Shown here piece after piece: positions 1 through 37,639 of a stretch of 37,639 nt of DNA; the first letter of the stretch is position 1; each line of letters starts with the position of its first letter. The notes under the pieces are model-generated. The model saw only the letters and a program-made list of their open reading frames with translations. It was not told where the DNA came from and searched no databases. The position numbers were made by a program, and so were the translations under genes. Where the stretch lies: contig PBBV01000011.1 of the NCBI GenBank assembly GCA_002717835.1, positions 12,199 to 49,837 on the forward strand, read 5' to 3'. Origin of the DNA: Methanobacteriota archaeon. Lineage in GTDB: Archaea > Thermoplasmatota > Poseidoniia > Poseidoniales > Thalassarchaeaceae.

Positions 1-1367
1 ATCTCTCTGACTTCTTCTCCAAGGCCTGACATCTCTGCAATCCCCCCGGCATTATCCGCAACCGGCCCGTAAGCGTCCACCGTCATGGTTACTCCAACTG
101 TACCTAGCATGCCCATGGCAGCCATCGCGATCCCGTAAAGACCAGCATTTCCTCCCCCCATTACATCATTTGCGAAGTAAATGCCGCTTGCCATCAAAAT
201 AACCGGGATGAATACTGATTGCATACCTACGGCCAGTCCTGCGATTGCATTCGTTGCACTTCCAGTCTTCGATGCCTCTCCGATGTATGGGATGGCACGT
301 ACTTTGATTCCAAAGACTGGCTCGATTCCAGTGTAGTATTCGGTGACAAGTCCGATCAGGATACCAACTAGAGAACCTATTGCCACTGCTTGAATAACAG
401 TTGTATCCAAGTCCAAAAAGTCCAGTGCAAGGTATCCTCCTAGGATGAACAGTGCGGCACCTATGAATGTGGTATTTCGCAAAGCTGCACCTGGGTGCAT
501 GTTTTTCATCCCCCCAATAGAGAACACTCCGATGATCGAAGAGATATATCCAACAATAGCGAGAGCGATTGGTATCATTAGGTAGTCGGAACCTAGGTCA
601 TCGCTGGCTTGAGCAATGACCATTGCAGCGATGATTGAGCCTACGAATGACTCGAAAATATCCGCACCCATCCCAGCAACATCGCCAACGTTGTCACCGA
701 CATTGTCAGCGATTACGCCAGGGTTACGAGGATCATCCTCGGGAATGCCGGCTTCTACCTTGCCAACGAGATCAGCCCCTACATCTGCAGCCTTGGTGTA
801 AATCCCTCCGCCCACACGAGCGAAAAGGGCGATAGATGATGCACCCATTCCAAAGCCGGCAACATTCTCAACAGAGAGGAAACCTTCTCCGCCGACAGGG
901 TCGGTAAGATAGTACATCAGGGAGATTCCGAATAAACCCAGACCTCCAACAGCTAATCCCATCACTGCTCCACCGTTATACGAGGTAGTAAGTGCGGCTG
1001 CCTGTCCTCCGTTTGCGGCTGCCTGTGCAGTTCTTCCATTCGCACTTGTGGCAGATTGCATGCCACTGAATCCAGCTGCTACACTACATAGGGCGCCGAT
1101 AATGAATGCGACCATGGTTTCCATGCCGAGGTCGTTTTCTTCCCCACCTGCAAATAGCAGTGCTGCAACAACTACTATGAATATCGCTAGCATCCTGTAT
1201 TCAGCCATCAGGAACGCCATTGCCCCGTCTTGAATTCTTCCAGTAATGGTGGCTACTGTTTTGTTTTCAATCTCGATTGAATCTACCTTTCGATACAGCA
1301 TAAAAGCTATGATTAAACCAAATATTCCTGCTCCCATCCCCATGATTCCAATTTGTTCTCCGTCCAT
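1..1367 (-). CDS. hppA: Membrane-bound ion-translocating pyrophosphatase, 5' part (partial)
   Basis: Integral membrane pyrophosphatase that couples hydrolysis of PPi to H+ or Na+ pumping. My reverse-strand translation starts [19 protein letters not shown] and stays open to the window edge, giving about 455 of the usual 650-750 residues; the C-terminus lies outside. The family signature is clear: [20 protein letters not shown] (the D-x7-K-x-E catalytic motif), then [21 protein letters not shown], and near the edge [19 protein letters not shown]. Several long hydrophobic segments alternate with these loops. The start at 1367 is supported by GGTGAT a few bases upstream and a TATA box about 40 bases upstream. 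It is absent from the ORF track because it is open at the edge. The Ala/Lys position that separates K+-dependent from K+-independent enzymes falls outside the window, so the class and the pumped ion cannot be read here. Confidence 0.95.
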
Positions 1368-1406
1368 AATATCACCAGCAAGGTTGAGAGCGCGTCCTAG
1401 GTTCGG

Positions 1407-1413
1407 TATTTAA
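1407..1413 (-). promoter_or_regulatory. TATA box for hppA
   Basis: On the minus strand this reads TTAAATA, a good archaeal TATA element, about 40 bases upstream of the hppA ATG. A start of transcription 25-27 bases downstream would leave a short leader that contains the GGTGAT ribosome binding site. Assigned by position and sequence only. Confidence 0.5.
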
Positions 1414-1470
1414 GGCGATATCCATTGATAGTCCAATTTGTCATCACAACACCTCAATTGTTTCATAGCC

Positions 1471-1489
1471 AACCCCTCTTCCGGGGGTT
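1471..1489 (+). promoter_or_regulatory. Small hairpin over the ribosome binding site of the NifU-domain gene
   Basis: AACCCC and GGGGTT form a six-base-pair stem around a seven-base loop, ending three bases before the ATG at 1493. The only purine-rich ribosome-binding-like run for this gene (GGGGGTT) is in the 3' arm, so folding would hide it. A regulatory role is inference. Confidence 0.3.
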
Positions 1490-1492
1490 ACC

Positions 1493-1777
1493 ATGACCAG
1501 TATAGACCGTCAGACAGTTCTCGATTCTGTAGGTCCAGTTCAGGCTATCTTGGATGCCCATGACGGGGTAGTAAACGTCATGGATACTTCTGGTGGAGTC
1601 ATTTCTATCTCGTTGGAGGGCGGATGCACAGGTTGCAGCTCGACACCAATGACTGCCATGCAAATATATTACTCTCTGATGAAACTCGATCAAGTCAATG
1701 ACGTGATCTTTGTGAACGGTGAACTTCCAGCCTACATGAGGTCGTTCATCAATGAAAAGCTCGGCATCGAACGATAG
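1493..1777 (+). CDS. NifU C-terminal-domain (Nfu-type) iron-sulfur scaffold/carrier protein
   Basis: A 94-residue protein consisting of little more than one NifU C-terminal (Nfu) domain. The core motif GGCTGCSS carries the CxxC pair that binds a bridging 4Fe-4S cluster between two subunits in this family. The preceding DGVVNVMDTSGGVISISLEG matches the usual strand order of the fold. There is no N-terminal A-type or NifU scaffold domain, so it is a stand-alone carrier of the kind that passes clusters to target enzymes. It is divergent from hppA and lies just upstream of the heme operon. A link to iron use is plausible, but hemA has its own TATA box, so co-transcription is uncertain. A short hairpin covers its ribosome binding site. 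Confidence 0.85.
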   Translation: MTSIDRQTVLDSVGPVQAILDAHDGVVNVMDTSGGVISISLEGGCTGCSSTPMTAMQIYYSLMKLDQVNDVIFVNGELPAYMRSFINEKLGIER

Positions 1778-1840
1778 GATGCAACAACAATTCCGAAATC
1801 CTAATTTGGGAAGTGGATTGTTCACTATAGAAAAAAGATG

Positions 1841-1848
1841 TTTTTAAG
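1841..1848 (+). promoter_or_regulatory. TATA box of the heme operon (hemA)
   Basis: TTTTTAAG lies about 45 bases before the ATG at 1889, and would place the transcription start around 1870 with a short leader. It lies inside the N-terminal extension proposed by the ORF track (ATG 1838), which argues that translation really begins downstream. Confidence 0.5.
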
Positions 1849-1888
1849 ACAACTCAATTTGTTAACTTACAGTCGGGGGCGCATATGC

Positions 1889-3256
1889 ATGGATAGTGTG
1901 AACTTTGACTTCAGCAGGTTCCACGCAGAAGCGGCCAAATCAACCAGTAAAAGATCAAAATTGGATGAAATCAGAAAATTATCCATGATCGCCATTAAGC
2001 TATCCAACCAAACGATATCCTCCATAAAGAATCTAACCACCGAAGGCATGGATTCTGAGGAAAGAGCCAAACACGTCAGGATGATATCAAATAGGCTGCA
2101 AAACGACATTTTCGAGTTCTCTACATGTAATCGTGTGCTATATGTTGGCTTTGGAGTGCCAGTTGAAGAATTAGAGTATGCCGTACTGCAACAAAGCAAC
2201 ATGTCGAGCGCCCCTTTTGAAAAATTCCAAGGGATTGATGTCTGGAGGCATTTAGTGAAGGTGTGTAGCGGCCTGGATTCATTCATCATTGGGGAATTAC
2301 AAGTTATGGGGCAATTCAGAGGTGCTGTTTCATGGCACCGGAAAAATAAGTTAATTGGAGATCTGAACGCCTCTTTCTTTGATCACGTCATTGCCGCAAA
2401 CAGAACCGTTAGAAAAGAACTAGGATTCACTAAAACCACTGAATCAATGTTCAGTCTAGCGACCAAGGCCATAGAAGAATCAATGACTTCGGGCCAGACT
2501 TCAGCTGTAACCGTAGTTGGTTATGGGGACATGGGCAGGAAAGCGGTCGAAGCCTTGATTGACATGGGCCACGAGAACATAACTGTAGTCACAAGATCTA
2601 CAGTCAAAGCAGCAGGTAGGACGCCGCTGATTTCTAGAAAAATAAATTTCATCGAATTTGAAAAATGGGGGATTGAGGACAATCCAAGACTCATAATATC
2701 AACAATTAGAAACACAAATGCAACATTCAATCAGAATAGACCACTCCCAGTCATCAACAGGACACGTATTCTCGATTTTTCTTGGCCACCATCCATAGAC
2801 GAAACTGGAATTCATGAGGGGCAGGTCCTACTTGACATGAAACACTGGATCAGAACGGCACACAAGATGGAAATAGCATGGGATTATGAAAAAACGATAA
2901 AAAAAGGAGTCTCGATAATCGACGAAATCCAACGAAGATTTGAGAAAGTACTCGTTGATAAAAACCAAGCTGCTTTTCGAGCATTTATGTACGCGCAATT
3001 GGAATCTATGTCCAGCAACTGGGAATTAATGGGTTGCGAGGGTTCGGAAGCCGATCAGATGGCTACCTTTTCAAGAGAAATCGCTACTTGGATTTGTAGC
3101 CAAAAGGGAGAATTCCATCAGAAAGACCTGCAGGAGAAAGTAATCGGAACAAAAAGAGACATTTCCCCGCCTATATTGGAACTTATTGCGTCTGATGTAA
3201 TCAGGGAGATGATCAGGATTGATTCATCTGATAAACTCCCGGAGGTCATTGCTTGA
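1889..3256 (+). CDS. hemA: Glutamyl-tRNA reductase
   Basis: First committed step of the C5 route: reduces glutamyl-tRNA(Glu) with NADPH to glutamate-1-semialdehyde in the cytosol. I chose the ATG at 1889 (455 residues) rather than the ORF-track start at 1838, because a TATA box lies between them. Domains in order: a catalytic domain with STCNRV holding the nucleophilic Cys and a GELQVMGQ segment (family GEPQ-x-x-GQ); an NADP-binding domain with VVGYGDMGRKAVEAL; and a helical dimerisation domain at the C-terminus. About 35 extra residues precede the point where most family members begin (around MIAIKLSNQT). The Glu usual after CNRx is Leu here and the Pro of GEPQ is also Leu, so the protein is divergent, but the Cys and Arg of TCNR are kept. 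It overlaps hemCD by four bases. Confidence 0.92.
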   Translation: MDSVNFDFSRFHAEAAKSTSKRSKLDEIRKLSMIAIKLSNQTISSIKNLTTEGMDSEERAKHVRMISNRLQNDIFEFSTCNRVLYVGFGVPVEELEYAVLQQSNMSSAPFEKFQGIDVWRHLVKVCSGLDSFIIGELQVMGQFRGAVSWHRKNKLIGDLNASFFDHVIAANRTVRKELGFTKTTESMFSLATKAIEESMTSGQTSAVTVVGYGDMGRKAVEALIDMGHENITVVTRSTVKAAGRTPLISRKINFIEFEKWGIEDNPRLIISTIRNTNATFNQNRPLPVINRTRILDFSWPPSIDETGIHEGQVLLDMKHWIRTAHKMEIAWDYEKTIKKGVSIIDEIQRRFEKVLVDKNQAAFRAFMYAQLESMSSNWELMGCEGSEADQMATFSREIATWICSQKGEFHQKDLQEKVIGTKRDISPPILELIASDVIREMIRIDSSDKLPEVIA

Positions 3257-4938
3257 AAGAAATAAGAATTGGAACCAGGACCTCTAATTTAGCAATCTAT
3301 CAGGCAAAAAGAGTCAGCAATGCTCTCAAAAAGGCAGGATTTCAAACACAAATAGTGGAGATATCCTCGGATGGAGACTTCTCTCTTGGAGGCAATTTGT
3401 CAGATAATCTTGGTCAATTTGTCACTACTGTTGACAATGGACTGATCTCCGGATTAATAGATATCTCAGTTCACTCCAGCAAAGACGTTCCTGTTGATTA
3501 TGCTCGCTCGTTCGCCTGCTTGGCATATCTCCAAAGAGGCCCTACCAGCGACATAATCCTATTTAGAAAGCCTGAGGGAGTAAAAGCACTCTATCAGGTA
3601 CTGAAAGAAAAATCATCATCTTCGTTTCAAGAAGTCTTGTCCGTGATTCCCGCAGGGGGCAAATTTGGTTCATCATCAGTACGTAGACAATCATTTTTTC
3701 TTGCTAACAGAGAAGATGTTCTGCCACTAGCAATGAGGGGCAATGTCGAATCTAGAATCCAGAAATTAATCGAAGGCAAATTAGATGCTACTATTTTGGC
3801 GGAGGCAGGTCTCAGCCGCTTGAGTGAAATGGAAACTCTTTCTGAAAATATACTGGAGTTGGGCGCCCATAGGATACCATCCAAACACTGGCCTGCAGCC
3901 CCAGGGCAGGGTGCAATATGCATCCATTGTTTGTCCAGCAGAACGGAGGAATTCTCAACCATCAGAGAGATTCTCAATCACAAACAAACGGAAATCGATG
4001 TAACAATAGAGAAAGAGATGCTGAGAAGCCTCGGAGGAGGTTGCCAATATCCGGTGGGGATAGAATCCAATAGGGGCGATATCCAAGGCTTAATCGCCCC
4101 AGAAAATTGGCGGGAGATTCATTCAACTGGCAGTACATTTTCACTGAAGGAGATCCACGGAAAAGATGTCGATGGGATCAAATTTGATGCCCCTGATGAT
4201 TCAACTGAAGGAACAAATTCAGAATCTAAAATCGTCTCAACGCTGAACTCCGATCGTTTGAAGAAATCATTGCTAAAAATTGGCATCCCAACTATCAACA
4301 TTCCAGTCATAGAACTTGACCTAACACCAGAAAGTTGGCCAGAATTAACTTTCAATCAGTCTTCCCCTAAGTCAAATTGGCCAATCCTAATTCTTACCTC
4401 CCCATTCTCTGCCAGAGCTGCTTCTTTGATGACGTCTGAGATACCCAATCTCCAACGGATAATGTGGTTAGCAATCGGAGAAGGGACTGCTAGGGCTTGT
4501 TTTCGTTTGGGCTACCCTGCATCAATTTGTGCTGATTCCAGAAACCAAGCAGAATTACACGAGTACATCGTCAAGAATATTCGCCCGGAGGTTCCACTAT
4601 TCATCCCCCGATCCTCATCATCGTCCGGTGAGCTTGAAGAATTGTTGGCAATTGAGGGATACGAAGTATGTAGTTGGATTGCCTACACAAACTCCCCCAA
4701 AAAAATCAACGATGCTAGTATCAATGACGGAGATGTACTACTACTCTCATCCCCCTCGTCTGCCAAATCATGGGTTGAGAATAACTTGCCGATACCAGAC
4801 AGTGTGCTGTGTATGGGGGACTCGACAAAAACATCAGTTGAATTGCTAGACGGTTTTAGGGATAAAAGAATTAAGGTTCTGAAGGGTCCAACTCTTCAAG
4901 GAATATCTGACTGGTGGAATGAAAAAGAGAGGCAGTAA
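3253..4938 (+). CDS. hemCD: Fused hydroxymethylbilane synthase / uroporphyrinogen-III synthase
   Basis: A two-domain protein that polymerises four porphobilinogens to hydroxymethylbilane and then closes and isomerises the ring to uroporphyrinogen III. Residues 1-300 are HemC: IGTRTSNLAIYQAK at the start, HSSKDVP with the catalytic Asp, SSSVRRQ, MRGNVESRI, PAAPGQGAICI, and LGGGCQYPVG with the Cys that carries the dipyrromethane cofactor. Residues from about 330 to 561 fit HemD: ILTSPFSARAA and IPRSSSSSGELEELL followed by YEVCSWIAYTN, the usual layout of this weakly conserved fold. The reading frame is open throughout, so this is a true fusion. Start is TTG at 3253, overlapping the hemA stop by four bases, with GGAGGT six bases upstream. 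HemD is assigned by position and fold-like motifs and is less certain than HemC. Confidence 0.9.
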   Translation: MKEIRIGTRTSNLAIYQAKRVSNALKKAGFQTQIVEISSDGDFSLGGNLSDNLGQFVTTVDNGLISGLIDISVHSSKDVPVDYARSFACLAYLQRGPTSDIILFRKPEGVKALYQVLKEKSSSSFQEVLSVIPAGGKFGSSSVRRQSFFLANREDVLPLAMRGNVESRIQKLIEGKLDATILAEAGLSRLSEMETLSENILELGAHRIPSKHWPAAPGQGAICIHCLSSRTEEFSTIREILNHKQTEIDVTIEKEMLRSLGGGCQYPVGIESNRGDIQGLIAPENWREIHSTGSTFSLKEIHGKDVDGIKFDAPDDSTEGTNSESKIVSTLNSDRLKKSLLKIGIPTINIPVIELDLTPESWPELTFNQSSPKSNWPILILTSPFSARAASLMTSEIPNLQRIMWLAIGEGTARACFRLGYPASICADSRNQAELHEYIVKNIRPEVPLFIPRSSSSSGELEELLAIEGYEVCSWIAYTNSPKKINDASINDGDVLLLSSPSSAKSWVENNLPIPDSVLCMGDSTKTSVELLDGFRDKRIKVLKGPTLQGISDWWNEKERQ

Positions 4939-4940
4939 GA

Positions 4941-5906
4941 ATGCGTGCAAGAATAAACCGTTGGACTCCAGCAAGACGTAACCTCGTTTTTGATGACGAT
5001 ATCCGAACATCATTAGTGCAACCTCATTTTGTTGTCGCTGGAAAAGATGTTGATCAACCCATTCCGAGCATGCCAGGGATAAACCGTCAATCTGTAGACG
5101 TATTATTGAAAACCATCGATTTAGATATGAAAATGGGACTTTTTTCTCACATGTTATTCTTAGTGCTGGACGCGGAAAAGAAAGATCCCACCGCATCTTT
5201 TGCTTCAAATGCAAACTCCCCCTTACATGAAGCAATACGCGCACTCAAGAAAAAGTATGGAGGCGAGATAGTCATCATGACTGATTTGTGTTTATGCACA
5301 GGAACCGATCACGGTCACTGTGGAGTAATTAAAAGGAACAACATCGAGAATGACGAGACAGTTGAACACTTAGTCAAGATTGGCATGTCACACGCTAAAG
5401 CCGGGTCAGATTACATCTCTGCCTCAGATATGATGGACGGACGTATCGAACGTCTAAGAGGAAAACTCGAGGAGGAAGGATACCACTCGACCGGTTTAAT
5501 GTCCTACTCGGTCAAGTATGCGTCTTCATTTTACGGTCCTTTCCGCGATGCTGCTGAATCCAGTCCTGAGTTCGGGGATCGAAGAAGCCATCAGATGGAC
5601 ATTAGGTCAGGTTACTCGGAAGCTGTCATGCAGGCTCGCAATGACCAAAGTGAAGGTGCTGACATCCTCATGGTCAAACCCGGCTTACCATACTTAGACG
5701 TACTCCGAAAAGTCGCAGATGCCGTTGTTCGCCCTGTAGCAGTATACAATGTAAGCGGCGAATATTCGATGGTCATGGAAACCAACAAGAATTTGCTACA
5801 ACGGGCTCTTGTAGTCAGAGAGATTTTCAACTCATTCAAGAGGGCAGGAGCAGACATCATTGTCTCATATCATGCCAGGGAAGCAATTACTGAGAACTGG
5901 ATTTAA
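4941..5906 (+). CDS. hemB: Porphobilinogen synthase (delta-aminolevulinate dehydratase)
   Basis: Condenses two 5-aminolevulinate molecules to porphobilinogen. Length 321 is normal for the family. It has both active-site lysines, in SYSVKYASSFYGPFRDAA and in ILMVKPGLPYLD, and the cysteine-rich metal motif DLCLCTGTDHGHCG, which marks the zinc-dependent class rather than the magnesium-only class. RSGYSEAVMQA and AVYNVSGEYSM are further family blocks. ATG lies two bases after the hemCD stop, and the stop overlaps the first possible hemL start by one base, so translation is probably coupled. In the pathway this step comes before HemC, so operon order does not follow reaction order. Confidence 0.97.
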   Translation: MRARINRWTPARRNLVFDDDIRTSLVQPHFVVAGKDVDQPIPSMPGINRQSVDVLLKTIDLDMKMGLFSHMLFLVLDAEKKDPTASFASNANSPLHEAIRALKKKYGGEIVIMTDLCLCTGTDHGHCGVIKRNNIENDETVEHLVKIGMSHAKAGSDYISASDMMDGRIERLRGKLEEEGYHSTGLMSYSVKYASSFYGPFRDAAESSPEFGDRRSHQMDIRSGYSEAVMQARNDQSEGADILMVKPGLPYLDVLRKVADAVVRPVAVYNVSGEYSMVMETNKNLLQRALVVREIFNSFKRAGADIIVSYHAREAITENWI

Positions 5907-5917
5907 TGGTGTTTATC

Positions 5918-7213
5918 ATGAAACGAACTGAGTCTAATAGGTTACATGAGACTGCATTGGAGCACCTAGTGGGCGGAGTCAATTCCCCAGTTAGAGCATT
6001 CAAATCCGTCCATGGGAACCCAATTTATTTTGAGAGGGCTTCTGGAGCAATTGTTACGGATGTAGACGGTAATGAGTTAGTTGATTTCGTCCAGTCATGG
6101 GGTCCTCTTATCCACGGGCACGCACATCCAAAAATTCTTGAAAAAGTGTATCAAAAAATGCGAGATGGCACTTCTTTTGGAGCCCCTCACTTGGGCGAGA
6201 TCGAATTAGCCAGGCACGTCAAGCGAAGATTCGATCACATGGATATGGTGCGTTTCGTCTCTTCAGGCACAGAGGCAGTGATGAGCGCGATCCGACTTGC
6301 ACGAGGTTATACAAAACGAGAAATTTTGGTAAAATTCGATGGATGCTATCACGGTCATGTGGATTCTCTAATGGTGAAATCTGGAAGCGGGTTAGCTACA
6401 TTTGGAATCGCGAACAGCCCTGGAATCCCAAAAGACACGGTTGCAACAACTCTCGTTGCACCGCTTGATGACGTGGGGGCGGTGGAATATTTGTTTGAAG
6501 AGCATGGAGATGAAATTGCAGCAGTAGTCATCGAACCACTTCCTGCCAACAATGGGCTTTTGATACAATCTGGTGCGTTCCTGAAAAGATTGAGAAGTCT
6601 GTGCGACCAACATGGGGCGCTTCTAATCTTCGATGAGGTCATTTCAGGCTTCAGATTCAAGCATGGCAGCTACGGCCAGATGTGTGGAGTCACACCTGAT
6701 ATTTCTGCATTGGGCAAGGTGATTGGAGGAGGTCTGCCAGTTGGCGCATATGGCGCTCGTAGAGAAATAATGGAAAATCTTTCACCATTGGGCCCAGTCT
6801 ATCAGGCAGGAACACTTTCAGGAAACCCATTAGCAATGGCCGCTGGTTGCAAAACTCTCGAACTTCTCGATGGGCCAGCTTATGATTATCTGGAATCGCT
6901 TGGAAAGATTCTCGATGAAAATATTGAGCCTGTTCTTGCTAAGCACAACTATCCCATCCGCTTGGTAAGGTTAGGCAGTCTTTTCTGGTTTTCACCAGGT
7001 TCAGGCGATCCACCGAAACGCGCAGATCAGATTTCCAATGATGTTGGGATTTTCTATGCAGATCTTCACCATGGCCTGTTGGAGAGAGGTTACATGCTAG
7101 CGCCCTCGGCATACGAAATCGGATTCCTTTCCACTGCCCACGAAGAAATCCACATCACTGGAATGGCATTGGCTCTAGATGAATTATTAACCGAAATGGG
7201 GGCCGAATCTTGA
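5918..7213 (+). CDS. hemL: Glutamate-1-semialdehyde 2,1-aminomutase
   Basis: PLP enzyme that converts glutamate-1-semialdehyde to 5-aminolevulinate, working directly after HemA. It begins MKRTESNRLHETALEHL and continues LVGGVNSPVRAF, the usual N-terminal block; SSGTEAVMSAIRLARG binds the cofactor phosphate region; FDEVISGFR gives the Asp contacting the PLP ring; and SALGKVIGGGLPVGAYG has the PLP-binding Lys. The ORF track starts at 5906 (MVFIMKR). I prefer the ATG at 5918 because GGTG lies six bases before it and the protein then begins like its relatives, with 431 residues. With either start it is coupled to hemB; its end overlaps hemE by four bases. Confidence 0.96.
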   Translation: MKRTESNRLHETALEHLVGGVNSPVRAFKSVHGNPIYFERASGAIVTDVDGNELVDFVQSWGPLIHGHAHPKILEKVYQKMRDGTSFGAPHLGEIELARHVKRRFDHMDMVRFVSSGTEAVMSAIRLARGYTKREILVKFDGCYHGHVDSLMVKSGSGLATFGIANSPGIPKDTVATTLVAPLDDVGAVEYLFEEHGDEIAAVVIEPLPANNGLLIQSGAFLKRLRSLCDQHGALLIFDEVISGFRFKHGSYGQMCGVTPDISALGKVIGGGLPVGAYGARREIMENLSPLGPVYQAGTLSGNPLAMAAGCKTLELLDGPAYDYLESLGKILDENIEPVLAKHNYPIRLVRLGSLFWFSPGSGDPPKRADQISNDVGIFYADLHHGLLERGYMLAPSAYEIGFLSTAHEEIHITGMALALDELLTEMGAES

Positions 7214-8241
7214 ATGGAAAGGAACGGATTATCAGAGCCTTGAATCTGCAACCTGTTGATCGAACCCCTGTCTGGTTTATGCGGCAAGCCGGGCGTCACC
7301 TACCCGAGTATCGGAAGATCGCCTCGGAACATTCTTTTTGGGAGCGATGCCAGAATGTAGATCTGTGCACTGAAATCACACTCCAACCAATTCGCCGCTA
7401 CAAAACTCTGGATGCAGCGATTATTTTCAGCGATATATTGACGCCACTCCCTAGCCTTGGATACCATGTTGAATACGGTGGAGGCATTAGGATAAGCAAA
7501 TTCGAATTCCAAGATGTAGATGATTGGCCAGATTTTTCTGCTAGAAAACATGCACCTTGGGCTGCTGAGGGTTTGAAATCGGTGGGTGAGAAAGTTGGAG
7601 ACTCAGTAGCAAGATTAGGATTCGCAGGAGCCCCCTGGACGGTTTGCATGTATTTGATGGCAGGAGGAACAGGGGACAAGGACTTTCAAAATACTAGGGC
7701 AAAGATATTTTCAAACCATGAAAAATCCAAGAAGATGCTGAATAAAATGGGTGAGATAGTGGGCGACTTATTGGCCGATCAAGTCCTTTTCGGAGGAGCA
7801 GATGCCGTGCAATTATTCGATACATGGGCCGGTCTTCTCTCTCCTGAAATGTATCATAAATTTGCAATGCCAGCCACAAAAAAAGCGATTGACACATTCA
7901 GAAAAAAGGCTGGCGATGATATTCCGGTCATCCACTATGCTAAGGGGTCCGGGCATCTCCATCCAAGTATACGTAAGTTAGATTTGAACGCAATATCCTT
8001 GGATTGGAGAGACGATCTCGCTGAGAATCGTGCACGATACGGCAAAGAATTAGCCTTTCAAGGGAATCTGGACCCGTCATTACTACACGGGTCCGTAGAT
8101 GCAGCTCAACAAGCGACACGAGACGTCTTGAGGGCCGCTGGTGAAGAACCAGGACACATTTTCAATCTCGGTCACGGATTTGCTCCCGCAGCTAGAATCG
8201 AATGTGTCGAAGCCGTTTTGAAAGTCATTTCAGGTGAATAA
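7210..8241 (+). CDS. hemE: Uroporphyrinogen-III decarboxylase
   Basis: Removes four acetate carboxyls from uroporphyrinogen III to give coproporphyrinogen III. Its presence commits the pathway to the classical (non-siroheme) route. It starts at TTG within a TTGA overlap with hemL. Near the N-terminus [18 protein letters not shown] holds the two conserved arginines that grip the substrate carboxylates; [12 protein letters not shown] has the catalytic Asp; [17 protein letters not shown] and the C-terminal FNLGHGFAP are further family blocks. Length 343 is normal. No other part of the active site looks altered. Confidence 0.97.
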
Positions 8242-8242
8242 G

Positions 8243-9151
8243 ATGCGGCAGCAAATGATTGACATGGTTTACCGTGTTCAAGACGAGATTTGCAAAACTC
8301 TGTGTGAACTGGATGGCGTGGATTTCCGAGAAGATATATGGAATCGAGATGAGGGAGGAGGGGGTCGAAGTCGTGTGTTCTCAGGAGGCTCGGTGTTCGA
8401 CAAAGCAGGAGTCAATGTCAGTGTAGTCCACGGGAGATTAGAGCGTGAGGCTGCTCGTTCCATGGGCGGAGGGAAGATTTTGGGTGATGAGGATTTGGAT
8501 TTTTTCGCCACGGGCCTCAGCTTAGTACTCCACCCCAAGAATCCAATGGCCCCAACTGTTCATTCGAATTATCGCTACTTTGAACGTGGTGACGCCACAA
8601 AAGAAGGTAGCTGGTGGTTTGGAGGAGGTGCTGATTTAACTCCTAGCTACCTCTTCGAAGAAGACGCTCGCCACTTCCATTCCACACTGAAAGCGGTCTG
8701 CGATCGACATGAGGTTGCAGACTATCCAAATTTCAAAAAATGGTGTGATGATTATTTTCATATCAAACATCGTAATGAGCGTCGCGGCGTCGGGGGAATA
8801 TTTTTTGATGACTTACGTTTAACAGATAAGGAAAAATGTTTCAATTTTGTTCAAGACTGCGCTGATTCGTTTTTGTCGTCTTACATCCCCATCCTATCAA
8901 GACGAAAGGATTTGCCATTCACAGAGGAAAACAGTAAATGGCAACAAATTCGGAGAGGACGTTACGTCGAGTTTAATCTGGTGTATGATCGAGGCACTAC
9001 CTTTGGCCTGAGGACAAATGGGAGAATTGAAAGCATCTTGATGTCACTTCCCTTGACTGCAAGATGGGAATATTGTCATGAAATAGAATCCGATTCTGAG
9101 GAAGAGCGCCTACTCAAAGTTTTGAAAAATCCAATAGACTGGGTCAAGTGA
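8243..9151 (+). CDS. hemF: Oxygen-dependent coproporphyrinogen-III oxidase
   Basis: Uses O2 to decarboxylate two propionates of coproporphyrinogen III, giving protoporphyrinogen IX. The match is strong along its length: [68 protein letters not shown] and [16 protein letters not shown]. The histidines thought to take part in substrate and oxygen chemistry are present. The ORF track uses the GTG at 8234, but that GTG is part of a GGTG ribosome binding site six bases before the ATG at 8243, so I start there (302 residues). Having HemF rather than radical-SAM HemN means this cell makes heme only with oxygen, unless a HemN lies elsewhere. Confidence 0.96.
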
Positions 9152-9163
9152 AAGGGTTTCGTA

Positions 9164-10444
9164 ATGTATCTGCTTCAAGACTGGATCAGATACGGGGATG
9201 AATTACGCCGTCCACTCCATATCCTCCCCAAGGTATCCTCGTCCTCGCACATTGCGATTGTAGGCGGCGGCCTTTCGGGTCTAACAACAGCATATCGCAT
9301 CGCGGAGAAAAGACCTGATATCTCCATTACTCTGATTGAGAAGGGAAAATCGCTGGGAGGTGTAATCAGCACATGGAAAGATGGCGAATGGTGCTGTGAC
9401 TTGGCAGTTAATGCAACTCGGCCACACCCTGCAGTTTGGCGATTGGTTGATGATATCGGTCTAGGGGAGAAGTTTCACCCATCAAACCACGCCGTTCGCA
9501 GACGCTGGATTTACGAGAACGGCAAATCGCACCCTCTGAACCCCCTGACAGCAATCAAGATTGGTCCGTTGAATATCCTCAGGTCAATCAATAAAGTGCG
9601 TAAAGGAGGACTTTCAGTCGACCAGTTAATCCCAAACAAAATGATCGCTGACGCGATGACACTTGGCATTGTGAACGATACCGCAGCCAATGTGGATGCT
9701 GATTTCTTATTTCCTAGATTGACCAGATTCGGGCGAAACCCTGCTAAAAGGTGGTCTTCGATTAAAAGAAAGATAAAACAAACATACCCTCTTTTTACAC
9801 CCAAGAGAGGGACTGTCGCTTCTTTTGAGGGAGGCATGAGTACTTTGGTGAACCAATTGGAAAAACAAATCGGAAAATTACCAAATGTCAAGATTCTGCT
9901 TAACACTAGTTTCGAAAATACGGGCCAAGCAGCAGATTTCTTCGGAATTCCTGAATCATCGGTAATTTGGGCAGCCCCTGTGAATAATGAGAGACCCTCC
10001 AATAAGCTATCCGTATTCGTAATCGGTTACAAGGAGGCAGATGTTAAATCTGTAAAGAAGGGATATGGCACACTAATTCCTGAATCAGACATCCCAATAA
10101 GTGGCATTCTTCACGAATCGGATATTCATGGATCAAGAAGAGCACCAATCGGACATCGTCTGTTCAGAATTATGGTCCCGCATTCTAGGTGGGATGGCGA
10201 CAATGAGGAAATTAGGCAATATGTTCGAGAATTATTGTCTAATGCAGATCCAGTAATTTTCGAGAAGATAGGTGAAAGAACGATTCCCTCGTACCCCCCA
10301 GGATATCTATCGAAAATTTCCAATAGTGACATCTCAATCAATCGAATCGGATGGAGTTTCTCAGGAGTGTCAATAACACATGTGATAGCAGAAGCTGAGC
10401 GAGTTGCAGATTTTTTTAACAATAAAGCGGGCGGTTCAGCCTAG
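9164..10444 (+). CDS. hemY: FAD-dependent protoporphyrinogen oxidase (HemY/PPO type)
   Basis: Oxidises protoporphyrinogen IX to protoporphyrin IX with O2 as acceptor. The dinucleotide-binding motif HIAIVGGGLSGLTTAYRIAE begins about 30 residues in, followed by LIEKGKSLGGVIST. The C-terminal GWSFSGVSITHVIAEAERVA is the second FAD-contact block of the family. The 426-residue length is a little short compared with many HemY enzymes. It could instead act on coproporphyrinogen (CgoX), since the two are not separable by eye, but HemF just upstream favours the protoporphyrin route. It is the last gene of the operon, and no ferrochelatase follows. Confidence 0.88.
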   Translation: MYLLQDWIRYGDELRRPLHILPKVSSSSHIAIVGGGLSGLTTAYRIAEKRPDISITLIEKGKSLGGVISTWKDGEWCCDLAVNATRPHPAVWRLVDDIGLGEKFHPSNHAVRRRWIYENGKSHPLNPLTAIKIGPLNILRSINKVRKGGLSVDQLIPNKMIADAMTLGIVNDTAANVDADFLFPRLTRFGRNPAKRWSSIKRKIKQTYPLFTPKRGTVASFEGGMSTLVNQLEKQIGKLPNVKILLNTSFENTGQAADFFGIPESSVIWAAPVNNERPSNKLSVFVIGYKEADVKSVKKGYGTLIPESDIPISGILHESDIHGSRRAPIGHRLFRIMVPHSRWDGDNEEIRQYVRELLSNADPVIFEKIGERTIPSYPPGYLSKISNSDISINRIGWSFSGVSITHVIAEAERVADFFNNKAGGSA

Positions 10445-10484
10445 ATTTATGCTGGAGATGCGATGGCAGCCCTCCTCTAGAATT

Positions 10485-10835
10485 TCACTCCTCGTTCTCC
10501 ATAGCTCTTAGTCGGCGTATATGGTGGGGATTCACTTCTCCTTGGACTTCTTTTCCTTTCAGATTCAAGACGGATGCAGCAGCCAATACAAGAGAAAAAA
10601 CTGCCATGGGCCTTGCAGCATTCCGGGAACCCCAGAGGTCGCCTCCAAGAAAATGGAGTGAGAATAGGATTACACTTGCAAATATGCAAATAGACATTAT
10701 AGCCCGTTGTCCCATAATTTCCGCTTTCTTGGAACGAGCTATTGTACCGATACTCATCCACAGGATGACAGCGATTCCACATAGGCTCACTGAAAGAGTC
10801 TCAAGTATGCTGAGCAGAGGCATAACACTGCCCAT
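10485..10835 (-). CDS. Small predicted membrane protein
   Basis: I do not recognise this 116-residue protein. It has three hydrophobic stretches suitable for membrane spans (around LSVSLCGIAVILWMSIG, AIMSICIFASVILFSLHFL and AVFSLVLAAASVL) and a short charged C-terminal tail, HHIRRLRAMENEE. It is convergent with hemY (about 40 bases between stops) and divergent from polX. The plus-strand ORF at 10606-10851 over it lacks such organisation. The start could also be the Met at residue 5. Confidence 0.6.
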   Translation of the reverse strand: MGSVMPLLSILETLSVSLCGIAVILWMSIGTIARSKKAEIMGQRAIMSICIFASVILFSLHFLGGDLWGSRNAARPMAVFSLVLAAASVLNLKGKEVQGEVNPHHIRRLRAMENEE

Positions 10836-10900
10836 AGATGGACGTCTGTGAAACTTTCCGGGCTAGATTCAATCCACACAACGATAGACGACCTCTTCAA

Positions 10901-10906
10901 GAGGTG
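10901..10906 (+). promoter_or_regulatory. Ribosome binding site that sets the polX start
   Basis: GAGGTG lies three bases before the ATG at 10910 and matches the archaeal anti-Shine-Dalgarno. The earlier in-frame ATG at 10838 has no such site, and the 24 residues it would add look unlike the family. The spacing is a little short, so this is strong but not conclusive. Confidence 0.5.
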
Positions 10907-10909
10907 CCC

Positions 10910-12844
10910 ATGGTGAACGCCAGACGGTGGGGGCTGCCCGCCACTCGTCGCGAGGATCCTCCCTATTTCACAAAGAGTCAGATCGTGTCAGTTTTTGAAC
11001 AAGTGGCGATTCTGCTGGAATTGGATGGAGCAAATCCATTCAGAGTACGGGCATATCAGAATGCTAGCAGAGCCCTTGGTCAGATGAATCGTCATTTAGT
11101 TGAGGTAATCGAAACAAATAGATTAACAGACATCAAAGGAATAGGGAAAGGGCTCTCCTCTTTGATAGCGGATATCGTGATGAATGGCGAATGGGGGGAC
11201 ATACAATCTCTCTACGATAGAGTTCCTCCAGGATTAGTTGAGATGGTTGGAATTCCAGGGTTGGGGCCAAAAAGAGCCAGGATATTGTCCAAAGAGTTAG
11301 ACGTTTCATCAATAGAGGCACTAAAATCCGCATGCGAGAATAATGAGGTTGCCTCTTTGCAAGGCTTCGGGGAGAAAAGTCAACAGAAATATCTTGAGGG
11401 GATCGAACTTTACCGTAGAAATCAAGGGAGGACTAGATTGGATGTGGGGTTGAGGTTTGGGTTGGCTCTGGAGAAGAGGATTTCCAATATTTCTGGAGTC
11501 GAGAAGGCACAACTCGCTGGAAGCGCAAGACGCAGAAAGGAGACCATAGGCGATTTGGATATAGTAGTGGCAACTCGTCAAGAAAATCGCTCTTCAGTAA
11601 TTCAATCAATCCTCAAATTACCTGGGATTGCAGACATCAAGGGCTATGGCGAGTCTAAAATTAGCCTCATCCTCGAGCAGAGCGTTCTGGATTCCTCATT
11701 CCCAACTGGCAGTATCGACAATGCCCTAAATGAAGCAATTCTTGGTCGTTCGGAAGATGCGACCATAGACGCCCAAGTAAGGGTCGTGTCGCCTGAGACA
11801 TTCCCATTTACGTTGGCATACTTTACCGGTTCAAAAGAGCATAATATACGTATGAGGCAGATTGCAATAGACAACGGATTGAGACTCAATGAATTTGGGC
11901 TCATTCCTGAGCAGCTTGCTGGCGACCTAAAGGGTATAGACGCGGCCACTCACACGCTCTTTTGTGGCAACGAAGCAGACATATACTCTCAGCTGGGGCT
12001 TCAATGGGTAACTCCTGAACTTAGAGAGGATATGGGAGAGATTGAGGCAGCTTCGGTGAACGGCATCCCTGACCTGGTGGAATCAGATATGATAAGGGGC
12101 GCGCTGCATAACCACACCGTTGCTTCTGATGGTTCCTGCACTTTAGAGGAAATGGCGTCGGCAGCAATGAATTTAGGTTGGGAGTATCTTGGAATCGCAG
12201 AACATTCCCCTGCGTTGAACATCGGAGGTCGAAGTATCGGCGTAGATCCTGTCGAGGTATCCGTCCAAAGCGATATTATACGAGGATTGAATGAAAAATG
12301 GAAGGAAAACAATGTAGATTTCAGGATATTTCATGGCACGGAATGCGACATACTCCCCGACGGAAACTTGGATTATTCTCCAGAAGTTAGAAATCAATTC
12401 CATCATGTTATAGGTTCAGTGCATGCTATCGGCACATGGAGATCAAGGGATGAGCAAGATAATACTGATGCAATAATCCGAGCCTTGGAAGATCCAACGT
12501 TTACGATACTGGGCCACCCAACAGGCCGCATTCTACAAGCAAGAGACGGATTCCCCATAGATATGGTTCAGATTATCGAAAAAATGGGCGAAATAAACTC
12601 AAACGGGACACTCAAGGCTATAGAAATCAACGCGTCCCCCTATCGCCTTGACCTTGATTGGAGACTCTGCAAAATCGCTAAAGAAAATGCGGTGCCCATC
12701 GTGATCAACCCGGATGCACATAGTGCAGAAGGCCTCTCTGATGTCTCATATGGCGTAGATATAGCACGAAAGGGATGGCTTCGTAGAGAGGATGTCCTCA
12801 ATACCAAATCTGGTGATGAGTTGGACATCATCCTTGGAGAATAA
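10910..12844 (+). CDS. polX: DNA polymerase X family protein with PHP phosphoesterase domain
   Basis: Probable gap-filling repair polymerase with a 3' nuclease/phosphoesterase domain. The N-terminal domain has FEQVAILLELDGANPFRVRA and helix-hairpin-helix DNA-binding segments (DIKGIGKGLSS, GIPGLGPKRARIL, LQGFGEKSQQK). The palm domain has LAGSARRRKETIGDLDIVVA with the paired aspartates and a third Asp before VRVVSPETF, followed by YFTGSKEHN and LNEFGL. The C-terminal PHP domain keeps its metal ligands: LHNHTVASDG, HGTECDIL, HHVIGSVH, LGHPTGRIL and INPDAHS. With the chosen ATG it is 644 residues, slightly longer than typical bacterial PolX because of a roughly 20-residue N-terminal extension. 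All catalytic residues I can check are present, so both activities should be intact. Confidence 0.92.
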   Translation: MVNARRWGLPATRREDPPYFTKSQIVSVFEQVAILLELDGANPFRVRAYQNASRALGQMNRHLVEVIETNRLTDIKGIGKGLSSLIADIVMNGEWGDIQSLYDRVPPGLVEMVGIPGLGPKRARILSKELDVSSIEALKSACENNEVASLQGFGEKSQQKYLEGIELYRRNQGRTRLDVGLRFGLALEKRISNISGVEKAQLAGSARRRKETIGDLDIVVATRQENRSSVIQSILKLPGIADIKGYGESKISLILEQSVLDSSFPTGSIDNALNEAILGRSEDATIDAQVRVVSPETFPFTLAYFTGSKEHNIRMRQIAIDNGLRLNEFGLIPEQLAGDLKGIDAATHTLFCGNEADIYSQLGLQWVTPELREDMGEIEAASVNGIPDLVESDMIRGALHNHTVASDGSCTLEEMASAAMNLGWEYLGIAEHSPALNIGGRSIGVDPVEVSVQSDIIRGLNEKWKENNVDFRIFHGTECDILPDGNLDYSPEVRNQFHHVIGSVHAIGTWRSRDEQDNTDAIIRALEDPTFTILGHPTGRILQARDGFPIDMVQIIEKMGEINSNGTLKAIEINASPYRLDLDWRLCKIAKENAVPIVINPDAHSAEGLSDVSYGVDIARKGWLRREDVLNTKSGDELDIILGE

Positions 12845-12880
12845 CGAATCCTCTTATCTCAGCTGTGCTGCCGATTGACA

Positions 12881-13081
12881 ATGGGACTCGGCCGAGCGCT
12901 TGTCTTCGCATCGGTCATGGTTCTGCCCGCATTTGTGGCAGGACTGTCTTCATGGATTCTTTTCGGAGGTAGCGAGTCTTGGCAAGATTGGCAGTATCTA
13001 ACATGCTATGCAGTTCCCGGAGTTCTGATTATGTCTGCTTTCATAATGGGGTACAAGGGAGATAAAGAGGTAGAGCAATGA
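12881..13081 (+). CDS. Tiny membrane protein upstream of nth
   Basis: About 66 residues from the ATG at 12881 (the ORF track begins two codons earlier at a TTG). Two hydrophobic spans, VFASVMVLPAFVAGLSSWILF and YLTCYAVPGVLIMSAFIMG, are joined by a short polar loop with a cytosolic-looking charged tail, KGDKEVEQ. No family recognised. Its stop overlaps the nth start in ATGA, and the GAGGT that serves nth is in its last codons, so the pair should be co-translated. That arrangement is the main evidence that it is a real gene. Confidence 0.6.
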   Translation: MGLGRALVFASVMVLPAFVAGLSSWILFGGSESWQDWQYLTCYAVPGVLIMSAFIMGYKGDKEVEQ

Positions 13082-13725
13082 GGCGAATCGAGAAAGCCCA
13101 ACGGATCAGTAAAATTCTTGAAAACTTGTACCCACATACCCCCGTACCACTTGATCACAGTGACTCATACACTCTTTTAGTAGCAGTCATGCTCTCTGCG
13201 CAGACAACTGACAAGAAAGTAAACGAGGTCACTCCCCAACTTTTCAAACTTGCATCAAACCCTGCCGAAATGGCATCTTTGGATGTAACGGACATACAAT
13301 CAGCAATACGGCAAGTGGGCTTGGCGCCAACAAAGGCAAAAAACCTCAAGAAAATGGCAGAGATTATTGTTGACAGAGGAGGAGAAATTAAGGCAAATTG
13401 GGGCTATTTGGAGTCTCTTCCCGGTGTTGGTCATAAGACCGCCAGCGTCGTTATGGCTCAAGCCTTCGGAGTGCCTGCATTTCCTGTCGACACCCACATA
13501 CACAGGCTGGCTGCCAGATGGGGATTATCCAGAGGCACTACGGTTGAAAGAACCGAATATGATTTGAAAGCCATATTCCCAAAACCCATGTGGAACAAAA
13601 GACATCTGCAAATAATCTTCTTTGGTAGAGATCACTGTCCTGCAAGGGGGCATGATCTGTCTAGTTGCATGATTTGTAGTTGGGCCGCGACAAAGAAAAG
13701 GATTAGAGAGGAGATGAGACGTTAA
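13078..13725 (+). CDS. nth: Endonuclease III-like DNA glycosylase/AP lyase with incomplete Fe-S motif
   Basis: Base-excision repair enzyme that removes oxidised pyrimidines and cuts the abasic site. The HhH-GPD core is intact: SLPGVGHKTASVVMAQAF has the catalytic Lys and FPVDTHIHRLAARWGL the catalytic Asp. The C-terminal cluster loop is odd. The family normally has C-x6-C-x2-C-x5-C for a 4Fe-4S cluster; here the cysteines are at 187, 197 and 200 (C-x9-C-x2-C), and the place of the fourth is Lys206. The protein is otherwise a normal 215 residues, so it is unlikely to be a decayed gene. The start is supported by GAGGT upstream and the ATGA overlap with the preceding small gene. Confidence 0.9.
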   Translation: MRRIEKAQRISKILENLYPHTPVPLDHSDSYTLLVAVMLSAQTTDKKVNEVTPQLFKLASNPAEMASLDVTDIQSAIRQVGLAPTKAKNLKKMAEIIVDRGGEIKANWGYLESLPGVGHKTASVVMAQAFGVPAFPVDTHIHRLAARWGLSRGTTVERTEYDLKAIFPKPMWNKRHLQIIFFGRDHCPARGHDLSSCMICSWAATKKRIREEMRR

Positions 13726-13726
13726 T

Positions 13727-14011
13727 CTAAGATCTAAACAAAACAATCAGCCCTATTACTGAAAATGTCGTTCCAAAAGCAAGAATAAATGGCCTATAAT
13801 TTTCAAGTTTATCCATATTTTCCCGCGCCTCATCACATCTACCTTCGTCCCAATCGGTAATTTGGGCTATAGTTCCAACAGTCGTATCGCAGTTTTCCTC
13901 AATCCCTTCCTCGTACAGATCAATTGCATAACCACTACCCGCCCAAGCAAGAATCAATATTCCACCCACTAGAATTAGAATAACTGAGAACACCTTCGAG
14001 AGTTTGCCCAT
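13727..14011 (-). CDS. Small two-span membrane protein
   Basis: 94 residues, not recognised. A hydrophobic segment near the N-terminus (VFSVILILVGGILILAWAG) is followed by an acidic loop of about 45 residues with two cysteines that could form an extracellular disulfide (ENCDTT and GRCDEA). A second span at the C-terminus, ILAFGTTFSVIGLIVLF, ends in a short basic tail. The start is supported by a GGGGAGGA run two bases upstream. It lies 24 bases after the SpoU/TrmH-type gene on the same strand, so it may end that operon, and it is convergent with nth. Confidence 0.7.
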   Translation of the reverse strand: MGKLSKVFSVILILVGGILILAWAGSGYAIDLYEEGIEENCDTTVGTIAQITDWDEGRCDEARENMDKLENYRPFILAFGTTFSVIGLIVLFRS

Positions 14012-14035
14012 GTCCTCCCCTCCCGTATCAATGAT

Positions 14036-14776
14036 TCAAACGTTCTTGCGTCTTTGACGTAAAGCCTCAACTGCGACAACTGCCAGCGGGGCCTGAAGGT
14101 TGTATGACGGGACAAAACCCTGCATAGGAATCTTCACTATGGAATCACATTCCTGGAGCAGGTCCTCTGGGATACCATGTCGTTCCCCGCCTATCACGAG
14201 CATGCAGCGTCCCGTCAAATCGATATCCCATGGTTCTACATCTCCTGAATCTTCAATCCCAATTATGCGATAGTTGTGAGTCCTAGCTAAATCAGACGCT
14301 TCACGCCAACTCATCCATTTTACTGGGATGAACCGGTCTGCCTTCATCGAAGCTCTCGAAGATGCCTTCCGCCCGTCGGAATTTAAGTCAGCATCAACAA
14401 ATACAGCAGAGCCCCCACTGACTTCGATTGTCCTGATTGCAAAACCGATATTGACGGGATATTGGGCACCCGCAAGTAGCCATATTAATTCCCCTGATGC
14501 CATTATTTCGCCAATCTCCGCAGTCGGATCCCTGTGAAGCAGGCCAAGCGCCTTCGGGGGTTCTGAAGTAAATGGCATGTTGGCCATCCTCCTAAGGTCA
14601 TTCTCAGAACCCTCAATAATCTGCAATCCACGTTTCGAGGCTTCCAAAAGTAGTCGGTCCAGCGCCTCTGATTGAGTCCCCCTCAGGACAAGTATGCGAG
14701 TAACTTGTCTTCCTTTATCAATGGCCTCTAAAATAGCATCCACGCCTGAAATTTTCAGATTCCCCGCCATGTTCAT
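14036..14776 (-). CDS. SpoU/TrmH-family RNA 2'-O-ribose methyltransferase
   Basis: SPOUT-fold methylase, probably acting on rRNA or tRNA with S-adenosylmethionine. The three family blocks are present: NIGFAIRTIEVSGGSAVFVD (motif 1), MLVIGGERHGIPEDLL (motif 2) and VPSYNLQAPLAVVAVEAL (motif 3, the knotted SAM site). The N-terminal part, GVDAILEAIDKGRQVTRILV, resembles the substrate-binding domain of TrmH/RlmB enzymes. Length 246 is normal. The target RNA cannot be told from the sequence. It overlaps the SOUL gene by four bases, so the two are translated together, though no shared function is evident. The Met at residue 3 is an alternative start. Confidence 0.88.
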   Translation of the reverse strand: MNMAGNLKISGVDAILEAIDKGRQVTRILVLRGTQSEALDRLLLEASKRGLQIIEGSENDLRRMANMPFTSEPPKALGLLHRDPTAEIGEIMASGELIWLLAGAQYPVNIGFAIRTIEVSGGSAVFVDADLNSDGRKASSRASMKADRFIPVKWMSWREASDLARTHNYRIIGIEDSGDVEPWDIDLTGRCMLVIGGERHGIPEDLLQECDSIVKIPMQGFVPSYNLQAPLAVVAVEALRQRRKNV

Positions 14777-15321
14777 TCCTCTCTATGCCATTCTATCGGT
14801 TGGATTATCTCATTTCTACGAATAAAGGGGAGAGTCGATGCGGGGTTGTCATAAACCGCCAGTATAGCCTCCGAACTCGCAACAAGACCATTGTTTTCAA
14901 GCATTAAGTGCAATTTATTTATCATCCTCAGGCTTTTTTTCCGATGGGAAAGGCCGGAGAATTTCAAAACCGCCACGACCCCCCCTTCAACGTGAAGTAA
15001 TTCAACCCCCGAGTCGGTAGGATTTGGGAGGTCACTCATCCTGTGTTTAGAAGGCATCGTGAACGCCATGACCGAGAAATCACCAGATTCCCACATTCGC
15101 ACCGGCGCAGTCATGGCAATATTTCGAGATTGATCATTCCTTCCGAAAATGTACGACGCGATTCGCCTGAACGCCTGATTTGTATTACGATAACCCATTC
15201 CCTCGACGATCACTCTTGCTTGAATAGTATCCGCATACCGTCTTATCTCAAAACCATCGTATGTCTCAATTATCTCGAAATTAGGCTCCTCAATATTTTC
15301 AGACAAAAAATGCAACTCCAA
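14773..15321 (-). CDS. SOUL-family heme-binding protein
   Basis: The SOUL/HEBP family binds heme and other tetrapyrroles. The N-terminal block PNFEIIETYDGFEIRRYADT and the later IAMTAPVRMWESG are the two strongest family signatures, and 182 residues is the expected size for a one-domain member. There is no signal peptide, so it should be cytosolic, unlike many plant relatives. It starts at TTG (15321) eleven bases after the nadE stop and overlaps the methylase gene after it. In this genome it lies about 4.3 kb from a full heme operon, so a role in heme buffering or trafficking is a reasonable inference, though nothing in the sequence proves heme binding. Confidence 0.88.
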   Translation of the reverse strand: MELHFLSENIEEPNFEIIETYDGFEIRRYADTIQARVIVEGMGYRNTNQAFRRIASYIFGRNDQSRNIAMTAPVRMWESGDFSVMAFTMPSKHRMSDLPNPTDSGVELLHVEGGVVAVLKFSGLSHRKKSLRMINKLHLMLENNGLVASSEAILAVYDNPASTLPFIRRNEIIQPIEWHREE

Positions 15322-15331
15322 CCGACTAAAA

Positions 15332-16111
15332 TCAGGAAATCTTTTGATAAATTGGAATCGGCTTCATCTTGTGGGAGTTGGATTTATTCAGTCTCCGATA
15401 TATATCCAAGACTTCTTTCTGACGGTTTGAAAGATCTTCCGAATGAGCCAAATTGGCTTGATTCATCGCCCATTCAAGTTCCTCGTACGTTGCGCCGATT
15501 TGGTCTTCATCTGTTCTACCGTCTGTCCATAATCCATCGTTCGGAGTAGAATTTTGTATATCCTCAATTACACTCATTTGCTTGGCCAAGGCATAAACTT
15601 CCGATTTCAACAAATCTGCGATTGGAGAAATATCCACACCTCCGTCGCCATATTTTGTATAGAATCCCACTCCAAAATCCTCTACCTTGTTGCCCGTCCC
15701 AACCACAATGCCGTTTCTCGAACCAGCTATGGCGTAAAGTGTAGTCATCCGTAACCTAGCCTTTGTATTCGCCAGAGATATCTCAGTTATTTCAAGACCA
15801 TTTAGAGCCCCTTCGACGTACGAATCATAAGATTCTGTCAAGTCAACAAGGTGACTTTTGACATTAGACCATCCATTTTCTAGCCATTCTATGTGACGCT
15901 TTGCCAGGTTATATTGTGATGAATCTTGATGAATCGGCATGTTGACTGCAATTGTTTCCAACCCACTTTTAGCGCAAAGTGTCGAAGTAACAGCAGAGTC
16001 AATCCCGCCTGAAATACCCACAACTAAAGCAGAAATTCCATTGTCATCTGCATACTTCCTGATCCACTTTGTGATATCCTCACAAAGCTCACCCCAATCT
16101 TCCACGGTCAC
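15332..16111 (-). CDS. nadE: NAD+ synthetase, ammonia-dependent type
   Basis: Last step of NAD synthesis: adenylates deamido-NAD and amidates it with ammonia. VVGISGGIDSAVTSTL is the ATP-pyrophosphatase P-loop; GTGNKVEDFGVGFYTKYGDG and DISPIADLLKSEVYALA are further synthetase blocks, and TDEDQIGATYEELE closes the active site. At 259 residues there is no glutaminase domain, so ammonia must come from elsewhere. The start is GTG at 16111, with a second GTG two codons on. It heads the leftward group nadE, SOUL protein, methylase and small membrane protein, and is divergent from ileS. Confidence 0.94.
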   Translation of the reverse strand: MTVEDWGELCEDITKWIRKYADDNGISALVVGISGGIDSAVTSTLCAKSGLETIAVNMPIHQDSSQYNLAKRHIEWLENGWSNVKSHLVDLTESYDSYVEGALNGLEITEISLANTKARLRMTTLYAIAGSRNGIVVGTGNKVEDFGVGFYTKYGDGGVDISPIADLLKSEVYALAKQMSVIEDIQNSTPNDGLWTDGRTDEDQIGATYEELEWAMNQANLAHSEDLSNRQKEVLDIYRRLNKSNSHKMKPIPIYQKIS

Positions 16112-16216
16112 TAAGAAGAGCTGGCTGCTAATGGACTATTGTACTTGTCTTGGGCGATATGAGTATCCATCTATCTCGGGGGACATTGAAATCAATTGCC
16201 CGGCTCGGAGTGGGCA

Positions 16217-19200
16217 ATGGAGACTGAGCAGGGGGGTCGCCTTGACCCAGTAGCACTTGAAAATGATCTCATCCAGTTATGGAACAATGAAAATACGTTC
16301 CAAACATCCATAGAAAACAGAAAAAATTCTGGAAAACCGTTCATATTTCTTGAAGGCCCCCCTACAGCAAATGGCAAACCTGGAATCCACCATGTCCTCT
16401 CTCGGCTGTACAAAGACATGGTCTGCAGGTGGAAGACAATGGAAGGGCGTATAGTCGAGAGGAAAGCAGGATGGGACACTCACGGGCTGCCCGTCGAAAT
16501 TGAAGTCCAGAAGCGATTGGACTTGATGTCAAATGAGGCTATCGAAGCGTATGGGATGGAGGCGTTCAATGAAGCGTGCAAGGAAAGTGTCTGGACATAT
16601 GAGCAGGCATGGCGTGAGATGACTGAACGAATGGGTTTCTGGGTTGACATGGACGATCCATATGTGACTCTGCATGACGATTACATTGAATCAGCGTGGT
16701 GGTCGCTAAAACAGATGCACGACAAAGGCTTATTGTTCAGAGGCCACAAAGTATTGCCATATTGCCCCCAGACAGGTACTTCTTACTCCAGCCATGAGGT
16801 GGCTTTGGGATACAAGGAAGTCTCAGAGCCAGCCGTCTTCGTAAAGTTTCAACTTGTGGATGAGAATGCATCCATACTAGCATGGACGACTACACCCTGG
16901 ACATTGCCCGGAAATGTCGGCCTTGCCGTCGGACCAGACGTGGATTACGTGCGTGTTAGAATCACAGAACCCCCCTCGGGCGTATGGGACGGTAGAGGAG
17001 GTGCAGAAGTGGGCGAAGAGATGATTCTTGCAAAGGATTTGATGAGTCACGTGCTCAGACACAAGGTAGAGGTCATATCCGAGATTAAGGGTTCTGATCT
17101 TGAAGGGAGGAAGTACATTTCTCCCTTCCCAGGGGCCATCGATGGAGACAACCATCCCGCTGCTTGGACAGTGGTGACTGCTGATTTTGTTACGACTACG
17201 GATGGAACCGGAATAGTGCATACGGCGGTTATGTACGGGGAGGATGACTACAATCTCGGAATGAAGGTGGGATTCCCCGCACAACACACTGTGGACATGA
17301 ATGGCCAATTCCTCGACGGAACCCACCCTGAACTTGATGGGAGATACGTCAAAGAATGTGATGACTCAATTATTGACCTCTTGCAACTATCTGGTAGGCT
17401 CTACAGAGAACACCAATATGTGCATGATTATCCTCATTGCTGGCGAACTGATCACCCGCTATTGTACTATGCAATGGACAGCTGGTTTGTCCGTATGACT
17501 GCCGTTAAAGACTCAATAATGCAACATAACGAGTCCGTTGAATGGGCTCCTCCTTCCACAGGAACAGGTAGGATGGGTGAATGGCTTTCCAATTTGAAGG
17601 ACTGGGCGATAAGCAGAGAGAGGTATTGGGGAACACCCATACCAGTCTGGATATGCAGTGAGTGTGGCCATGAGCACTGTGTTGGTAGCCGCAGTGAAAT
17701 GGAGGCAATGCTTGCTGAGGGGTCTAACATGCCGAAAGAGCTTCACAGGCCACATGTGGATGATGTAAAGCTTAGTTGCCCGTCCGGGGGTTGCTCGGGA
17801 GTGATGAACCGTGAGCCGTATGTAATGGATTGCTGGTTTGACTCAGGCTGTGCGTCATTTGCTCAATGGCATTATCCCTTCAAAAACCGGGATATATTCG
17901 AATCATCATTTCCGGTGGATTATATCTGTGAGGCAGTTGATCAAACTCGTGGTTGGTTCTACTCGCTACTTGCTGTAGGAACGACAGTCTTTGACAAACC
18001 AACGTATCGAAGTTGCCTGTCTCTCGGACACATACTCGACAAGCACGGAAAGAAAATGAGCAAATCAAGAGGAAATGTGGTTGACCCGTGGGACCACTTT
18101 AACTTGGAGGGCGCAGATGCGATTAGGTGGTACATGACAACTCAAAGTTCTCCATGGCAGCCTACAAACTTCGATCCCAATGGAGTAAGGGAGTCCTATG
18201 CGAGGATGTTCCTGACCCTATGGAACGTTTTCAGATTCCACGCAGACTATGCTGCGCTAGACTCATTCGATCAAGCCGGCGAATTTGATGCTCCTGATGT
18301 GGAGTACAGACCCTCAATCGATCGATGGATCCTTTCTCAAGTTAGCAACATGGCTGAAAAGGTAGACTCTTTCTTCAGAGTATGGGATTTCCATAAGGCT
18401 GGGAGAGAAATCGAACGATTCGTCGTTGACGACCTGTCGAATTGGTACGTCAGGAGATCAAGACGACGACTTTGGGACGAGGCCGAGAGTGCTGACAAGG
18501 CAGCATGCCACCATACCCTGCGAGAAGTCCTTCTAATCACATGTAGAATAATGGCGCCTGTAGCACCATTCATGCCAGATAGGATACACAGGGACTTGAC
18601 AGGAGCATCAGTTCACCTCGCGGACTGGCCTTGTGGTTCCGAGACCATGGACAGCACTTTACCGCCTCGAGATAAAAGATTAGAGTCCCGCATGGCTCTC
18701 GCCAGAAACCTGGCTGAGGCCGGCCGAAGAATCAGAGTCGAATCGTCTCGAAGACAAAGGCTCCCATGCAGGAAGGGCTGGATTGTGGGCGATACGGATG
18801 TAGGGGATTTGAAAGACATACTCTCGGAAGAACTCAATGTCGAATCATTGGAAAATGAAGATGATTTAGAAAGATTCCAAAAGATAGAACTCAAACCCAA
18901 CAGGAAAAGCCTTGGTAGGAAATGCACATCAGACTTACCCGCTGTTCTGAATGAGCTCTCGGAAGTGGACCCAGATTCATTCCTGTTAGAAATACAGGCG
19001 GGAATAGCACATCTGGCGGGATATCCAATAAACATCGAAGATGTGGAAATCAGAAGGGTCGAGAAAGAGGGCTTTGCAGCCATGACAGTGGAAAGCGGAG
19101 GCAAGAATGTAACCCTCGTTCTAGACTTGTCTCTGGATGATGCATTGCTATCGAAAGGACTAGCAAGAGACATAATTCGAAGAGTCCAAGCAAGGAGAAA

Positions 19201-19411
19201 AGAACTCAATCTTAGGATTGAGGCTTCCATTTCTCTTGAAATATCACTTTCTGATGGATCTCACGATTTGGCAGAAGATGATTGGAATCACATACTTTCT
19301 GAAACAAGGTCGATATCGGGTCGCAGGGCTGATAATGATAGTATCATGGAATCGTCTTTTGAGTTGGATGGATCGGTGGTCGGATTTACAGTCATTCCAT
19401 CCGAGGATTGA
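16217..19411 (+). CDS. ileS: Isoleucyl-tRNA synthetase (eukaryote-like/type 2)
   Basis: Charges tRNA(Ile). I use the ATG at 16217 with GGAG upstream instead of the ORF-track TTG (16196), giving 1064 residues. Order of blocks: GPPTANGKPGIHHVLSRLYK (the HIGH-equivalent), GWDTHGLPVEIEVQK, the CP1 editing domain with TTTPWTLPGNVGLAV, a metal-binding-like Cys/His segment (CSECGHEHC), WFDSGCASFAQWHYP, DQTRGWFYSLLA, and KHGKKMSKSRGNVVDPW (KMSKS). The anticodon-binding domain and a long C-terminal region follow. The PGIHH form of HIGH and the overall layout are those of the type 2 enzymes found in archaea, eukaryotes and some bacteria, which are usually insensitive to mupirocin. The caiB-like gene follows 25 bases downstream. 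Confidence 0.96.
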   Translation: METEQGGRLDPVALENDLIQLWNNENTFQTSIENRKNSGKPFIFLEGPPTANGKPGIHHVLSRLYKDMVCRWKTMEGRIVERKAGWDTHGLPVEIEVQKRLDLMSNEAIEAYGMEAFNEACKESVWTYEQAWREMTERMGFWVDMDDPYVTLHDDYIESAWWSLKQMHDKGLLFRGHKVLPYCPQTGTSYSSHEVALGYKEVSEPAVFVKFQLVDENASILAWTTTPWTLPGNVGLAVGPDVDYVRVRITEPPSGVWDGRGGAEVGEEMILAKDLMSHVLRHKVEVISEIKGSDLEGRKYISPFPGAIDGDNHPAAWTVVTADFVTTTDGTGIVHTAVMYGEDDYNLGMKVGFPAQHTVDMNGQFLDGTHPELDGRYVKECDDSIIDLLQLSGRLYREHQYVHDYPHCWRTDHPLLYYAMDSWFVRMTAVKDSIMQHNESVEWAPPSTGTGRMGEWLSNLKDWAISRERYWGTPIPVWICSECGHEHCVGSRSEMEAMLAEGSNMPKELHRPHVDDVKLSCPSGGCSGVMNREPYVMDCWFDSGCASFAQWHYPFKNRDIFESSFPVDYICEAVDQTRGWFYSLLAVGTTVFDKPTYRSCLSLGHILDKHGKKMSKSRGNVVDPWDHFNLEGADAIRWYMTTQSSPWQPTNFDPNGVRESYARMFLTLWNVFRFHADYAALDSFDQAGEFDAPDVEYRPSIDRWILSQVSNMAEKVDSFFRVWDFHKAGREIERFVVDDLSNWYVRRSRRRLWDEAESADKAACHHTLREVLLITCRIMAPVAPFMPDRIHRDLTGASVHLADWPCGSETMDSTLPPRDKRLESRMALARNLAEAGRRIRVESSRRQRLPCRKGWIVGDTDVGDLKDILSEELNVESLENEDDLERFQKIELKPNRKSLGRKCTSDLPAVLNELSEVDPDSFLLEIQAGIAHLAGYPINIEDVEIRRVEKEGFAAMTVESGGKNVTLVLDLSLDDALLSKGLARDIIRRVQARRKELNLRIEASISLEISLSDGSHDLAEDDWNHILSETRSISGRRADNDSIMESSFELDGSVVGFTVIPSED

Positions 19412-19436
19412 ACCGCCTTAGCGCTTCCCAAGCGAT

Positions 19437-20519
19437 ATGAAGAAAGTGCTTGAGGGCGTGAAGATACTTGACCTGTCAAGGGTTCTCGCAGGGCCGTACG
19501 CTGCACAAAACCTCGCGGATTTGGGGGCCGATGTACTCAAAATTGAGGCACCTTGGGGTGATGATACAAGAGGGTGGGGCCCTCCTTTCACGACTGGTTT
19601 TGATGGAAATGATGTTGCTGCATACTTCCTTTCGTGCAACCGCGGAAAGACGATAATTAGAATGAACCTCAAACAAGATGGCGGAAAACTCCGAAAATTA
19701 GTCGAGCAAGCGGATGTGGTCTTGGAAAACTTCCGCCCCGGAACCTTCGAAAGAATGGTGGGGGATGTTCCTAATGACACAATATTGTGCTCAATATCTG
19801 GATACGGCGCTACTGGCCCAAGATCTTCTGAACCAGGATATGATCTCTCACTGCAAGCAAGATCGGGCATCATGTCCATTACCGGGGAGGAAGGGCGTCC
19901 ACCCGTCAAAGTCGGTGTAGCTTGGATTGACGTCATAACAGGCCTTCATGCCACATCTGCAATACTGGCTGCTCTCTTCCACAGAGAAAGGACAGGAAAG
20001 AGTCAACGCATAGATATCAGCCTATGGGATTGTGCTATTTCCGCACTCGTAAACCAAGCTCAGAACAAGCTTGCATCGGGAAAGGAACCACAATCAATGG
20101 GAAGCGCTCACCCTAATTTGGTGCCATATCGTGCCTTTGAAGCATCAGATGGGTGGTTCGTATTGGCTGTAGGAAGTGATGCACAATGGCAACAGCTCGT
20201 TGAGATCCTCAAGATTGATTGTCAGGATTCATGGTCAGAAAATTCAGGAAGGGTGAAAGACAGAATAAGAATTGAGGAAACACTGTCCAAGATATTCAAA
20301 AATGACACAAGAAAGTATTGGGAGGATTTTTTGGTGGGGATACCCTGTGCACCAGTAAACACAATCGGCCAAGCATTGGGTGATATCCAATCTGTCGAAA
20401 GAGGCGTAATATGGAGTGTGGACGGCGTACAGACTCTTGCTAATCCGCTGAGAGGGATGTCTCTAACTCCTGCAACGCCAAGCAATCCCTCTGAAACTTC
20501 TTTTGACCTAAATATGTAA
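19437..20519 (+). CDS. CaiB/BaiF family (class III) CoA-transferase
   Basis: Class III CoA-transferase or the related acyl-CoA racemase, moving CoA between acids or epimerising an acyl-CoA. The N-terminus, VKILDLSRVLAGPYAAQNLADLG followed by DVLKIEAPWGDDTRGW, is the family hallmark. SEPGYDLSLQARSG holds the Asp that forms the covalent acyl intermediate. VGVAWIDVITGLHATSAIL and QRIDISLWD are further family blocks. The substrate cannot be read. At 360 residues it is close to the usual 380-430. It is probably co-transcribed with ileS, though no shared role is obvious. An acyl-CoA dehydrogenase occurs 12 kb away, so it may belong to acid catabolism. Confidence 0.92.
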   Translation: MKKVLEGVKILDLSRVLAGPYAAQNLADLGADVLKIEAPWGDDTRGWGPPFTTGFDGNDVAAYFLSCNRGKTIIRMNLKQDGGKLRKLVEQADVVLENFRPGTFERMVGDVPNDTILCSISGYGATGPRSSEPGYDLSLQARSGIMSITGEEGRPPVKVGVAWIDVITGLHATSAILAALFHRERTGKSQRIDISLWDCAISALVNQAQNKLASGKEPQSMGSAHPNLVPYRAFEASDGWFVLAVGSDAQWQQLVEILKIDCQDSWSENSGRVKDRIRIEETLSKIFKNDTRKYWEDFLVGIPCAPVNTIGQALGDIQSVERGVIWSVDGVQTLANPLRGMSLTPATPSNPSETSFDLNM

Positions 20520-20545
20520 TACAAACCAACAGAAATATCTGGCTA

Positions 20546-20758
20546 TCAATCAAATTTCGGAATATTTTTTATGAGGATTTCAAGTAGTCTGAAGATGAGA
20601 GGAATTACGAGGTACCAGACGATCATGAAGGAGATACCAATGTATGTCGAAAATGAAGAATCACCTCCGATTATTTCATTCATTAGGATAATAGATATAA
20701 CAATTGCAAAGATTGCAAAATCAAATAGTGAGAAAACAATTCCAAGCGCCTTAGCCAT
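20546..20758 (-). CDS. Small two-span membrane protein
   Basis: About 70 residues from the ATG at 20758 (the ORF track extends eight residues upstream). Two strongly hydrophobic spans, GIVFSLFDFAIFAIVISIILM and IGISFMIVWYLVIPLIFRLLEIL, enclose a short polar loop. No family recognised. GAGAGGGG lies upstream of the chosen ATG. It is convergent with the caiB-like gene and divergent from the methyltransferase gene; a GGATATACT element about 40 bases upstream may be its TATA box. Confidence 0.6.
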   Translation of the reverse strand: MAKALGIVFSLFDFAIFAIVISIILMNEIIGGDSSFSTYIGISFMIVWYLVIPLIFRLLEILIKNIPKFD

Positions 20759-20804
20759 TGAATCAACCCCTCTCCGAATCAACGAGCAATCCTAAGTATA
20801 TCCT

Positions 20805-21473
20805 ATGCAATCTATGTTAGTAACCCATGATATAGTTGCTAGTGCACCCATCGGCATGTCTAGTACACCTGCTGTGGATCTGTTCAGCAAGTGGGCCTTA
20901 GATAACCGTGATGAGGGAATGGAGACAGGACATTCATCGAGTGTGAATGCAATGATATCTGCGGTCTTGGACCGTCTCCCTTCTGAGTTTACCGCTCTAG
21001 ACTTAGGGTGCGGGAATGGATGGGCTGTTCGCAGACTAAAATTAGTGCCAAACTGTGTATTTTCATCAGGTGTAGACGGTTCTGAGGTGATGATAAAAAA
21101 GGCCAGATCAATAGACCCAGATGGCGAATATTTTCATGGAATGCTTCCTCAGTGGTCTCCGAATAGTCCATCAGATCTGGTTCTGAGTATGGAATTCTTG
21201 TACTACCTAGAAGACCCAATATCTTTTCTCAGGACTTTACACGGAGAATGGGTGATGCCCGGAGGATCTGTTGCATTAGGGATTGATCATTACCTGGAAA
21301 ATGAATCAAGCCTTAATTGGTCTGAATCCCTGGATGTGCATATGACTACCCTGTCAGCGGAGGAATGGGTACAAGGGCTCCGAATGGCTGGTTTCAAAAA
21401 AGTCGAGAGCTTCTTCACAGGTGCCAAAGAAGGTTGGAATGGCACACTGGTGTTGATCGGCACAAAACTCTAG
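20805..21473 (+). CDS. SAM-dependent class I methyltransferase
   Basis: A Rossmann-fold methylase. LDLGCGNGWAVRRLK is motif I for SAM binding, GVDGSEVMIKKA contains the acidic residue contacting the ribose, and DLVLSMEFLYYLEDP is the motif IV region. The C-terminal part, LSAEEWVQGLRMAGF, is a common methyltransferase ending. The substrate (small molecule, lipid or protein) cannot be read. Starts at 20805, 20814 and 20856 are all possible, and the conserved part begins only after the last. It is convergent with a small gene whose stop is six bases after its own. Confidence 0.82.
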   Translation: MQSMLVTHDIVASAPIGMSSTPAVDLFSKWALDNRDEGMETGHSSSVNAMISAVLDRLPSEFTALDLGCGNGWAVRRLKLVPNCVFSSGVDGSEVMIKKARSIDPDGEYFHGMLPQWSPNSPSDLVLSMEFLYYLEDPISFLRTLHGEWVMPGGSVALGIDHYLENESSLNWSESLDVHMTTLSAEEWVQGLRMAGFKKVESFFTGAKEGWNGTLVLIGTKL

Positions 21474-21478
21474 ACGAA

Positions 21479-21670
21479 TCACTCGGGACTGAATTTAGAG
21501 TCAAGGATAGCGAGAATTGAGTTTGTATCATCTATTATATCGAAAAGAGAGTTATCCTTAGTGTAGATTAGTAATTTCTTGCCATCGTCACTTGCTTGAT
21601 ATGCGCATATGGCGTCCATTCTTATTCGTGTTATACCGCCTTCAGTTGTAGCCTTGATCCACTTTGACAT
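21479..21670 (-). CDS. Small soluble protein of unknown function
   Basis: 63 residues, MSKWIKATTEGGITRIRMDAI at the start, with alternating hydrophobic and polar residues typical of a small beta-rich domain, ending in a helix-like DDTNSILAILDSKF. Not recognised. Evidence that it is a gene: ATTATATTC, a good TATA element, is centred about 26 bases upstream of the ATG, the spacing of a leaderless archaeal transcript, and the ORF abuts the methyltransferase stop without overlap. Confidence 0.6.
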   Translation of the reverse strand: MSKWIKATTEGGITRIRMDAICAYQASDDGKKLLIYTKDNSLFDIIDDTNSILAILDSKFSPE

Positions 21671-21691
21671 TAATTCGGGCGCGTTCGGTAG

Positions 21692-21700
21692 CGAATATAA
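21692..21700 (-). promoter_or_regulatory. TATA box of the 63-residue gene
   Basis: ATTATATTC on the minus strand, centred 26 bases from the ATG at 21670, consistent with a leaderless message. Confidence 0.5.
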
Positions 21701-21736
21701 TCCCTATCCAACTGTGTCCTGAATAATGTTGTAGCA

Positions 21737-21743
21737 TATAAAA
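21737..21743 (+). promoter_or_regulatory. TATA box of the LURP-one-like gene
   Basis: TATAAAA, which would give a leader of about 45 bases. A GGAGG ribosome binding site (21800-21804) follows, seven bases before the ATG at 21812. Confidence 0.5.
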
Positions 21744-21811
21744 TCATAAATCTTAATTTTACAGACGCGTTGCTCAAATTCACTTATCAGTGATGAGATG
21801 GAGGCAAAGAT

Positions 21812-22411
21812 ATGGCAGAATTGTTTGAGGCTGATGGATATATGGTTCGGCAGAAGGTCATGAAAATCCTTGGGGAGGAGTTTCACATCTATTCCGACGA
21901 ATCTATGCAGAGCATGATCGGATATTCAAAGATGGCCGCATTGAAGCTTAAAGAGGACATTAGGTTGTACTCCGATGAATCTAAGTCGACAGAGCTTTTG
22001 ATAATAAAACAACAAGGAATCTTGGATTTCACCGGGGGCTTCACTGTAGTCGATGGACAGACAGGAGAATCCCTGGGAACATTGAAACGAAAAGGCATGA
22101 GATCCATTTTCAGTGACTCTTGGGTACTCACTGATGATAATAAAAATGTGATTGGATCGCTGGGGGAGGAAAGTAGAGGGTTGGCTTTGATTCGTCGCTT
22201 TATTCCGTATCTAACCATATTATTCCCTCAACAATTCCTCTTGAGGGTAAATGGGGCAAAAGGAGCTGTAAAATATACGCAAAAGATGAATCCGTTTGTG
22301 CACAAATTGTCGGTGGATGGAGTCAAATCCTCGGGTGTAGATCCGAGGATTGCTGCAGCTGCAGCAATTTTATTGATAGCTATTGAAGGAAAGCAAAGCC
22401 AAGTAAGTTGA
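21812..22411 (+). CDS. LURP-one-related / tubby-C-like domain protein
   Basis: 199 residues resembling the LURP-one/scramblase-type beta-barrel fold. It opens with MVRQKVMKILGEEFHIYSDE and has a second similar unit, KLKEDIRLYSDES, both typical of this group. Blocks such as GILDFTGGFTVVDGQTGESLG and GMRSIFSDSWVLTD follow the pattern of paired strands ending in a turn. The barrel normally encloses a hydrophobic C-terminal helix; AAAAAILLIAIEG at the C-terminus fits that. The biochemical role of prokaryotic members is unclear, with membrane or lipid association suspected. It has a clear ribosome binding site and TATA box. Confidence 0.75.
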   Translation: MAELFEADGYMVRQKVMKILGEEFHIYSDESMQSMIGYSKMAALKLKEDIRLYSDESKSTELLIIKQQGILDFTGGFTVVDGQTGESLGTLKRKGMRSIFSDSWVLTDDNKNVIGSLGEESRGLALIRRFIPYLTILFPQQFLLRVNGAKGAVKYTQKMNPFVHKLSVDGVKSSGVDPRIAAAAAILLIAIEGKQSQVS

Positions 22412-22421
22412 TTACAAATAT

Positions 22422-23747
22422 TCAATCCCTGAAATCAGCTTTCTTTTTGCCTTTTCGACGACCCCCATTCCCCTTTCGCCGTCTGTTTTTGGGCTTATCC
22501 CCGCCTCTATTCGACTCCTTGTGGTGATTGCTCTTACGGGATCTTCTAGACCTCTTGCTGTTGTTTCGAGAGTGGCGTTTTCGCTTCCCCTCTGACTTTT
22601 CAGGGGGGACCAATACAAACTCCCTCTCGTCCAGGATTTCGGGCTCCGGATTTGTGATTTCGCACCTTATTCCCACTTGGCTCTGTATCCTTCGATACTG
22701 CCTATTCTGAGATCTTTGCACAAGAGAAACAACTGTTCCGGTGGACCCTGCACGGGCGGTTCTCCCACTTCGGTGCTTGTACGCCTTTCCATTTTCAGGA
22801 GGATCGTAGTGAATAACACACCCTACATCATCTACATCAATACCTCTTGATGCTACATCGGTGGCTATCAGAACCCTTGCACGACCCGTACTGAATTTTC
22901 TCATTGACCTATCTCTCTGGTTCTGATTCATACCGCCGTGCAGGATAGTATTCGACGAACCCAATTCATCCATCTGTTTACCCAGTCTGTTAACCCCCGC
23001 TCTCGTTTTACAGAATATTATGCTCCTACCACATTTTTCGGTAATATACGCTGATAAGTCTGCTTTGCCTCTGGATTCAACCTTCCAGAATATATGTTGC
23101 ATGCTATCCATGCTAACTTCCTCAGGCCCAATGCCGATTATCGCAGGATTGTCTTGGTATGAATCTACTATCTCACCGACATCATCGTCCAAGGTTGCAC
23201 TGAACAGAATTGTCTGGCGGTTCGGGCTGCACTCGTCAAGTATGGCACATACAGGATCCATGAACCCCATGTCTGCCATCCTATCAGCTTCATCGAGAAC
23301 AACAATTTCAACATCATCAAGACGCAAAGCACCCCTGTCGAGTAAATCAATCAGTCTGCCCGGACAGGCTACCAATATCTCCACGCCTCTATCCAATTTT
23401 CGCAACTGGCCCTTGTAAGGAGTCCCCCCGTATACGGATAATACGTCTAGTCCCGCTGAACGAGCAAGCGGGTGTAGAACGTTACGAATCTGTTCTGCAA
23501 GCTCTCTTGTAGGCGTAAGAATTAGCGACGTCGGCCTCTTAGACTCTGCTTTGGAGGTCCTCGATATCAATGGCAGTCCGAATGCAAGAGTTTTCCCAGA
23601 TCCAGTTGGGGCCCTACAGCAGATATCCCTTCCCAGCATCGCATCAGGTATGGCTTCGCATTGTACCTCAAATGGCTCTGTAAAACCCTCCTCCTCTAGA
23701 GCAATGACCAAACTAGGTTCGATCCCTAAATCTGAAAATCGAACCAA
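22422..23747 (-). CDS. DEAD-box RNA helicase with basic C-terminal tail
   Basis: ATP-dependent RNA-remodelling helicase of 441 residues. Motifs in order: FEVQCEAIP (Q motif), APTGSGKT (I), PTRELAEQI (Ia), VLDEADRM (II), LFSATL (III), SIIFCKTRAGV (IV region), TDVASRGIDVDDV (V) and HRSGRTARAG (VI), all intact. After about residue 375 comes a tail of some 65 residues very rich in Lys, Arg, Asn and Gly, typical of non-specific RNA-binding tails that anchor such helicases to ribosomal or structured RNA. It starts at TTG (23747), with a TATA-like element about 38 bases upstream. Likely roles are ribosome assembly or cold-stress RNA unwinding, by family only. Confidence 0.93.
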   Translation of the reverse strand: MVRFSDLGIEPSLVIALEEEGFTEPFEVQCEAIPDAMLGRDICCRAPTGSGKTLAFGLPLISRTSKAESKRPTSLILTPTRELAEQIRNVLHPLARSAGLDVLSVYGGTPYKGQLRKLDRGVEILVACPGRLIDLLDRGALRLDDVEIVVLDEADRMADMGFMDPVCAILDECSPNRQTILFSATLDDDVGEIVDSYQDNPAIIGIGPEEVSMDSMQHIFWKVESRGKADLSAYITEKCGRSIIFCKTRAGVNRLGKQMDELGSSNTILHGGMNQNQRDRSMRKFSTGRARVLIATDVASRGIDVDDVGCVIHYDPPENGKAYKHRSGRTARAGSTGTVVSLVQRSQNRQYRRIQSQVGIRCEITNPEPEILDEREFVLVPPEKSEGKRKRHSRNNSKRSRRSRKSNHHKESNRGGDKPKNRRRKGNGGRRKGKKKADFRD

Positions 23748-23780
23748 GATATGCCTCTGTCTCTCCCGAAACCCTATCCT

Positions 23781-23790
23781 ATTTAGTATA
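23781..23790 (-). promoter_or_regulatory. TATA-like element of the DEAD-box gene
   Basis: On the minus strand TATACTAAAT, centred about 38 bases before the TTG start at 23747, giving a short leader that includes an AGAGGC possible ribosome binding site. Confidence 0.4.
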
Positions 23791-23836
23791 GGAGTAGGAA
23801 AAAAAAGAATGCTTGCTCATCAAAGCCAGTCAACCG

Positions 23837-24562
23837 TCAAGCCAGCCCCTCAAAGATGTAGTAAAATCCACAGGCCATGATTCCCACCATTACCCCTCTC
23901 TGAATTAAATGTGATTTTAGAGATTCAAGCCATTTTTTCCCTATTCGAGCACCTAACACTGCCGATACCACTAGAATGAAGCAAATTTGCGCATGAGCCA
24001 TCAAGTCCTCGCTTCGATATGCTAGGTAAACAGGCAATCTTGACAAATCCACACAAAGTGCAAGGATACTCGCAGTCGCTGCATACTCCATTTTGTTGGG
24101 TAACCGTCGAGTTAGGAACATCGCTCTGAGTGCACCCTGGTGACCTGATAGGCCCCCCATGAATCCAGAACCTAAGCCACCTACTCTGTCATTCGCTTCC
24201 GGTATTCTGTATCCTGTCCACTTTTCTGAGAGCGTGAGTAGTGGGAGAATTACCAGAAAAGATCCAATCATTACCAGCAAAGGGTCCTGTGAAAATTGAT
24301 TCTGTAATCCCGCACCCGCCACGGCTCCAAAGACCAGCCATATGCCGTATCGTTTGAAGGCCGAGAAATCTATCCATCCCCACATGCTCCAGCATTTTGC
24401 AGCATTGTGTGCGCCGTGTACAACAGCCACAATGGCTATTGCTTCATGAGGCGGCATAAACGCTAATACCAGCGGAGTCAGCATGGTGGATAGCCCAAAA
24501 CCAGCAGGAACAGTGAGTAAAGCTGCGATGAAGGCACCTGTTGTGAGAACGATTAATTCCAT
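23837..24562 (-). CDS. TSUP (TauE/SafE-type) membrane transporter
   Basis: 241 residues with about seven or eight hydrophobic spans. The N-terminal TTGAFIAALLTVPAGFGLST and the second-half repeat VGGLGSGFMGGLSGHQGALRA are the duplicated glycine-rich signatures of the sulfite exporter TauE/SafE family. Members carry sulfite, sulfoacetate, thiosulfate or other organic anions; the substrate here cannot be told. The start ATG follows a GAGG run. It is transcribed toward the DEAD-box gene with about 90 bases between, and no pathway gene for sulfonates lies nearby. Confidence 0.87.
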   Translation of the reverse strand: MELIVLTTGAFIAALLTVPAGFGLSTMLTPLVLAFMPPHEAIAIVAVVHGAHNAAKCWSMWGWIDFSAFKRYGIWLVFGAVAGAGLQNQFSQDPLLVMIGSFLVILPLLTLSEKWTGYRIPEANDRVGGLGSGFMGGLSGHQGALRAMFLTRRLPNKMEYAATASILALCVDLSRLPVYLAYRSEDLMAHAQICFILVVSAVLGARIGKKWLESLKSHLIQRGVMVGIMACGFYYIFEGLA

Positions 24563-24623
24563 TGTCCTCTACCTGCTTGCGTATTAGACACATCCACTTC
24601 AATCGTTCCTGTAACTATTCAAG

Positions 24624-26030
24624 CTAAACCCCATATTCTACAGGAAGTAGAGTTTCCACTCCGAAAAGAGGATCCGGATCACTCGAATCATGATATGCCA
24701 CTACGGCACCGCCATCGGGAAGAATACCCATTGAAGCGAAATCAAATCTTATGTCATTTCCAGCCCCACTTGTTGAATCTAAGTCACCAAGGCCAATGTT
24801 TGTTCTAAGGTCCGGCTCAAGAGATTGAGAATAATCTCGGACGTGCCAGGATACGTCGATATCTGGTCCGCTCGAAGATTGATACCTTACATTGAGAACA
24901 AATAGATCATGAAAACCATTCGAATGAAATTCCCATTCCTCCAATTCAGACCCAAAACCAGAAAGATCGTATGTCTGAATTTCCCATGCCTCTCCTCCAT
25001 CTGACGATACCATATGTGTGATGGTTATACCGTCTGCCCGGACACAATGAAGAATCCCACTAGAATCAAATGAGCAGTATTGTGATGGAAGGGATGACCC
25101 ATTCAGTGTCACTCCTGTCCACCAATTCAAGGAAGTGTCCAAATAGGCATCGTCACCGTCGAGAAAATAATCAGGAAAGTAAAGGCCACCCGAAGGTACA
25201 GGGAATGCACGCATCTCTTTGTGAGGTTTGGTGTAATCCCATTCCTTCCCAAGGGGTCCCGGCATCAGATCTACTTCTATGGAGGGCAAATTCGAATCCC
25301 TGTCCGGGAATCCGAAATAATCGTAATTCAGACCATCAGTGGAAATTTGCCCACCAACGTTCTGGACTTGATGCCAGAAGTTTGAGATTACTAAACTAGC
25401 ATAGGGTCCGTTGCCATATAACCCTCCACTGATAGGCCCTACTACTTCTACTTGCCAAGATCTGTCGTAAAAGGGCTCGGGAGTCCTATTGAAGCACCAA
25501 CTCCACTCTTCATCTTCAGCGTCGTAAAAGAAGGCATAGAACTGATCAGCACCAGATGTTGAAGGATAAGGGAACCAGCCCATAGCAATCAGGTCCCCGT
25601 TGGTGGCCTGTACTATGCTGCCTTCCCCAAGTCCTTCTTGACCTGGAACTGTGGGTTTAGGTTCCATACATCCAATTTGCGAGAAGACTGAAGGGACGTA
25701 TTCCTGCCAAGTTCTGCCCCTATCTTCTGACCAGGTCGGGTACTCGCCCCCAAAATTCAGTATCCAACCTTCCTTGGTAATGGCAAGATAATGCTCACAG
25801 CAGTTCCCCCCCTCCTCATTTCCAAATACGGCCCAGTTCGACTCACCTATGGAACCGTTTTCGAAAGCATATGCAACTGAAAAGTTACGAACATCATCGA
25901 GACCCTCAAGCGAAAGTTGGGTAAGACCCTCATCCCACACTACACTATTTTCCGATTCTCCGGGGTTCTCCCCCATACAACCTGAAAGTACCATTGCAGA
26001 CAATAGCAAGGCAGTTGTCCATTCCCTCAT
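24624..26030 (-). CDS. Surface lipoprotein with Asp-box (BNR-like) repeats
   Basis: 468 residues from the ATG at 26030 (the ORF track begins at a GTG eight codons earlier). MREWTTALLLSAMVLSGC is a lipoprotein signal with Cys at residue 18, followed by an acidic linker. At least two Asp-box-like units, SEDRGRTWQEY and SSDGGEAWEIQ, suggest a beta-propeller of the sialidase/exo-alpha type. Aromatic and Gly/Ser-rich segments fill the rest. No catalytic residues of sialidases are evident, so it may be a binding protein rather than an enzyme. It is divergent from the amidohydrolase fusion, also surface-exposed; the two could be partners but nothing shows it. Confidence 0.75.
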   Translation of the reverse strand: MREWTTALLLSAMVLSGCMGENPGESENSVVWDEGLTQLSLEGLDDVRNFSVAYAFENGSIGESNWAVFGNEEGGNCCEHYLAITKEGWILNFGGEYPTWSEDRGRTWQEYVPSVFSQIGCMEPKPTVPGQEGLGEGSIVQATNGDLIAMGWFPYPSTSGADQFYAFFYDAEDEEWSWCFNRTPEPFYDRSWQVEVVGPISGGLYGNGPYASLVISNFWHQVQNVGGQISTDGLNYDYFGFPDRDSNLPSIEVDLMPGPLGKEWDYTKPHKEMRAFPVPSGGLYFPDYFLDGDDAYLDTSLNWWTGVTLNGSSLPSQYCSFDSSGILHCVRADGITITHMVSSDGGEAWEIQTYDLSGFGSELEEWEFHSNGFHDLFVLNVRYQSSSGPDIDVSWHVRDYSQSLEPDLRTNIGLGDLDSTSGAGNDIRFDFASMGILPDGGAVVAYHDSSDPDPLFGVETLLPVEYGV

Positions 26031-26138
26031 TACCCCTAACCCGTGCCATGACACTAATGGAAATTTTGCTAATATGATGACTTCAAGGAATTGTCGATCT
26101 TAAGATGATTTGATATCCCGTCTCATAGTCTAGGGAAT

Positions 26139-28712
26139 GTGAACCGAGCTGCCGCATTCACCATGGCCCTACTCCTCCTACAACTAACGACTCCAGTAGT
26201 TGCCCAGGATAATGATCCCAGAATAATCATCACGGAGGTGTACGTGTCGCCCAACAGCGCTGATTATGGAGGTATAGATTGGAATGGAGATGGGGAAATT
26301 GGAAGATACTCGAACCAATTTATAGAACTGCACAACCCTGGAAATGATGCTATTGATGTTGGAGGCTGGTGGCTCGATGACACGCCAGGACAAGGCTCTC
26401 CAGCGTGCTCCATAGGTTTTGGAACAGTAATTGAGCCAGGCGCATACGTCACATTTTTCCGAGCACTCACTAGAATCGAATTAGATTTCTTTGAAGGAGA
26501 CTCCGTCACTCTTTCAGATAGCTCAAAAGCACTCGTTGACAGCATGGGATACTACGGGCCTCAGACATGGGAAGGATCTGCGTATGAGGTTGGAAACTCA
26601 TCCTACGGCATCTCCTTCGGCGTTGATTCTGCTGGCGTGTGGTCGGAAATAAGTTCTGGTCCAACTCCAGGCGGGCCGAATGACGAACCATGGGTCGGAA
26701 CCAATCACCTGCAGGGTTCCTGCTATGGAGTCAGGGATGATGTCCACAGTGGTTCCTACATTCTTGAAGGCAGAATAGTGACGATGGAATCTGAGAATTC
26801 AGTTATCGATCAAGGCCGCATACTTGTCACTGATGGAGTTATAGAAGCGGTTTGGGATGCGTCCTCACCTGCCCCTGACGCGGCAGAGGGAGTAACTTCT
26901 ATCCCTACAAGCGGGACAATTTATCCCGGATTCATAGACCCACATAATCATGCAAAATACAATCTGATACCTTTGTGGGACCATGGTACTGATGGCTGGG
27001 ATAATCGCTATCAATGGCAGTCTTATTCTGGATACTCAGATGCCAAGGATATCGGATGCTCGCTCTACGACTCATCAGCGATGAGATTCGCTGAATTAAG
27101 GGCAATCGCTGGAGGAAATACCGCACTTCAGGGAAGTGCCAACTCAAATACCGATACATTCGATTCTATACTTGCAAGAAACATAGAGCTCTACAATTTC
27201 GAAAAGGACTCGATTCACACCAAAGTGACGGAGTTGGAGTCCGATTACATTGGAAATCACATCAAGACTGGAAATAACTCTGGAACCCTCGATGCATGGT
27301 TCATACATCTGGCGGAAGGAATCGACGAATCGAGTAGATCCGAGTTTGATGTCCTAGTTCAGAATAATTTGCTAGTTGGCGAGATAGTCATAGTGCATGG
27401 AACTGCATTAACCCAGACAGAATTCAATGCTCTCGGCAACGTAGGTGGAAGCCTTGCATGGTCACCCACATCGAACCTCCTCTTGTATGGAGAAACTACC
27501 GATATCAAAACCGCCAAAGAAGAAGGCGTGAATATCATGATTGGCCCAGATTGGGGGCCATCAGGATCCAAGAGCTCGATGCACGAGCTGAAGACTGCCG
27601 ATTGGTGGGATCAGAATGTACTTGGGAACATATTTTCAGATTTTGAATTAGTCCAGACTATATCGACAAATGTTGTTGATGCAATTGGATGGTCCGAATT
27701 CACGGGAAGAATCGTACCCGGTCTCGCTGCAGATCTGGTCGTGCTTGACACGTTTCACGCCGATCCTTACAGGAATGTGATTCAGGCAGTGGATCCGGAT
27801 GTACGCCTCGTAGTCGTAGGAGGACTCCCTGTTTATGGGGATCTAGACATAATGCAAGCAATGGATGATGATGCTGAGGTGATACATGGAATTGGCTTTA
27901 GTAAGGCAATCGACATCACATACGAGGGAGTCCCAGAGGCCCAGCAGACATATGCAGACATGATGGAATATCTCGGTCAATGCAATCAAGGTAAAACAGT
28001 CCCAATTGAATATCTCTTCACCATGGGGGATGAGAGATACTTCGATGTACTAAACCGCTCATCAACGTTTCAAAATGGACGTTCTATAGACCTCTGGACG
28101 ATGTATTATGACGTTGATTTGGATGAAAACGGACACAGAGTCGGGGGAACCGTCGGAGGAGCAGACCCAATAGAGACAAGCATAAACAGCGACAATGGCG
28201 GAGGTTCCCAGGCAATAGACCCAATACAACTCCCACAGATATTCGAGACATACGGCCCTCTGGGCGCAACAGTCGCGCACCCGATAGAAATGTCTCGGGG
28301 CATCCATCTCGAGGCCTGTGGCAGTGAATCGTCAATACTTCTTGCAGAGGGCGTCCCCTCTACACCTTCAGGACGAGAACTCGTCTGCGGCTCAGTGTCT
28401 ATCAGAACAGTTCCTGGAGAGGGCTGCCTTGCAACCCCAGACGCAAATTTTTGTGGCATAGGCGTCGGAGGGGCAATCGCCACCCCCGGACAACTTTGCG
28501 CAGAACTCCTAATGCCCGCAGGGGTAGAGTGTAGGGACGCATGGTCCTTCTTCGAGCCCGCGGGTGAACCATCCGAACCTGGCCCTGCAACACTAGAAGG
28601 AGAGGACTCAACAATCAGCGGACCTATCTACTGGATTGCAGTAATTGGATTATTAGGTCTCATAATAAGTTCGTTAACCGTTGCAATAACCAACTGGAAT
28701 CGTAGGAAGTAA
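26139..28712 (+). CDS. Secreted, membrane-anchored lamin-tail-domain/amidohydrolase fusion
   Basis: An 857-residue exported protein. Residues 1-22 are a signal peptide ending VVAQ. About 28-170 is a lamin-tail-type domain (IIITEVYVSPN, then QFIELHNPGNDAIDVGGWWL), a fold found on bacterial surface proteins and nucleases. From about 205 to 575 is an amidohydrolase: FIDPHNHAKYN gives His269 and His271, AWFIHLAEG His390, IVIVHGTAL His420 and IMIGPDWGPSGS Asp471, so all metal ligands of the deaminase-like subtype are present. PGLAADLVVLD is the usual closing block. The C-terminus has a hydrophobic span (YWIAVIGLLGLIISSLTVAI) and a basic end, giving a cell-surface anchor. It should hydrolyse or deaminate an external substrate, probably a nucleoside or cyclic amide, but which is not shown. 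Start is GTG at 26139. Confidence 0.88.
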   Translation: MNRAAAFTMALLLLQLTTPVVAQDNDPRIIITEVYVSPNSADYGGIDWNGDGEIGRYSNQFIELHNPGNDAIDVGGWWLDDTPGQGSPACSIGFGTVIEPGAYVTFFRALTRIELDFFEGDSVTLSDSSKALVDSMGYYGPQTWEGSAYEVGNSSYGISFGVDSAGVWSEISSGPTPGGPNDEPWVGTNHLQGSCYGVRDDVHSGSYILEGRIVTMESENSVIDQGRILVTDGVIEAVWDASSPAPDAAEGVTSIPTSGTIYPGFIDPHNHAKYNLIPLWDHGTDGWDNRYQWQSYSGYSDAKDIGCSLYDSSAMRFAELRAIAGGNTALQGSANSNTDTFDSILARNIELYNFEKDSIHTKVTELESDYIGNHIKTGNNSGTLDAWFIHLAEGIDESSRSEFDVLVQNNLLVGEIVIVHGTALTQTEFNALGNVGGSLAWSPTSNLLLYGETTDIKTAKEEGVNIMIGPDWGPSGSKSSMHELKTADWWDQNVLGNIFSDFELVQTISTNVVDAIGWSEFTGRIVPGLAADLVVLDTFHADPYRNVIQAVDPDVRLVVVGGLPVYGDLDIMQAMDDDAEVIHGIGFSKAIDITYEGVPEAQQTYADMMEYLGQCNQGKTVPIEYLFTMGDERYFDVLNRSSTFQNGRSIDLWTMYYDVDLDENGHRVGGTVGGADPIETSINSDNGGGSQAIDPIQLPQIFETYGPLGATVAHPIEMSRGIHLEACGSESSILLAEGVPSTPSGRELVCGSVSIRTVPGEGCLATPDANFCGIGVGGAIATPGQLCAELLMPAGVECRDAWSFFEPAGEPSEPGPATLEGEDSTISGPIYWIAVIGLLGLIISSLTVAITNWNRRK

Positions 28713-28713
28713 C

Positions 28714-30174
28714 TCATGGGTCCTTCATCCGCCATGTGGCGCCAGTATCCCTGTCCTCGATAACTACTCCAAGGTTAGAGATTTCATTCCTGATTCTGTC
28801 GGCCTCTTCCCAATCACGCTGGGAGCGAGCCTCCTCTCTCTCCGCTATGAGGCTCTCGACCTTATCTCTGATCTCATCGCGTCGTTCAGATGCTTCGCCT
28901 ATCATCTTCTGGATTGACTCCTTGTCGGGAAGTAGTCCAAGTACATCGCCTGCATATGCGGAAAGCCAACCTATGCATGCAGACGCCAACATAGGGTCAT
29001 GAGATGAATTGGCTTGCCTCAGTATCTTGACAACAGATTGCATCTCTGCTATAGCTACCCTCGTATTGAGGTCGTCGTCCATGCCCCGTATTAGTGAATT
29101 TTCAGCATTTTTTAGCAACTCAATATCTTCCCATTGCCTAGCTACGCTGAGTCCTCCTGCAGAAATAATCGATTCAATCAGCCTAGCATAGTTCTTCTCT
29201 GCATCATCAAGAAGAACTTGATTGAAATCGATGGGTTGCCGATATGGAGCATTGATGAGTGCGTATCTGAGTACCATGGGGCCAACTGCATCAATTGCAT
29301 CAGAAACTGTCCAAAAGTTACCCAGAGACTTCGACATTTTCTCCCCGTTCACGTTAATCATCCCGTTATGCATCCAATGTCTTGCAAAAGGCTCGATATT
29401 GAAACAGCATTCTGATTGGAATATTTCTGCTTCATGATGGGGAAACATAAGGTCTGAACCACCACCGTGAATGTCCACTTGGTGTCCAAAGTGTTCGTGA
29501 ACCATAGCTGAACATTCAATATGCCAACCAGGCCTTCCCTTCCCAAATGGGCTATCCCAGCTGGGCTCGCCTTGCTTTGCAATTTTCCAGAGGGCGAAGT
29601 CTCTGTGATCTTTTTTTCCCACTCCAGTAGATGCAACTCTGCCACCGGCACCAGATCGGACCATTTCTAGCGTCTGCCCGGTTAGGCGCCCATACTTTTC
29701 AGGCGCTGTATCTATTTCGAAGTAAATCCCATCACCGGCTGCATAAGCATGTCCTTTTTCCATCAGGGTTTCAATCATTGAAATTATTCCAACAATACTT
29801 TCCGTAACTCTTGGATAGGCATCAGCATCGAGTACGTTGAGTTTTTTCATTGAAATCCTGTAGTCCAAAATATGACGATTTGTCAACTCTAGAAAATCGA
29901 CTCCTTCCTTTTTTGAAGCATCGATTATCGTATCGGATATGTCTGTGAAATTGGTAATATATCTAACACCAACACCTTGGAATCTGAGCCATCTCACCAG
30001 AGTGTCGAATGCTATGGCTTGACGTGCGTGGCCGATATGGCTGGGCGAATAGGGAGTAATTCCACAGGCATAGATTGTAACTTCTTCACCCGAGACGTCG
30101 ATTTCCTGTTTTGTGCGCGATGCTGTGTTGTAAAGCCTCAGAGGCACATGCTGGCACCCTAGGCCAATGGTCAT
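28714..30174 (-). CDS. cysS: Cysteinyl-tRNA synthetase
   Basis: Charges tRNA(Cys). YACGITPYSPSHIGHARQ contains the zinc-ligand Cys and the HIGH motif; GWHIECSAMVHEHFG and HHEAEIFQSE supply further zinc ligands; EKMSKSLGNFWT is the KMSKS loop. Length 486 is normal and the C-terminal alpha-helical domain is complete, ending ATWRMKDP. It overlaps the preceding amidotransferase gene by four bases and ends two bases from the stop of the amidohydrolase gene on the opposite strand. A stand-alone CysRS means the organism need not use the indirect SepRS route. Confidence 0.97.
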   Translation of the reverse strand: MTIGLGCQHVPLRLYNTASRTKQEIDVSGEEVTIYACGITPYSPSHIGHARQAIAFDTLVRWLRFQGVGVRYITNFTDISDTIIDASKKEGVDFLELTNRHILDYRISMKKLNVLDADAYPRVTESIVGIISMIETLMEKGHAYAAGDGIYFEIDTAPEKYGRLTGQTLEMVRSGAGGRVASTGVGKKDHRDFALWKIAKQGEPSWDSPFGKGRPGWHIECSAMVHEHFGHQVDIHGGGSDLMFPHHEAEIFQSECCFNIEPFARHWMHNGMINVNGEKMSKSLGNFWTVSDAIDAVGPMVLRYALINAPYRQPIDFNQVLLDDAEKNYARLIESIISAGGLSVARQWEDIELLKNAENSLIRGMDDDLNTRVAIAEMQSVVKILRQANSSHDPMLASACIGWLSAYAGDVLGLLPDKESIQKMIGEASERRDEIRDKVESLIAEREEARSQRDWEEADRIRNEISNLGVVIEDRDTGATWRMKDP

Positions 30175-30866
30175 GAACTTCTCGCCGCTTCAACCAACGC
30201 AGCATACATCTGGTACTGATTTATTCTTTCAGGATGCCATTGCAGTCCATGGAAGAACTTCAAGTGTTCATACACAACTGATTCGACAAGGCCATCATGA
30301 CTTGCTCTTCCTGTCACTTTCAGACCCCCGGTATCTCGGACACCTTGGTGGTGCGTGGAATTAACCGATATACTATTTCCGAGTATCCTCTGAATTTCTG
30401 TCCCTTGTTCAAAAGTGACTTCGTGATCTGAAAAATCACCGTTCCACGAGCCATGAGACTCATATCCGGTAGTTTTGGGGAGATGCTGATGCATAGACCC
30501 ACCTTCTGCTACACACATTATTTGCATACCCCTGCATATGCCCAATACCGGTAAATCTGCATCAATGGATGCCTTGATCAGAGCAATCTCACGCCTGTCT
30601 TGATTGGGATATGTGTCGAGAGTATCAGGGTCCAACTCAGCACCGTACATCGATGGATTAATGTCTGGCCCACCGGAAATGACTAGCCCATCTATGGCCG
30701 ATATTACGTCAATAGCACCATCTTCCGGTGGAAGTATGACTGGAATGCCTCCACCCTCCATTACAGCAAGAGCGTAGGTAGCGGGTATGACAGTCGCATC
30801 CATGTCCCATGGACCCCATTTCGTCATGCGAGTGGGCGCAGTTATTCCAATAACTGGCCTACCCAT
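30171..30866 (-). CDS. Class I glutamine amidotransferase (peptidase C26/PuuD-like), copy 1
   Basis: A one-domain hydrolase of the gamma-glutamyl-GABA hydrolase type. I start at the Met at 30866 (231 residues), which gives MGRPVIGITAPTRM and follows a GAGG run; the ORF-track extension is unlike the family. LVISGGPDINPSMYG, LGICRGMQIM (nucleophile Cys) and LQWHPE (His and Glu of the triad) are intact, with VNSTHHQGV between. Members cleave gamma-glutamyl amides or transfer ammonia; no partner domain is fused. It overlaps cysS by four bases and follows its paralog, so the two are probably co-expressed. Confidence 0.88.
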   Translation of the reverse strand: MGRPVIGITAPTRMTKWGPWDMDATVIPATYALAVMEGGGIPVILPPEDGAIDVISAIDGLVISGGPDINPSMYGAELDPDTLDTYPNQDRREIALIKASIDADLPVLGICRGMQIMCVAEGGSMHQHLPKTTGYESHGSWNGDFSDHEVTFEQGTEIQRILGNSISVNSTHHQGVRDTGGLKVTGRASHDGLVESVVYEHLKFFHGLQWHPERINQYQMYAALVEAARSS

Positions 30867-30904
30867 GTTGATTCCTCTGCGCCTGAGGAAATGAACCCAC
30901 CCAT

Positions 30905-31588
30905 TCAAATTGCAGCTTGAACTAGTGCAGAGACTAATGACTCCTGTCCAAGAGCTTCCGGATGCCACTGTACCGACATAACAAATTTTTGCGACGGATC
31001 CTCTAAACCCTCAATCAGACCATCTTCTGATCTAGCATTTACTTCTAGGTCCCCCGGGTCAGATACACCCTGATGGTGCGCTGAGTTCACTTGAGAAGAT
31101 AACCCAATAATCTTAGAAAGCTTGGATTCAGGTGTTATGATCACCTCATGATTAGACCATTTTCCGCCCCACGCTCCATGTTTTTCGTAGGGCGAGGTAG
31201 AGGGAAGGTGCTGATGAAGAAAACCTCCGTATGAGACAGCCATTAGCTGGTGACCTCTACAGATTCCAAGTATTGGCAACCCCTTCTTCTTTGCAGAGTC
31301 AATCAATGCAAGTTCCCACAGGTCCTGTGAGGGACGTACATCATTTGTTTCAGGCATAGAATCTCGCCCGTATGTAGCCGGATCAATATCCCTTCCTCCA
31401 GCAATTATCAGAGCGTCTATCGCACTGACACACCCATCTGGGTCCCCTCCCTCAGATAATATCAGGGGTAGGCCGCCGCATTGTTCTACAATTGATGGAT
31501 AATTCCAGGGAAGCATTACCACATCACGATCATCGGATTCGTAATCCCTCTTATTTACGGAAGAAGTGATGCCGATCCTCGGTTTCAT
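30905..31588 (-). CDS. Class I glutamine amidotransferase (peptidase C26/PuuD-like), copy 2
   Basis: A paralog of the next gene with the same layout: MKPRIGITSSV at the start, ALIIAGGRDIDPATYG, LGICRGHQLMAVSYGG with the nucleophile Cys, VNSAHHQGV and VQWHPEAL. 227 residues from the ATG at 31588, five bases after the stop of the upstream gene; the ORF-track start would overlap that gene. Both copies keep the full triad, so neither is decaying. Differences around the substrate pocket (for example GGRDIDP against GGPDINP) suggest the two act on different substrates or form a heterodimer. Confidence 0.88.
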   Translation of the reverse strand: MKPRIGITSSVNKRDYESDDRDVVMLPWNYPSIVEQCGGLPLILSEGGDPDGCVSAIDALIIAGGRDIDPATYGRDSMPETNDVRPSQDLWELALIDSAKKKGLPILGICRGHQLMAVSYGGFLHQHLPSTSPYEKHGAWGGKWSNHEVIITPESKLSKIIGLSSQVNSAHHQGVSDPGDLEVNARSEDGLIEGLEDPSQKFVMSVQWHPEALGQESLVSALVQAAI

Positions 31589-31592
31589 GCAA

Positions 31593-31997
31593 TCAGCTCT
31601 CTCGATTAAGACGAGCATGCCTAAACGATTTGACTCCTACAAATATGAAAGAGGCTCCAACAAGCACCAGCAACATATGGGAAACCAACACAAGCTCAGA
31701 CATCTCCGAAAAACTCATCAGCATTCTAGATGCTCCTGCTAAGAACATAACCAGTGCTACGACCATCGAAGCATGCATGTAGTGGTGCCTGTTCGCTTCG
31801 TTGAATTTCGAAAGCACGCCCATCATGAGAAGTGGAAGGCCCATGAAAGCTGGAATCATCGCAGTAATGGAAGGATCTTCGCCGGGTGGCGGGGTCTGGG
31901 AGAAATATGAGAAAACACCCCAGGCAATTAGGATGCACCCATACAGGTTCGAAAGTCCAGGTACAGTCATTCCCCATTGAGTAAATTCATTGCTCAT
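31593..31997 (-). CDS. Four-span membrane protein
   Basis: 134 residues, not recognised. Four hydrophobic stretches (LYGCILIAWGVFSYF, AFMGLPLLMMGVLS, ASMVVALVMFLAG and SHMLLVLVGASFIFVGV), a short extracellular-looking loop rich in Pro and Asp, and a basic end, FRHARLNRES. It sits between the acyl-CoA dehydrogenase and the amidotransferase pair on the same strand. A TATA-like element (ATCATAAATC) about 23 bases upstream overlaps the dehydrogenase stop, so it may have its own promoter. Confidence 0.72.
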   Translation of the reverse strand: MSNEFTQWGMTVPGLSNLYGCILIAWGVFSYFSQTPPPGEDPSITAMIPAFMGLPLLMMGVLSKFNEANRHHYMHASMVVALVMFLAGASRMLMSFSEMSELVLVSHMLLVLVGASFIFVGVKSFRHARLNRES

Positions 31998-32019
31998 AGG
32001 CGATCGGAGTAGACTTGAT

Positions 32020-33168
32020 TTATGATAATCTCGATTGAATCTCCCGACTAATAATCATCTTCTGAATTTGACTACTCCCCCCAAATATCTGGTATATTTT
32101 CGCTCCACGCATCCTTCGAGCCGCTGGGTATTCTTCGGAATATCCGTATCCTCCGAAAATTTGTACCGCATCCGTCGTGACTTCCATGCCGATGTCGGCC
32201 GCGAATCGTTTCGCATGGGCAGCCTTCAACGTGACCTCATCGCCATTGTCTATCGCTGCAGCAGCCTGGTAAGTCAATAATCGAGCAGCTTCTATTTTCG
32301 TCGACATATCGGCAAGCATGAATGATATCGATTGGTGTTCGAAAATTGGTTTCCCGAAAGCCTCTCTTTCGTTAGCATACTTCCATGCCTCTTCCATTGC
32401 ACCACGAGCATTCCCGACGGCATGAGACGCGAGCATCGGCCTGGATCGATCAAAGGCAACCATGGCATCCATCCAACCATTATTCTCGTTCAATCCGACT
32501 AAGTTCTCTCTAGGGACTCTAACATCAGTGAAGGTTATCCCTCTTGTATCTGAGCATCTCTGTCCCATTTTGTCTTCCTTTTTTCCTACCTCCACCCCTG
32601 GGCTGTCGGCATCCACGATGAAGCCACTCAGGGACTTGTACCCACTCTCGTGTCCCGTTCTCGCCAATACGAAGAACCAATCAGCATATTTTGCTCCTCC
32701 AATCCACATCTTGCTCCCATTGATAATGTATTCATCACCATCCAATACTGCATTAGTTCTGATGCCTTGTACATCGGATCCAGCCGCAGGTTCTGTGACG
32801 CAATAGGATGCGTATTTTCCACCACAAACTCTACCCAAATACTCATTTTTTTGATCCTCAGTCCCTCCATAAAGGACTGGGTGGCATGCTAGCATGGTGA
32901 CACCTGTGATAGTTGAAAAGCCAGGATCACCTCTTCCAAATTCCTCATTCACGATTACCTCGTCCATGAAACTCATCCCTGCACCACCATATTTTTCTGG
33001 AATGGTACAATTCAGTAGTCCAAGATCATGAGCCTTTCTTATGGCGGCCTGAGGAAACTCACCCTCCTTTTCCCATTGGGCAGCGTAGGGCATTATTTCC
33101 TCGTCCGCAAAATCTCTGGCTAGGTCTCTGAGCATTTGTTGCTCTTCCGACAGGCTGTTTTCGAACAT
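32020..33168 (-). CDS. Acyl-CoA dehydrogenase with Gly at the usual catalytic Glu position
   Basis: FAD enzyme oxidising acyl-CoA to enoyl-CoA and passing electrons to ETF. Family blocks: CTIPEKYGGAGMSFMDEVIV, YCVTEPAAGSDVQG, FAKP-equivalent EREAFGKPIFEHQSISFMLA and VQIFGGYGYSEEYPAARRMR. The C-terminal AKIYQIFGGSSQIQKMI is where medium-chain enzymes have YEGTSQIQ; the Glu that takes the alpha proton is Gly here (codon GGG). Long-chain and isovaleryl enzymes carry their base elsewhere, so this may be one with a displaced base, although its other blocks look medium-chain-like. I start at the ATG at 33168 (382 residues) because a TATA box lies 29 bases upstream. Confidence 0.92.
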   Translation of the reverse strand: MFENSLSEEQQMLRDLARDFADEEIMPYAAQWEKEGEFPQAAIRKAHDLGLLNCTIPEKYGGAGMSFMDEVIVNEEFGRGDPGFSTITGVTMLACHPVLYGGTEDQKNEYLGRVCGGKYASYCVTEPAAGSDVQGIRTNAVLDGDEYIINGSKMWIGGAKYADWFFVLARTGHESGYKSLSGFIVDADSPGVEVGKKEDKMGQRCSDTRGITFTDVRVPRENLVGLNENNGWMDAMVAFDRSRPMLASHAVGNARGAMEEAWKYANEREAFGKPIFEHQSISFMLADMSTKIEAARLLTYQAAAAIDNGDEVTLKAAHAKRFAADIGMEVTTDAVQIFGGYGYSEEYPAARRMRGAKIYQIFGGSSQIQKMIISREIQSRLS

Positions 33169-33192
33169 GAACCTATGATTGAAATTCGGCAC

Positions 33193-33200
33193 TTAATTTT
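33193..33200 (-). promoter_or_regulatory. TATA box of the acyl-CoA dehydrogenase gene
   Basis: AAAATTAA on the minus strand, centred about 29 bases before the ATG at 33168, in the gap after the Fe-S oxidoreductase stop. It fits a leaderless transcript independent of the upstream gene. Confidence 0.45.
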
Positions 33201-33209
33201 AGACCAATT

Positions 33210-35279
33210 TCAGTCCAAGACACGATTTCTATTCAGAGTCCCTCTCCGATTACCTTGCATGTGGGGGTATGAAGCAACAAGTCTGGATTCTGTCTTCACG
33301 CCACCCCCCTCTTTCTCCGTTTTGACCATTTTCTCCCATAGAATCTCAGCCAAGTCTTTGACATCCATTTCACAACCGATCGAGTCCAAACCGTCTTTCA
33401 CCATCACGGAGCAAAATGGGCACCCTATGGCAACTGTATCTGCACCTGTTTCTGCTAACTCTTTGGCTCGGATCACATTGACGCGTTTATCTGCGTCCTC
33501 CTCCATCCACATCTGCGCACCACCTGCTCCACAACAAAAGGAGTCGGTTCCGTGCCGCTCAACCTCAATATCCACTCCCCCTATGACCGCTCTTGGAGCC
33601 TCAACCTCGCCACCGATCCTTCCAAGGTAACATGGATCGTGAAATGTGACGCTATCTTCATGATCGATGATTCTCGGTAATCGCCCCTCGTCCTGCAACT
33701 TTGCTAAGATTTGAGAATGATGCAGTACCTCTAGTTTATCTGCGCCATAGTCCGGGTACTCCTTTCCCAACGTATGGAAACAGTGTGGGCATGATGCCAC
33801 GATTCTCTTGACACCCAATTCTTGAAATGTGGATACATTTGCCTCCGCTAGCATCTGGAATAGATACTCATTCCCTGCTCTCCTCGCCGGGTCTCCAGAA
33901 CAACCCTCTTGCATTCCTAATATGCCCACGTCCAATCCCGCTTCTTTCAGTAGGGATATTGTAGCTCTAGCAACTTTTTGATTGCGCTCATCGAAACTTG
34001 CGGCACACCCTACGAAGTAAATGTATTCGGCGGGCTCTCCGATTTTAACATCAAGATCACTAGCCCAGTCCCCTCTCTCGTGAGCCCCAAATCCGTATGG
34101 ATTTGAGCCGGATTCCAAATTACCCATGGCGACATTCAACTGCTCCGGATATTCCATCGTCTCCATCATCGCATTGCGTCTTAGGTCGGTCAATTTCGGA
34201 ACATGCTCAATGTACAACGGACAGGCATCAACACAGGCGTGACAGGTAGTACAAGCCCATACCGCGTCAGCCGAGAGACGTTCCATCATAGTCTCATCTG
34301 GAGTTTCTCCGGAGAGCAATATTGGAGCATGTTCATTGGCATACGATCGGACATCGTGGACTATTTGCATTGGATTGAGCGCCTTCCCCGATTCATAAGC
34401 CGGGCACACGTCTTGACATCTCGCGCAGGAAGTACAGGCCCATCCGTCTATTAGCTGCCTCCAAGTGTACTGGTCAAAGGTGGAGACCCCGAAAGTATCG
34501 ATATCCAATTCCTCAAGAGAAACAGCCATGCCGCTTTCATCAATAGCCATTGGACGCATTTTCGCCATAGGGGTACGATCGAAGAACAACACATTGGGAA
34601 GTGCCATTACCAGATGCATATGTTTCGAAAGGGGGATGAGGATGAGAAAGCAACATATAGCCGCCATGTGCATCCAATATGAAATAATCACGAAGGAGTT
34701 GGAAACTCCAATCTGAGCGACTAAGAATCCCAGGGGTTCCCAGAATTTCGAAGGCCCCTCAGCAGACTCAACTACGAATGACGTCGTTGTAATCGTGAAT
34801 ATCAGGACGAGAATTGCATTTCCCTCCAATTGAGACTTGCCTTTCAACTTCTCAGGTGTAAAAACAACTCTCCTCGTTAGAGCTGCGACACATCCTATCA
34901 ATGCAGAGGTGTACCCCAACTCGACCATCCCATTCCACGGGCCAACGAGTATCTTGGGAAGAAAAGATCCTGAGAACCAATTCGCAGTGGCGAGGTCGAA
35001 CATATCGCTCGACAGCATAAGGAATCCCCAGAACATTAGGACATGCAAGCCCCCTGCCACCTTGTCCTCAAGCACACGCTTCTGACCCAGCCACCCAGTT
35101 ACTACTTCTACTACCCTGCTGAACCAAGCATCTGTCCGAGGATCCGAGCTGCCTCTCAGAACCAATCGAATCGCCTTCTGAACTTGATAGACGAAGAATG
35201 CAATTGAGATGCCACCCAATGCTAGTAGAAGCACCCATCCAGGGATGCCGCTGTAATCGATTAGCAATGGGTGTTCCAT
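33210..35279 (-). CDS. Membrane Fe-S oxidoreductase, probable ETF:quinone oxidoreductase (EtfD/HdrD-like)
   Basis: 689 residues. The N-terminal 240 residues carry several membrane spans in a NarI-like cytochrome b arrangement (with histidines in YWMHMAAICCFLILIPLSKHMH likely to bind heme). Two 4Fe-4S ferredoxin motifs follow, CTSCARCQDVCP and CTTCHACVDACP. The C-terminal half has two CCG-type domains: FVGCAASFDE with EGCSGDP and ASCPHCFHTLG, then HDPCYLGR, FCCGAGGAQMW and GCPFC. This is the architecture of the membrane ETF:menaquinone oxidoreductases and of HdrD-like enzymes. Its position next to an acyl-CoA dehydrogenase favours the first reading: it would pass beta-oxidation electrons from ETF into the quinone pool. 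ETF genes are not in the window. Confidence 0.85.
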   Translation of the reverse strand: MEHPLLIDYSGIPGWVLLLALGGISIAFFVYQVQKAIRLVLRGSSDPRTDAWFSRVVEVVTGWLGQKRVLEDKVAGGLHVLMFWGFLMLSSDMFDLATANWFSGSFLPKILVGPWNGMVELGYTSALIGCVAALTRRVVFTPEKLKGKSQLEGNAILVLIFTITTTSFVVESAEGPSKFWEPLGFLVAQIGVSNSFVIISYWMHMAAICCFLILIPLSKHMHLVMALPNVLFFDRTPMAKMRPMAIDESGMAVSLEELDIDTFGVSTFDQYTWRQLIDGWACTSCARCQDVCPAYESGKALNPMQIVHDVRSYANEHAPILLSGETPDETMMERLSADAVWACTTCHACVDACPLYIEHVPKLTDLRRNAMMETMEYPEQLNVAMGNLESGSNPYGFGAHERGDWASDLDVKIGEPAEYIYFVGCAASFDERNQKVARATISLLKEAGLDVGILGMQEGCSGDPARRAGNEYLFQMLAEANVSTFQELGVKRIVASCPHCFHTLGKEYPDYGADKLEVLHHSQILAKLQDEGRLPRIIDHEDSVTFHDPCYLGRIGGEVEAPRAVIGGVDIEVERHGTDSFCCGAGGAQMWMEEDADKRVNVIRAKELAETGADTVAIGCPFCSVMVKDGLDSIGCEMDVKDLAEILWEKMVKTEKEGGGVKTESRLVASYPHMQGNRRGTLNRNRVLD

Positions 35280-35391
35280 CCGGAATCTCTCCTGCGGGGG
35301 GGTGCCCGCGGAACTGTGGTAAGCGCCATGAGGCCTTGAACATCACGTAGATACGCGAAGGGGCTATCCCCAACACCGGATACGGCGGACC

Positions 35392-36357
35392 ATGGCAGAA
35401 GCACGTGCACCAGGAAAGGCAATTCTGTTCGGAGAGCATGCAGTTGTTTACGGCCATCCTGCAGTTGCTGTTGCGATCAAGGCAGGCGTACAAGTTGCGG
35501 TTTCTGTAAACAAGGAGTGGGCTGTTGAAGGTAGACCACTAGACCCAACACGACATCCGCATCTGAAATCAATAATTTCTAGGATGCCAAGGGAGTCTGG
35601 TACATACTCTTTTCAGATTTCTAGTACACTTTTTTCTGCCGCAGGGCAAGGTTCTTCTGCAGCCTTATCCGTAGCCGCACATCTTGCTCTCAGAAAGCAA
35701 ATCGGCGAAATTTCCAGCACGATAGACGCTGCCAAATCCGCCCATTTGGCCGAGGCCGACGCTCAATCTGGACGTGCTAGCCCAACGGATACGGCCACAA
35801 GCGCGCTTGGCGGCTGCATCGTTGTTTCCTCATCGCTCCCGCCTATAGCAAAGCACGTCTTTAGTGCGGAATTGAAAACCTCTGAAGGCCTACGGAAGTG
35901 GGATGTAGGTACTGTTGATCTTCAGGATGATTCAAACCCTCCCTCACTGGTTCTCGGGTTCACCGGAAACTCGTCAAAAACTGGAAAAATGGTCGCAATG
36001 GTTGCAGATTTAATTTCCTCAAATCCCGAGAAGAAACATGATTTAGATTCAATTGGGGAAATCACTGAAGTGGGGCTTATTGCCCTGGCCTCTTCTCAAT
36101 GGGAGGCAGTCGGCATGGCAATGAACGCATGTCACGATAGACTGGTATCTCTTAATCTGAGCACTCCACACCTAGAGAGGCTGATCGAATCTGTACGCCC
36201 TCATTCGTTTGGAGCCAAACTCACTGGTGCCGGTGGAGGCGGGTGTATGATGGCGCTGACAAAAGAACCAGCACGCGTCGCTCAGATGATCGAACTTTGT
36301 GGCGCAAAAGCCATGATAAGCCCGCTTCATAACAAAGGTGCTCAGATTTTAGGCTGA
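35392..36357 (+). CDS. mvk: Mevalonate kinase
   Basis: GHMP kinase that phosphorylates mevalonate in the isoprenoid route leading to archaeal ether lipids. ARAPGKAILFGEHAVVYGHP opens the protein, SAAGQGSSAALSVAAHLAL is the ATP-binding loop, and FGAKLTGAGGGGCMMAL closes the active site. 321 residues is normal for archaeal members. It is divergent from the Fe-S oxidoreductase across 112 bases and lies upstream of the TBP gene, which has its own promoter. It is one of the main signs that this is an archaeon. Confidence 0.96.
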   Translation: MAEARAPGKAILFGEHAVVYGHPAVAVAIKAGVQVAVSVNKEWAVEGRPLDPTRHPHLKSIISRMPRESGTYSFQISSTLFSAAGQGSSAALSVAAHLALRKQIGEISSTIDAAKSAHLAEADAQSGRASPTDTATSALGGCIVVSSSLPPIAKHVFSAELKTSEGLRKWDVGTVDLQDDSNPPSLVLGFTGNSSKTGKMVAMVADLISSNPEKKHDLDSIGEITEVGLIALASSQWEAVGMAMNACHDRLVSLNLSTPHLERLIESVRPHSFGAKLTGAGGGGCMMALTKEPARVAQMIELCGAKAMISPLHNKGAQILG

Positions 36358-36374
36358 TTTCTCGCCACACCCCC

Positions 36375-36391
36375 TTATATACGGTATATAA
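36375..36391 (+). promoter_or_regulatory. Palindromic double TATA element before tbp
   Basis: TTATATACGGTATATAA is a perfect 17-base palindrome about a central G, so it contains a TATA-like half on each strand. The left half is centred about 26 bases before the ATG at 36404, the spacing of a leaderless archaeal promoter. It stands directly before the gene for the protein that binds such sites. Confidence 0.7.
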
Positions 36392-36403
36392 TTACGAAAC
36401 CAT

Positions 36404-37156
36404 ATGAAGAGTGATGAAGAACGCTTGACAGTAGTCAATGTAGTCGCATCTACAAGAGTTGCCGAAGAACTAGATCTGCCAGATATCGCGATCCAACTAA
36501 ATTGTGAATATGAACCGGAACAATTCCCCGGTGTGGTATACCGAGTCGTGGACCCGAAACTTGCAATCCTGATGTTCCGCTCGGGAAGAGCCGTCTGCAC
36601 AGGTGGAAAGAACGAGGAGAATATCCACGAAGGAATCACTCGAATGATAGGAGATCTAAGAGCAGCAGGAATCGAGACCTGGGAGATCGAGGATGTCAAA
36701 ATCGAAGTTCAGAACATGGTTGCCACATATGCGCTACACTATCCAGAGGATTACGATGGGACTGCACGCATGGACGATATCAACACCCGTGTAATAGACC
36801 TCGAAGGAGGCGAAATACGACCTGCGGATGACGAAGAGATTGAAGTTTGGAATGCAATGACAAAGGAAGAGCAGGAAAAGTTCGGCGAATACCAGATCCG
36901 GGGAATAAAACAGGGAGAGCCACTGGCCACAATGCCAAGGAAACTCAATCTGAACAACCTCACGTTTCACCTGCCTTTTGACAAGGTGGAATACGAACCA
37001 GAGCAGTTCCCTGGTCTGATTTACAGGTTAGACTACCCTCGCGTTGTATGTTTGATTTTCGGAAGCGGTAAGATGGTGATAACAGGTGCAAGAAGGAAAG
37101 ATGAGATTCTTGAAGCCGTCCAATTCATCCAGGATGAGTTAGCCGACTTACTCTGA
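36404..37156 (+). CDS. tbp: TATA-box binding protein with a long insert in the second repeat
   Basis: General transcription factor that binds and bends TATA boxes. Repeat 1 (about 8-90) has NVVAST, EYEPEQFPGVVYRV and MFRSGRAVCTGG; repeat 2 has QNMVAT (103-108), EYEPEQFPGLIYRL and IFGSGKMVITGA. All four intercalating Phe positions are kept (41, 58, 202, 219). At 250 residues it is far longer than the usual 180-200. From the first Asn of the repeat to the Tyr of YEPEQFPG is 24 residues in repeat 1 but 93 in repeat 2, so about 69 residues are inserted between strand 1 and helix 1 of repeat 2. The insert is acidic (for example ADDEEIEVW) and ends at about residue 177. It is in frame and between intact blocks, so it is unlikely to be an assembly error. 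Confidence 0.95.
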   Translation: MKSDEERLTVVNVVASTRVAEELDLPDIAIQLNCEYEPEQFPGVVYRVVDPKLAILMFRSGRAVCTGGKNEENIHEGITRMIGDLRAAGIETWEIEDVKIEVQNMVATYALHYPEDYDGTARMDDINTRVIDLEGGEIRPADDEEIEVWNAMTKEEQEKFGEYQIRGIKQGEPLATMPRKLNLNNLTFHLPFDKVEYEPEQFPGLIYRLDYPRVVCLIFGSGKMVITGARRKDEILEAVQFIQDELADLL

Positions 37157-37170
37157 GAATACGACAAGTG

Positions 37171-37179
37171 ATTATACCC
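37171..37179 (+). promoter_or_regulatory. TATA-like element of the last gene
   Basis: ATTATACCC, centred about 26 bases before the GTG proposed as the start at 37200. Spacing fits a leaderless transcript; the match is moderate. Confidence 0.4.
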
Positions 37180-37199
37180 TTGACTTCCGTCAGACGGTC

Positions 37200-37639
37200 G
37201 TGCTAGGCAGCCCATGCTTGCGAGATTTTGTATTTTGGACAGCGGTTGCAATACTATTGATTCCCGCATCGCCATATGATTCCGTATCCGAAGAGATACG
37301 TGAAGAAAAATTCGATCAGAGATTCTCCCATTCATCCGGTTCTATCGATACACCTTCCTGGAAAATCAATGATCGGTGGGTCTATGATGGGGAGTTGGAT
37401 GTTTACGATTTCATTGCTAGTAGTGGCGTTTCAACCAACGTGAATACGCTAACAGGAACTCTTGACGTCCAAGTAACAGACGTACTCGAAATAGACCTGG
37501 GGGGGATTCAAACAATTGCCTATGAAGCCATAGGTCAAGGGGATTATCGCGCAGATAATATACAACTCGAAGGTCAAAACGGAGACGTAATCGTAGAGGT
37601 GGTGACCGTATCATTAATTCGAGCCAGCGATATGGCCGT
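37200..37639 (+). CDS. Secreted protein of unknown function, 5' part (partial)
   Basis: An open frame from GTG (37200) to the window edge, missed by the ORF track because it is unfinished. It begins MLGSPCLRDFVFWTAVAILL and then IPASPYDS, a signal peptide. The exported part continues WKINDRWVYDGELDVYDF and GTLDVQVTDVLEIDLGG, with beta-strand-like alternation, resembling surface proteins that are otherwise unassigned. 146 residues are visible. No catalytic motif seen. The start is uncertain; TTG at 37218 is an alternative. Confidence 0.6.
   Translation, partial: MLGSPCLRDFVFWTAVAILLIPASPYDSVSEEIREEKFDQRFSHSSGSIDTPSWKINDRWVYDGELDVYDFIASSGVSTNVNTLTGTLDVQVTDVLEIDLGGIQTIAYEAIGQGDYRADNIQLEGQNGDVIVEVVTVSLIRASDMA

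Follow-up and report, generated by a model that had tools for sequence, protein, structure and literature searches.

The 857-residue protein encoded at 26139..28712 (+) of the window, the 37,639-nucleotide stretch of DNA from a Thalassarchaeaceae genome analysed here, joins an N-terminal export signal, a lamin-tail domain (LTD), an amidohydrolase domain and a C-terminal membrane helix. Taken as a whole, it is probably a surface-anchored type I protein whose enzyme domain acts as a metal-dependent C-N amidohydrolase on small dissolved molecules. Its placement in the deaminase-like branch of the subtype III mononuclear amidohydrolases, in an external and membrane-anchored form, is well supported. 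The original prediction had recognised the signal peptide, LTD, amidohydrolase, C-terminal region and membrane anchor within one protein, an arrangement that Pfam, hydropathy and the orthologues confirm. Its further proposal of an external enzyme draws good support from the domains, the conserved ligands, a profile match to the atrazine chlorohydrolase AtzA and the export and anchor features.

The reading frame begins with GTG and occupies exactly the interval given above. In the alignment, R3 is near-invariant and orthologues begin with MR at the same place, supporting the GTG start. Its parts, all on the + strand, begin with a putative signal peptide (aa 1-22, 26139..26204), MNRAAAFTMALLLLQLTTPVVA followed by QD, in which the N-terminal hydrophobic segment ends at PVVA. 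The LTD (PF00932, aa 25-139, 26211..26555) scores 49.5 bits against a gathering cut-off of 34.3 and covers profile positions 4-108 of 109 (E 6.4e-13); it is the sole LTD found in this genome. Within it lies a DWNGDG motif (aa 47-52, 26277..26294) that is conserved in the archaeal copies and resembles a calcium loop, suggesting that it may bind calcium. The following linker (26556..26747) carries C195, which, like C90 of the LTD, is near-invariant in the alignment, and the two could form a disulfide. The amidohydrolase domain spans aa 204-575 (26748..27863, the end being approximate) according to Pfam, alignments and profile search. Here too the Pfam cut-offs are exceeded, both for PF01979 (aa 401-562, 50.3 bits vs. 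25) and for PF07969 (41.9 bits vs. 29.7).

Alignment further delimits a post-barrel extension with an xLxPxxTxxDxxYF-type motif (aa 576-660, 27864..28118), which is common to the enzyme clade. The Cys-rich C-terminal part (aa 697-805, 28227..28553) has no match in a Pfam search. Six of its cysteines (C727, C750, C763, C772, C787 and C798) are conserved in copies from marine group IIb (MGIIb, Thalassarchaeaceae), while in MGIIa (Poseidoniaceae) other sequences mostly replace this part. Hydropathy places a membrane helix at about aa 829-850, followed by the basic tail TNWNRRK; helix and tail together occupy 28623..28709. By the positive-inside rule, the basic residues after the helix predict a type I topology, which would put the enzyme on the outer side of the membrane. 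Most complete archaeal copies have both the N-terminal hydrophobic segment and the C-terminal helix, as judged from hydropathy and not from SignalP.

All five predicted metal ligands are present: H269 and H271 in the HxH motif H-N-H (26943..26951), H390 in HLAE (27306..27317), H420 (27396..27398) and D471 in the clade signature DWGPSG (27549..27566). E393 of HLAE, a putative catalytic glutamate, can be added to them. Of the 34 full-length copies in the alignment, all have H269, H390, E393, H420 and D471 and 33 have H271, so that the HxH, His, His, Asp and HxxE pattern of subtype III recurs with this one exception; in a 13-sequence alignment of archaea and proteobacteria all six are invariant. 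The same archaeal and proteobacterial comparison gives further invariant residues (Y274, N275, P278, W280, R290, W293, R347, N348, E350, S442, P443, S445, N446, W472, P474, S475 and G476), and D, W, P, S and G of the DWGPSG motif are invariant across archaea and bacteria. The enzyme domain belongs to a distinct clade with the signature YNxxPxW, RxxW, RNxE and DWxPSG.

A profile made from 34 diverse enzyme cores was searched against solved structures. The best matches were subtype III enzymes, namely AtzA (1.3e-23), MTA/SAH deaminase (6.9e-21) and guanine deaminase (1.7e-16). The ligand-bearing segments align with H66, H68, H243, H276 and D327 of AtzA, the crystallographic ligands of the subtype III site, and E393 aligns with AtzA E246, for which a role in water activation or charge stabilisation has been proposed (PMC4356373). 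Structure models were of low confidence, with a mean AlphaFold2 pLDDT of 49.9 for the full length (28-sequence alignment) and 39.2 for the enzyme domain (41 sequences), most likely because these alignments were shallow. A Foldseek search with the full-length model nevertheless placed AtzA and deaminases on top (E about 1e-11); with an rmsd near 12 Å this amounts to agreement on the family and is no test of metal-site geometry.

The most probable reading of the protein is an enzyme at the cell surface that hydrolyses or deaminates small nitrogen-containing molecules. The ectodomain of a type I membrane protein would face outwards, with the LTD and the Cys-rich C-terminal part serving as surface or attachment modules. 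A single metal ion would be held by H269, H271, H390, H420 and D471, and E393 and D471, acting as acid/base by homology, would activate the metal-bound water. The activated water would then attack the sp2 carbon of a C-N group (an amidine, amide or N-heterocycle) in a small dissolved molecule, releasing ammonia or opening a ring at the cell surface for uptake. This class of chemistry, C-N hydrolysis at an amidine-like or heterocyclic carbon, is suggested because the domain belongs to the subtype III branch. The idea that the enzyme processes a dissolved organic compound is reasonable, but the domain points to no particular substrate, as it lies far below the curated cut-offs of all named deaminase families. 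Guanine deaminase (TIGR02967, 68.5 bits vs. a cut-off of 375.4), MTA/SAH deaminase (NF012037, 20.4 vs. 779) and the N-ethylammeline chlorohydrolase type including AtzA (NF004701, 37 vs. 609) are each rejected on these cut-offs. The neighbouring genes hold no clue to the substrate. A more specific form of the proposal, that marine group II (MGII) archaea possess a surface-tethered deaminase with a new substrate family, which frees ammonium from dissolved organic nitrogen (N-heterocycles) and which close relatives gain and lose as one unit, is tentative and at present rather doubtful.

An amidase-type substrate is also possible. Secreted amidohydrolases elsewhere are often carboxypeptidase- or dipeptidase-like, which would speak for an amidase, peptidase-like or lactonase-like enzyme, with peptides, N-acyl amino acids or related compounds as substrates, in place of a deaminase or N-heterocycle hydrolase. 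Moreover, most of the hydrolases that MGII are so far described to export are peptidases (PMC6336850, PMC6864105), and peptidase genes adjoin some of the plasmid-borne relatives discussed below. However, the best profile matches are all mononuclear subtype III enzymes that act on C-N or C-Cl bonds of heterocycles, while the binuclear types (prolidase, carboxypeptidase and hydantoinase) rank far lower, and the motifs HLAE and D-x-x-x-S agree with the deaminase branch. This makes a peptide- or amide-directed enzyme unlikely, if still the strongest of the competing explanations.

The LTD is a domain familiar above all from the nucleus of animal cells. Bacterial LTDs accompany membrane-associated hydrolases, and targeting to membrane-associated structures has been suggested for them (PMC6085458); another proposal is that they bind DNA (PMC4486849). 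Several extracellular nucleases contain an LTD (PMC6085458, PMC4486849, PMC8289736), and guanine and MTA/SAH deaminases are among the closest solved enzymes, as would be expected if the LTD bound extracellular DNA or RNA and the enzyme deaminated the freed bases or nucleosides. Related loci include one with an LTD and OB-fold-like repeats and another with LTDs and PLD-family domains, which would fit the same reading. The first (L101:2350-4365, +) lies beside the lipoprotein gene in another genome; its OB-fold-like repeats are a weak Pfam match, and it recalls the N-terminal half of ExeM. The second (L085:1402-3831, +), from another Thermoplasmatota family, has two LTDs and two PLD-like domains in one protein. 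On the other hand, no nuclease or nucleobase gene adjoins the window gene, the scores for guanine and MTA/SAH deaminase are far below their cut-offs, and ExeM remains largely active without its LTD (PMC6085458). Processing of nucleic-acid debris appears improbable.

The original prediction suggested looking for the same architecture in other marine archaea, and it recurs across both Poseidoniales families. The species genome collection contains 45 loci, and 108 of 390 Thermoplasmatota genomes match, nearly all of them Poseidoniales (marine group II). They comprise 36 Thalassarchaeaceae (the family of the window), 68 Poseidoniaceae and 4 genomes outside the order, the family names being inferred. 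Poseidoniales copies carry the LTD, some of them twice (L044, L093), and three enzyme-bearing Thermoplasmatota outside the order (L082-L084) have none. Among bacteria, sampled here from plasmids, single-domain relatives annotated as 'amidohydrolase family protein' are found in Rhizobium, Azospirillum, Enterobacter, Variovorax and Massilia (L076-L081). Scans of viral contigs gave no relative, the lone phage match being weak and covering 125 residues, and PADLOC returned no defence match for the window protein or the tested plasmid relatives.

The plasmid loci have some features of their own. At one of them, AbiH and helicase genes lie nearby. The Azospirillum relative (L077:4693-7509, +) has an N-terminal extension of roughly 430 aa with no Pfam or PDB match; its GINPN and MPHAS motifs presumably recall uracil-DNA glycosylases. 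On the Rhizobium and Variovorax plasmids, the amidohydrolase is adjoined by a homologous gene pair (L076:7726-9039 and L080:4747-5976, 36% identity), one member of which is annotated as cytochrome P460 family.

The LTD-amidohydrolase is under strong purifying selection. Comparison of the window gene with four close orthologues by the Nei-Gojobori method gave a whole-gene dN of 0.034-0.040 and a dS of 0.97-1.22; because dS is near saturation, the resulting dN/dS of about 0.03 overall (about 0.033) and about 0.02 in the enzyme domain is approximate. Of the three parts, the enzyme domain has the lowest dN (0.017-0.019), followed by the LTD (0.028-0.047) and the C-terminal part (0.063-0.079).

A divergent lipoprotein gene and cysS flank the gene in the window, at almost every MGIIb locus and at several of the MGIIa loci. 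In one genome of the same genus (G039), the protein at this locus (L098:3256-4476, -) retains the signal peptide, LTD, C-terminal part and membrane helix and has no amidohydrolase: its 407-aa frame lacks residues about 197-695 in frame. The LTD and C-terminal part of G039 are about 46% identical to the window protein, and the complete protein of another member of the genus (G158) is 70% identical over its whole length. In G212, the lipoprotein gene (92% identical) and cysS (88%) are only about 70 bases apart, so the gene is cleanly absent, and it is likewise absent at this locus in G399, G061 and G182. Loss of the enzyme domain in G039 and of the whole gene elsewhere indicates that the enzyme is dispensable and that the LTD and anchor unit can outlive it. 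The enzyme therefore looks like an accessory, niche-dependent trait and not a housekeeping function.

The lipoprotein (24624-26054, -) has the lipobox LSGC and one Asp-box-like motif, SEDRGRTW, and is strongly conserved across Poseidoniales (57-94% identity), with no Pfam, NCBIfam or PDB match. It is retained in G039 and in all four genomes that lack the LTD-amidohydrolase, and was rejected as an obligatory functional partner for this reason. Elsewhere in the window, 30171-31618 (-) holds a tandem pair of Peptidase_C26 (class I glutamine amidotransferase-like) genes, which lie side by side with an overlap and are conserved at this place in many MGIIb loci. At 1838-10444 (+), the N-termini of the gene products resemble, by eye, a haem biosynthesis cluster (HemA, HemC, HemB, HemL, HemE, HemF and HemG).

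The G039 protein also bears on the role of the LTD. LTDs occur in 47 of 60 genomes of the window's family, often several per protein of 1,500 aa or more, and large proteins of this family have them singly or as arrays of several copies. Together with the LTD kept in G039, these LTD-rich proteins make a general role at the surface or in attachment more likely than binding of the substrate, and the LTD resembles a surface module that does not depend on the enzyme. The LTD had been predicted to act in either attachment or substrate binding; attachment fits better, also in view of the exported relatives that have no LTD. Taken further, loss of the enzyme with retention of the rest, in a family where LTD proteins are common, might indicate a non-catalytic surface or adhesion protein with the amidohydrolase fold as a relic. 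Conservation of the ligands and E393 (H271 in 33 of 34 copies) and the lowest dN of the three parts in the enzyme domain make this very improbable. An assembly chimera or annotation artefact, conceivable for a genome in 31 contigs and 79% complete, is refuted by the dozens of independently assembled genomes that carry the same fusion at this locus, leaving it a practically negligible prospect.

Among the planktonic archaea of the surface ocean, the Poseidoniales are the most abundant; they have been described as without cultured representatives (PMC6461757). An anchored, conserved amidohydrolase would add a different chemistry to an MGII surface so far populated mostly by peptidases (PMC6336850, PMC6864105). 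If the tentative reading as a surface deaminase is true, nitrogen in the surface ocean would be remineralised by a route that has gone unrecognised. Because presence, domain loss and absence occur as clean states of one locus, a comparison of genomes with habitats could test the ecological role of the enzyme. The combination of LTD and amidohydrolase was not found in the limited collection of literature searched, and the terms amidohydrolase, lamin and deaminase are absent from the main text of three major MGII genome papers.

Deaminase-type amidohydrolases had been taken as normally cytosolic, which holds only as a rule of thumb, since secreted amidohydrolases such as the Aspergillus ochratoxinase and animal ADA2/ADGF exist. 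The nearest solved structures are AtzA (4v1x), MTA/SAH deaminase (4f0r) and guanine deaminase (6ohb), and the HxH, H, H and D ligands and HxxE glutamate are those of the ATZ/TRZ-deaminase branch of subtype III. The spacing of H390, H420 and D471 (30 and 51 residues) is close to that in AtzA (33 and 51). In contrast, the segment from HxH to H390 is 119 residues long against 175 in AtzA, about 56 shorter, which suggests that the substrate pocket or its side differs. Of the AtzA specificity residues, Asn328 is replaced by Trp472 and Ser331 is kept as Ser475. The plasmid relatives belong to the same enzyme clade, with 31-34% identity over about 400 aa and the same signature and post-barrel extension, but unlike the archaeal copies they have no signal peptide, LTD or, by hydropathy, membrane helix. 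The other Thermoplasmatota (L082-L084) share the clade and the signal peptide; L082 and L084 also have the C-terminal anchor, and L084 has CARDB domains in place of the LTD. Unlike the enzymes of the ATZ/TRZ-deaminase branch, the archaeal copies are exported and anchored according to their sequence features, have signature motifs of their own and fall below all curated family cut-offs. An LTD joined to a hydrolase at the cell surface is already a known kind of protein. ExeM of Shewanella consists of a signal sequence, LTD, OB-like region, EEP nuclease and C-terminal hydrophobic region (PMC6085458), and the window protein shares this layout in its signal peptide, N-terminal LTD, catalytic domain and C-terminal hydrophobic anchor. 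Whereas the hydrolase accompanying the LTD elsewhere is a nuclease, metallo-beta-lactamase or calcineurin-type phosphoesterase, here it is an amidohydrolase.
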